From assembly GCA_030524705.1 (NCBI GenBank), contig JAUNGD010000021.1, positions 1 to 46,924 on the forward strand: a stretch of 46,924 bases of DNA. Direction: 5' to 3'. Both the position numbers and the translations under genes were made by a program. Every line of letters begins with the position of its first letter. Positions within the stretch are counted from its first letter, which is position 1. Below are positions 1 to 46,924 of the stretch, piece after piece. The notes beneath the pieces are model-generated. The model saw only the letters and a program-made list of their open reading frames with translations, was not told the origin of the DNA and ran no database searches. The DNA comes from Lachnospiraceae bacterium (GTDB lineage: Bacteria; Bacillota; Clostridia; Lachnospirales; Lachnospiraceae).

Positions 1-195
1 GTACCGGAGAAACGGCAGGTACGGAAGATGCCGGAAATACAGCAGGTGCGGAAGGTTCCGGGAATGCAGAGGCCGACGGGAACACAGCAGGTACGGAAGG
101 TATCGGAGAAACGGCAGATACGGAAGGTACCGGAGAAGCGTCAGGTACGGAAGGTGCCGGAAATACAGCAGGTACGGAAAGTATCAGGGATACTG
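1..195 (+). repeat. Degenerate in-frame Thr-Gly-Glu-Ala repeat of the surface protein
   Basis: Short imperfect tandem repeats built on GCAGGTACGGAAGGT / GGAGAAACG / GGAAATACA. They are translated in the surface-protein frame as TAGTEG, AGNTAG and GTGEAS-like units. The stretch is low-complexity and acidic and is probably a flexible spacer. It continues beyond the left window edge, so the copy number cannot be given. Confidence 0.75.
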
Positions 196-3100
196 GCGAT
201 ATGGAAAATCCCGGATATGACGAAAACACCTGGAATACAATAAATGTGCCGGATACCGGGTTTACAGTAGAGGCGCAGGAAAGTTCCGCGATATGGGATC
301 TGGGGGACGATGCGGAGACAGAGGATGAAAATAAAATGACGTACGAAGAGGGAGAAATGACAGAAGTTGAGGCAGGAGTATCTGTTAAGGTAAAGAATTC
401 CGACATTACAGCGGAAGAAAGGGGATTGGAGGTCGGTGATGCCGCAGTTCTGCAGGTTCATGCCTTTAACAGGCTGGAAGCCGATGTAAGCGTAAAGCTT
501 TATTTTTGGTCTTTTGATGGGATACTTCCTGAGTCAAAAGAACTGTGGGGAGATATTTTAGCAGTTCCGTGTACTGATATCGGAGTGGAGACCGGAGAGG
601 GGATGGAAGTTGAACCGTCAGAGTATAAGGATTTGGATGGGAGCAGCATGGAAGGGCAGATATATTATATTTGGGACAAAATTGAGAATGATGTTGCCGC
701 GTGCTATCTGTTGACGGAGCTTTCGCCCGGGACAGAGACTGATTTTGAAGTATCAGTGCATTCAGATACAGATAACAGAGTGGCTGTAGTCCCGGTTATT
801 GCAGGCGGCGCGGATGATAAATATTTTGATGAAGTTTATCTGACCTGGACTGGCACAGACAATAGTAAAGCAGAAGAAACAGATTCGGAGAATATGGAAT
901 CAGAGCATTTTCTGCAGCGTGCAGCAGGAACAGAGCAGTTAAATCCCTCAGATTTTGCCTCCATGAGACTGATTGTTATGGTGTCTGGAGAGGACAGGGT
1001 CGTGGATCCGGAGCATGTGATCGCAGACTATGGGAATATTTACCTTCTCCAGTATCATTCCACAGAGCAGTCCATGAATGCATATATGTATTATAAAGAA
1101 AATGCAGATGCAGTGGAGCCGGATACGGTGGTAGAGACGGCAGCTGATGCCATGGCAGCGGAAGGAACAGAATGGGATGTCACAGCGGAAGCGGAGAGAA
1201 TAGCGCCGGATACTGCGGAGGAGACAACAGCGGAGGATTCGCCTGTTGCTCCCGTTGTCAGAAATATGACAGAGGATCAGAATCCTGTCACTGCTCTTGC
1301 AGAAAAACAGGATTCCTCTGCAGCACAGATGGCAGACGGGCTGATTGCCTTAGTGGACACAGGAGTAAGCGAGGGCGGGAATATCATTGACCGTGTTTCA
1401 TTGATCGGAGATGAGTTAGAAGGAAACGGACACGGCAATGAGATGGCAGCGGCGATTGCGTCTCAGAATCCGGATGCGAAGATACTTTCTATCCGGGCGG
1501 TTGGAAATGACGGGCGGGGAACGATATCCTCTGTTGTGGCAGCAATGGAATATGCCATCAATCAGAATGCAAAGATCATCAACCTTTCAATTTATGCAAA
1601 GAGAGGTACTCTGAACTCTGTGCTGGAATCTGAGATTAAAAAAGCAGTATCACGGGGAATTTATGTGGTAGGCGCCGCAGGGAACGACGGCGCCGATGCA
1701 TCGGGGTACATGCCGGGTGGTGTGGAGGAAGCCTGGATCATTGGTGCATGCGATGAGAAAGGTACCAGAAGGGAAGATTCCAATTATGGCAGCACAGTGG
1801 ATTATTACGTCTCAGCCAGTTCGACATCAGAGGCGGCGGCGAAGTTCTGCGGGTATATATCGGCAAATGGCGTGGAAAGCGTCGGCAATGTTCTTGGTTC
1901 GGGGATGATTTTTGAGAATATTTCCGGGGAGGCAGGATCTGATACCACAGCTGCAGCAGAAGAAGCGGATACGGAAAACGGAGACTTTCTTTTGGCGGCC
2001 GCTCCGGATAAATTTAAGATTCAGGATGGAGATCCGGCATGGGCTCCGATGATTCTCAGAAGCGGCAGAGCGTCTACCCACAAAAGAAAAGTAATTTTCG
2101 GCAATGAAGAAAGGTGGATATACTGTCTTGAACCTTTAAAGGGAGAGCCGGTACATAATACGGAATTCAGTATCAGCAGTGCGGTGCAGTTGGGAGCAGA
2201 CGATGAAATAACAAAGGCGCTGTATTATCTTTATGGTGGACCAGCATGGGGAAAGACTGTAAATGGCGTAAATCTTAAAACGATCATGACGGATGCAGGC
2301 TGTTCAAACGACAATAATTACTATGCCATGACGCATTTTGTTATGGCATATTTTTACCTTAATGGAGATGAATTAAAATGGAACGCACATCCGGAGGGGC
2401 CGGGCGTATTGAATTCTGCCGGTATCAAGCTGGTGAAAACATTGGCAGGACACATCAGGAATATGCCGGGTATAACGGAGGCCACAGCGACTCTGAGTGA
2501 ATCCTCCGTGTCAGCATACTATGACGAATCTAAAAATACATACGTTTCTCAGCCGATCACCTACTATACGTTTTCTGGAAATACGGCAAAAATTCCCCTT
2601 CCGGAAGGAGTCATTCTGATAAATGACAGTACCGGAGCCGCTACTTTATCGGGAAATGCCATCGTCGATGGAGGCAATACATTTCATTTTGAGGCGGCGG
2701 TCTCTCCGGGTACGGTCCAGGATTATACACTGACCTGTGCAGTTGTGAGAGATTTTACTGCATACAGGAAAGATTTCAGCGGTAATGCTCAGGATATGGG
2801 ATTTATGTATGATTCGGATGACAGAGAGATCGGGTTTTCCGTGAATTGGCCGTCATACGGCTGCATTGAAATAGAAAAACTGGATGCCAGCACCGGAACA
2901 ACCGCACCTGCGGGCGGCTATAATATGGACGGTGCAAAATACACTATTTACACTTCGGAGGGGGAGTGGGTAGAAGAACTGACGATATACGATGGCCGGG
3001 CAGTTTCCGGTACTCTGACGCCGGGCAGGTACACGGTGAGGGAGACGGCTGCCCCTCCATATTATCAGATTGACAACACGTCTTATGAAGTGACAGTTCC

Positions 3101-4373
3101 GGCTTCCCAGACCGTAAAGATCGTGTCAGCCGACACACCAATGCCGGTACAGGTAAGGGTAAAAAAACAATCTACCGCGAATGAAGAAATCCTGGGTCTG
3201 ACCGGCTACGCCAGGGAAGGCGCAGAGTTTGGTATTTATACTGACAGGAACTGTACCGACAGATTAGCTGTGCTGACCACCGACGGACAGGGAATGACCA
3301 CCGAGTTTACATTGCCTCTGCCAGATCCCGAAGGGCCTGTAAGTACTACATACTATGTGAGAGAGGACAGAGCTCCGGCGGGCCATAAGCCGCATCCAGA
3401 ACCTGTACCATTTACTGTGTCCTATCCCCTCGATGCAGGGAAGACCATAACGATAGATGTCAGCAACGATCCAGAGTTTGCAGATGTAAATACAGTGATA
3501 GAAAAGCTGGATGAAAAAGGAAACAGGATAGAAGGTGTGCAGTTTGAAGTACGGTTTTACGATTCCGATAAGCTTGATACCGGAAAACTGCTGAAAACCT
3601 GGGTGCTTGCATCTGATGCGAACGGAGAGATCCATATGGACGAGGCGCATAAAGTAAGCGGCGAGTCTTTTTATACCTGGAATGACCGGGTCGTTGTTCC
3701 GAAGGGGTATCTCACGATCCAGGAGAGCAGGACACCGGCGCATTATGTGATGGATGACACAGTTTATGAGTGGGACACTGCCGGAAAAGAGCTGACTGTG
3801 AAGACTGTATATAATGATCTGGAACCGGGAAAGATAACGCTTCATAAATTTGATGCGAATGGGAAAACTCCTTTATCCGGTGTGACGTTTGAACTGAAAT
3901 TCTTGAAGGCCTCTGAGCAGCCTGGACAAAAACCGCTTCCTCATAAGTTTCTTTTGAAAGAAGGGGAAGTAGTCCGGCTTACGACGGATGCACAGGGAGA
4001 AGTGGTATTTGACAATTTGGATCAGGGAGAATACCAGATTACGGAAACTTCAACAACAAAGGGGCATAGCCTGTTAAAAGATCCCATCCGCATTTCTCTG
4101 CCACTTACAATGACGGCGAAGGAGGCCTCTTCTCAGAAAAATATTGATCTGAGCAAAGCAAAGCTGAATTCAGGGTATGATGATAAATACTATTTTTTTG
4201 AATGTACATATGAAGTCACAAACTCATATAATTTTAAAGTTCCGACCACCGGTGCGGAAGGCGGTTGGAGATATGGTTATATCGGAATGGGCATGCTGGC
4301 AGTCCTTTGTGCTGGAAGAGTAATCTACGGATGGAAACGCAGGCACAAAACGTCCATGATCTACCGGAAATGA
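1..4373 (+). CDS. Cell-wall-anchored surface protein with subtilase, thioester-like and Cna-B domains (5' truncated by window)
   Basis: The reading frame is open from base 3, so the gene starts upstream; 1456 residues are visible (numbered from base 3). After a Thr/Gly/Glu/Ala repeat and a spacer comes a subtilase (S8) domain with a complete triad: Asp452 (LVDTGV), His477 (GHGNEM) and Ser609 (STSEAAA). Next is a domain resembling thioester domains of Gram-positive adhesins: Cys708 in a YCLEP context, but the position where Gln is usual reads Thr-His (THFVMAYFY). Four Cna-B/SpaA-like modules follow at about 2860-3110, 3150-3470, 3487-3780 and 3826-4110; each starts with a Lys strand (IEIEKLD, VRVKKQ, VIEKLD, ITLHKFD) and ends in an E-box (YTVRET, YYVRED, LTIQES, YQITET), the pattern of intramolecular isopeptide bonds. 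The C-terminus has a VPTTG sortase motif (4239-4253), a membrane helix and a basic tail. Inferred role: adhesion and/or surface proteolysis. Substrate unknown. Confidence 0.85.
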   Translation, partial: TGETAGTEDAGNTAGAEGSGNAEADGNTAGTEGIGETADTEGTGEASGTEGAGNTAGTESIRDTGDMENPGYDENTWNTINVPDTGFTVEAQESSAIWDLGDDAETEDENKMTYEEGEMTEVEAGVSVKVKNSDITAEERGLEVGDAAVLQVHAFNRLEADVSVKLYFWSFDGILPESKELWGDILAVPCTDIGVETGEGMEVEPSEYKDLDGSSMEGQIYYIWDKIENDVAACYLLTELSPGTETDFEVSVHSDTDNRVAVVPVIAGGADDKYFDEVYLTWTGTDNSKAEETDSENMESEHFLQRAAGTEQLNPSDFASMRLIVMVSGEDRVVDPEHVIADYGNIYLLQYHSTEQSMNAYMYYKENADAVEPDTVVETAADAMAAEGTEWDVTAEAERIAPDTAEETTAEDSPVAPVVRNMTEDQNPVTALAEKQDSSAAQMADGLIALVDTGVSEGGNIIDRVSLIGDELEGNGHGNEMAAAIASQNPDAKILSIRAVGNDGRGTISSVVAAMEYAINQNAKIINLSIYAKRGTLNSVLESEIKKAVSRGIYVVGAAGNDGADASGYMPGGVEEAWIIGACDEKGTRREDSNYGSTVDYYVSASSTSEAAAKFCGYISANGVESVGNVLGSGMIFENISGEAGSDTTAAAEEADTENGDFLLAAAPDKFKIQDGDPAWAPMILRSGRASTHKRKVIFGNEERWIYCLEPLKGEPVHNTEFSISSAVQLGADDEITKALYYLYGGPAWGKTVNGVNLKTIMTDAGCSNDNNYYAMTHFVMAYFYLNGDELKWNAHPEGPGVLNSAGIKLVKTLAGHIRNMPGITEATATLSESSVSAYYDESKNTYVSQPITYYTFSGNTAKIPLPEGVILINDSTGAATLSGNAIVDGGNTFHFEAAVSPGTVQDYTLTCAVVRDFTAYRKDFSGNAQDMGFMYDSDDREIGFSVNWPSYGCIEIEKLDASTGTTAPAGGYNMDGAKYTIYTSEGEWVEELTIYDGRAVSGTLTPGRYTVRETAAPPYYQIDNTSYEVTVPASQTVKIVSADTPMPVQVRVKKQSTANEEILGLTGYAREGAEFGIYTDRNCTDRLAVLTTDGQGMTTEFTLPLPDPEGPVSTTYYVREDRAPAGHKPHPEPVPFTVSYPLDAGKTITIDVSNDPEFADVNTVIEKLDEKGNRIEGVQFEVRFYDSDKLDTGKLLKTWVLASDANGEIHMDEAHKVSGESFYTWNDRVVVPKGYLTIQESRTPAHYVMDDTVYEWDTAGKELTVKTVYNDLEPGKITLHKFDANGKTPLSGVTFELKFLKASEQPGQKPLPHKFLLKEGEVVRLTTDAQGEVVFDNLDQGEYQITETSTTKGHSLLKDPIRISLPLTMTAKEASSQKNIDLSKAKLNSGYDDKYYFFECTYEVTNSYNFKVPTTGAEGGWRYGYIGMGMLAVLCAGRVIYGWKRRHKTSMIYRK

Positions 4374-4683
4374 TTCTGGCGGTTACTTGCACAATCGTTG
4401 ACAGTTTAATGCAGAGCGCCGTGAGAGGACGGCAGTTAGTCACTGCCTCCTCAAAACGTTCTACCGGATAGAAGATAAAGGATTCCTCCGTTACAGTGCA
4501 AGGCTCTCCGGGGGCTGATCCGATAGGATGTGGAAAAGTGAAAGCCAAAATGATAAATGGCATCTCCGTGTTATCGCACACAAAAAAAGCAATCAATCAT
4601 TGATTGCCCTTCCTGTTTTGAATACTTCTTGAATACTTTTGTTTTTTGACCCTTGAAAAAGCCCATAAAACAAAGCTTTTCAG
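4374..4683. other. Non-coding gap between surface protein and tRNA-Arg
   Basis: No credible gene: the short frames here lack ribosome binding sites and protein-like composition. The only clear element is the - strand terminator of the tRNA (4582-4607). No strong + strand terminator for the surface protein is visible. An AT-rich weak stem near 4654-4680 (AAAAGC paired with GCTTTT) is a poor candidate. Confidence 0.5.
4582..4607 (-). terminator. Intrinsic terminator of tRNA-Arg
   Basis: On the - strand, GCAATCAAT pairs with ATTGATTGC (4589-4607; the real loop must open some central pairs) and is followed by seven T (4582-4588). It lies about 75 bases downstream of the tRNA 3' end in the right orientation. 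Confidence 0.75.
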
Positions 4684-4756
4684 CGCACCTGAAGGGATTC
4701 GAACCCCTGGCACGTGGTACCGGAAACCACTGCTCTATCCCCTGAGCTACAGGTGC
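4684..4756 (-). tRNA. tRNA-Arg (anticodon CCG)
   Basis: The 73-nt cloverleaf on the - strand has acceptor arms GCACCTG / CAGGTGC, a D-arm with the usual TAGCTCAG start, anticodon stem GTGGT / ACCAC with loop TTCCGGT (anticodon CCG, reads CGG), and a T-arm containing GGTTCGAATCC. The discriminator base is G and CCA is not encoded, so CCA must be added enzymatically. The gene is solitary, with its own promoter and terminator. Confidence 0.93.
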
Positions 4757-4774
4757 ATTTGAAATTGCTTAATC

Positions 4775-4803
4775 ATATTAGCACACTTTCCTGAAAATGT
4801 AAA
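4775..4803 (-). promoter_or_regulatory. Promoter of tRNA-Arg
   Basis: On the - strand: TTTACA (4798-4803), 17-base spacer, TAATAT (4775-4780), with TGC just before the -10 (extended -10). Expected transcription start is about 10 bases upstream of the mature tRNA 5' end. Near-consensus housekeeping promoter. Confidence 0.85.
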
Positions 4804-4965
4804 GTATTGATTGCGCAAGATTTTACAATGATTTTTGACGCCGTTTTTTGAAAAAGAGCAGCTCAGCCCCACGATTGGGCCGGTCAGTAAAGTCAGAAGT
4901 TCTCCGGACGGCAGGAAAAACTGCGCAGATTCGGAAGATTTAGGATTTCTTTAAGAAACGGATGC

Positions 4966-4994
4966 TTTACATGGATGTATTAATATGCTAAAAT
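4966..4994 (+). promoter_or_regulatory. Promoter of the SH3-domain protein gene
   Basis: TTTACA (4966-4971), 17-base spacer, TAAAAT (4989-4994), preceded by TGC. About 70 bases separate the -10 from the start codon at 5066. The rest of the gap 4757-5065 holds only the divergent tRNA promoter. Confidence 0.8.
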
Positions 4995-5065
4995 TGTTTT
5001 AAAATTTGTAATATTTTATCTCTATTTACCGGAGATGAATAAATAAAACAGCAGGGGGAAAACAG

Positions 5066-6004
5066 ATGTTGGATAATTTCAGAGAATGGCTTTCCGATAA
5101 CTTACGATACATTTTACTCGGTCTGGCAGGCATTCTGCTTCTTGTGATCGCTTTTTTTGCCATTCGTCTTATCAGTGGTCTCGGCTCACCAAAGAAAACA
5201 CAGCCGGAGGTACAGCAGACGACAGAGCACATGACAGAGTCTGTGACAGAAAAGAATGAGAGCGGGCAGCTGGTACGGAACCAGACAGATGTGCTGAATT
5301 TTGTGACAGGATATTATACCGCAAGGGCGAACAAGGATTTTGACTCCCTTGCTTCTATGTTGGAAGTATATGATGATGCTGTACGCGCGGAGATTGAAAG
5401 AGAAGATGCGCTGGTAGAGTCTTACAGCAATATTATGACCTATTCAAAGCCCGGACTGACAGACGGTTCCTATGTCGTATATGCGTATTTTGATGCAAAG
5501 GTGTCTGGAGCGAATACGCTGGCGCCGGGGCTTCGGGACATGTATTTGATCACGAACAGCGAGGGCAGTCTTGTAAAATCAGATACGGACAGTCACCCGG
5601 AGCAGCAGGCATACATTGAAGAGCTGAGAGCAGACAGTGATGTACAGGCGCTGAAGGCGGATGTAGATAAGAAGTTTGAGGACGCGGTAAATTCGGATGA
5701 AGATCTGAAGAAGCTTCTGAGTTCGGATGACGCTTCTGCTGATACACAGGGAGCTGATTCGAACGGAACAGGGGATGGCGCTCCGGTAGTTGGTACCACC
5801 ACAGGAACCATGCAGGCGACGACGGAGGTGAATGTCCGGGGTACAGATTCTGCGGAAGGTACGCTTTACGGAGTACTCAGCACGGGTATGCAGGTGGAAG
5901 TACTTGAGAACCTTGATTCAGGATGGTCCAAGATCAGTTACACGACCAATGGTACCACCATCGAAGGATATGTTATGACACAGTATTTGGCCGCTGTTCA
6001 GTAA
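5066..6004 (+). CDS. Membrane-anchored SH3-domain protein
   Basis: 312 residues. A single N-terminal membrane helix (about 13-36) after a short acidic/basic N-terminus implies an extracytoplasmic body. The middle (about 70-225) is an NTF2/Cys-less globular-looking segment followed by an acidic, Ser/Asp-rich linker. The last about 65 residues (TEVNVRG... GSWS/K-type GWSKISY... EGYVMTQYL) form a bacterial SH3 (SH3b) domain of the kind that binds peptidoglycan. The start is supported by a GGGGGAAAA ribosome site 7-8 bases upstream. Monocistronic, with its own promoter and terminator. Specific function unknown; a cell-wall-sensing or scaffold role is inference. Confidence 0.8.
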   Translation: MLDNFREWLSDNLRYILLGLAGILLLVIAFFAIRLISGLGSPKKTQPEVQQTTEHMTESVTEKNESGQLVRNQTDVLNFVTGYYTARANKDFDSLASMLEVYDDAVRAEIEREDALVESYSNIMTYSKPGLTDGSYVVYAYFDAKVSGANTLAPGLRDMYLITNSEGSLVKSDTDSHPEQQAYIEELRADSDVQALKADVDKKFEDAVNSDEDLKKLLSSDDASADTQGADSNGTGDGAPVVGTTTGTMQATTEVNVRGTDSAEGTLYGVLSTGMQVEVLENLDSGWSKISYTTNGTTIEGYVMTQYLAAVQ

Positions 6005-6030
6005 ATAAGGTATTGGACTGGTGGAAATGT

Positions 6031-6081
6031 CTGCTGCAGATGCGCAGGAGGAGACTCCCGCACATTTGCAGCAGTTTTTTT
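6031..6081 (+). terminator. Intrinsic terminator after SH3 protein gene
   Basis: CTGCTGCAGATG (6031-6042) pairs with CATTTGCAGCAG (6063-6074) with one G-U pair, followed by seven T. Confidence 0.85.
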
Positions 6082-6240
6082 CAGACTTTTCGAGAAGCAC
6101 CTTTTTGTGTGGGGCAGAAGCATATTTGCGTATTCTTTTTAGAGTTGTTTCTGTGCTTTTCATGTGGTAAACTAAAAAATGGAGAAAAGGAATGGAAAGA
6201 TTACTTTGAATATAAAATGGCGGACAAAACAGGTAGAGCG

Positions 6241-7044
6241 ATGAAACAGGGATTTGTAAAGCAAAAGAGTTCCGGTGAAATACGGCTGAATAAATATCTG
6301 AGCGATGCAGGGGTGTGCTCCCGGCGGGAGGCAGACCGAATGATAGAGGCGGGAGCTGTAACGGTGGATGGCGTCGCGGCAGTGCAGGGAATGAAAATCC
6401 GGCCGGAACAGCATGTTTTTGTAAAAGGAAAAGAGGTTGCCAGAGAGCAGGAGATGATTTTGCTCGCGGTCAACAAGCCCCGGGGGATTGTCTGTACGAC
6501 GGACACACGATGGGATGACCGGACGATCTATGATCTGCTGAATTATCCGAAACGCATTTTTTCTGTCGGCAGATTGGATAAGGAGTCAGAAGGGCTTTTA
6601 CTGATGACGAACAACGGCGATATTCTGAATAAAATCATGAGGGCAGGGAATTATCATGAAAAGGAGTATCTTGTCACCGTTGATAAGGAGATCACGCCGG
6701 AGTTCCTGAAGAAAATGGCGGAGGGCGTGTATCTTCGGGAGCTGGAAGTAAAGACGAGGCCGTGCCGGGTCGAGCTGGCGGGGGAGAAGCGGTTCCGCAT
6801 TGTTTTGACCCAGGGCCTGAACCGTCAGATCCGCAGGATGTGTGAAACGCTTCATTATAAAGTGACCCGTCTGGTGCGGGTGCGGATCATGAACATTGAG
6901 CTGGGGGATTTAAGGCCCGGAGAATACAGAAGCATTACGCGGGCAGAATGGGCTTCCCTGCAGGCGCAGTTGAAGCATTCAGAAAATCCCGGCAGCAGCC
7001 GGAAAAAGAATCAGAATTTTGAAAGGAATCGGGAAATCAGATGA
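6241..7044 (+). CDS. rluF: 23S rRNA pseudouridine synthase RluF-type
   Basis: 267 residues. Isomerises a uridine of 23S rRNA to pseudouridine; RluF of E. coli targets U2604. An N-terminal S4 RNA-binding domain (about 14-60, IRLNKYLSDAGVCSRREADR) precedes the RsuA/RluB/E/F catalytic domain with Asp113 in GRLDKESEGLLL. The stretch RAGNYHEKEYLVTVDK and the motif LTQGLNRQIRRM are closest to RluF as I remember it. ATG 6241 was chosen because AGG lies 7 bases upstream; ATG 6217 (8 residues longer) has no ribosome site at proper distance. The stop overlaps the ligA start (ATGA), so the two are probably co-translated. Confidence 0.85.
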   Translation: MKQGFVKQKSSGEIRLNKYLSDAGVCSRREADRMIEAGAVTVDGVAAVQGMKIRPEQHVFVKGKEVAREQEMILLAVNKPRGIVCTTDTRWDDRTIYDLLNYPKRIFSVGRLDKESEGLLLMTNNGDILNKIMRAGNYHEKEYLVTVDKEITPEFLKKMAEGVYLRELEVKTRPCRVELAGEKRFRIVLTQGLNRQIRRMCETLHYKVTRLVRVRIMNIELGDLRPGEYRSITRAEWASLQAQLKHSENPGSSRKKNQNFERNREIR

Positions 7045-9005
7045 ATCAGCAGATAGAGCGGATGAGGGAATTATCTCAGAAGCTTACACAGGCTTCAAAG
7101 GCATATTATCAGGAAGACCGGGAGATTATGAGCAATCTGGAGTACGACAGGCTGTATGATGAGCTTCAGAGGCTGGAGCAGGAGAGCGGCATTGTGCTGG
7201 CGGGCAGTCCTACAGTGACCGTGGGATACGAGGCTTTGGAAGCGCTGCCGAAGGAGCGGCATGAGTCTTTGATGCTGTCTCTGGGAAAGACGAAGGAGCG
7301 TTCAGAGCTGGCAGAGTTTGCAGGAGATCACGACGTTCTTGTTTCCTGGAAGCTGGATGGACTGACGGTGGTTCTCACATACCGGAACGGTCAGCTTGAA
7401 AAAGCGGTTACCCGGGGAAACGGCGAGATCGGCGAGGTCATCACGAATAATGCAAAGGTATTTCAGAATATCCCCCTGCGTATTGCATATCAGGGAGAGC
7501 TGGTTCTGCGGGGCGAGGCGATCATCACCTACTCCGAATTTGAAAAGATAAATGAAGAGATCGAGGATGTGGAGGCAAAATACAAAAATCCCCGGAATCT
7601 CTGCAGCGGTTCGGTAAGACAGCTGAACAATGAGATCACGGCGAACCGCCATGTCAGGTTTTATGCCTTTGCGCTGGTGAAGGCAGAGGACGTTGATTTC
7701 CGCAATTCGAGAAACGCCCAGTTTGAGTGGCTGAGGTCCCAGGGGTTTGACGTAGTGGAATACCGCCTGGCGACGGCAGCGCAGATGGAGGATACGGTTG
7801 CTTATTTTGCGGAGAAAATACAGCATTATGATATCCCGTCCGACGGACTGGTGGTGACGTATGACGATATTGCATACGGCCAATCATTGGGACGGACGGC
7901 GAAGTTTCCCAGAGATTCGATTGCTTTTAAATGGCAGGACGAGACGAGGGAGACGAAGCTTCTGGAGATTGAGTGGAGCCCGTCGCGGACCGGGCTGATC
8001 AATCCCGTGGCGATTTTTGAACCGGTGGAACTGGAAGGCACGACGGTGAGTCGTGCCAGCGTCCACAACTTAAGCATTATGAAGGCACTGAAGCTGGGAA
8101 TCGGCGATACGATCACCGTATACAAGGCAAATATGATCATTCCTCAGATTGCGGAAAATCTGACCGGGAGCGGAACGATAGAGATACCGAAGACGTGCCC
8201 CGTCTGCGGCGGCAGGACCGCCGTTCGTTCAGTAAATGACGCAGAGACGCTGTACTGTACGAATGAGCAGTGCAGCGCGAAAAAAATTAAGTCATTTACA
8301 TTGTTTGTCAGCCGAAATGCGATGAATATTGAGGGGCTGTCCGAGGCTACCCTGGAAAAATTCATTGCCAGAGGATACATTCACAGATTTGCGGATATTT
8401 TTCATCTTTCCGATCATAGGGACGCCATCGTAGAGATGGAGGGATTTGGCGAAAAATCCTATGCAAATCTGATACAAAGTATTGAAAATGCCAGACATAC
8501 GACGCTTCCCAGGGTCATATACAGCCTGGGAATCCCGAACATCGGGGCGGCGAATGCAAAGCTGCTCTGCAGCCATTTTGAACATGACCTGGCCCGCATC
8601 CGCAGCAGCAGCCAGGAGGAGGTGGCCGCTGTGGAGGGACTCGGAGAGGTGATCGCGGCCGCGGTAGTGGGCTATTTTTCCGATCCGGTAAATAAAGAAA
8701 ACCTTGATGCGCTTTGCAGCGAGCTGGAGATCGAAAAGCCGGAGGAGGCGTCCCAGGAGCAGGTTTTTTCCGGTAAGGTTTTTGTTATTACCGGTTCTGT
8801 GGAGCATTTTGCCAACCGGAACGAGTTAAAAGCGTATATTGAGGCGCGCGGGGGGAAGGTCACAGGCTCCGTATCCAAAAATACGGATTATCTGATCAAC
8901 AATGACACGGCGTCCGCATCGTCAAAAAATAAAAAAGCAAGAGAGCTGGAAATCCCGATTTTGTCTGAGGAGGAATTTCTGGAGCTGGCAGAGAACCAGC
9001 AGTGA
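7041..9005 (+). CDS. ligA: NAD-dependent DNA ligase LigA
   Basis: 654 residues, close to the usual 665-670. Seals nicks in duplex DNA using NAD+. Visible in order: Ia domain (YYQEDREIMSNLEYDRLYDEL), adenylation Lys104 in KLDG, TRGNGEIGE (TRGDGxxGE is usual), second nucleotidyltransferase motifs (IAFKWQ), OB domain, Zn finger CPVCGG...CTNEQC, helix-hairpin-helix repeats and a C-terminal BRCT domain (VFVITGSVEHFANRNELKAY). Starts at ATG overlapping the rluF stop. No other ligA is in the window. The TRGNG and KLDG variants could mark a paralogous, divergent ligase, as some Clostridia have two, but all core residues look present. Confidence 0.92.
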   Translation: MNQQIERMRELSQKLTQASKAYYQEDREIMSNLEYDRLYDELQRLEQESGIVLAGSPTVTVGYEALEALPKERHESLMLSLGKTKERSELAEFAGDHDVLVSWKLDGLTVVLTYRNGQLEKAVTRGNGEIGEVITNNAKVFQNIPLRIAYQGELVLRGEAIITYSEFEKINEEIEDVEAKYKNPRNLCSGSVRQLNNEITANRHVRFYAFALVKAEDVDFRNSRNAQFEWLRSQGFDVVEYRLATAAQMEDTVAYFAEKIQHYDIPSDGLVVTYDDIAYGQSLGRTAKFPRDSIAFKWQDETRETKLLEIEWSPSRTGLINPVAIFEPVELEGTTVSRASVHNLSIMKALKLGIGDTITVYKANMIIPQIAENLTGSGTIEIPKTCPVCGGRTAVRSVNDAETLYCTNEQCSAKKIKSFTLFVSRNAMNIEGLSEATLEKFIARGYIHRFADIFHLSDHRDAIVEMEGFGEKSYANLIQSIENARHTTLPRVIYSLGIPNIGAANAKLLCSHFEHDLARIRSSSQEEVAAVEGLGEVIAAAVVGYFSDPVNKENLDALCSELEIEKPEEASQEQVFSGKVFVITGSVEHFANRNELKAYIEARGGKVTGSVSKNTDYLINNDTASASSKNKKARELEIPILSEEEFLELAENQQ

Positions 9006-9107
9006 TATTCTGTGGAAAGAAACATCCAAAACGGTGCCTGGGGGACAGAAAAGAGCTAAGCGGTGCGGATGCTTTTCGAAAACAGAATGGAAAGAGGAGG
9101 AGAAAAA

Positions 9108-10082
9108 ATGCCGATTAAAGTACAAAGCAATCTGCCGGCAAGGGAGATTCTTGAGAGAGAGAATATCTTTGTTATGGACGAAAACAGAGCGGTGCATCAG
9201 GATATCCGTCCGATTCATATTGCGATCCTGAATCTGATGCCGCTGAAGGAGGATACGGAGCTGCAGCTTCTGCGTTCCCTGTCCAATACGCCGCTTCAGG
9301 TGGACGTTACCTTTGTGAAGGTAAAGTCCCATGAGGCAAAGAACACGTCCACCAGCCATTTGAATGAATTTTATGTGGAATTTGACGACATCAGAGAACG
9401 GCGGTTTGACGGAATGATCATCACCGGAGCACCGGTGGAGATGATGGAATTTGAAGAGGTGGATTATTGGGAGGAGCTTACCCAGATCATTGACTGGACA
9501 GAAAAAAATGTTACCTCCACGATCTATCTGTGCTGGGCGGCCCAGGCCGGGCTGTATTATCATTACGGCCTGCAGAAAAAGGTCCTGGACAAAAAGATGT
9601 TCGGGCTATTCTGGCATCGTGTCCTGAACCGCAAGGTTCCCCTGGTGCGGGGATTCGACGATATATTTCTCGCTCCTCACTCGAGACATACCGATGTTCC
9701 CATGGAGGAGATACGGAAGGTGAAGGAGCTGACGGTGCTGGCCGAGTCAGACGAGGCAGGACTGTTTCTGGCCATGGCGGATAACGGCCGGAAAATTTTT
9801 GTCATGGGGCATCCCGAGTATGACCGGGTGACGCTGGACGGAGAGTATCAGCGGGATCTGTCAAAGGGACTGCCCATCGAGATCCCAAAGAATTATTATG
9901 CGGAGGACAACCCGGAAAACAAACCGCTGCTCCGGTGGCGCTCCCACGCCAACAATCTGTATACGAACTGGCTGAACTACTATGTATATCAGGTGACTCC
10001 GTACGACCTGATGGGAGCGCCGGATTTTACTCAGGACCAGATTGAAAAGGAAAATTTGCTGGATTCTCAGTATTATATCTGA
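9108..10082 (+). CDS. metA: Homoserine O-acetyltransferase (MetA/HTS family)
   Basis: 324 residues. Acylates homoserine as the first committed step of methionine synthesis. Catalytic Cys142 (YLCWAAQ), His235 and Glu237 (GHPEYD) fall at exactly the family numbering. Residue 111 is Glu (GAPVEMMEF), the residue known from the Bacillus cereus enzyme to select acetyl-CoA; succinyl-specific enzymes such as E. coli MetA have Gly. Hence acetyl-CoA use is predicted despite membership of the MetA family, which suits an acetogen. ATG 9108 follows GAGGAGGAG. The 102-base gap before it shows no SAM riboswitch. Confidence 0.92.
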   Translation: MPIKVQSNLPAREILERENIFVMDENRAVHQDIRPIHIAILNLMPLKEDTELQLLRSLSNTPLQVDVTFVKVKSHEAKNTSTSHLNEFYVEFDDIRERRFDGMIITGAPVEMMEFEEVDYWEELTQIIDWTEKNVTSTIYLCWAAQAGLYYHYGLQKKVLDKKMFGLFWHRVLNRKVPLVRGFDDIFLAPHSRHTDVPMEEIRKVKELTVLAESDEAGLFLAMADNGRKIFVMGHPEYDRVTLDGEYQRDLSKGLPIEIPKNYYAEDNPENKPLLRWRSHANNLYTNWLNYYVYQVTPYDLMGAPDFTQDQIEKENLLDSQYYI

Positions 10083-10085
10083 CCG

Positions 10086-10121
10086 GCGCTGTGCCGTACC
10101 GGAGAATGCGGCGCGTTTTTT
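10086..10121 (+). terminator. Possible terminator after metA (proximal)
   Basis: GCGCTG (10086-10091) pairs with CGGCGC (10109-10114, one G-U) and is followed by G and six T. Short stem; backed up by the stronger hairpin just downstream. Confidence 0.5.
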
Positions 10122-10132
10122 GTCGAATTTGG

Positions 10133-10171
10133 CACTGCAGGACCTGAAAAACGGGTTTTGCAGTGTTTTTT
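10133..10171 (+). terminator. Intrinsic terminator after metA (distal)
   Basis: CACTGCA (10133-10139) pairs with TGCAGTG (10159-10165), with an inner ACC/GGT pairing, followed by six T. Confidence 0.75.
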
Positions 10172-10227
10172 ACAAAAAAAATACAAAAAATTTGCACAAA
10201 AAACTACCCCTACGAAAAAAAATGGTG

Positions 10228-10233
10228 TATAAT
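10228..10233 (+). promoter_or_regulatory. -10 element upstream of glgC
   Basis: A perfect TATAAT lies 36 bases before the glgC start codon. No convincing -35 at 16-18 bases is visible; the upstream A-rich tracts could act as an UP element. An activator or alternative sigma factor cannot be excluded. Confidence 0.5.
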
Positions 10234-10268
10234 TTGAACATAAGGATTATTTACAGGGAGGAAGTATT

Positions 10269-11477
10269 ATGGCTAAAGAAATGATTGCAATGCTTCTTGC
10301 TGGCGGTCAGGGCTCTCGTCTGTATGCATTGACCCAGAAGCTTGCAAAACCAGCAGTTCCGTTTGGCGGTAAATATCGTATTATTGATTTTCCGCTTTCA
10401 AACTGCGTTAATTCTGGCATTGATACCGTGGGTATTCTTACTCAGTATCAGCCGCTTGTATTGAATGAGTATATTGGAAACGGTCAGCCGTGGGATCTTG
10501 ACCGTCTCCATGGCGGTGTTCATGTTCTGCCGCCGTATCAGCAGGCATCTGGTTCTGACTGGTATAAGGGAACCGCAAATGCGATTTACCAGAACCTGGC
10601 GTTCATTGAGCGCTACGATCCGCAGTATGTGATTATTCTCTCAGGAGACCAGATCTGCAAGCAGGACTATAGTGATTTCCTGAAATTCCACAAGGAGAAG
10701 AATGCGGAATTCAGTGTTGCTGTCATGGAGGTTCCGTGGGACGAGGCGTCCCGTTTCGGACTGATGGTGGCGGACGAGAATGACAAGATCACAGAGTTCC
10801 AGGAGAAGCCGAAGAATCCGAAGTCCAATCTGGCTTCCATGGGTATCTATATTTTCAACTGGGATATCTTAAAGAAATATCTGACTGAAGATGAGGCTGA
10901 TCCGAATTCTGAGAACGATTTTGGAAACAACATTATCCCGAATCTGCTTCGCGACAACAGAAGAATGTATGCATATCATTTCAGCGGTTACTGGAAGGAT
11001 GTCGGAACGATTTCCTCTCTCTGGGAAGCAAATATGGAAGTACTCGATCCCGAGCACAGCGGTATCGACCTCTTCGATGAAGACTGGAAGATCTACAGCC
11101 GCAACAGCGGTATGACCGGCCATAAGATCAGTGCGGGAGCTGTTGTAGAAAACTCCATGATCACAGACGGCTGCCGCGTGAAGGGAAGCGTTAAGCACTC
11201 GATCCTGTTCGCAGGCGTACAGGTAGAAGAGGGCGCTGTGATTGAAGATGCAGTTATCATGGGCGGCTCTGTGATTAAGGCGGGAGCTGTCGTAAAGCAC
11301 TGCATTATCGCTGAAAATGTAACCATCGGCGAAAATGCTGTAGTAGGAGCTATGCCGGAGGGCGACGAGAAGGGCGTGGCTACGGTAGGCGCAGGCATCA
11401 CGATCGGCGAGAATGCACCGATCGGCCCGAATGCCATGGTAAATAAAAATGTAGAAGGTGGTGGAGAACAATGGTAA
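10269..11477 (+). CDS. glgC: Glucose-1-phosphate adenylyltransferase catalytic subunit GlgC
   Basis: 402 residues. Makes ADP-glucose from glucose-1-phosphate and ATP for glycogen synthesis. The N-terminal nucleotidyltransferase domain shows [51 protein letters not shown] and GYWKDVGT; the C-terminal third is a left-handed beta-helix with hexapeptide repeats ([11 protein letters not shown] ... [12 protein letters not shown]). The start has GGGAGGAAG 6-8 bases upstream. It overlaps glgD by 7 bases. In Firmicutes GlgC and GlgD form a heteromer with GlgC as the main catalyst (family knowledge). Codon use here (GGT, CGT, CTG) suggests good expression. Confidence 0.95.
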
Positions 11478-12613
11478 AATCTAACTCAAGTGCACTTGGC
11501 ATTATCTTTCCAAACAATTATGATCCGCTGATTCCGGATCTGGTCAATGTGCGTATGATGGCGTCCATCCCCTTTGCAGGCCGTTACCGTATGATTGACT
11601 TTATTCTCTCCAGTATGTCAAACTGCGGTATTGATAATATTTCCGTGATGGTAAACAACAATTACCATTCCCTTATGGATCATCTTGGCTCCGGCCGTGA
11701 GTGGGATCTTGTACGCAAAAACGGCGGTCTGAATATCTTCCCGCCCTATGCAGAAAAGGCGTCCAAGCAGTATGCAGGCCGTATCGGCGCTCTGGCAGGT
11801 CTGCTGGGCTTTTTGAGAGAGCAGAAGGAAAAGTACGTTGTTATGGCAGACTCCAGTATTGCCGTTAATTTTGATTTCAAAGCTATGATCCGCAATCACA
11901 TTGAGACCGGCGCAGACGTCAGCATCGCCTACAATGAGCAGGAAATCCCGGAGAGTCTTATGAGGACTATGGATCACAGCAAGGGCTTCTATTATACTTT
12001 CGGTATTGACAACGGCCGTATTACGAAGATCTATGTAAATCCAAGAGAGCAGGGCATCCAGAACTTCTCCATGAATATTTACGTACTGGATCGGGAGCTG
12101 CTCATTGATATGGTCAATACGGCATTCGTACGCGGACAGGAGCATTTCAACCGCGATGTACTGCTTACCCAGCTCAACAAGCTGAATGTACAGGCTTACA
12201 AGTACGATGGATATGTAGCCCGGATCAGCGGTATCAAGAGCTACTTTGATGAGAACATGAAGCTTCTGGATGATTACAATCTGGACGCGCTTTTCTCAGG
12301 CGGTTCTATCTATACCAAGATTCGTGACGACAACCCGACGAGATACCTTGAAGGCGCAAAGGTCAGCAACATCATGGTGGCTGACGGATGTGTCATCGAA
12401 GGTGAAGTAGAAAACAGCGTGCTGTTCCGTGGCGTCAGGGTGGCAAAGGGCGCTAAGGTGAAGAACTGTATCCTGATGCAGGATACGGTGGTTGAGTCCG
12501 GCGCACAGATTGACTATCTGATCGCGGATAAGAACGTGACGATCTCTGCAGGCAAGGAGATGAAGGGCGCAGATACCTTCCCACTGTATATTGCGAAGGG
12601 TCACACGGTATAA
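11471..12613 (+). CDS. glgD: Glucose-1-phosphate adenylyltransferase regulatory subunit GlgD
   Basis: 380 residues. Homologous to GlgC throughout, with an N-terminal nucleotidyltransferase fold ([20 protein letters not shown]) and C-terminal beta-helix ([22 protein letters not shown]). The N-terminal GGxGxRL loop is replaced by [13 protein letters not shown] and the GDQ motif by ADSS, so it is unlikely to be a strong catalyst. This matches GlgD, which tunes and stabilises GlgC in Firmicutes. It starts inside the glgC end, so the operon is translationally coupled. No glycogen synthase or branching enzyme is in the window. Confidence 0.93.
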
Positions 12614-12651
12614 GCGCAATACAAAATAAAAATAAATAAGATACAAGATCA

Positions 12652-12722
12652 ATGAGCCGTTTGTCTTTACAGGGATGATTCGCCATTACGAGCACGGATG
12701 ATTCTGGAAGCAGACGGCTCAT
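12652..12722 (+). promoter_or_regulatory. Long-range stem-loop between glgD and cyuA
   Basis: ATGAGCCGT (12652-12660) pairs perfectly with ACGGCTCAT (12714-12722), and TTG/CAG can extend it through one G-U. The 3' arm ends 2 bases before the GGGAG ribosome site of the next gene, and only TTT follows it. Either a weak terminator for glgCD or a structured leader. Two imperfect copies of GGATGATTC lie in the loop. I do not recognise a known riboswitch. Confidence 0.5.
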
Positions 12723-12734
12723 TTGGGAGAAAAA

Positions 12735-14012
12735 ATGAACAAATCAGATGTAAAATATCAGGCTTACGTCAGGATACTTGAGGAGGAGCTGGTGCCGGCT
12801 ATGGGATGTACGGAGCCGATTGCGCTGGCCTATGCGGCGGCGAAGGCGAGAGAGGTCCTGGGATGCATCCCGGACCGGGTATACATCGGAGTCAGCGGCA
12901 GTATCATCAAAAACGTAAAAAGCGTCATTGTGCCTAACACAAACCATCTGAAGGGGATTCCGGCTGCGGCAGCAGCCGGAATTGTTGCGGGAAAGGCAGA
13001 AAAAGAACTAGAGGTGATTTCTGAGGTTACCCGGGAACAGACCCGGCAGATGGCAGAATTTTTGGAGAAGACGCCGATCGAGGTAGAGCACGTTGACAAC
13101 GGCATTATTTTTGATATTATCGTGAAGGTATGCAGGGAGGATTCTTACGCAAAGGTGCGGATCGCGAATTACCATACCAATATAGTTCTGATTGAGAGGG
13201 ATCATGAGACGCTTTTGGAGATTCCGGTGGAGGGCGAAAGCGAAGAGGGGCTGACGGACCGGACGCTTCTGGATATGGAAAGCATATGGGATTTTATCAA
13301 TTCCGTGGATACGGAGGATATTCGGGAAGTGCTTCAGAGGCAGATCGAATACAATACGGCGATCGCGGACGAGGGGCTGCGGGGAGATTACGGCGCAAAC
13401 ATCGGAAGCGTGCTGCTGGATACCTACGGAACTGATGTACGCAACAGGGCGAGGGCCAGAGCCGCCGCAGGCTCCGATGCAAGAATGAACGGGTGTGAGC
13501 TTCCGGTTATTATCAATGCCGGCAGCGGCAACCAGGGGATTACGTGCTCGCTGCCCGTTTTGGAATACGCAAGAGAGCTAAAGGCCGGCGAGGAAAAGAC
13601 GTACCGTGCCCTGGCTTTATCGAATCTGATCGCGATTCACGAGAAGACCGGGATAGGAAGGCTGTCTGCATACTGCGGCGCGGTCAGTGCAGGCTCAGCG
13701 GCCGGCGCAGGAATTGCATATCTTTGCGGCGGCGGATATAAAGAGGTGATCCATACGGTGGTAAATGCTCTGGCCATTGTATCCGGCATCGTGTGTGACG
13801 GCGCAAAGGCCTCCTGCGCTGCGAAGATTGCCTCCTCCGTGGACGCCGGGATACTGGGCTACAATATGTATCTGCGCGGCCAGCAGTTCTACGGTGGCGA
13901 CGGTATTGTGACGAAGGGTGTGGAAGCTACCATCAGCAATATCGGCCGTCTTGGAAAAGAAGGTATGCGGGCGACAAATGAGGAAATAATAAAAATGATG
14001 ATTGGGGATTAA
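12735..14012 (+). CDS. cyuA: L-cysteine desulfidase / serine dehydratase-like family protein (CyuA, UPF0597)
   Basis: 425 residues. The family degrades L-cysteine to pyruvate, sulfide and ammonia with a [4Fe-4S] cluster; older annotations call it serine dehydratase alpha-like. Seen: Cys25 in MGCTEPIALAYA, the GSIIKNVKSVIVPNT segment, INAGSGNQGITCSLPV, and the late Cys pair in CDGAKASCAAK; these Cys are probable cluster ligands or catalytic residues by family analogy. Start ATG 12735 has GGGAG 5 bases upstream; the TTG at 12723 is less likely. The following symporter gene starts 4 bases after the stop, suggesting an uptake-and-degradation operon. Confidence 0.85.
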   Translation: MNKSDVKYQAYVRILEEELVPAMGCTEPIALAYAAAKAREVLGCIPDRVYIGVSGSIIKNVKSVIVPNTNHLKGIPAAAAAGIVAGKAEKELEVISEVTREQTRQMAEFLEKTPIEVEHVDNGIIFDIIVKVCREDSYAKVRIANYHTNIVLIERDHETLLEIPVEGESEEGLTDRTLLDMESIWDFINSVDTEDIREVLQRQIEYNTAIADEGLRGDYGANIGSVLLDTYGTDVRNRARARAAAGSDARMNGCELPVIINAGSGNQGITCSLPVLEYARELKAGEEKTYRALALSNLIAIHEKTGIGRLSAYCGAVSAGSAAGAGIAYLCGGGYKEVIHTVVNALAIVSGIVCDGAKASCAAKIASSVDAGILGYNMYLRGQQFYGGDGIVTKGVEATISNIGRLGKEGMRATNEEIIKMMIGD

Positions 14013-14016
14013 GCGT

Positions 14017-15210
14017 ATGAAAAAACTATGGAAAAGTCTGCCGTTTCGGCTGCTGCTGGGCGTCGTGCTCGGCATTGCTGTGGGTCTGGCGGCGAATGAG
14101 GGCGTCATGAACGTCGTGGTGACGGTCAAATACATTTTGGGACAGCTGATTAATTTCTGTGTCCCTCTGATTATTATCGGCTTTATTGCGCCTTCCATCA
14201 CAAAACTTGGAAACAGTGCGTCAAGAATGCTTGGAGTTGCAATTCTGATTGCCTATGTATCCTCGATTCTGGCCGCGCTTGGCTCAATGGCCGCAGGATA
14301 TGCCATTATTCCTGCGCTGTCCATTGTATCTGAGGTGGATGGCCTGAAGGAGCTGCCGGAAATCGTATTCCAATTGGATATTCCGCAGATTATGCCGGTC
14401 ATGAGTGCGCTGGTGTTTTCTATCTTGCTCGGGCTGGCGGCTGCCTGGACGAAGGCGGAGACCATTACTGCGGTGTTGGATGAGTTTCAGAAGATCGTCC
14501 TTGAGATTGTTACCAAAATAGTTATTCCGATTCTGCCTGTCTTCATTGCTTTTACCTTCTGCGGCCTGGCGTATGAGGGCACGATCACAAAGCAGCTTCC
14601 TGTTTTTGTGAAGATCGTCCTTATCGTTATGATCGGCCATTATATCTGGCTGGCGGTGCTGTATGCAGCGGCGGGAGCGTATTCCGGCTGCAATCCGCTG
14701 GATGTTTTGAAAAACTATGGTCCGGCGTATATCACCGCGGTGGGTACGATGTCCTCTGCGGCTACGCTGGCAGTGGCGCTGCGCTGTGCGAAGAAGTCAG
14801 AGCCGCCGCTTCGGGATGATATGGTGGATTTCGGCATTCCGCTGTTTGCCAATATCCATCTGTGCGGTTCCGTGCTTACGGAGGTATTTTTCGTTATGAC
14901 GGTTTCCAAGGTGCTGTACGGCAGCATTCCGTCTCCCGGAACAATGGTTCTGTTCTGCGTGCTGCTGGGGGTGTTTGCGATTGGCGCACCGGGGGTACCG
15001 GGAGGGACGGTCATGGCTTCTCTGGGACTGATCACCGGAGTGCTTGGCTTTGATGAGACGGGAACGGCCCTGATGCTGACTGTGTTCGCGCTTCAGGACA
15101 GCTTCGGTACTGCGTGCAACGTCACCGGAGACGGAGCTCTTACTTTAATCTTGACAGGATATGCAAAAAGGCATAATATTGAAAAGCAGGATATAAAAAT
15201 AGAATTATAG
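14017..15210 (+). CDS. Dicarboxylate/amino acid:cation symporter (DAACS family)
   Basis: 397 residues, with about eight hydrophobic membrane segments plus re-entrant loops. Diagnostic features are the Ser-rich loop GTMSSAATLAVALRC, the PLFANIHLCGS segment and GAPGVPGGTVMASLGLI near the C-terminus. Family members import glutamate, aspartate, serine, threonine or C4-dicarboxylates with Na+ or H+. Placed directly behind the cysteine desulfidase gene (4-base gap), so a serine, cysteine or similar amino acid is the likely substrate (inference; E. coli CyuP belongs to another family). Start ATG 14017 with GGGG 9 bases upstream; a TTG at 14002 overlaps cyuA and is not preferred. Confidence 0.85.
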   Translation: MKKLWKSLPFRLLLGVVLGIAVGLAANEGVMNVVVTVKYILGQLINFCVPLIIIGFIAPSITKLGNSASRMLGVAILIAYVSSILAALGSMAAGYAIIPALSIVSEVDGLKELPEIVFQLDIPQIMPVMSALVFSILLGLAAAWTKAETITAVLDEFQKIVLEIVTKIVIPILPVFIAFTFCGLAYEGTITKQLPVFVKIVLIVMIGHYIWLAVLYAAAGAYSGCNPLDVLKNYGPAYITAVGTMSSAATLAVALRCAKKSEPPLRDDMVDFGIPLFANIHLCGSVLTEVFFVMTVSKVLYGSIPSPGTMVLFCVLLGVFAIGAPGVPGGTVMASLGLITGVLGFDETGTALMLTVFALQDSFGTACNVTGDGALTLILTGYAKRHNIEKQDIKIEL

Positions 15211-15220
15211 AATTCTGTGG

Positions 15221-15287
15221 GGCTGATGCAGTGCGTCCCGGAGCATGCTGATGAGCATAGTTCCTTCAGAACTGGGTCAGCCTTTTT
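15221..15287 (+). terminator. Possible terminator after the symporter gene
   Basis: GGCTGA (15221-15226) pairs with TCAGCC (15277-15282), followed by five T. The stem is only six pairs around a long loop that contains a further imperfect GCATGCTGATGAGCAT hairpin. Moderate support. Confidence 0.5.
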
Positions 15288-15298
15288 AACACATGATA

Positions 15299-15314
15299 GT
15301 TAGCGAATGCTAAC
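15299..15314 (+). promoter_or_regulatory. Inverted-repeat operator upstream of the metal locus
   Basis: GTTAGC-GAAT-GCTAAC, a perfect 6-base dyad 20 bases before the HMA-protein start. The same GTTAG/CTAAC half-sites recur in opposite arrangement at 15710-15723. Probable binding site for a metalloregulator; the Fur-like protein encoded here is the obvious candidate. Confidence 0.65.
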
Positions 15315-15334
15315 TTAAGTAAGGAGGTCATATT

Positions 15335-15706
15335 ATGGCAAATGCAATTATTATCCTGGTTATTCTTGTGATTGCGGTGCTGGCGGTGCGGAGCTATGTA
15401 AAAAAGCTGGCTCATGGATGCTGCGGAGCGGGGGGAGATGATGAACCCGTCATAAAGGCGGCGGATATGAATCCGGCGCATTATCCCTACAGTGCGACCG
15501 TCGGGATTGAGGGCATGACCTGTAAAAACTGCAGGCAGCGAGTAGAGAATGCCCTGAATAAGTTGGATGGGATCTGGGCGGAGGTAAGCCTGAAGGAGAA
15601 GTCAGCCTTTATCCGAAGCAAAACAGAAATAGATATGGATGAGCTTCGGGTGGCTGTTGCCAGAGCAGGATATACGATGCAGCCAAATGAAAAGGTTAAT
15701 TATTGA
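15335..15706 (+). CDS. Membrane-anchored heavy-metal-associated (HMA) domain protein
   Basis: 123 residues. An N-terminal membrane helix (about 3-20) is followed by a Cys-rich patch HGCCGAGGDD (28-36), then a ferredoxin-like HMA domain (about 54-118) with Cys63 and Cys66 in GMTCKNC, the metal-binding CxxC loop of copper chaperones and P1B ATPases. The short anchor plus Cys-rich patch resembles small FeoB-associated Cys-rich proteins. Strong AAGGAGG ribosome site. It lies upstream of a Fur-like regulator and a P1B ATPase, so a metal-binding partner or donor for the ATPase is inferred. Which metal (Cu, Zn or Fe) cannot be read from sequence. Confidence 0.8.
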   Translation: MANAIIILVILVIAVLAVRSYVKKLAHGCCGAGGDDEPVIKAADMNPAHYPYSATVGIEGMTCKNCRQRVENALNKLDGIWAEVSLKEKSAFIRSKTEIDMDELRVAVARAGYTMQPNEKVNY

Positions 15707-15731
15707 CAACTAACGAAAGTTAGAATATACT
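15703..15731 (+). promoter_or_regulatory. Promoter with operator embedded in the spacer
   Basis: TTGACA (15703-15708), 17-base spacer, TATACT (15726-15731). The spacer contains the inverted repeat CTAAC-GAAA-GTTAG (15710-15723), so a protein bound there would block RNA polymerase. The -35 overlaps the stop codon of the HMA-protein gene. Confidence 0.8.
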
Positions 15732-15783
15732 ATCCAACGGAAAAGATTATAAATTGCATAAAAGAATGGATGTGAAACGAGTC

Positions 15784-16053
15784 ATGGAGGCAAGTGAGAC
15801 AGATAGAAGAATCATCATGCAGAAGGAACAGATTCTTCAGCGTCTGAGGGAGGACGGCTGCAGGATAACGAAGCAGAGACAGGCTTTATTGGATATTATT
15901 TTAGAGGGAGACTGCTCCTGTTGTAAGGAAATCTACTATAGGGCGCTTGCCAGGAATATAAAAATAGGGCCGGCCACGGTTTACCGCATGATTGCGAAGC
16001 TGGAGGAGATCGGCGCCATCAGCCGCTGCAATATGTACCGGATCGAGCTGTAA
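15784..16053 (+). CDS. HTH-only Fur-like metalloregulator
   Basis: 89 residues. Matches the N-terminal winged-helix half of Fur proteins (CRITKQRQALLDIIL...ATVYRMIAKLEEIGAISR) and then stops at MYRIEL, so the C-terminal dimerisation and metal-binding domain of normal Fur (about 140-150 residues) is absent. It carries a CSCC cluster (44-47) that could bind metal or thiols. The end is a clean stop with no detectable remnant downstream, so a short family rather than a fresh frameshift is favoured. ATG starts at 15766, 15784 and 15817 are all possible; none has a strong ribosome site. Likely autoregulates through the dyad in its own promoter. Confidence 0.7.
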   Translation: MEASETDRRIIMQKEQILQRLREDGCRITKQRQALLDIILEGDCSCCKEIYYRALARNIKIGPATVYRMIAKLEEIGAISRCNMYRIEL

Positions 16054-16073
16054 AATGATAAAGTTTCTCAATA

Positions 16074-16104
16074 AGGAAAGAAGCTATGGAAAAAGCTCTT
16101 TCCT
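16074..16104 (+). other. Intercistronic stem-loop between Fur-like and DUF6110-like genes
   Basis: AGGAAAGA (16074-16081) plus GCT pairs with AGC plus TCTTTCCT (16094-16104), about 11 pairs with one bulged A. No T-run follows, so RNA stability or partial attenuation is likelier than termination. A TATAAT at 16110-16115 follows but lacks a credible -35. Confidence 0.45.
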
Positions 16105-16168
16105 GCGCTTATAATGGTCGTGATTTAAGGGAAATTGTTCACGGAAATACAGGTAGGAGGTACATAGT

Positions 16169-16522
16169 ATGTTGGATTGCTTCAAAAAAATAGATTCAAA
16201 GAAGGCGGGCCTGTTCTCGGCGGGCGTTTTGTTTGGTACAGCCGGGATTAAGCTTCTGTCAAGTAAGGATGCCAAAAAGCTTTACACGAATTGTACGGCG
16301 GCGGTGCTGAGGGCAAAGGAATGTGTGATGAAGACAGCGACAAATATCCAGGCAAACGCTGAGGACATTTATGCAGAAGCCAAGCTGATCAATGAGGAAA
16401 GGGCTGCGAAGGAAGAAGTGTATGAAGATACTGCTCAGCCGGAGGAGACATTCGAAGAAGCGGCGGCAGAGACAGATGGGGCTGCACCGACAGAGACAGA
16501 GGAGAATACGGCGGCAGAATAG
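16169..16522 (+). CDS. DUF6110-like small protein
   Basis: 117 residues. The N-terminus (about 9-30, KKAGLFSAGVLFGTAGIKLLSS) is hydrophobic with a glycine-rich membrane-like stretch; the middle is a charged helix (KKLYTNCTAAVLRAKECVMKTATNIQANAEDIYAEAKLINEER); the tail is a low-complexity acidic Glu/Ala region. I recognise the pattern as the DUF6110 type that often sits beside P1B ATPases in Clostridia; this is from memory, not a search. Ribosome site GGAGG 8-10 bases upstream. Role unknown; membrane-associated accessory protein of the ATPase is a guess. Confidence 0.65.
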   Translation: MLDCFKKIDSKKAGLFSAGVLFGTAGIKLLSSKDAKKLYTNCTAAVLRAKECVMKTATNIQANAEDIYAEAKLINEERAAKEEVYEDTAQPEETFEEAAAETDGAAPTETEENTAAE

Positions 16523-16537
16523 AACGGTATGTACGGC

Positions 16538-16561
16538 GCACCTGCAGGAATCTGCAGGTGC
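16538..16561 (+). other. Perfect intercistronic hairpin before the P1B ATPase gene
   Basis: GCACCTGCAG-GAAT-CTGCAGGTGC: ten perfect pairs with a tetraloop, followed by CTTATC and not a T-run. It separates the DUF6110-like gene from the ATPase gene and could set the relative expression of the two by RNA processing or pausing. Confidence 0.6.
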
Positions 16562-16643
16562 CTTATCATGTGCAGAAAATGTTCGGGGCCATGTGCAGGG
16601 CATATGTTCCGGTATATATAAGGAAAGTAGGGATGACAGATAT

Positions 16644-18722
16644 ATGAGATTTACGATCAGACATGAAATGAAGGGCAGGCTCCGTATCCATCTGATGCAG
16701 CCTTCCATGACCTTTGAAGAAGCAGATATTCTAAATGGCTATCTGTGCGGCCATCCGGCGGTCCTGTCTGCGAAGGTATACGAACGTCTGCAGGATGCGG
16801 TGATCTGCTATACCTGCAGCAGAGAAGAGATCATACAGCTCCTCCGAAGCTTCTGCTATGAAAGGGTGCAGGATAAGGATACGTTTCTTCAGAATTCAGG
16901 AAGAAAGCTGAACCGGGAATATTGGGATAAGCTGGTAAATAAGGCCGTATTGCGGGCCGGAACGAAGCTGTTTCTGCCATGTACGGTCCGGGACTGCATC
17001 ACAGCGGTACGATCCGTCAAATACCTGTGGCTGGGGATAAAAACTCTTGCCCGCAGGAAGATAGAGGTGCCCGTGCTGGATGCGGCGGCCATCGGCGTGT
17101 CCCTCCTGCGGGGCGACGCAGATACTGCCGGTTCCATTATGTTTCTGCTGGGAATCGGTGAGATACTGGAGGAGTGGACCCATAAAAAGTCGGTGGATGA
17201 CCTGGCAAGAAGTATGTCTCTGAATGTAAGTAAAGTGTGGCTGAACCGGGATGGACAGGAGATACTGGTACCTGCCTCCGGGATAAAGGAAAACGACCTT
17301 GTCGTGGTGCATATGGGAAATGTTGTTCCCTTTGACGGCGTAGTATCGGAGGGGGACGCCATGGTCAACCAGGCGTCGCTGACCGGGGAATCGCTTCCGG
17401 TGCATAAGAATGCTTCTTCATACGTTTACGCCGGAACCGTTGTGGAAGAGGGCGAGCTGGTGGTGCGGGTAAACCAGACCAGCGGCTCCAGCAAATTTGA
17501 AAAAATCGTTGCAATGATCGAGGATTCTGAGCGGCTGAAATCCTCTCTGGAGGGAAGGGCGGAGCACCTTGCGGACCGTCTCGTTCCATATACCCTTGCA
17601 GGTTCGGCGCTGACCTGGCTTTTATCACGCAATGCAACAAAAGCAGTATCTGTGCTTATGGTAGATTTTTCCTGCGCTCTGAAGCTGGCAATGCCGATTT
17701 CGGTACTGTCTGCGATCCGGGAGGCCAGTAGTCATCATATCACGGTCAAGGGAGGAAAATTCCTGGAGGCTGTAGCAGATGCCGATACGATTGTTTTTGA
17801 TAAAACGGGAACCTTGACGAAGGCAAAACCCACAGTGGTGGATGTCGTTTCCTTTAACGGAGAAGAACCGGATGAGCTTTTACGCATGGCGGCGTGCCTG
17901 GAAGAACATTTCCCGCATTCTATGGCAAGAGCCGTTATTGATGCTGCAAAGGCGAAGCAGCTGGTACATGAGGAAATGCATTCGAAGGTAGAGTACATTG
18001 TTGCCCATGGAATATCCACCAGGATTGACGACCGGAAGGTGATCATTGGAAGCGCACATTTTGTTTTCGAGGATGAAAGATGCGTGATACCGCAGGGAAT
18101 GGAAGCGCGTTTCGCATCACTCCCGCCGGAGTATTCCCATCTGTATCTGGCGGTTGAGGGAAGGCTTGCAGCCGTGATCTGTATTGAGGATCCGCTGAGG
18201 GAAGAAGCTGCCGAAATCATCGGACAGCTGAAGGCCGCCGGAATACAGAAGGCGGTCATGATGACCGGAGACAGCGAGCGGACTGCCTGCGCTATTGCAA
18301 AGCGGGTCGGCGTGGATGAATACTATTCTGAGGTTCTTCCAGAGGACAAGGCAAAATATATTGAAAAGGAAAAAGCAATGGGAAGAAAGGTCATCATGAT
18401 CGGTGACGGTATCAATGATTCCCCGGCGCTTTCTGCGGCGGATGCCGGTATTGCAATCAGTGACGGCGCCGAAATCGCCAGAGAAATAGCGGATATTACC
18501 ATCGCCGCAGAGGATCTGAGGGAGATCGTCGTGTTGAAGCAGATCAGCAATGCGCTCATGGGGAGAATTCAGAAAAATTACAGAGAGATTGTCACCTTCA
18601 ATACGGGCTTGATCGCTCTTGGAGTTGCAGGATTTTTGCAGCCCACGACGTCGGCGCTGCTTCATAACTCTTCAACTTTGATCATCAGCCTCCGAAGCAT
18701 GCAGAGACTGCTGCCGGAGTGA
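16644..18722 (+). CDS. Atypical P1B-type heavy-metal-translocating ATPase
   Basis: 692 residues. A divergent N-terminal HMA-like domain without CxxC (about 1-80), then P-type ATPase domains: TGES (LTGESLPV), phosphorylated Asp386 in DKTGTLT, and hinge GDGINDSPAL. The membrane metal site, normally CPC, reads FSCALKLAMP (Ser343-Cys344), so both the Pro and the first Cys are missing. The nucleotide-domain HP dipeptide is replaced in HFPHSMA. These features suggest a P1B subgroup with unusual metal selectivity. The locus (HMA protein, Fur-like regulator) points to efflux of iron, manganese, zinc or copper, but the metal cannot be assigned. ATG 16644 has AGGGA 10 bases upstream; the longer frame from 16392 overlaps the previous gene and is rejected. 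Confidence 0.85.
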   Translation: MRFTIRHEMKGRLRIHLMQPSMTFEEADILNGYLCGHPAVLSAKVYERLQDAVICYTCSREEIIQLLRSFCYERVQDKDTFLQNSGRKLNREYWDKLVNKAVLRAGTKLFLPCTVRDCITAVRSVKYLWLGIKTLARRKIEVPVLDAAAIGVSLLRGDADTAGSIMFLLGIGEILEEWTHKKSVDDLARSMSLNVSKVWLNRDGQEILVPASGIKENDLVVVHMGNVVPFDGVVSEGDAMVNQASLTGESLPVHKNASSYVYAGTVVEEGELVVRVNQTSGSSKFEKIVAMIEDSERLKSSLEGRAEHLADRLVPYTLAGSALTWLLSRNATKAVSVLMVDFSCALKLAMPISVLSAIREASSHHITVKGGKFLEAVADADTIVFDKTGTLTKAKPTVVDVVSFNGEEPDELLRMAACLEEHFPHSMARAVIDAAKAKQLVHEEMHSKVEYIVAHGISTRIDDRKVIIGSAHFVFEDERCVIPQGMEARFASLPPEYSHLYLAVEGRLAAVICIEDPLREEAAEIIGQLKAAGIQKAVMMTGDSERTACAIAKRVGVDEYYSEVLPEDKAKYIEKEKAMGRKVIMIGDGINDSPALSAADAGIAISDGAEIAREIADITIAAEDLREIVVLKQISNALMGRIQKNYREIVTFNTGLIALGVAGFLQPTTSALLHNSSTLIISLRSMQRLLPE

Positions 18723-18759
18723 GGCCGGGGGGAGAGAGGCACCGGCGCTTCGGATGCGC

Positions 18760-19380
18760 TTACTGGTGATTCAGATAAAACACGGCCAGCTGTGTGCGGT
18801 CCCGCAGATTCAGCTTGGCAAGTATCATACTCAAATAATTTCTTACGGTTCCTTCGCCGAGAAACAGGGATTCGGCAATCTCGCGGTTGCTGAGCCCCTC
18901 GGCGACCCCTCTGATAATTTCAAGCTCCTTTTCGGAAATATCATATTTTCCATAATCAAATTCATTTTTCTTCATCAGCAGCTCCGGGAGACGCTGGATG
19001 ATCTCGCTTCCGAAGACGGTCTGCCCGTTCTGCACGGCCTTGAGCGCGGGAATAATGTGCTCATAATCCTGCTTCAGGAGGTATCCCCTTGTGCCGGTAT
19101 TCAGGGCTTTGACGATGTATTCGTCGTCGGAAAAGGTGGTGAGAAGTATAATTCTGGCTTCGGGATGTTTGGAGAGGATGATCCGGGAGGCTTCCAGACC
19201 GTTCATATCCTTCATGCGGATGTCCAGCAGCAGAATATCCGGCTTCAGCTTTTCAAAAAGCCGGACTGCCTCCTGACCGGAGCCTCCGGTGCCGATGACA
19301 CGGATTTCCGGGTCTGCTTCCAGGATCGTCTTCAATGCGGTGGTGACCAGCAGGTCGTCGTCTACTAAAACAAGGTTCAT
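18760..19380 (-). CDS. NarL/LuxR-family response regulator
   Basis: 206 residues. Receiver domain with acidic pair Asp7-Asp8, phospho-acceptor Asp53 (ILLLDIRMKDMNG) and a late Lys in the LLKQD segment; C-terminal LuxR-type HTH (about 140-200, LSNREIAESLFLGEGTVRNYLSMILAKL). Encoded directly behind its histidine kinase with a 4-base overlap. The divergent ABC exporter operon and the intervening dyad (20647-20660) are its likely targets. Layout resembles B. subtilis yvfRSTU-type modules that respond to membrane-active or cell-envelope stress (analogy). Confidence 0.9.
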   Translation of the reverse strand: MNLVLVDDDLLVTTALKTILEADPEIRVIGTGGSGQEAVRLFEKLKPDILLLDIRMKDMNGLEASRIILSKHPEARIILLTTFSDDEYIVKALNTGTRGYLLKQDYEHIIPALKAVQNGQTVFGSEIIQRLPELLMKKNEFDYGKYDISEKELEIIRGVAEGLSNREIAESLFLGEGTVRNYLSMILAKLNLRDRTQLAVFYLNHQ

Positions 19381-20552
19381 GGGGTAATTCCTTTCTGATA
19401 TTGATTGCGGGGAAGAATAATATAAATGCGAAAGCCCTGGTCATAGCCGACGCTCAGCGTTCCGCCCAGGGCCTGTACGCGGTTCTGGATATTGGAAAGG
19501 CCGAGGCCGGAGGATTGAAGCCAGTCCCTGGAGGCCAGCTTTTCAGGATCAGCCGCCGTGCCGTTGTCCCGAAGGATAAACTGGTAAAAGCCGGGATGCT
19601 CCACGGCGGTGATAGAGGCCTTTGTAGCGTTGCTGTGCCGGGCTATGTTTACCAGGGCTTCTTTTGTAATGGAAATCAGGCTGTATTTGGTCTCCCGGGG
19701 CAGCTCTGAGGAAATATCGTACTGCAGGGTGACGGGGCAGAAGGTAAAATCCCGGATCAGGGCCTGCAGGGATTCCTGGAGATCCACCGTGCTTCCCTGC
19801 AGGTCATGAACGCTTTTGCGTATGTCATCCATGGCCTGGTTCAGGGTGAGGTGAAGCTGCTCCAGAGGCTCCGCGAGGCCGTCCTCCTTGTGGACCGTTT
19901 TCAGGGCGCCCACGATGAGGATGGAGCGCGTCAGCATATGCCCCACGTTGTCGTGTATCTCCCGGGCAATGCGGTTCCGTTCCCGGAGAGTGGCGGTGTA
20001 GATTTCCGCGTTCTGCTTTTCCAGAAGGGACTGATTGCGCTCCTGTAAAAGAAGCTGAAGCTCCGTGTCGTCGTCCCGCATTTTCCGGTAGCTGATCTGC
20101 AGGCTTGTGTGCTCGTTTGTCCTGATCTGTAGGATGACAGAGAAGGCGCAGCCGACGGCAAGATGCAGGATCAGCGTGTATCCCGGCAAATCCTCTGACA
20201 AAAGCCTGCTATAGCTTCCGCGAAGGACGTGAAATACGGACGCAGCCAGAGCTAGGGCCGGAGCCAGAACCCAGGTATGGGAGGCGCGATTCCGGCTCTC
20301 CTGGTTCGGCTTGGGAAGATAATCATAAGACAGCAGCGGAAGAAACAGCGCAAGCTCTGGAACGATGAAAATAAGGGCGGAATATACGGTGCTGAGAAAA
20401 CGGCATATGCGCGTCTGGGGAAGTGCGTAAAACAGCGAGCTGACGGTCACGCAGGCCCAGAAGGCGCAAACAGAAGCCGTTCCCGGTCCGAAAAAAAACT
20501 GGCCCAGTATACAGAACAGGAGCAGTACGATTTTGTCAATAATAATATTCAT
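19377..20552 (-). CDS. Sensor histidine kinase, HisKA_3 (DesK/LiaS-like)
   Basis: 391 residues. N-terminal sensor of about five or six membrane helices (1-145) with almost no extracellular loops (intramembrane-sensing type), a coiled linker, the HisKA_3 dimerisation helix with phospho-acceptor His200 (REIHDNVGH), and an HATPase_c domain (EALVNIARHSNATKA, DNGTA, GLGLSNIQNRVQALGG). Start ATG 20552 was chosen for its AAAGG ribosome site; the frame is open 36 codons further upstream without support. Co-transcribed with the response regulator from the promoter at 20592-20620. Confidence 0.88.
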   Translation of the reverse strand: MNIIIDKIVLLLFCILGQFFFGPGTASVCAFWACVTVSSLFYALPQTRICRFLSTVYSALIFIVPELALFLPLLSYDYLPKPNQESRNRASHTWVLAPALALAASVFHVLRGSYSRLLSEDLPGYTLILHLAVGCAFSVILQIRTNEHTSLQISYRKMRDDDTELQLLLQERNQSLLEKQNAEIYTATLRERNRIAREIHDNVGHMLTRSILIVGALKTVHKEDGLAEPLEQLHLTLNQAMDDIRKSVHDLQGSTVDLQESLQALIRDFTFCPVTLQYDISSELPRETKYSLISITKEALVNIARHSNATKASITAVEHPGFYQFILRDNGTAADPEKLASRDWLQSSGLGLSNIQNRVQALGGTLSVGYDQGFRIYIILPRNQYQKGITP

Positions 20553-20591
20553 AGCATACCTTTCACGAATGGATAAAAAAGAAGTGTATTC

Positions 20592-20620
20592 ATCGTAACA
20601 TAAGCACCCTGGGAAATCAA
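20592..20620 (-). promoter_or_regulatory. Promoter of the two-component system
   Basis: On the - strand: TTGATT (20615-20620), 17-base spacer, TACGAT (20592-20597) with TGT before the -10 (extended -10). Confidence 0.65.
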
Positions 20621-20646
20621 CTTGTTCGCGGAGGATCAAATGAAAA

Positions 20647-20660
20647 ATGACATTTGTCAT
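20647..20660 (+). promoter_or_regulatory. Dyad operator between the two-component system and the ABC exporter
   Basis: ATGACA-TT-TGTCAT is a perfect dyad (seven pairs counting flanking A/T at 20646 and 20661). It is centred about 65 bases upstream of the expected exporter transcription start, a usual activator position, and 30-60 bases upstream of the kinase promoter. Probable site for the LuxR-type regulator encoded next to it. Confidence 0.7.
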
Positions 20661-20706
20661 TCTGTGTTTTTACATCTGACACTTAAAATTCCGCCCCTTC
20701 GGAGGT

Positions 20707-20712
20707 TATAAT
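20707..20712 (+). promoter_or_regulatory. -10 element of the ABC exporter operon
   Basis: TATAAT at 20707-20712. The -35 position (20684-20689) reads TAAAAT and is poor, consistent with an activator-dependent promoter. The GGGAGG ribosome site follows at 20731. Confidence 0.55.
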
Positions 20713-20742
20713 ATGTTCAAAAGTAAAACAGGGAGGTTTTGT

Positions 20743-21675
20743 ATGGTTCATATAGAAAATTTAGTAAAACGCTACGGAGAGGTTCTGGCGCTGGATCACT
20801 TTAATCTGGATATTCAGGAGGGAGAAATCTTCGGGCTTCTGGGGCCGAACGGCTCCGGCAAGACTACGGCTATTAACTGCCTGCTGGCGCTGCTGAAATA
20901 CGATAAAGGAGTAATCACGGTATTCGGAAAGGAGATGCACCCCGACAGTTACGAGCTGAAACGCCAGATCGGCGTGGTGCCCCAGAATGTTGCGGTCTTT
21001 GAGCAGATGTCGGTTTTTGAAAATATTGATTATTTTTGCGGCCTGTACGTGGAGGACAAACAGAAGCGCAGGGAGCTGGTGGAGGAGGCAATACAGTTTG
21101 CCGGTCTGGAGGACTACCGGAAAAAGCTGCCCCGTAAGCTTTCCGGCGGCCTGCTGCGCCGCCTCAATATCGCCTGCGGCATCGTGCATCAGCCCAGGCT
21201 TATCATCCTCGACGAGCCCACCGTGGCGGTGGATCCGCAGAGCCGCAATAAAATTCTGGAGGGGATCGTGGAGCTGAACCGCAGGGGCTCAACGATTATT
21301 TATACCTCCCATTATATGGAGGAGGTAGAGCAGATCTGTACAAGGATCGTCATTATGGATCACGGCAGAAGCATTGCCTCCGGCACGACGGAGGAGCTGA
21401 AGCAAATGATTAAGACGGCGGAGACGATCTGCATCGAGGCCGTCCTGCTGGAGGAGGCTCAGCTGGAGGCCATTCGGTCGCTGCCGCATGTTTTCCAGGC
21501 AGATTATTCTAAGGCCTGTACTCTGACTGTGAAATGTACCAGCGCAAAGCACAATCTGATCCGTATTCTGAATTATCTGCAGGAAAATGGCATATCCTTC
21601 GGCCGGGTACTTTCGGAGCTTCCGACACTGAATGACGTATTTCTGGAAATTACCGGAAAAGAACTGAGAGATTAA
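20743..21675 (+). CDS. ABC transporter ATP-binding protein
   Basis: 310 residues. Walker A GPNGSGKT, Q-loop GVVPQN, signature LSGGLLRR, Walker B LIILDEPT, and the switch His in TSHYMEE. The C-terminal about 90 residues form the extension usual for ABC-2 drug/lantibiotic exporters. ATG 20743 is preceded by GGGAGG at 8 bases; an in-frame ATG at 20713 overlaps the -10 and is rejected. First gene of a three-gene exporter operon (13- base gap, then a 14-base overlap). Confidence 0.92.
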   Translation: MVHIENLVKRYGEVLALDHFNLDIQEGEIFGLLGPNGSGKTTAINCLLALLKYDKGVITVFGKEMHPDSYELKRQIGVVPQNVAVFEQMSVFENIDYFCGLYVEDKQKRRELVEEAIQFAGLEDYRKKLPRKLSGGLLRRLNIACGIVHQPRLIILDEPTVAVDPQSRNKILEGIVELNRRGSTIIYTSHYMEEVEQICTRIVIMDHGRSIASGTTEELKQMIKTAETICIEAVLLEEAQLEAIRSLPHVFQADYSKACTLTVKCTSAKHNLIRILNYLQENGISFGRVLSELPTLNDVFLEITGKELRD

Positions 21676-21687
21676 GGGGGAATCGAC

Positions 21688-22794
21688 GTGCTGCGTTTAT
21701 ACAAATTCAATCTGATCCAGAAGCTTCGGAGGTACGAGGATATTTTCTGGGCTCTGCTTTTTCCGGTCGTTCTGGCAACACTGTTTTATGTGTCCTTTTG
21801 GGACAGTACGCAGGAGCAGATGAAGGCAGTGCCGGTGGCAGTCGTGGAAGAGGGAAACGTCTATTTTGAGCATTTTCTGGATGAAATGGACGGGACGACG
21901 CTGGAGCTTTGCCGGATGGAGGAAGAGGAGGCTTTGAGGGCTTTGGAGGAAGGCGAAATAGAGGGAATCTATTACAGCAAAGAGGAGCCGGCGTTAACTG
22001 TATCCGGGATACAGCTCAATGAGAGTATTCTGGAGACCCTGCTGAAGGCATATTTGCAGAATCAGACTCTTATAAAAGAAATCGGGAAAGAGCATCCGCT
22101 GGGGCTCCTTGACGCCATGGCCGCCGTTTCTGATTATCAGGAGCTGGTGGAGCCGGTCAGCGTCGGCGGACGGACTATGAATAATTCCATCACCTACTTT
22201 TTTGCATTGATTGCCATGGCCTGCCTGTTCGGGGCTTTTATGGGAATGTCTTCGGCAGTGAATCTGAGGGCGGATCAGTCGCCGCTGGCTCTGCGGCGCA
22301 GCGTCATTCCCGTGAACCGGCTTAAAATGGTGCTCAGTGAGATGCTGGCAGCCTTTACGATACAGTTCTTCTGCGTCTGCCTGCTGCTTCTTTACCTGCG
22401 GTTTGTCCTCGGCATTTCCTTCGGTCCGCAGTGGCTTCTTTTGCTTCCGGTGTGTATCCTGGGCAGCATGACGGGGGTCTCGATGGGGCTTTTTGTCGGC
22501 ACGCTGCATTTACAGGAGGGGCCTAAAAATGGAATTCTCGTCAGTGTTTCACTGGTAATGAGCTTCATGGCCGGCCTGATGTTCGGAAATATGAAGGATA
22601 TTATTGAGCATCATGTTCCGTTTCTGAACAGGATCAATCCGGCGGCTCTCATATCCGACGCGTTTTACAGCATATCTGTCTATGAGAACCGGGGAAGATA
22701 CAGCATGAATCTTATCCTGCTGGGGATTATCACTCTTATTCTTACTCTAAGCAGTTTTCTGAAATTAAGGAGGGAGCGCTATGACAGTCTTTAA
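21688..22794 (+). CDS. ABC-2 type exporter permease 1
   Basis: 368 residues, GTG start behind GGGGG. One N-terminal membrane helix, an extracytoplasmic domain of about 150 residues with acidic helices, then about five membrane helices (from ITYFFALIAMACLFGAFMG to the C-terminal LILLGIITLILTLSSFLKL). Architecture of ABC-2 half-permeases (YhgE/YvfS type). Pairs with the next gene to form a heterodimer powered by the preceding ATPase. Substrate unknown; antimicrobial or lipid-like compound export is inferred from the linked envelope-sensing system. Confidence 0.88.
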   Translation: MLRLYKFNLIQKLRRYEDIFWALLFPVVLATLFYVSFWDSTQEQMKAVPVAVVEEGNVYFEHFLDEMDGTTLELCRMEEEEALRALEEGEIEGIYYSKEEPALTVSGIQLNESILETLLKAYLQNQTLIKEIGKEHPLGLLDAMAAVSDYQELVEPVSVGGRTMNNSITYFFALIAMACLFGAFMGMSSAVNLRADQSPLALRRSVIPVNRLKMVLSEMLAAFTIQFFCVCLLLLYLRFVLGISFGPQWLLLLPVCILGSMTGVSMGLFVGTLHLQEGPKNGILVSVSLVMSFMAGLMFGNMKDIIEHHVPFLNRINPAALISDAFYSISVYENRGRYSMNLILLGIITLILTLSSFLKLRRERYDSL

Positions 22795-23944
22795 AGGGTA
22801 TTTTCTGATCATCCGGCGGAATATCTGGACGATTATGATGTATATTATGATTTTTGTCGTTATTTCCTGTATGATTGAAATTTCTTTCCGGGATTCGGCT
22901 GTTACCGGAGGCTTCACCTCGGCAAGGGTGAAGGTGGCGGTGATGGACAGAGAGGGCGGCGTCCTGGGAGATACCCTGCGCTGCCTGATGCAGGAGGAAC
23001 AGGATCTGGTGGAACTACCGGACGAGAAACAGAGGCTGCAGGAGGAGCTGTTTTACGGAAATGTCGATTACGTGCTGATCGTCCCGGAAAATGCTTCCGA
23101 AGCGCTGGAGCAGGGAGAAAAAGCAATACAGAGTGTGACGGTTCCGAATTCCGTATCCTCGTTTTACGTGGAATCGCAGGTGGATTCCCTGCTGAATCAG
23201 ATACGGGTCTGCCTGGCCGCGGGCTTTCCTTTGGAGGAGGCCTGTGCGAAATCGCTGGAAATCGCTGAAATATCTGCGGACGTGAAGCTGATGGATGTAA
23301 ACGGAAACGCAGGGATCCGGGAGGGGTACAACTATTATTTCGGCTATATGCCGTATGCTTTTCTCGGAGCGGCTGTCATGTCAATGAGCGTTGTGATTAT
23401 GGAGTTTAAGAAAAAAGACATCCGCAGAAGGATACAAAGCTCTGCGGTGCCCTTTTACCGGCAGAACATTGCGATGATCCTGTCCTTCGGCGCAGTAGGA
23501 ATCCTGATCTGGGGTATCTGCGTTCTGATGCAGGCAGTCCTGTACCAGGGGGGAATATTCCGAAGTCCCCATGTAGGATATTATATTCTGAACAGTCTTG
23601 TATTTATGGCGGCAAGCCTTTCCATCGCTTATCTTACCGGGATGATCGCAAACAGCCCGGGCGCCTTAAATGGATTGAACAATATCATTTCACTGGGCCT
23701 GTGCTTCCTGGGTGGTATTTTCGTACCCATCGAGATGCTGGGAAACGATGTGGAGCGGGTATCGCGTTTCCTGCCCACCTACTGGTATTCCAGGATCAAC
23801 GGGATTCTCGGAGACTACGGGAGCATCAGTGCAGAGCTGCAGAAAACGATCAGATTGGGGGTTGCGGTTCAGCTTCTGTTTGCGGCGGCGTGCTTTGCTG
23901 TGACACTGGCGCTGCGGAGGATGCAGATGCGGGAGAAGGATTAG
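22781..23944 (+). CDS. ABC-2 type exporter permease 2
   Basis: 387 residues; its start overlaps permease 1 by 14 bases with a GGAGGG ribosome site inside that gene. Same layout as permease 1: N-terminal helix (IIRRNIWTIMMYIMIFVVISCMI), large extracytoplasmic domain, five C-terminal helices (AFLGAAVMSMSVVIM ... LLFAAACFAVTLAL). FVPIEMLGN and FLPTYWYSRING in the last third are typical of ABC-2 permeases. Likely subunit of the same exporter. Confidence 0.88.
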   Translation: MTVFKGYFLIIRRNIWTIMMYIMIFVVISCMIEISFRDSAVTGGFTSARVKVAVMDREGGVLGDTLRCLMQEEQDLVELPDEKQRLQEELFYGNVDYVLIVPENASEALEQGEKAIQSVTVPNSVSSFYVESQVDSLLNQIRVCLAAGFPLEEACAKSLEIAEISADVKLMDVNGNAGIREGYNYYFGYMPYAFLGAAVMSMSVVIMEFKKKDIRRRIQSSAVPFYRQNIAMILSFGAVGILIWGICVLMQAVLYQGGIFRSPHVGYYILNSLVFMAASLSIAYLTGMIANSPGALNGLNNIISLGLCFLGGIFVPIEMLGNDVERVSRFLPTYWYSRINGILGDYGSISAELQKTIRLGVAVQLLFAAACFAVTLALRRMQMREKD

Positions 23945-24000
23945 AAAGTGAAAGAAAACGATTGGAGGGAGATGACCGGTGCAAGCGATAAAAAATTAAT

Positions 24001-24085
24001 ATATAGATCTCCGATATATAGTGCTTGACATATATAGATAACCGATATATAATGGGCTTATCAGATATATAGATTGTCGATATAT
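24001..24085 (+). promoter_or_regulatory. Consensus promoter covered by three PadR-type operator copies
   Basis: Three copies of ATATAGATNNNCGATATAT at 24001-24019, 24032-24050 and 24067-24085, spaced 31 and 35 bases (about three helical turns). A perfect TTGACA (24025-24030), 17-base spacer, TATAAT (24048-24053) promoter lies across copy 2, which fills the spacer and -10. Very probably autorepression sites of the PadR protein encoded just downstream. Confidence 0.85.
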
Positions 24086-24102
24086 GAAAGGAGATGTATG
24101 AT

Positions 24103-24435
24103 ATGGCAATTGACAGAAGCTTATCATCGGGAAGCACTCCCATGCTTTTGCTGAAGCTGTTGTCTGAGAAGGACATGTACGGCTATGAGATCATTGAGAC
24201 GCTGCGGGAGCGTTCCCAGAACGTATTTGAAATGAAGGCCGGGACGCTGTATCCTCTGCTGCATTCGCTGGAGGAAAAGGGACTCCTGACCGCTTATGAA
24301 AGGGAGGTATCCGGCAAGGTACGAAAATATTATTGCATTACGAAGGAAGGACGCAAAAGCCTTGTACAGAGGCAGGAAGAGTGGGAGCGGTACTCCCGGG
24401 CCGTTGCGGACGTGATGAGTCTGACACCGGCTTGA
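24103..24435 (+). CDS. PadR-family transcriptional regulator
   Basis: 110 residues: a winged helix with the PadR signature MYGYEIIETL...AGTLYPLLHSLEEKGLL...RKYYCITKEGRKSL and a short C-terminal helix. ATG 24103 has AAGGAG 9 bases upstream; ATG 24094 abuts the ribosome site. Directly followed (14-base gap) by a membrane protein gene, which is presumably its regulated partner. Expected to bind the three repeats in its promoter and to respond to a small amphipathic ligand, as other PadR proteins do. Confidence 0.92.
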   Translation: MAIDRSLSSGSTPMLLLKLLSEKDMYGYEIIETLRERSQNVFEMKAGTLYPLLHSLEEKGLLTAYEREVSGKVRKYYCITKEGRKSLVQRQEEWERYSRAVADVMSLTPA

Positions 24436-24449
24436 AGGGGGGCGGGAGT

Positions 24450-25814
24450 ATGAAGAAGGAAGAGTATTTAAGTACATTGACGGAGCAGATACGCTGCAAA
24501 ATGGCCAGAGATCCGGTGAGAGCGGAGATACAGGGACATATTGAGGATCAGATGGAGGTTTTTTTGGAGGAAGGAATGAGCCGTGAAGAGGCGGAGGACG
24601 CCGCCGTCGCCCAGATGGGAGATCCGGTGGAGGCAGGAGGCGCTTTGGACCGGATACACCGGCCAAGGATGGCCTGGGGCATGATTCTGTTGATCAGTAT
24701 TCTGGGAGTGGCGGGAATTTTGCTTCAGGACGTTTTGCAGCGGCAGTTTGCAGGCGAATATTCTGTCGTGATAGATCCGGGAAAGCTGTTTGTGTTTCTG
24801 ATTCTCAGTTTCTGTATTATGATTCTGGTATGCTTTGCTGATTACAGCAGGATAGGCGCCTGCGCAAAAGCGATTACGGCAGGTATGTTTCTGGTCATAA
24901 TGGCAGGAATGGCATTTTTTGGAGGACCGATAAACGGAACGAGATATTGGATAGCCTCTCCCCTGGGATATTCCTTTTTTGTCAGCGTGCAGATGTTTAC
25001 TCTGCTGCTTGTGCCACTGTATGGCGCGATCCTGTACACTTACCGCCAGCAAGGGTACCGGGCAGTCCTGAAAAGCCTTTTCTGGATGCTGCCGGGATTT
25101 TTGATCGCGGGCATGATTCCGAGCACACTGATATTTACAATACTGTTCTTTTCGTATGTCATTGTACTGTCCGCCGCACTCTGGAAAGGCTGGTTCCGGG
25201 TGGCCAGGAAAGCCGTGCTGCCGATCCTCTGGGGAGTTACCGCGGCGCTTCCGTTTTTGATCTGCCGGGCAGTCATGAATTACGCAAAGGGATATCGGGC
25301 AGAACGGCTGAAGATCATGTTTCTTCCGGATTATGCAGCCTCCTTCCAGCTGCGGGCGGTACAGAGAATACTGGAAAGCAGCCGGTGGCTGGGTATGGGT
25401 GCCGGAAAAAGTGAGATAGGAGAGGTCAGCAGTTACACATTGACATATACGATTTATTACTACGGTATTCTGGCAGGCGTTTTGCTGGCGGGCCTGATCC
25501 TTTTCCTGTTTCTGCGTTTTTTCCGCATATCACTGAGGCAGAAAAACCAGCTGGGAATGATCATGGGAGTCGGATGTTCCGCCGTATTGATGGTACAGCT
25601 GGGACTATATCTTGCGTGCAATCTTGGGATCGTCAATATGCCGACGTACTGTCCTTTCCTGAATTACGGCGGCAGCGGAATGGTGGTGTCCTTTACCCTG
25701 TACGGGCTGATGCTGAGTATTTACCGGTATGAAAATGTGCTTACGGAGACGTGGGCAAAAAAATGGAAAGCGCCCCATTGGCGTCTGGTGACAAAAGATA
25801 CGGAAGCCAGGTGA
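24450..25814 (+). CDS. SEDS-like (FtsW/RodA fold) membrane protein with permease-prefix domain
   Basis: 454 residues. Residues about 1-75 form a helical permease-prefix domain (EIQGHIEDQMEVFLEEGMSREEAEDAAVAQMG), seen on several PadR-linked membrane proteins. About ten membrane helices follow. The C-terminal half matches SEDS glycosyltransferases: WLGMGAGKSEIGE, then CPFLNYGGSGMVV (compare LPFxSYGGSS of FtsW/RodA). The catalytic Asp expected in the loop between these (TDFIFA in RodA) aligns by eye with SYTLTY, so it seems absent. Function unknown; not a standard divisome FtsW. The PadR partner suggests an inducible envelope function. Confidence 0.75.
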   Translation: MKKEEYLSTLTEQIRCKMARDPVRAEIQGHIEDQMEVFLEEGMSREEAEDAAVAQMGDPVEAGGALDRIHRPRMAWGMILLISILGVAGILLQDVLQRQFAGEYSVVIDPGKLFVFLILSFCIMILVCFADYSRIGACAKAITAGMFLVIMAGMAFFGGPINGTRYWIASPLGYSFFVSVQMFTLLLVPLYGAILYTYRQQGYRAVLKSLFWMLPGFLIAGMIPSTLIFTILFFSYVIVLSAALWKGWFRVARKAVLPILWGVTAALPFLICRAVMNYAKGYRAERLKIMFLPDYAASFQLRAVQRILESSRWLGMGAGKSEIGEVSSYTLTYTIYYYGILAGVLLAGLILFLFLRFFRISLRQKNQLGMIMGVGCSAVLMVQLGLYLACNLGIVNMPTYCPFLNYGGSGMVVSFTLYGLMLSIYRYENVLTETWAKKWKAPHWRLVTKDTEAR

Positions 25815-25848
25815 AAACGGTCTGAAAAATTGAATAAACAGATATTTC

Positions 25849-25888
25849 GCAACCTGTCAACAAAAAATACTTGACAGGTTGCTTTTTT
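25849..25888 (+). terminator. Strong intrinsic terminator after the SEDS-like gene
   Basis: GCAACCTGTCAA (25849-25860) pairs perfectly with TTGACAGGTTGC (25871-25882), followed by six T. Confidence 0.92.
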
Positions 25889-25899
25889 CCTTGTATGAT
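25871..25899 (+). promoter_or_regulatory. ylxM-ffh promoter nested in the terminator
   Basis: TTGACA (25871-25876) is the first half of the terminator 3' arm; a 17-base spacer containing the T-run leads to TATGAT (25894-25899). The start codon follows 17 bases after the -10. Confidence 0.8.
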
Positions 25900-25915
25900 A
25901 GCAAAGGTGATGGAC

Positions 25916-26260
25916 ATGGATGATGTTTTGAGGCAATCGTTGCTGTATGATTTTTACGGTGAGCTCCTGACGGAGCATCAGCGGAATGTATATGAAGAGG
26001 TCGTACAGAATGATTTATCCTATTCAGAAGCAGCGGAGGCCTTCGGCGTAAGCCGCCAGGGGATACATGAGCTTGTGAAGCGGTGCAACAAAATGCTGGA
26101 GGGTTACGAGTCAAAGCTGCATCTCGTAGAACGGTTTCTCAGGATACGCGGCAGCGTTCAGGAGATTCAGGCATTGTCCACACAGTATGAAGCGATTGAG
26201 AAGGAAGTGCTGGCCCAAAGGGTGCTGGGCATTTCAGAAAAGATTTTAGAGGAGTTATAA
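25916..26260 (+). CDS. ylxM: YlxM-family SRP-associated HTH protein
   Basis: 114 residues. Sigma-70 region 4-like helix-turn-helix (LLTEHQRNVYEEVVQNDLSYSEAAEAFGVSRQGIHELVKRC) plus a C-terminal helical tail. YlxM is encoded beside ffh in many Firmicutes and modulates SRP assembly in streptococci (family knowledge). ATG 25916 is preceded by AAAGGTG at proper spacing; ATG 25910 is too close. One base separates it from ffh. Confidence 0.9.
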   Translation: MDDVLRQSLLYDFYGELLTEHQRNVYEEVVQNDLSYSEAAEAFGVSRQGIHELVKRCNKMLEGYESKLHLVERFLRIRGSVQEIQALSTQYEAIEKEVLAQRVLGISEKILEEL

Positions 26261-26261
26261 T

Positions 26262-27611
26262 ATGGCTTTTGAAAGCTTATCGGAGAAGCTGCAGAATGTA
26301 TTCAAGAATCTGCGCAGCAAGGGAAGGCTGACCGAGGCGGATGTCAAAACTGCACTCCGTGAGGTGAAAATGGCTCTTCTGGAGGCGGATGTCAGCTTCA
26401 AGGTTGTAAAGCAGTTTATCAAATCTGTTCAGGAGAAGGCAGTGGGACAGGATGTCATGAACGGCCTGAATCCGGGACAGATGGTCATAAAGATTGTAAA
26501 CGACGAGCTGGTTGCCCTGATGGGATCTGAGACGACAGAGATTGCATTGAAGCCCGGTTCGGAAGTGACTGTGATCATGATGGCCGGTCTGCAGGGTGCA
26601 GGAAAGACGACGACGGCGGCGAAGCTGGCAGGCAAGTTTAAGTCGAAGGGCCGCAGGCCGCTGCTGGTTGCCTGTGATATTTACCGTCCGGCAGCGATCA
26701 AGCAGCTTCAGATAAACGGTGAAAAGCAGGGTGTTGAGGTGTTCAGTCTCGGCGATAAGGTCAGTCCTGTGGAGATTGCAGAAAAGGCGATCAAATATGC
26801 AAAGGAAAACAGTTTCAACATCGTCATGCTGGATACGGCAGGACGTCTTCACGTGGATGAGGATATGATGAAGGAGCTGCAGGAGATCAAACAGGCCGTG
26901 TCGGTGGATCAGACCGTGCTGGTGGTGGATGCCATGACAGGGCAGGACGCGGTGAATGTTGCTTCCATGTTTGAAGAGAAGATCGGGATAGACGGCGTGA
27001 TCCTGACGAAGCTGGACGGCGACACCCGGGGCGGGGCGGCCCTCTCCATCAAGGCCACCTGCGGAAAGCCGATCCTGTACGCAGGTATGGGCGAAAAGCT
27101 CTCGGATCTGGAGCAGTTTTATCCGGATCGTATGGCGTCGAGAATTCTCGGCATGGGCGATGTGCTTTCGTTGATTGAGAAAGCGCAGGAGACCATTGAC
27201 GAGGAAAAGGCCAAATCCATGGAGCAGAAGCTGAGAAAGGCTCAGTTCGGATTTGACGATTATCTTGAAAGCATGAACCAAATGAAAAATATGGGCGGGC
27301 TTTCCAATATTCTCAGCATGATGCCGGGGGTGGGAGGCGCTCAGATGAAGCAGCTTGAGGATGCGATAGATGAAAAGAAAATGAGCCAGATTGAGGCCAT
27401 TATTCTTAGCATGACGCCGAAGGAGCGTTCCAATCCGGACATCCTCAATCCCTCGAGAAAGCGCAGGATCGCAGACGGCGCGGGAGTAGACATCAGCGAG
27501 GTAAACAAGCTGGTGAAGCAGTTCGAACAGAGCCGCAAGATGATGAAGCAGTACTCCGGGATGCTCGGAGGCAAAGCAGGTAAAAGAGGTAAGTTCAAAC
27601 TTCCCTTTTAA
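26262..27611 (+). CDS. ffh: Signal recognition particle protein Ffh
   Basis: 449 residues. Delivers nascent membrane proteins to FtsY/SecYEG. N domain (about 1-95), GTPase G domain with [31 protein letters not shown] and [12 protein letters not shown], then a methionine-rich M domain (about 300-435; [29 protein letters not shown]) binding SRP RNA and signal sequences. GAGGAG ribosome site. Standard length. Confidence 0.97.
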
Positions 27612-27643
27612 CATACTTAAAATATTTTAAGGAGGTGAAAACA

Positions 27644-27889
27644 ATGGCAGTAAAGATTAGATTGAGAAGAATGGGTCAGAAGAAGGCTCCTTTCTATAGA
27701 ATCGTTGTTGCTGATTCCAGATCCCCGAGAGACGGAAGATGTATCGAGGAGATCGGTACTTACAATCCGAACACGGATCCGAGCGAGTTCAAGATTAACG
27801 AGGAACTGGCTAAGAAGTGGCTTGCAAATGGAGCTCAGCCGACAGAGGTTGTCAGCAAACTCTTCAAAGTAGCTGGTATCGAGAAGTAA
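27644..27889 (+). CDS. rpsP: 30S ribosomal protein S16
   Basis: 81 residues, [32 protein letters not shown]...EEIGTYNP: a complete S16. Start 27644 sits 6-7 bases after AAGGAGG; the GTG at 27635 overlaps that ribosome site. Sits between ffh and khpA in the conserved Firmicutes order, with codon use biased as for a highly expressed gene. Confidence 0.97.
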
Positions 27890-27904
27890 GATAGAGGTGG
27901 CTGA

Positions 27905-28135
27905 ATGAAAGATTTAGTTGAAGTAATTGCAAAGTCTCTAGTCGAAAATCCGGACGAAGTAGTAGTTACTGAGAAGGAAAGCGGAAAGGCTCTTATCATA
28001 GAGCTGAAGGTCGCACCTTCCGATATGGGAAAGGTGATCGGCAAGCAGGGACGGATCGCAAAAGCAATCCGTTCTGTCGTAAAAGCTGCAGCATCAAAAG
28101 AAGATAAAAAGGTGATTGTAGATATTTTACAGTAA
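27905..28135 (+). CDS. khpA: KhpA-type KH-domain RNA-binding protein (YlqC)
   Basis: 76 residues, a single KH domain with GxxG loop in GKVIGKQGRIAKAIRSVVKAAA. KhpA pairs with KhpB (Jag/EloR) in Firmicutes and affects cell elongation and translation. 15 bases after rpsP, ribosome site AGGTGG. Confidence 0.95.
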   Translation: MKDLVEVIAKSLVENPDEVVVTEKESGKALIIELKVAPSDMGKVIGKQGRIAKAIRSVVKAAASKEDKKVIVDILQ

Positions 28136-28163
28136 CAGTTCGCGCAGTTTTGCTGAGCTGAAA

Positions 28164-28201
28164 AAAAGCTTGAACAAGTTTACTTGTTTCAAGCTTATTT
28201 T
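28164..28201 (+). terminator. Intrinsic terminator after khpA
   Basis: AAGCTTGAACAAG (28164-28176) pairs with CTTGTTTCAAGCTT (28181-28194, one bulged T), then A and six T. rimM-trmD downstream must rely on read-through or a promoter I cannot identify with confidence. Confidence 0.85.
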
Positions 28202-28230
28202 TTCAGTTTTCAGCTTTCTTTGGAGGATAT

Positions 28231-28740
28231 ATGCAGGATATTTTACAGGTTGGAGCGGTGACTTCCACCCACGGGATTGCCGGGGAGGTCAAGGTATTTC
28301 CGACAACAGACGATCCGAACCGCTTTAAAAAGCTGAAGAAGGTGCTGATTGATACCGGAAACGGGATGAGGGAACTGGAGATCGTCCGGGTGAAATTTTT
28401 TAAAAACATGGTGATCCTCAAATTCAGGGACCACGATAAAATAGAAGATGTTATGCCTTATAAAGGCAAAGAGTTGTATGTGACCCGGGAAAATGCGGTG
28501 AAGTTAAAGAAAAATGAATATTTTATTGCCGACCTGATCGGGATGGAAGTATATACAGAAGATGGAGACAAGCTGGGTAGGCTGAGAAATGTATTGCAGA
28601 CCGGTGCAAACGACGTGTATGAGGTGGAGCTGGAAGACGGACGCGAGGTGCTGATCCCGGCTATCCGTCAGTGTATTCTTGAGGTAGATACAGAACATGC
28701 AAAAATGACGGTGCATTTGCTGGAGGGATTGCTGGAATGA
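28231..28740 (+). CDS. rimM: Ribosome maturation factor RimM
   Basis: 169 residues. 16S rRNA-processing factor that binds S19 in 30S assembly. N-terminal RimM domain (LQVGAVTSTHGIAGEVKVFPTTDDPNRF) and C-terminal PRC-barrel (DLIGMEVYTEDGDKLGRL...NDVYEVE...VLIPAIRQCI). TTGGAGG ribosome site. Stop overlaps trmD start (ATGA). Confidence 0.96.
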   Translation: MQDILQVGAVTSTHGIAGEVKVFPTTDDPNRFKKLKKVLIDTGNGMRELEIVRVKFFKNMVILKFRDHDKIEDVMPYKGKELYVTRENAVKLKKNEYFIADLIGMEVYTEDGDKLGRLRNVLQTGANDVYEVELEDGREVLIPAIRQCILEVDTEHAKMTVHLLEGLLE

Positions 28741-29528
28741 ATTATTACGTTATGACACTGTTCCCGGAAATGATCGAGAATGGAATGAATACCAGCATCA
28801 TCGGCCGGGCGATGGCAAAGGGTCTGCTTTCCCTTGAGACTGTAAATATTCGGGATTATTCTGTGACAGGAAATGGCAGGATCGATGATTATCCCTACGG
28901 CGGAGGCGCTGGCATGGTGATGCAGGCGGAGCCGGTGTACCGTGCATATGAAGATCTGGTAAATAAAATAGGGGCGCGGCCGCGGCTGATTTATTTGACT
29001 CCCCAGGGGCGGGTATTTGACCAGGCAATGGCGGAAGAATTTGCTAAAGAGGAAAATCTCATTTTTCTCTGCGGTCATTATGAAGGAATCGACGAGAGGG
29101 TGCTGGAGGAGATTGCCACGGATTTTGTATCCATCGGCGATTACGTGCTGACCGGCGGAGAGCTGCCCTCCATGGTTATGATGGATTCCATTGCCCGAAT
29201 GGTTCCGGGAGTGCTCAGCAATCAGGAATCAGGGCAGTTTGAAAGCTTTCAGGGGAATCTTCTGGAATATCCGCAGTACAGCCGCCCGGAGGATTGGAGA
29301 GGAAAGCTGGTTCCCCCGGTGCTCCTTTCCGGGCACCACGGAAATGTAGACCGCTGGAGACGGGATCAGTCGATTCTTCGCACGCTGCGCAGCCGACCTG
29401 AGCTTCTGGAAAAGGTGGAATTTGATAAAAAAGACAGGAAGTATCTGCAGGCATTGATTCACGATGAGACTGAGGATAAGGTGACAGAAGAAGAAAAGAG
29501 AATTTTGGTAAAACTTCTTGCATTTTAG
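28737..29528 (+). CDS. trmD: tRNA (guanine-N1)-methyltransferase TrmD
   Basis: 263 residues. Forms m1G37 in tRNA. SPOUT trefoil-knot motifs: DDYPYGGGAGMVMQ, YLTPQGRVF, LCGHYEGIDERV, and SIGDYVLTGGELPSMVMMD. The C-terminal part YSRPEDWRG...VLLSGHHGNVDRWRRDQSI is standard. Translationally coupled to rimM. Confidence 0.97.
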   Translation: MNYYVMTLFPEMIENGMNTSIIGRAMAKGLLSLETVNIRDYSVTGNGRIDDYPYGGGAGMVMQAEPVYRAYEDLVNKIGARPRLIYLTPQGRVFDQAMAEEFAKEENLIFLCGHYEGIDERVLEEIATDFVSIGDYVLTGGELPSMVMMDSIARMVPGVLSNQESGQFESFQGNLLEYPQYSRPEDWRGKLVPPVLLSGHHGNVDRWRRDQSILRTLRSRPELLEKVEFDKKDRKYLQALIHDETEDKVTEEEKRILVKLLAF

Positions 29529-29546
29529 AAAAAAACATGATAGAAT
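29518..29546 (+). promoter_or_regulatory. Promoter of rplS inside the trmD end
   Basis: TTGCAT (29518-29523), 17-base spacer, TAGAAT (29541-29546). The -35 lies in the last codons of trmD and gives rplS an independent promoter. Confidence 0.7.
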
Positions 29547-29552
29547 AATTTG

Positions 29553-29666
29553 CGTTGTGAGAAAGAGATGGTCCTCTGTTACAGTTAGTGCAGCAGATGC
29601 AGTTCAGAAACTAACAGGCGCAGGCCGCAGGTAATAAGAACATCCGAGAATATAAGGAGGCACACA
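29553..29666 (+). promoter_or_regulatory. Probable structured rplS leader
   Basis: About 115 bases of leader precede rplS. Segments such as GTTAGTGCAG and CAGTTCAGAAACTAAC allow pairing (GTTAG with CTAAC, GCAG repeats), and GATGGTCCTCTGTTAC looks like a conserved leader core. Position fits autoregulatory L19 leader RNAs of Firmicutes, but I cannot confirm a match to that family. Confidence 0.45.
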
Positions 29667-30014
29667 ATGAACGAGATTATCAAGAATATTGAAGCTGCCC
29701 AGCTGAAGGCAGAAGTACCGCAGTTTAACGTAGGCGATACCGTTAAGGTGTATGGTAAGATCAAAGAAGGAAACCGCGAGAGAATTCAGGTTTTCGAAGG
29801 TATCGTGATCAAGAAGCAGGGCGGAAGCGTGAGAGCGACATTTACCGTTCGCAAGAACTCAAACGGCGTTGGCGTTGAGAAGACCTGGCCGCTGCATTCC
29901 CCGTCAGTTGAGAAGGTTGAAGTAGTAAGACATGGTAAAGTAAGACGTGCGAAGCTGACATACCTCAGAGGACGTGTTGGAAAGAGAGCCAAAGTAAAAG
30001 AACTGGTGAAATAA
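29667..30014 (+). CDS. rplS: 50S ribosomal protein L19
   Basis: 115 residues, standard length: [34 protein letters not shown]...[18 protein letters not shown]...[18 protein letters not shown] ribosome site. Ends the ribosomal part of the conserved block. Confidence 0.97.
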
Positions 30015-30025
30015 GGAATGGATCA

Positions 30026-30058
30026 GGGACAATTACATCATGTGAATTGTCCCTTTTT
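30026..30058 (+). terminator. Intrinsic terminator after rplS
   Basis: GGGACAATT (30026-30034) pairs with AATTGTCCC (30045-30053), followed by five T. Confidence 0.92.
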
Positions 30059-30390
30059 GCATATCAGTTCCAGGCAGCAGAAAAAAACGAGAAGACAGGC
30101 GTCGCAAGCTTGCTTGCGTAAGACTGTATGATCGTTTTTGCTGGGTGGGTGGAACACCCACACAGCCGCAGACATAAGCTGCGAAAGCAGCGTGCGACTG
30201 CGGAGCAGGAGCGTCTGCGGCCTGCTGCCATAAAGAGGCAGCCAAAGCAGCCAGGGCATAAGCTGCGAAAGCAGCGTGCGACTGCAAAGCAGGAGCGTCT
30301 GCGGCCTGCTGCCATAAAGAGGCAGCCAAAGCAGCCAGGGAGACGTCTGCTGCCCTTCAAATGATCAAACAGCAGGAAAGGAGCCTGCAT
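30059..30390. repeat. Structured intergenic region with an 84-bp tandem duplication
   Basis: Two direct 84-bp copies (30173-30256, 30257-30340) differ at only two bases (CGGAGC versus CAAAGC). Each contains GCTGC-GAAA-GCAGC, a GNRA-tetraloop hairpin, and CTGCC-ATAAAGA-GGCAG. Upstream lie CGCAAGC/GCTTGCG (about 30102-30117) and TGGGTG-GAA-CACCCA (about 30144-30158). The unit is 28 codons long, so frames stay open on both strands, but composition (Gln/Lys/Arg/Ala repeats) and missing ribosome sites argue against protein. No promoter is obvious. Could be a structured RNA, a mobile repeat or a long lepB leader. Confidence 0.75.
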
Positions 30391-31002
30391 ATGAGAAAAA
30401 GAAAAACGAAGCGCCAGAACGGTCCGGTGATGGAATTTGCCCAGCCGGCTGCCGTTCCGGGGAAAAAAAGATCGGTGATCCGCAATATTTTTTTATGGAC
30501 CTTTGAGATTCTCGTTGTCATACTCTTTGCTTATGTGCTCGTATACTTTTTTGGACAATCCAGGACAAATATCGGGCAGTCCATGGATGTCACTCTTTCC
30601 GGCGGTGATACGGTATTGCTGGATGTTCTTGCATATCAGCTCGGTTCGCCGGAACGGGGGGATGTGATCGCTTTCAAGCCGAATGGAAGTACTACAGGAC
30701 ATTCCAGTATAAAGAGGATAATCGGACTTCCGGGGGAGACAATACAGATAAAAGATGGTATGATCTATATAGACGGTGTTGTATATCTCGAGAAAAAGAG
30801 TTATCCTGTTATTACAAATCCCGGTATGGCCAGCGAAGAGATCGCTCTGGGAGACAAGGAGTACTTTGTGTTGGGTGACAACCGGAACAACAGCGAGGAC
30901 AGCCGTTTTGCCGATATCGGAATGGTCAGCAGCGAGTATATTGAAGGGAAAGTCTGGTTTGTGCTTTCTCCGGCACAGCACCGTGGATTTTTAAAGGACT
31001 GA
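30391..31002 (+). CDS. lepB: Signal peptidase I (first of three)
   Basis: 203 residues. Cleaves signal peptides outside the membrane. Basic N-terminus, one membrane helix (about 30-53), catalytic Ser64 (GQSMDVTL) and Lys108 (IKRIIGLPGE), and the C-terminal box GDNRNNSEDSR. ATG 30391 has AAAGGAG 7 bases upstream; an ATG at 30361 is in frame but unsupported. It has a longer basic N-terminal extension than the two paralogs downstream and diverges from them, for example in the SMDVTLSGGD segment. Confidence 0.93.
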   Translation: MRKRKTKRQNGPVMEFAQPAAVPGKKRSVIRNIFLWTFEILVVILFAYVLVYFFGQSRTNIGQSMDVTLSGGDTVLLDVLAYQLGSPERGDVIAFKPNGSTTGHSSIKRIIGLPGETIQIKDGMIYIDGVVYLEKKSYPVITNPGMASEEIALGDKEYFVLGDNRNNSEDSRFADIGMVSSEYIEGKVWFVLSPAQHRGFLKD

Positions 31003-31012
31003 GAGGGAAAAC

Positions 31013-31861
31013 ATGAATTATCAATGGTATCCTGGACATATGACAAAAGCAAAGCGTATGATGCAGGAGGACATCAAGCTGATCGATCTGGTCATCGAAC
31101 TGACGGATGCGAGAGTTCCGCTTTCCAGCCGTAACCCCGATATTGATGAGCTTGGTAAAAACAAGGCCAGGCTGATTCTTCTGAACAAGTCAGATCTGGC
31201 CGATGAAAAGCAGAATGAAGCATGGGCTGCATATTTTAAAGAGAAAGGCTATTTTACAGCAAAGATCAACGCGCGCAGCGGCGCCGGAATGAAGCAGATC
31301 CAGGAGATCATCCGGGAAGCGTGCAGGGAGAAGATTGAGCGGGACAGGAAGCGGGGTATTCTGAACCGGCCTGTCAGGGCTATGGTTGTGGGAATACCGA
31401 ATGTTGGAAAATCAACATTTATTAATACATTTGCCGGCAAAGCATGCGCAAAGACCGGCAACCGTCCCGGCGTGACAAAGGGCAAGCAATGGATACGGCT
31501 GAACAAAAACGTGGAGCTGCTTGATACGCCGGGGATCCTGTGGCCGAAGTTTGAAGACCAGCAGGTAGGACAGAAGCTGGCGGTGGTTGGCTCTATCAAA
31601 GACGAGCTGCTGCAGGTGGAGGAACTGGCTCTTTGGATCCTTTCATTTTTGCGGCTGCATTATCCGGGGTATCTCGCGGGACGGTATCAGGTACCGGAAG
31701 AGGGAACGGATCTGGAATTCCTTGAGAAGGTTGCATTGACCCGGGGCTGCAGGCTGAAGGGTGATCTTCCGGATTACCAGAAAGCAGCGTCGCTGGTGGT
31801 GGATGATTTCCGAAGCGGAAAACTGGGCAGGATCACTTTGGAATATCCGGAACAGATTTGA
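31013..31861 (+). CDS. rbgA: Ribosome biogenesis GTPase RbgA (YlqF)
   Basis: 282 residues. Circularly permuted GTPase for late 50S assembly: G4 NKSD (58-61) precedes G1 GIPNVGKST (about 125-133) and G3 DTPG. N-terminal WYPGHMTKAKRMM is the family hallmark; the C-terminal ANTAR-like helical domain is present. Normal neighbour of rnhB and rplS. Its stop codon is close to the second signal peptidase gene. Confidence 0.96.
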   Translation: MNYQWYPGHMTKAKRMMQEDIKLIDLVIELTDARVPLSSRNPDIDELGKNKARLILLNKSDLADEKQNEAWAAYFKEKGYFTAKINARSGAGMKQIQEIIREACREKIERDRKRGILNRPVRAMVVGIPNVGKSTFINTFAGKACAKTGNRPGVTKGKQWIRLNKNVELLDTPGILWPKFEDQQVGQKLAVVGSIKDELLQVEELALWILSFLRLHYPGYLAGRYQVPEEGTDLEFLEKVALTRGCRLKGDLPDYQKAASLVVDDFRSGKLGRITLEYPEQI

Positions 31862-31881
31862 TAAAGAAAGTGGTGTTTAAA

Positions 31882-32478
31882 ATGAAAAAAGAAACTGTTT
31901 CACAGGGCAATACAAACACAGAGGCCGGAGGCGAAAAGAAAACTGACATGAAAAAAGAAATACTCAGCTGGCTGTTTTATATTTTGTTTGTTGTGGTTCT
32001 GACTTATCTGATCATTACATTTGTGGGGCAGAGGACGATGGTGGATGGAAGATCCATGAACGCAACGCTGAATGACGGGGACAATCTGATCGTTGAGAAG
32101 CTGTCGTATCGTTTTGGTGATCCGCAGCGGTTTGATATCATTGTATTTCCGCCCCAGGGTGCGCCGAAGGAGCACTACATCAAGCGTATCATAGGACTTC
32201 CGGGAGAGACAGTCCAGATCGACGCGGAAGGCAATATCTATATCAACGGAGAGATCCTTGAGGAGAATTACGGACTTGAGACGATTCAGAACCCGGGACG
32301 GGCGAGTGAGCCGATTACCCTGGGAGATGACGAATATTTCGTACTCGGAGACAACAGAAACAACAGCACCGACAGCCGTTCTGAAAGGGTAGGTAATGTA
32401 AAACGGAGTACCATAACGGGACGGGCATGGCTGCGTATCTGGCCATTGTCGGATTTTGGATTTTTAAAACATCAGTAA
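31882..32478 (+). CDS. lepB: Signal peptidase I (second)
   Basis: 198 residues. One membrane helix (about 26-49), Ser58 (GRSMNATL), Lys101 (IKRIIGLPGE), and GDNRNNSTDSR. ATG 31882 is chosen; the ribosome site is weak (AAGTGGTG). A TTG at 31858 overlaps the rbgA stop. Probably co-translated with the flanking genes. Paralog of the genes before and after. Confidence 0.92.
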   Translation: MKKETVSQGNTNTEAGGEKKTDMKKEILSWLFYILFVVVLTYLIITFVGQRTMVDGRSMNATLNDGDNLIVEKLSYRFGDPQRFDIIVFPPQGAPKEHYIKRIIGLPGETVQIDAEGNIYINGEILEENYGLETIQNPGRASEPITLGDDEYFVLGDNRNNSTDSRSERVGNVKRSTITGRAWLRIWPLSDFGFLKHQ

Positions 32479-32495
32479 ATCGGTGGTGAGGGAGA

Positions 32496-33050
32496 TTGCG
32501 TCAGAAAAAAACAAAAAAGAAAAGCATATGGAAAGAGCTTCTTAGCTGGATTATTTATCTGGCGGTACTTTTTGGCGCGATCTACCTTATTGTCCAGTAC
32601 GTCGGTGAGCGTACGATAGTGAGCGGGGATTCGATGTATCCGTCTTTAAGCGACGGAGACAGTCTGATCGTTGATAAGATCTCTTACCGTTTTGTGAACC
32701 CTGACCGGTATGACGTGGTGGTTTTTCCATTCCGGTATCAGGAAGGGACTTTCTACATCAAACGGGTGATCGGTCTTCCCGGGGAGACCGTACAGATTCT
32801 GGATGGAAAGGTTTACATCAACGGGAAGGCCCTGGATGATCCCTATGGTTATGAAACGATCCGCAATCCGGGACTGGCTTCAGGCGCGATAACCCTGAAA
32901 CAGGATGAATATTTTGTGCTCGGAGATAATAGGAACAACAGTGCGGACAGCCGTGAGCCGAGTGTGGGAATGATCTCCAGGGAGGATATTATCGGCAGGG
33001 CTATATTCCGCATCTGGCCCGCCGGCAGCATCGGTTTTCTTGCGTCATAA
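32496..33050 (+). CDS. lepB: Signal peptidase I (third, TTG start)
   Basis: 184 residues. One membrane helix (about 17-37), Ser46 (SGDSMYPSL), Lys89 ([10 protein letters not shown]), and [20 protein letters not shown] is the most canonical of the three. No ATG lies near the N-terminus; TTG 32496 follows GAGGGAGA and is the best start. Followed closely by rnhB. Confidence 0.92.
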
Positions 33051-33096
33051 GAAAGGAGCCGCAGGAGAAAGGCTCCATAATAGTAAGAGAGGAAAT

Positions 33097-33852
33097 ATGA
33101 AAAGTATTGCAGAGATAAAAAATGAATTTATGCAGGCCGATGACGAGGCTCTTGCACGTCTGTTTGAAACCTATGCAGATGATGAAAGAGCCGGAGTTGT
33201 CGGCCTGATTGCAAAGTACCGGAAAAAACAGGAAAAGCTGGCAGCAGAGTACCGAAGACTCGACGGCATGCTGGTATACGAACGGAAATATGCCGGCTGT
33301 GGACTGATTTGCGGCATTGACGAGGCCGGCAGGGGGCCGCTGGCGGGTCCGGTGGTGGCCGGAGCGGTGATTTTGCCGGAAAACTGCCGGATTCTGTATC
33401 TGAATGATTCGAAAAAGCTGACAGAAAAGCGAAGAGAAGAATTGTACGATGAGATAACAGAAAAAGCGGTGGCCTGGGGCGTCGGGATGGCGTCTCCGGC
33501 CAGGATTGACGAGATCAATATTCTTCAGGCGACGTATGAGGCCATGCGGGAAGCGGTGAGTAAGCTTTCGATTGCCCCGCAGCTTTTATTGAATGACGCG
33601 GTTCGGATCCCGCAGGTTGAGATTCCCCAGGTGCCCATCATCAAGGGGGATGCGAAAAGCCTTTCCATCGCCGCGGCCAGCGTGCTTGCCAAGGTGACCA
33701 GGGACAGGCTGATGCGGGAATACGACAAGGTGATGCCGGAATACGGCTTTGCCGCCCACAAGGGGTATGGCTCTGCGGCGCATATCGCGGCGCTGAAGGA
33801 GTACGGGCCATCGCCGATACACAGAAGGACATTTATAGGAAATTTCGTATGA
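33097..33852 (+). CDS. rnhB: Ribonuclease HII
   Basis: 251 residues. Removes RNA from RNA-DNA hybrids and single ribonucleotides. Catalytic Asp75-Glu76 in [13 protein letters not shown], a second Asp in LNDSKKL and another in the [13 protein letters not shown] segment. An N-terminal extension of about 65 residues (charged helix) is typical of B. subtilis-type RNase HII. ATG 33097 follows AGAGAGG; the longer frame from 33040 overlaps lepB. Confidence 0.95.
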
Positions 33853-33954
33853 CATGCTGCCAGGGAAGGGCGCGCAGCGAAGAAGGAGCCAGTGCATGGG
33901 GTGAGCATGCAATGGAGCGTCCTGTGCGTAGACGGGAGAGAGCGGTAAACGCAT

Positions 33955-34302
33955 TTGAATACAAGGGCAATAGGAGCTGCCTATGAACGAAAGGCAGCGG
34001 AATATCTTCAGAAAAACGGCTATCAGATCCTGGAAAGGAATTACCGGTGCAGGGCCGGTGAGATTGACCTTGTGGCAAGGCAGGGCGAGTATCTGGTATT
34101 TGCAGAGGTGAAGTACCGCCGCGGGCCAGGCAGAGGAAGCGGGCTGGAGGCTGTGGACTGGCGCAAGCAGCGCAGGATACTTCGGGCGGCCAGCTGGTAC
34201 ATACGGGAAAAAAGGATCAGCCCGGAGCATCCCTGCAGATTTGACGTGGTATCCTTTCGGGGAGATGCGGTGACGCTGGTTCAGGATGCATTTCAATATT
34301 GA
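33955..34302 (+). CDS. yraN: YraN family protein (UPF0102)
   Basis: 115 residues, TTG start with GGGAGAGAG upstream; no in-frame ATG fits. Restriction-endonuclease-like fold with GEIDLVARQGEYLVFAEVKYR (E-D-ExK pattern of nucleases). Function unproven; usually next to rnhB, as here. Confidence 0.9.
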   Translation: MNTRAIGAAYERKAAEYLQKNGYQILERNYRCRAGEIDLVARQGEYLVFAEVKYRRGPGRGSGLEAVDWRKQRRILRAASWYIREKRISPEHPCRFDVVSFRGDAVTLVQDAFQY

Positions 34303-34378
34303 AGGATTTCAGCGGACGCGATTCCCGGAGGCGCTGGGAGAAGGCTGTTTTCTGAAATAAAAAGATCAGGAGATAAAA

Positions 34379-35242
34379 ATGGAAAAAAAAGAAATCAAAC
34401 TGATACGAAAAAGTCAGGGAAGTAAGCTGCAGAAAAAATGGAAGGACGGTGTTCTGTATTTTACATTCCCAGAGCTTTCGGCGCAGGAGCATTTCGTACA
34501 CGGTTTTTCCAGCCGCATCGGCGGAGTCAGCCAGGGAGAATTTGCTGAGATGAACCTCAGCTTTACCAGAGGCGACCAGGAAGAGCGGGTACGGGAAAAT
34601 TACAGAAGGATCGCCGGGGCCATAGGGTTTGATGCGGATAAGATCGTCTGCTCTGATCAGACGCATACGAATTATGTCCGGGAGGTCACAGAATCTGACT
34701 GCGGGAAGGGTTATCTCAGAAAGCGGGATTATACCGATGTGGACGGTTTGATCACGAATGTACCGGGTATCGTTCTTGCTACGTTTTACGCAGACTGTGT
34801 CCCGCTGTATTTTATAGATCCGGTGCACCGGGCCATCGGCCTTTCGCATTCCGGCTGGCGCGGGACTGTCAGCGATATTGCAGGCGTTACGGTAAAGGCA
34901 ATGCGGGAAAAATACGGGACGGATCCTGCGGATATCCTGGCGGCCATCGGCCCTTCTATCTGCCAGGACTGTTACGAGGTCAGCGAAGATGTAATAGATC
35001 AGTTTAAAGAGCAATATGAGGAGGCTCTCTGGCCGTCTCTTTTCTACAAAAAAGAAAATGGAAAATATCAGCTGAACCTCTGGGAGGCCTGCCGCCGGAA
35101 CATGCTTCATGCAGGCATACAGCCAGGCCGTATAGAGCTTACAGATCTTTGTACCTGCTGCAATCCCGGGATACTGTTTTCACACCGGGCATCTCACGGG
35201 AGAAGAGGCAACCTGGCCGCCTTCTTGGGAATCCGAGAGTGA
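34379..35242 (+). CDS. pgeF: Laccase-domain purine nucleoside phosphorylase family (PgeF/YfiH)
   Basis: 287 residues. Family members were annotated as polyphenol oxidases and act on purine nucleosides and/or edit cell-wall precursors. His and Cys zinc ligands are visible: SDQTHTN, YADCVPL, LSHSGWRG, and the C-terminal CTCCNPGILFSHRASHGRRGNLAAFLG. A 77-base gap follows yraN; AGGAG ribosome site. Confidence 0.92.
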   Translation: MEKKEIKLIRKSQGSKLQKKWKDGVLYFTFPELSAQEHFVHGFSSRIGGVSQGEFAEMNLSFTRGDQEERVRENYRRIAGAIGFDADKIVCSDQTHTNYVREVTESDCGKGYLRKRDYTDVDGLITNVPGIVLATFYADCVPLYFIDPVHRAIGLSHSGWRGTVSDIAGVTVKAMREKYGTDPADILAAIGPSICQDCYEVSEDVIDQFKEQYEEALWPSLFYKKENGKYQLNLWEACRRNMLHAGIQPGRIELTDLCTCCNPGILFSHRASHGRRGNLAAFLGIRE

Positions 35243-35284
35243 AAAGAAAGAGACAGCCGCACATCATTACCTGCGAATGCAGAA

Positions 35285-35354
35285 AGATACCAGCCTCTTT
35301 CCTTACGCGAACCTAAATCTTAGTTTGCGTAGGGGCAGAGGCTGGTATCTTTTT
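35285..35354 (+). terminator. Intrinsic terminator between pgeF and prs (possibly bidirectional)
   Basis: AGATACCAGCCTC (35285-35297) pairs perfectly with GAGGCTGGTATCT (35338-35350), with T-run 35350-35354 on +. Read on -, the stem is followed by TTTC, so it may also stop prs transcription. Confidence 0.88.
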
Positions 35355-35406
35355 GTAATCACAGAAGCCAAGGTGCGGCGTCCTGTTTTTATTTATCTGT
35401 TTCAGT

Positions 35407-36576
35407 CTATTTCCGAATCCTCATCAGCAGCTCATTGATCTTTCCGGTGGGCGATTCAATCTTGCTCAGCGTCATATCGTGATTAAGTGACTCGATGATC
35501 ATCGCCAGGAATCTTGTCATATCTGCCTCTGCATAATACGGCTTTGTGAAAATTTCGGGATTGCGGTAATTCAGGTTCGTGGTCACGACCTTATTGATGT
35601 ATCCCTTTTCATAGAACTCGTCAAATTTCTCAAAGCCATCAGTAAAGAGGCCGAAGGTTGTACAAACGAAGACCCGTTTCGCTCCGCGCTCCTTGATCTG
35701 CTTTGCAACGTCCAGCATACTTTCACCGGAGGAAATCATATCGTCAACGATGATAACATCCTTTCCCTTCACGGAATCTCCGAGAAATTCATGTGCAACA
35801 ATGGGATTCTTGCCGTTGATGATGGTAGAGTAGTCACGTCTCTTGTAGAACATTCCCATATCTACGCCGAGGATATTTGAAAAATATACGGCACGGCTCA
35901 TGGCGCCCTCGTCGGGGCTGATGATCATAAGATGATCGTTGTCAAGTCTGAAATCCTCTACATGATCCAGAAGAGCCTTTAAAAACTGATAGGTCGGCAT
36001 GAAGGTATCAAAGCCGCTCAGAGGAATTGCGTTTTGGACCCGGGGGTCGTGGGCGTCGAAGGTGATGATATTGGATACGCCCATATCAATCAGCTCCTGG
36101 AGTGCGAGAGAGCAGTCCAGAGATTCTCGCTTGGTGCGCTTGTGCTGCCTTCCTTCATACAAAAACGGCATAACGACGCTGATTCTCTTGGCTTTGCCAG
36201 TGGCAGCCGAGATGATACGCTTCAGATCCTGATAATGATTGTCCGGTGACATGTGATTTTCATATCCGCAGACACGATAAGTAAGACTGTAATTACATAC
36301 ATCCACAAGGATGTACAGATCTGCTCCGCGCACAGATCCGTTGATCTGTCCTTTTCCTTCACCGGTACCAAAACGGGGACAGTGACAGTCAAGCAGGTAA
36401 GAGTCTGCAATATAGCCGGGAAGCGATGCGGCTTCACCGTACAGATGCGCAGAATCGTGTCTGGATTCAACGAGATGGCGGTCTACAGCTTCGCCCAATT
36501 CGCGGCAGCTCTCCAATGCAGCAATTTTCAGCGTGCCGACAGGTAAAATATGATTTACTCCATCAATGTTAGACAT
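35407..36576 (-). CDS. prs: Ribose-phosphate pyrophosphokinase (long clostridial form)
   Basis: 389 residues; ordinary Prs has about 315. Makes PRPP. Motifs: FLYEGRQHKRTKRES (compare YARQDRK), ITFDAHDPRVQN, the flexible-loop segment YKRRDYSTI, and the PRPP loop DVIIVDDMISSGESM. The extra N-terminal part is typical of the divergent Lachnospiraceae enzyme. Start 36576 follows GGAGGGAA; the frame is open further upstream without support. Convergent with pgeF. Confidence 0.92.
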   Translation of the reverse strand: MSNIDGVNHILPVGTLKIAALESCRELGEAVDRHLVESRHDSAHLYGEAASLPGYIADSYLLDCHCPRFGTGEGKGQINGSVRGADLYILVDVCNYSLTYRVCGYENHMSPDNHYQDLKRIISAATGKAKRISVVMPFLYEGRQHKRTKRESLDCSLALQELIDMGVSNIITFDAHDPRVQNAIPLSGFDTFMPTYQFLKALLDHVEDFRLDNDHLMIISPDEGAMSRAVYFSNILGVDMGMFYKRRDYSTIINGKNPIVAHEFLGDSVKGKDVIIVDDMISSGESMLDVAKQIKERGAKRVFVCTTFGLFTDGFEKFDEFYEKGYINKVVTTNLNYRNPEIFTKPYYAEADMTRFLAMIIESLNHDMTLSKIESPTGKINELLMRIRK

Positions 36577-36613
36577 GAATTCCCTCCATACGTTTATCTT
36601 ATACTCAACAATA

Positions 36614-36642
36614 TTTATATCATCTTGTGTGGAACGCGTCAA
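36614..36642 (-). promoter_or_regulatory. Promoter of prs
   Basis: On the - strand: TTGACG (36637-36642), 17-base spacer, TATAAA (36614-36619). Confidence 0.8.
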
Positions 36643-36735
36643 GAAATATGGATGAAAATGTCGAATATGGAAGCGTATAAAATCAAAAACAAAATGCTTG
36701 AAAATGTTCGAAAATCTGGAAATGCGGCCTGCGGG

Positions 36736-36764
36736 TTGCATTTTGCCGGAGAAAATGGTATGGT
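36736..36764 (+). promoter_or_regulatory. Probable promoter of the DUF512-der-plsY-gpsA operon
   Basis: TTGCAT (36736-36741), 17-base spacer, TATGGT (36759-36764), 40 bases before the first start codon. Confidence 0.6.
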
Positions 36765-36803
36765 AATTACGATGAAAAACAGGCAGGTTGGATATTTTTG
36801 ACG

Positions 36804-38165
36804 ATGAAAAAGAAGATTGAACACAGAATAAAAGAAGTAATTCCCGGGAGCATTGCCGAGGAGCTGGAGCTGGAGCCCGGAGATATTGTACTGGCCGTGA
36901 ACGGGCAGGAGATAGAGGACGTTTTTGACTACCATTATTATACGAATGAAGAGTACCTGACGGTGCTGGTGCAAAAAGCGGACGGAGAAGAATGGGAGCT
37001 GGAGATCGAAAAGGAATTTGAAGAGGATCTCGGGATCGTTTTTGAAAGCTCTCTGATGGATGATTACCGTTCTTGCAGGAATAAATGCATTTTCTGTTTT
37101 ATTGACCAGATGCCGAAGGGGATGCGGGAGACTTTGTATTTCAAGGATGATGACTCGCGGCTTTCCTTTTTGCAGGGCAATTATGTGACCCTCACGAATA
37201 TGAGCGATCACGACATCGACCGGATCATCCGGTACCATCTTGAGCCGATCAACATTTCGTTCCACACGATGAATCCGAAGCTGCGCTGCAAAATGCTGAA
37301 TAATCGTTTTGCCGGCGATATTTTCCCGAAGGTGAAGCGGATGGCGGAGGCGGGCATTGAGATGAACGGCCAGATTGTCCTCTGCAAGGGCGTAAACGAC
37401 GGCGCGGAGCTGGAGTATTCGATTCGGAAGCTGACAGAGTATCTTCCATATTTAAGGAGTGTTTCGGTGGTTCCCGTCGGCCTGACAAAATTCCGGGACG
37501 GGCTGTATCCTCTGGAGCCCTTCGAGAAAGAGGATGCTGCCGGGGTCATCGACTGTATCGAGACATGGCAGAAAACAATATATGAGGAATACGGTGTGCA
37601 TTTTATTCATGCCTCCGACGAATGGTACATACTGGCTGGCAGGGATTTCCCGGAGGAGGAACGGTACGACGGATACCTGCAGCTGGAAAACGGCGTGGGG
37701 ATGATACGGCTTCTGACGGAGGAAACGCGGCAGACGCTGGCGGATCATCCGAGAAGACAGGAGAAAAAAATGCAGCCCAGGGAAGTGTCCCTGGCGACGG
37801 GACGTCTGGCGGCGCCGTATCTGGAACGGCTTTACCATGAGATCAAGGAGCAGTACCCGGAGGTAACGCTTCACATCTATGAGATCGCGAACCATTTCTT
37901 CGGCGAGCGGATCACCGTGGCGGGGCTGCTGACGGGAGCGGATCTTTTGGAGCAGCTTAAGGGCCGGGCGCTGGGAAGCGAGCTGCTGCTTCCGGTCAGT
38001 ATGCTGCGCAGCGGCGAAAATGTTTTTCTCGACGATATGACGGTGGAGCAGCTGGAAAATGCTTTACAAATCAGGGTGCGTATTGTAAAATCAAGCGGAT
38101 GTGATTTTGTCTGCGCCGTAACAGGGCAGGAGATAGAGATGGAAGAGGAGGAAACGGATGAGTAA
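36804..38165 (+). CDS. DUF512 radical SAM-like protein with N-terminal PDZ domain
   Basis: 453 residues. PDZ-like start ([32 protein letters not shown]), then a radical SAM-type cluster [18 protein letters not shown], a [12 protein letters not shown] segment, and C-terminal DUF512. Conserved beside der in Clostridia; exact reaction unknown. Ribosome site is poor: AGGTTGG suits TTG 36798 slightly better than ATG 36804 (two residues different). Overlaps der by 8 bases. Confidence 0.88.
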
Positions 38166-39486
38166 ACCGATCGTTGCAATTGTGGGACGGCCGAATGTCG
38201 GCAAATCGACGCTGTTTAATGCGCTGGCCGGCGAAAATATTTCCATAGTAAGAAATACGCCCGGCGTGACCCGGGACAGAATATATGCGGATGTCGAATG
38301 GCTCAATGTAAATTTTACCCTGATTGATACCGGAGGTATCGAACCGGACAGCAAGGATATTATTTTGTCACAGATGCGGGATCAGGCGCAGATCGCCATT
38401 GATACCTCGGATGTGATTATGTTTATGGTGGATTGCCGGCAGGGACTGGTGGATGCGGATGCGAAGGTGGCGGATATGCTGCGCCGCTCTCACAAGCCGG
38501 TGGTTCTTGTGGTGAACAAAGTAGACAACTACGAAAAAAGCATAGCGGATGTATATGAATTTTACAATCTCGGAATAGGCGATCCGTATCCGATCTCCGC
38601 CAGCAACAAAATGGGAATCGGAGATATGCTGGATCAGGTGATCTCCTATTTCAATCTGGATGAGCTGGAAGAGGAGGAGGACGACCGTCCGCGCATTGCC
38701 ATCGTCGGCAAGCCGAATGTCGGAAAATCCTCTCTTATCAATAAGCTTCTGGGAGAAAACCGTCTGATTGTTTCCAATATTGCGGGAACGACCCGGGATG
38801 CCGTTGACACCGCCGTGACCTGGGAGGGACGGGAATACGTATTTATCGACACAGCGGGACTGCGGCGCAAGAATAAAATTAAAGAAGAGCTGGAGCGGTA
38901 CAGCATCATCCGCACGGTGACGGCCGTAGAACGGGCGGATGTTGTCGTTATCATGATCGACGCCACGGAGGGCGTGACGGAGCAGGACGCCAAGATCGCC
39001 GGGATCGTCCACGACAGAGGCAAGGGAATCGTCATTGCCGTCAATAAATGGGATGCCATTGAGAAGGATGATAAGACCATCTACAAATATACGAACGACG
39101 TGCGCCAGGTGCTCTCCTATATGCCGTACGCGGAGATTCTGTTTATCTCTGCGGAGACGGGACAGCGTCTGCCGAAGCTGTTTGAGACGATCAACATGGT
39201 CATCGAAAATCAGACGCTGCGGGTAGCCACCGGCGTCCTTAATGAGATCATGGCGGAGGCAGTTGCCCTGCAGCAGCCGCCCTCGGACAAGGGAAAACGG
39301 CTCAAGCTGTTTTATATTACCCAGGTATCAGTTAAGCCGCCGACCTTTGTTATATTTGTAAATGATAAGCAGTTAATGCATTTTTCCTACACGAGATATC
39401 TTGAAAATAAGATCAGGGACACCTTTGGCTTCAAGGGTACATCACTGAAATTTATTATCAGAGAGCGAAAGGATAAAGAGGACTGA
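38158..39486 (+). CDS. der: Ribosome-associated GTPase Der (EngA)
   Basis: 442 residues. 50S assembly factor with two tandem G domains: [20 protein letters not shown]; then [20 protein letters not shown]; and a C-terminal KH-like domain ([22 protein letters not shown]). Starts inside the DUF512 gene and its stop overlaps plsY (TGATG). Confidence 0.97.
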
Positions 39487-40133
39487 TGGAACGTTTGGTA
39501 TGCCTGGCAATAGGCTATGTGTTCGGCTTGTTTCAGACGAGCTATATCTACGGGCGGATGCATGGAATTGACATCCGCAACCACGGCAGCGGGAATGCTG
39601 GTACGACAAATATGCTGAGAACCATGGGGACGAAGGCCGGAGCGATCACGCTGCTGGGAGACGCCTTCAAGTGTGTGTTTGCCGTGCTGCTTGTAAAGCT
39701 GATATTCGGGGCAAAATACGCGGATATTCTGCCGCTTCTCAGCTTTTATACGGCGGCAGGCGTAATCCTGGGCCACAATTTTCCGTTTTATCTGAATTTC
39801 CGCGGAGGGAAGGGGATTGCGGCGACCGCGGGACTGATCCTTTCCCTGAACTGGATCATGACGCTTTGCGGGATCGTGACCTTTTCGACCGCGCTGATTC
39901 TGACGCATTACGTTTCCCTGGGCTCCTTGTTGGTCTACACGGGCTTTATGATCGAGCTGGTGATCATGGGACAGTGCGGCGTGTTTGGGATGACGCAGAA
40001 TTATCTGAACGAAATGTATGCCATCGGCGCAGCGCTGACGGTTCTTGCGTTTTGGATGCACAGAGAAAATATCCGAAGGCTGCTGCATCATGAGGAGCGG
40101 AAAACGTATCTGTTTCACAAAAAGAAATCATAG
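39486..40133 (+). CDS. plsY: Glycerol-3-phosphate acyltransferase PlsY
   Basis: 215 residues. Transfers acyl from acyl-phosphate to glycerol-3-phosphate in phospholipid synthesis. About five membrane helices; loops with GSGNAGTTNMLRTMG, GHNFPFYLNFRGGKGIAAT and THYVSLGS. Start overlaps the der stop by one base. Confidence 0.95.
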   Translation: MERLVCLAIGYVFGLFQTSYIYGRMHGIDIRNHGSGNAGTTNMLRTMGTKAGAITLLGDAFKCVFAVLLVKLIFGAKYADILPLLSFYTAAGVILGHNFPFYLNFRGGKGIAATAGLILSLNWIMTLCGIVTFSTALILTHYVSLGSLLVYTGFMIELVIMGQCGVFGMTQNYLNEMYAIGAALTVLAFWMHRENIRRLLHHEERKTYLFHKKKS

Positions 40134-40160
40134 AAAAGAGGCCCAGGGCCTGGAGGGAGA

Positions 40161-41171
40161 ATGGCAAAGCTTGGTGTAATAGGAGCGGGAAGCTGGGGAA
40201 CAGCTCTTGCAATCCTTTTAAATGAAAATGGAAATGAAGTAACTTTGTGGTCGCACCGGGAAGCGGAAGCCGAAAGGATACGCAGCACCCGGCAGATTTC
40301 AAAGCTTCCAGAGGTCACGCTTCCAGAAAAAATTTCGGTGACGGCGGATCTGGAGCAGGCGGTTTCGGACAAGGATGCGCTGATCCTGGTGGTTCCTTCC
40401 AACTGCGTGCGGGAGACCGCCGGAAAAATGAGCGCCTTTGTAAAGGACGGCGCGGTGGTGGTCAGCGCCTCGAAGGGAATCGAGGAAAGCACGCTGAAGA
40501 CGATGACGGACATTGTAGACGAGCTGATTCCCCAGGCGCAGTCTGCGGTTTTGTCGGGGCCGAGTCATGCCGAGGAGGTGGCCAGGAGCCTGCCGACGAC
40601 CTGTGTGATCGGCGCCGGAAGCGAGGAGACGGCCAGATATCTCCAAAAGCTGTTTATGAGCCCGGTATTCCGGGTGTATATCAGTTCGGACATGCTGGGG
40701 ATCGAGCTGGGCGGAGCGCTCAAGAACGTGATCGCCCTGGCAGCGGGAATCGCCGACGGAATGGGCTACGGGGACAATGCAAAGGCGGCTATCATCACCC
40801 GGGGCATGGTGGAGATCGCCCGGCTCGGCATGAAAATGGGCGGAAAGCTTGAGACGTTTTCCGGGCTCACCGGGATCGGCGACCTGATCGTGACCTGCGC
40901 CAGCATGCACAGCCGCAACAGAAGGGCCGGTATCCTCCTGGGCCAGGGCTACAGCATGGAGGAGGCGATGAAGGAAGTCAATATGGTGGTGGAGGGAGTT
41001 TACTCCGCTAAGTCTGCCATGAAGCTTTCTGAGAAATATGGCGTGGAGCTTCCGATCATCGAGCAGGTGAACCGGATCCTTTTTGAGGGCAAGAACCCAA
41101 AGGAGGCTGTTTCGAACCTGATGCTGCGGGACAGCAAGCAGGAAAACTCCCTGATTCCCTGGGAAAAATGA
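40161..41171 (+). CDS. gpsA: Glycerol-3-phosphate dehydrogenase [NAD(P)+] GpsA
   Basis: 336 residues. Reduces DHAP to glycerol-3-phosphate, the PlsY substrate. Rossmann GAGSWGTALAILL, SKGIEE, LSGPSHAEEVA, catalytic Lys in GALKNVIALAAGIADGMGYGDNAKAA. GGAGG-like site before ATG 40161. Last gene of the operon (27-base gap). Confidence 0.96.
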   Translation: MAKLGVIGAGSWGTALAILLNENGNEVTLWSHREAEAERIRSTRQISKLPEVTLPEKISVTADLEQAVSDKDALILVVPSNCVRETAGKMSAFVKDGAVVVSASKGIEESTLKTMTDIVDELIPQAQSAVLSGPSHAEEVARSLPTTCVIGAGSEETARYLQKLFMSPVFRVYISSDMLGIELGGALKNVIALAAGIADGMGYGDNAKAAIITRGMVEIARLGMKMGGKLETFSGLTGIGDLIVTCASMHSRNRRAGILLGQGYSMEEAMKEVNMVVEGVYSAKSAMKLSEKYGVELPIIEQVNRILFEGKNPKEAVSNLMLRDSKQENSLIPWEK

Positions 41172-41211
41172 GTTTGTAGTTTTTTTAACGAAGCAAAATT
41201 TGACAAATTGG

Positions 41212-41251
41212 CCACAGTGAAAATTGCATAAGATTTTCCTGTGGTTTTTTT
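41212..41251 (+). terminator. Intrinsic terminator after gpsA
   Basis: CCACAG...GAAAAT (41212-41224) pairs with ATTTTC...CTGTGG with a small bulge, followed by seven T (41245-41251). Confidence 0.88.
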
Positions 41252-41292
41252 GTGAAAAAAGAAAAAGTTCTAAAAAAAGTACATCACAGTTG

Positions 41293-41321
41293 TTGTGAAT
41301 AAAAACAAGATATGCTATAAT
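41293..41321 (+). promoter_or_regulatory. Promoter of the nickel/CODH-ACS cluster
   Basis: TTGTGA (41293-41298), 17-base spacer, TATAAT (41316-41321) with TGC extended -10. About 70 bases of leader to the first start codon. No other convincing promoter was found up to acsB. Confidence 0.75.
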
Positions 41322-41392
41322 ACTACCAAATGTCGTAGAATATATTGACATGTGAAAAAAATAACAAACATTTGCGGAAAGGGGAACTGATA

Positions 41393-41815
41393 ATGCATTT
41401 GATTCACGATGAAAACGGCAATCTCTGTCCTCATACCCATGATCACGAGCATCCGCATACCCATACGTACGAGCATACGCATGTTCATAGTCATGAACAT
41501 GGTCATGAGGAAGAGCATAATCACACCCATGAGCATGAGCATAGCCCTGAGAACAGCGGATGTGAGAAAGGGTGCAGCGGCTGCGGCGGTCATACTCATT
41601 CTCATGAGGCGCCCCAGGGTGACAAGATGACAGCTCTTCTGGATTACATGCTCAAGCACAATGAGCATCATGCGGCCGAGCTGGATCAGGTAGCTGAAAA
41701 GCTTCGGGCTGAAGGAAAGCCGGCTGCTGCGGAGCAGATCAAGAAAGCGGTGGATGAGTTCCAGAAGGGAAATCTGTATCTGAGCCTTGCACTCTCAATG
41801 GTAAAAGAAGATTAG
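41393..41815 (+). CDS. Histidine-rich putative nickel-binding protein (CooJ-like by position)
   Basis: 140 residues. 22 histidines fall in the first 71 residues as HxH runs (THDHEH, HTHVHSHEHGH, HEHEH), with a Cys patch GCEKGCSGCGG (56-66). The C-terminal half (about 79-140) is a predicted two-helix domain (LLDYMLKHNEHHAAELDQVAEKLRAEG). Start ATG 41393 follows AAAGGGG. First gene before cooT, cooC and the Ni-enzyme gene acsA; Rhodospirillum CooJ is an analogous His-rich Ni protein but with the His tract at the C-terminus. Role as Ni store or donor is inference; Zn binding is equally possible chemically. Confidence 0.8.
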   Translation: MHLIHDENGNLCPHTHDHEHPHTHTYEHTHVHSHEHGHEEEHNHTHEHEHSPENSGCEKGCSGCGGHTHSHEAPQGDKMTALLDYMLKHNEHHAAELDQVAEKLRAEGKPAAAEQIKKAVDEFQKGNLYLSLALSMVKED

Positions 41816-41837
41816 TCATTGTACAGGAGGTGGGCAT

Positions 41838-42032
41838 ATGTGTCTGTCAACAGCATATAAGACAAAGGATCCGGACAGCATTATTATGGAATACGTGAGC
41901 AGGATCGAGATCAACGGCAATCAGATCACATTGATTGACGTTATGGGAGATACGAAGACCGTAGAGGGAACGCTTGCTCTGGCGGATCTGACCGGCGGAG
42001 TCGTACGGATCGACTGTCAGGAAGCAAAATAA
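41838..42032 (+). CDS. cooT: CooT-type small nickel-binding protein
   Basis: 64 residues, MCLSTAYKTK...YVSRIEINGNQITLIDVMGDTKTVEGTLALADLTGGVVRIDC. Length and fold-pattern match CooT; Cys2 is the nickel ligand known from R. rubrum CooT. AGGAGG ribosome site. Sits 22 bases after the His-rich gene and 28 before cooC, so it is part of the Ni-delivery set for CODH. Confidence 0.88.
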   Translation: MCLSTAYKTKDPDSIIMEYVSRIEINGNQITLIDVMGDTKTVEGTLALADLTGGVVRIDCQEAK

Positions 42033-42060
42033 AGGAAACTGAAGGTTAAAGGAGATACAA

Positions 42061-42831
42061 ATGGCGCATGTAATAGCGATTGCAGGAAAAGGCGGAGTGG
42101 GCAAGACCACACTTTCCGGTATGCTGATTCAGATGATGTGCCAGACGGGCAAGCGCCCGATTCTGGCTGTGGATGCGGATGCAAATTCCAATCTGAACGA
42201 GGTGCTGGGCGTAGATGTGGAGATGACCCTCGGCGAGGTGCGGGAGCAGATTGAGCGCGCTGAGAACAGCGCGAAGAATCCGATCCCTGCCAGCATGTCG
42301 AAGGCGGACTATGCTGAGATTATGTTTCAGAGATGTCTGAACGAGGATGACGATTTTGACCTCCTCGTTATGGGCAGAACCCAGGGAAAGGGCTGCTACT
42401 GCTTTGTAAACGGACTGCTTCAGGCGCAGATGCAGAAGCTGCTTCCGAACTACAAATACATGGTAGTGGACAATGAGGCAGGCATGGAGCATATCAGCCG
42501 TGGTATCCTGCCGAAGGTGGATACAATCATTCTGGTCAGTGATTGTTCCAGAAGAGGTGTTCAGGCAGCGGGAAGGATTGCGGAGCTGGTAAAAGAGTGC
42601 GATATGAACCCCAAAACGATGGGACTGATCGTAAACCGCGCTCCGGGCGGCGTGCTGAATCAGGGTACGATGGAAGAGATTGAAAATCAGGGGCTTACCC
42701 TTCTCGGCGTTGTACCCCATGACGACCAGGTGTATGAGTATGACTGCGACGGAAAGCCTACAGTCAATCTCCCGGAGGATTCACCGGTACGCCTGACACT
42801 GAAGGACATCATTAGCAAGCTTTCTTTATAA
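42061..42831 (+). CDS. cooC: CooC-type nickel-inserting ATPase 1
   Basis: 256 residues. MinD-family ATPase with deviant Walker A GKGGVGKTT (9-17), switch VDADAN (37-42), and the metal-binding Cys112-x-Cys114 pair in GCYCFVN, which sits at the CooC dimer interface. Inserts Ni into the C-cluster of CODH with ATP. Directly upstream of acsA, so it is the most likely CODH maturase. Confidence 0.93.
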   Translation: MAHVIAIAGKGGVGKTTLSGMLIQMMCQTGKRPILAVDADANSNLNEVLGVDVEMTLGEVREQIERAENSAKNPIPASMSKADYAEIMFQRCLNEDDDFDLLVMGRTQGKGCYCFVNGLLQAQMQKLLPNYKYMVVDNEAGMEHISRGILPKVDTIILVSDCSRRGVQAAGRIAELVKECDMNPKTMGLIVNRAPGGVLNQGTMEEIENQGLTLLGVVPHDDQVYEYDCDGKPTVNLPEDSPVRLTLKDIISKLSL

Positions 42832-42840
42832 AGTGATTTA

Positions 42841-42871
42841 TTGGAGCGAAGGGCTTCTGTCCTTCCTCCAA
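42841..42871 (+). other. Intercistronic stem-loop upstream of acsA
   Basis: TTGGAG plus GAAGG pairs with CCTTC plus CTCCAA (42841-42871), about 11 pairs with one offset base. AT-rich sequence and AAGGAGG follow; no T-run. Could protect the acsA message or raise its level over cooC. Confidence 0.55.
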
Positions 42872-42915
42872 AATAAATATACCCATTCTAATTATAATAT
42901 TCAAGGAGGTTTATA

Positions 42916-44808
42916 ATGGGAGATTTTAAATTAACGACGGTAGAAGAGTTTGAAGCGGCAACAAACCGACTTCTTGAAACCGGCGCAAAAGTTGGGGCGG
43001 ACGCATGGCAGTACCGTGTGAAAAACCAGACCCCTCATTGTAAATTTGGTGAGCAGGGTATCTGCTGCCGAATCTGTTCTATGGGACCTTGCCGTATTAC
43101 TCCGAAGGCTCCGAGAGGAATCTGCGGATGTGACGCTCACGGTATCGTTGGACGTAACTATCTGAAGTTTACAGCGGGCGGAGCTGCTACGCATTCAGAT
43201 CATGGCCGTGAGATCTGCCATACTCTGTACTGCACGTCTCCGGACGGAGCTTACAAGGTAAAAGATCCTGAGAAGCTGATCCGTATTGCAAAGGAGTGGG
43301 GCGTAGAAACTGAAGGAAAAGATATCTACGATCTGGCTCACGAGGTTGCTTTCCTCGGTATGAGCGAGTATGGTAAGGTATTTGGTACACAGAATTTCCT
43401 GAAAAGAGCACCGCAGCATACGCAGGAGATCTGGGAGAGAGAGGAAATCGCACCGCGGGCAATCGACCGTGAGGTTTCCTGTTCCTTACATATGTCCCAT
43501 ATGGGATGTTCTTCCAAGCCAGAAGCGCTGATTCGTCAGGCTCTTCGTGCTGGTCTGTCCGACGGCTGGGGCGGCTCCATGGCAGGTACAGAGTTCTCAG
43601 ACGTATTGTTCGGAACTCCGAAGCCCATTGAGACAGAGGCAAACCTCGGCGTTATGGTTGCTGAGAATGTAAATATCGTTGTTCACGGACATGACCCGTC
43701 ACTGTCCGAGATGATCTGCGAGTATGCAGATGATCCTGAGATGATCGCATATGCAAAATCCATGGGAGCAAAGGGTATCACCGTATCCGGCGTATGTTGT
43801 ACATCAAATGAAGTTGCAATGCGCCGCGGTATTCCGATGGCAGGTAACTTCCTGCAGCAGGAGAACGTTGTACTGACCGGTGCCTGTGAGGCCATCGTTG
43901 TAGACGTACAGTGTATCTTCCCGGCACTTGGACCTCTTTCCAAATGCTTCCATACAAAATTCGTTACAACCTCTCCGATCGCACAGATGCCGGATTCCGA
44001 GTTTATTCGTTTCTCACCGGAAAATGCAGCGGAGAATGCAAAGACGATCGTAAAAATGGCGATCGAGAACTTCAAGAACAGAAAGCCGGAGCTGGTTCAT
44101 ATCCCGGATATGAAGCAGAAGGCTACAGTAGGCTACTCTGTTGAGGCGATTGTTAAGACTCTGGACGGCGTTACGAACTCTCAGGTAGACGTAACAGGAA
44201 CAACAAAGCCGCTCATCGAGTGTATTACATCCGGTGTTATCCGCGGTGCCGTAGCTATGGTTGGCTGCAACAACCCGAAGATCCGCCCGGATACCGCTCA
44301 CATTGAGCTGATGAAAAAGCTGATCGCAAATGATATCATCGTTGTCGCTTCCGGATGCTCCGCACAGGCTGCAGCTAAGGCTGGTCTGATGGACAAGGCT
44401 GCAAAGGATCTTTGCGGCGCCGGTCTGAAGAGAGTATGTGAGCTGGCAGATATCCCGCCGGTACTTCATATGGGTTCCTGCGTAGATATCAGCCGTATGA
44501 TGATTCTTGTTGCCGAGCTGGCAAAGGATTCCGGCCTGAACATTTCTCAGCTTCCGGTTGTAGGATGTGCTCCTGAGTGGATGTCAGAGAAGGCTGTTTC
44601 CATCGGTAACTACGTAGTTGCCACCGGTATTGATACATTCCTCGGCGTTGATCCGTATGTAAGCGGTTCTTCAGAGGTTGCAGGACTTTTGACCGAAGGT
44701 ATCAAGGACTGGGTAGAGGCATCTTATACCGTAGAAAAGGATATTGATAAGCTTGTTGATCTGATGATCGAAAGAATCGAAGAGAAACGAGAGGCAGTTG
44801 GAATCTAA
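42916..44808 (+). CDS. acsA: Nickel-dependent CO dehydrogenase catalytic subunit (AcsA/CooS)
   Basis: 630 residues. Reduces CO2 to CO for acetyl-CoA synthase. D-cluster Cys42 and Cys50; B-cluster Cys51, Cys54, Cys59 and Cys72 (or 70); C-cluster ligands His259, Cys294/295, Cys333, Cys451, Cys481 and Cys522; SEKAVSIGN carries the Lys of the proton path. Every ligand known from Carboxydothermus CooS is present. Strong AAGGAGG site and highly expressed codon use. Length 630 is the shorter clostridial AcsA form. Confidence 0.97.
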   Translation: MGDFKLTTVEEFEAATNRLLETGAKVGADAWQYRVKNQTPHCKFGEQGICCRICSMGPCRITPKAPRGICGCDAHGIVGRNYLKFTAGGAATHSDHGREICHTLYCTSPDGAYKVKDPEKLIRIAKEWGVETEGKDIYDLAHEVAFLGMSEYGKVFGTQNFLKRAPQHTQEIWEREEIAPRAIDREVSCSLHMSHMGCSSKPEALIRQALRAGLSDGWGGSMAGTEFSDVLFGTPKPIETEANLGVMVAENVNIVVHGHDPSLSEMICEYADDPEMIAYAKSMGAKGITVSGVCCTSNEVAMRRGIPMAGNFLQQENVVLTGACEAIVVDVQCIFPALGPLSKCFHTKFVTTSPIAQMPDSEFIRFSPENAAENAKTIVKMAIENFKNRKPELVHIPDMKQKATVGYSVEAIVKTLDGVTNSQVDVTGTTKPLIECITSGVIRGAVAMVGCNNPKIRPDTAHIELMKKLIANDIIVVASGCSAQAAAKAGLMDKAAKDLCGAGLKRVCELADIPPVLHMGSCVDISRMMILVAELAKDSGLNISQLPVVGCAPEWMSEKAVSIGNYVVATGIDTFLGVDPYVSGSSEVAGLLTEGIKDWVEASYTVEKDIDKLVDLMIERIEEKREAVGI

Positions 44809-44850
44809 GGCTTCGGAGAGACGAAAGTAAGATTATGAGGTGACTGAAGC

Positions 44851-45621
44851 ATGAAGATTGCTATTACCGGTAAGGGCGGAGTGGGCAAAACCACCTTCGC
44901 CGCTACACTGGCAAGATTATACGCAGAGGAAGGCCGCCCGGTCCTGGCAGCGGACGTGGATCCGGATGCAAATCTGGGACTGGCACTTGGCTTTTCGGAG
45001 GAAGAACTGGAGCAAATCGTACCAATTACAAAAATGCGCAAATTGATCGAGGAACGTACCGGGGCAAGTGCGGACAACAGAATTTACCGCATCAATCCCA
45101 AAGTCAGCGACATTCCGGACACCTACGGACGGGTGTGCAACGGAGTGCGTCTGCTGGTGCTGGGGACCGTGGATACGGCCGGCAGCGGCTGTGTCTGCCC
45201 GGAGCACGTTATGCTCAAGCGCATCATCAACAATCTGGTGCTGCACAGGGAGGATGTAGTGATCCTTGATATGGAGGCCGGTCTGGAGCATCTGGGACGC
45301 GGCACCACATCCGGGATGGATCAGTTTGTTGTGGTGATTGAGCCCGGGGCAAGAAGTATCCAGACGTATCAGAATGTCAAGCGTCTGGCAGCTGAGCTCG
45401 GTGTGAAGCAGGTGCGTGTGGTTGGTAATAAAGTAAGGGACGAAAAGGATGAAGAATTCATTCGTTCACGGATTCCTGCGGAGGATCTCCTGGGATTTGT
45501 TCATTATAATTCTGAAGTTATTGACGCGGATAGAAATGGCTCCTCACCGTATGATTTCAGCAAATCAGCAGTCGAAGAAATCAGACGTATAAAGGAATTG
45601 ATTGATAAGTCGGAGGCGTGA
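44851..45621 (+). CDS. cooC: CooC-type nickel-inserting ATPase 2
   Basis: 256 residues. Same family as the first CooC but clearly divergent: Walker A GKGGVGKTT (8-15), VDPDANLG (36-42), Cys114-x-Cys116 in GCVCPEH, and ERTGASADNRIYRINP insertion. Placed between acsA and the acsB side of the cluster, so it may serve ACS (AcsF-like role) while the first serves CODH. GAGGTGA ribosome site. Confidence 0.92.
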   Translation: MKIAITGKGGVGKTTFAATLARLYAEEGRPVLAADVDPDANLGLALGFSEEELEQIVPITKMRKLIEERTGASADNRIYRINPKVSDIPDTYGRVCNGVRLLVLGTVDTAGSGCVCPEHVMLKRIINNLVLHREDVVILDMEAGLEHLGRGTTSGMDQFVVVIEPGARSIQTYQNVKRLAAELGVKQVRVVGNKVRDEKDEEFIRSRIPAEDLLGFVHYNSEVIDADRNGSSPYDFSKSAVEEIRRIKELIDKSEA

Positions 45622-45666
45622 GCCAACGATTTACACAATAAAAAAATTCAGAAAGAGGCGACTAAA

Positions 45667-46359
45667 ATGAGCGAATCAGGATTACCAAAGCTGGAGGTCA
45701 GCGACATTATCCATGCGCTGGATTCAGTGTGTAGTTCACAGGTAGATACCGCCGGATCTACCAAACCATTACTGGAATGTATTACTTCCGGTGTTTTACG
45801 TGGAGCGGTTGTCATGCTGGGATGTGACGATTCCACGGTCAGGGACACAGAGGAATATGTGGCTCTGATGAAGAAATTGATTGAAAATGACATTGTACTG
45901 CTGGCAATCGGTTATCCGGTTACTGTGGCGCAGAATGCCGGGCTTCTGAATCCGGAAGCAAAGGATCTGTGCGGCGCGGGTCTGAAGAGGGTCTGCGAGC
46001 TGGCAGAGATCCCGCCGGTGCTCCCCCTGGGAGGACTGGAAAATATTAACAATGTTATTACGATCGCCCAGGCGCTTTCAGCAGATTCCGGCCTGGCAGT
46101 TCCCGCATTGCCGGTAGTTGGATGTGATGCGGCGGGTGTATCTGCCCAGGCAGTGGAGCTTGGCAATGCGTTTACTGGTCTTGGAGTAGATACCTTTATC
46201 GGTATTATGCCGTATGAGGGTGCTCTCGAGGACGTGATTGCAGCCAGCGGTTTGAAGGACGGTGCGGAGGCAAAGCATACCGTTTCTTCAGATCTGAATG
46301 AATTATGCGGTGCGATGATCGCAGACATTGAGAAAAAGCGGGCATCAATAGCAATCTAA
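45667..46359 (+). CDS. Orphan CODH C-terminal-domain protein (degenerate C-cluster ligands)
   Basis: 230 residues, aligning along its whole length with AcsA from about residue 408 to the end (shared: TKPLLECITSGVLRGAV, DLCGAGLKRVCELAE IPPVL, LPVVGC). The N-terminal half (B- and D-clusters, His259, Cys295, Cys333) is absent. Of the three C-terminal C-cluster cysteines, one is kept (Cys53), the second is Tyr83 (GYPV for GCSA) and the third Leu124 (GGLEN for GSCVD); the Lys of SEKAV is Gln (SAQAV). So it cannot hold a normal C-cluster. The frame is intact with an AAGAGG ribosome site, and it lies 33 bases before acsB, so it looks like a maintained protein and not a decaying fragment. Possible scaffold or partner of CODH/ACS. 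Confidence 0.88.
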   Translation: MSESGLPKLEVSDIIHALDSVCSSQVDTAGSTKPLLECITSGVLRGAVVMLGCDDSTVRDTEEYVALMKKLIENDIVLLAIGYPVTVAQNAGLLNPEAKDLCGAGLKRVCELAEIPPVLPLGGLENINNVITIAQALSADSGLAVPALPVVGCDAAGVSAQAVELGNAFTGLGVDTFIGIMPYEGALEDVIAASGLKDGAEAKHTVSSDLNELCGAMIADIEKKRASIAI

Positions 46360-46392
46360 TGAAAAGTTTATTTATTTTGTGGAGGTAGAACA

Positions 46393-46924
46393 GTGACTTT
46401 ATTTGATGTTGTATTTAGCGGAAATGATACCGTATACGGACTGACAGAAGGAGCAATCGATGCAGCCATCGCTCAGTATGGTGCTGACAAGGCTGTTTCC
46501 TTCCCGGATACCGCATACAGCCTGCCGTGCTATTACGGCGTAACAGGAACCAAGGTAAACAACCTCGGTGAATTAAAAGAAGCTCTTGGCGTAGTAAAGA
46601 CTCTTATGACAAGAGAAAAGAGACTGAACGACGTATTTATGTCCGGTGTTGCTACCGCTCTCTGTGCAGAGTTCATCGAAGTTCTGAAATATATTGATGG
46701 TGCAGCTCCGTACGCTGAGCCGTGCTACGGACATCTCGGTGATGCGATCATCCGTGAGCTGGGTGTTCCGCTTGTTACAGGAGATATCCCGGGCGTTGCA
46801 GTTATCCTTGGCGCAGCTCCGACTGCTGAAGAGGGCGTTGCTCTCGTAAAGAGCTATCAGGCACAGGGTATCCTGGTTACTCTGGTGGGTGGAATCATCG
46901 ATCAGTGTGAAGAGCTGGGATATA
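46393..46924 (+). CDS. acsB: CO-methylating acetyl-CoA synthase AcsB (3' part outside the window)
   Basis: 177 codons visible from GTG 46393, which follows GGAGG at 7 bases. Condenses CO, a methyl group from the corrinoid protein and CoA. The sequence matches the AcsB N-terminal domain that docks on CODH: YGADKAVSFPDTAYSLPCYYGVTG, GHLGDAIIRELGVPLVTGDIPGVAVILGAAP. The A-cluster motifs lie beyond the window. N-terminus is shorter than in Moorella AcsB. Confidence 0.93.
   Translation, partial: MTLFDVVFSGNDTVYGLTEGAIDAAIAQYGADKAVSFPDTAYSLPCYYGVTGTKVNNLGELKEALGVVKTLMTREKRLNDVFMSGVATALCAEFIEVLKYIDGAAPYAEPCYGHLGDAIIRELGVPLVTGDIPGVAVILGAAPTAEEGVALVKSYQAQGILVTLVGGIIDQCEELGY

Follow-up and report, generated by a model that had tools for sequence, protein, structure and literature searches.

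In bacteria, CODH/ACS has been described as consisting of a CODH dimer and two ACS subunits (PMC12289521). CODH of C. autoethanogenum binds ACS through helix alphaA and the loop preceding it at the start of Rossmann fold 2, with the A1 domain forming the ACS side of the contact; in M. thermophila, it is Rossmann fold 2 itself that packs against A3, and ACS A1 has been proposed to be the product of a Rossmann fold 2 duplication (PMC11474084). CODH scaffolds that have lost a ligand are known from CooS-V and other altered-ligand CODHs, but these are full-length, with one ligand exchanged and an Fe-S-O hybrid cluster still bound (PMC9311411), and mini-CooS of T. carboxydivorans is a small CODH-like protein with a reportedly complete metal-cluster motif (PMC8776680). 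In the human-gut genera surveyed in PMC11338639, except Peptostreptococcales, cooS, cooC and acsB are described as consecutive, i.e., with no inserted gene. Published surveys have dropped CODHs that are shorter than 550 aa or have deletions at cluster or catalytic positions (PMC6344411), that are shorter than 400 aa (PMC8776680), or that carry any cluster substitution (PMC11338639), and the protein described here would therefore be dropped from all three.

This protein, which we call mini-AcsA, is encoded in the window, i.e., the whole 46,924-nucleotide stretch of DNA that was analyzed. It resembles the AcsA-type CODHs (C. autoethanogenum class) in having the same Rossmann fold 2 domain with a long loop and helix, in its nesting among them in trees, and in its fold match to 6ytt, but it stands alone, lacks the N-terminal and middle domains and therefore the B and D clusters, and has lost the ligands and the Lys. 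The metal-cluster motif reported for mini-CooS is likewise lost. Bacterial ACS A1 is comparable in its Rossmann fold and its proposed Rossmann fold 2 origin (PMC11474084), and the mini-AcsA model superposes on 6yua_A; however, A1 belongs to the ACS polypeptide and includes a helical part, CODH_A_N (PF18537, found in AcsB of locus L005), that is absent from mini-AcsA, and the sequence similarity between the two is marginal. The archaeal ACDS epsilon subunit (CdhB) is another small CODH partner with a single Rossmann fold. Epsilon is not known to derive from a CODH domain, and mini-AcsA has no epsilon-family match since PF03063 is its only Pfam match. Our literature searches found no description of a free-standing CODH domain without the C-cluster. 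A conserved extra subunit built from CODH/ACS's own domain would add a new component to the Wood-Ljungdahl pathway of gut acetogens; if mini-AcsA is such a subunit, it would offer a natural means to study ACS docking apart from CO production, as well as a living test case for the origin of ACS A1.

A free-standing CODH domain between cooC2 and acsB

The mini-AcsA gene is located in the following operon context:

42061..42831, + strand: cooC1, CooC-type P-loop ATPase (Pfam: CbiA)
42916..44808, + strand: acsA, AcsA-type (ACS-linked) CODH of full length, three Cys and Lys present; paralogue of mini-AcsA
44851..45621, + strand: cooC2, CooC-type P-loop ATPase (Pfam: CbiA)
45655..45658, + strand: GAGG, Shine-Dalgarno-like site of the mini gene
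45667..46359, + strand: mini-AcsA (P0001), 230 aa, free-standing CODH Rossmann fold 2 with its C-cluster ligands gone (from ORF, Pfam, alignment and fold match)
46393..46924, + strand: acsB, first 177 codons, then the contig end of the window

We take the two Pfam-CbiA ATPases (44851-45621 and 42061-42831) to be members of the CooC family and named them cooC2 and cooC1. The mini-AcsA ORF is intact and flanked by cooC2 and acsB, and its GAGG ribosome site is kept at 24/24 loci that carry the gene. The first-pass annotation of this DNA had aligned the protein with the C-terminus of AcsA, and in our pairwise alignment it corresponds to the last 232 residues of the window AcsA (399-630) at 47% identity. 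At this level, the earlier description of an AcsA core kept almost verbatim does not hold overall, but it is accurate for parts such as residues 98-119. The protein matches PF03063 (Prismane/CO dehydrogenase family) above the gathering cut-off (E 4e-25, 88.8 bits vs. a cut-off of 27) over profile positions 345-511 of 513, i.e., the last third, and this is its sole Pfam match at E up to 0.001. Since the match is this strong and orthologs occupy the same place in 22 other records, the resemblance is not due to chance. On the other hand, mini-AcsA falls below the cut-off of TIGR01702, the NCBIfam equivalog for the Ni-CODH catalytic subunit (91.1 bits vs. 478; profile positions 416-575 of 621). 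The N-terminal domain with the B and D clusters is absent, and the protein consists of the last CODH domain only.

Replacement of the cluster and catalytic residues

To map residues, we aligned mini-AcsA to the D. vulgaris CODH chain 6vwy, in which C448, C478, C519 and K556 align with C53, Y83, L124 and Q161. From established knowledge, we take the three Cys to be C-cluster ligands and the Lys to be the acid-base catalyst. This assignment agrees with PMC6344411, and Lys556 of the D. vulgaris enzyme has been reported to contact the oxidized C-cluster (PMC6168284). The four positions in the window are as follows:

45823..45825, + strand: C53, at the first C-terminal C-cluster Cys position; Gly/Thr in 22/22 other full-length orthologs
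45913..45915, + strand: Y83, at the second C-terminal C-cluster Cys position, in the motif AIGYPV; invariant in 23/23
46036..46038, + strand: L124, at the third C-terminal C-cluster Cys position, in the motif PLGGLEN; invariant in 23/23
46147..46149, + strand: Q161, at the catalytic Lys position (SEKA); invariant in 23/23

The alignment with AcsA confirms the exchanges read from the sequence at first, namely, GCSA to GYPV, GSC to GGL and SEKAV to SAQAV. Two C-cluster Cys and the catalytic Lys are replaced in all 23 full-length mini copies and the third Cys is gone in 22 of them, with C53 retained in the window copy only. The initial count of two replaced Cys out of three is thus correct for the window copy, but the mini family as a whole lacks all three, since C53 is Gly or Thr in every other full-length ortholog. 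Among the CODH frames of at least 450 aa from the loci examined, a set that counts some genomes twice, the three Cys are kept in 101/101 and the catalytic Lys in 97/101, with two frames carrying Gln and two cut before the Lys. As judged from its sequence, mini-AcsA cannot function as CODH alone, which follows from its lack of both the C-cluster ligands and the electron-transfer domain.

We then compared 19 of the 23 mini copies with 14 AcsA domains of the genus. The mini protein is identical to the genus AcsA consensus at 107/230 positions overall, but at only 7/36 of the sites within 4 residues of the four ligand or catalytic positions, which also hold 16 of the 32 fixed differences. Change in mini-AcsA is concentrated at C-cluster sites.

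Retention of the reported ACS-docking element

Two segments of mini-AcsA have remained particularly close to AcsA:

45733..45807, + strand: residues 23-47, loop and helix before strand 1, putative ACS-binding element by homology; 19/25 identical to the genus AcsA consensus
45958..46023, + strand: residues 98-119, near-verbatim patch AKDLCGAGLKRVCELAEIPPVL; 21/22 identical to the genus AcsA consensus

Helix alphaA of the C. autoethanogenum complex would correspond to the helix before strand 1 of mini-AcsA (model residues 33-40); the docking-site residues are taken by homology from one sentence of one paper and should be read as probable positions. The segment that holds the loop is 46-47 residues long in 90/90 AcsA-type frames, 77 of which have acsB in the fetched DNA, compared to 36-41 residues in 11/11 CooS-type frames, a label given to frames with <45% identity to the window AcsA and no acsB in the fetched DNA. 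Mini-AcsA has the long form, as in ACS-linked CODHs. Identity to the AcsA consensus is higher in residues 23-47 than elsewhere (19/25 vs. 88/205; Fisher p 0.0016, for a segment chosen after reading PMC11474084). The best fold match of the mini-AcsA model is 6ytt, the C. autoethanogenum complex, and the docking loop itself is modeled with low confidence (pLDDT <50 at residues 21-31). The best-kept patch, residues 98-119, is distinct from the reported docking element; in the same five genomes (L003, L004 and L007-L009), both mini-AcsA and AcsA have D for A in this patch (CGAG to CGDG). In our reading of these sequences, mini-AcsA is a conserved pseudo-domain in which a reportedly ACS-facing element has been retained and the cluster face rebuilt.

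Distribution of mini-AcsA

Among 33 loci from genome contigs, 22 contain full-length mini copies (77-87% identity), one copy is cut by a contig end (L025), and the remaining 10 loci matched through AcsA only. The records with full-length orthologs are titled Lachnospiraceae, Marvinbryantia or Clostridiales. All 22 have the order acsA, cooC2, mini, acsB; at two of them (L004 and L021) acsA is cut by the contig start and cooC1 is out of reach, while cooC1 was seen in the other 20. Counting the window, the gene lies in the same place with acsB next to it in 23/23 full-length cases. The first-pass annotation had proposed an intact, in-operon pseudoenzyme, and these orthologs bear this out for a conserved gene that is not confined to one genome.

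Within the genus of the window, the mini protein was found in 22/47 genomes, plus one cut copy (G012), and any match in 37/47. The gene is absent, with cooC2 followed directly by acsB, in 11/11 genus members with a readable junction, a count that leaves aside G031, G024 and G027 (contig ends), G012 and the 10 genomes without a match. Since these sister genomes have cooC2 directly before acsB, mini-AcsA is not required for CODH/ACS. On the AcsA tree, the mini gene is characteristic of a 21-row clade (SH-aLRT 97) and of the window, and two changes suffice to explain its presence and absence when G031 (L082), whose junction is unreadable, is coded as lacking it.

No free-standing copy was found outside the genus in overlapping samples of 397 genomes of the family, 392 of the order and 391 of the class, nor among the matches listed for a sample of 398 genomes of the phylum that overlaps the others. 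Other matches in these samples were frames longer than one domain or frames starting at contig ends. We rejected several candidates: acsA is in two frames in L115 (416 and 259 aa) with the Cys retained; L116 is apparently a frame-broken CooS, also with the Cys retained; the frames of L117 and L119 are truncated at contig ends; that of L120 crosses a gap of N; that of L121 begins inside acsA at a contig end and is followed by cooC2 and acsB; and L118 has no CODH frame. The plasmid collection gave one record, from Acetoanaerobium (2.6 Mb), with 38% identity and no annotated gene under the match, and two peptide patterns searched against viral contigs gave no match. Within the samples searched, mini-AcsA is found in one genus only.

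The two-frame acsA of L115 (2241-4194) adjoins acsB and represents either a frameshift or a split gene, and in L024 (2140-5077) acsB directly follows acsA with no cooC2 between them.

Origin and selection

In a tree rooted on the CooS type that combined 44 CODHs with 8 of the 23 mini-AcsA sequences, the latter form one clade (SH-aLRT 100) with a long stem (1.63). This clade is nested in a 30-row fork, the remaining 22 rows of which are Lachnospiraceae-type AcsA (SH-aLRT 88). An outgroup-free tree did not place the origin of mini-AcsA. Holding the mini copies together with Lachnospiraceae-labeled AcsA was not rejected (p-AU 0.20, with a label list that includes L028-L030, which are placed elsewhere). 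Mini-AcsA thus derives from a Lachnospiraceae-type AcsA. Its nesting on a long stem points to duplication of the 3' part of acsA and fast change, with constraint afterwards.

The constraint is visible in NG86 dN/dS values, which for mini-AcsA have a median of 0.060 over 206 pairs and 0.036 over 18 close pairs, compared to 0.053 (median of pairs) and 0.010 (close pairs) for the AcsA C-domain; many pairs, notably distant ones, are saturated at synonymous sites. Judged by the close pairs, the mini gene is less constrained than the AcsA C-domain, but at about 0.04-0.06 it is far from the neutrality raised as a concern in the first-pass annotation. Together with the 22 further full-length, stop-free copies, these values rule out a pseudogene or an assembly artefact.

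We also considered gene conversion as the source of the near-verbatim patch and rejected it, since third positions in residues 99-116 agree with a genome's own acsA about as often as with that of other genomes (0.551 vs. 0.537; 23 genomes). For the window pair alone, third positions agree at 12/17 in the patch compared to 50/108 over the whole domain, so recent local conversion in the window genome may have occurred. Between L005 and L006, dS and dN of the mini gene are zero and AcsB is 99% identical, whereas dS of the acsA C-domain is 0.57, which suggests that lineages have exchanged part of the operon.

Divergence of ACS A1 in some lineages with mini-AcsA

The identity of ACS A1 to ten outgroup loci is 66-72% in 12/23 mini-bearing genomes, compared to 81-85% in the other 11, i.e., the window and ten more genomes in which A1 is not diverged, and 83-85% in the 11 mini-lacking genomes. 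By genome counts, strong divergence in 12/23 vs. 0/11 gives a Fisher p of 0.003, but since the 12 genomes fall into two clades, the support amounts to about two events. Within each group, identity over the last part of ACS is 96%. AcsA identity to the outgroups is 0.851-0.897 with the mini gene vs. 0.848-0.889 without it, and the two groups show a similar range of CooC2 divergence. In a wider tree, the six longest terminal branches of A1 all lead to loci that lack the mini gene (L071, both L027 copies and L028-L030), so A1 also speeds up in its absence. A link between A1 divergence and the mini gene is no more than suggestive. One may imagine a replay of the proposed A1-creating event, in which a metal-free duplicate of Rossmann fold 2 joined a bacterial CODH/ACS as its third structural subunit. 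Docked on ACS, it would gate or guard the tunnel for CO and let A1 drift in some lineages; on balance, we consider this scenario rather unlikely.

AcsB site 656 (V to I) separates mini-bearing from mini-lacking genomes near-consistently, and we judged it uninformative. The L027 copies are a tandem pair of acsB genes in a Lachnospiraceae MAG (7416-11884) with long A1 branches in both.

Possible roles of mini-AcsA

The first-pass annotation had listed capping, scaffolding, a heteromer with CODH, maturation and CO channeling as potential roles. Since mini-AcsA has retained what is reported to be the ACS-docking element in CODH, this list can be narrowed to ACS docking as the favored role, with a heteromer with AcsA kept beside it. 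We tentatively propose that mini-AcsA is a non-catalytic subunit docking on ACS (or on CODH/ACS) that stands in for CODH on ACS A1, a reading drawn from sequence comparison that seems to us plausible, if somewhat short of probable. As the tree and the gene order show, the 3' third of a Lachnospiraceae-type acsA was duplicated and placed between cooC2 and acsB, giving a stand-alone Rossmann fold 2. The product keeps the loop and helix reported to hold ACS, with a contact inferred from C. autoethanogenum, and would dock on A1 of ACS. Once there, mini-AcsA might hold or stabilize ACS, for example, while it is assembled and loaded with nickel; shield the opening of the CO tunnel where an ACS copy has no CODH bound; or tune the CODH:ACS ratio of the complex. 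The invariant replacements in AIGYPV, PLGGLEN and the Q161 region could form a new contact or plug surface.

Alternatively, mini-AcsA could form a heteromer in which it replaces or shadows one AcsA Rossmann fold 2, or it could be a chaperone-like partner in AcsA folding. The protein arose from an AcsA domain and has since diverged, and its patch at residues 98-119 could touch other CODH domains, yet the cluster-proximal sites, which would meet Rossmann fold 1 of AcsA, have diverged the most and AcsA is similarly close to the outgroups with and without mini-AcsA, making this role unlikely. A quite unlikely role is that of a maturation factor that works with the CooC2 ATPase in the nickel loading of ACS or CODH: although the mini gene directly follows cooC2 in an operon that also has a second CooC-type gene and an upstream His-rich ORF, the C-cluster ligands are lost, cooC2 is present without mini-AcsA in all 11 readable genomes, and CooC2 divergence is alike in both groups. 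Of the action with CooC2 suggested earlier, the adjacency stands and nothing beyond it.

Similar to Rossmann fold 2 in the methanogen complex, mini-AcsA might also cover A3, the A-cluster domain of ACS, and gate CO there, either replacing A1 or beside it. However, the ACS adjoining the mini gene still has its A1 part (PF18537 in L005), a profile comparison of the mini domain with A1 is weak (probability 1.4%), A1 acceleration is also seen without the mini gene, and the retained surface is the one for CODH docking, all of which render such a clamp very unlikely. The new invariant motifs that fill the old cluster site could instead belong to a Rossmann protein with a new regulatory or small-molecule role that has nothing to do with CODH/ACS assembly, but every copy found is in an acs operon and AcsA-group-specific stretches are retained, so we regard this as highly improbable. 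There is next to no chance that mini-AcsA is a functionless, decaying duplicate: its patchy presence in the genus would fit such a gene, but the dN/dS values and the absence of stops (0/23 copies) speak strongly against it.

Upstream of cooC1, the window has a His-rich ORF of 156 aa on the + strand (41345-41815) with no Pfam match. By our threshold, a His-rich ORF is also present at that place in 19/23 other mini-bearing loci, as well as in L027, L074 and L077, all of which are without the mini gene. This ORF of the acs operon may encode a nickel-handling protein.
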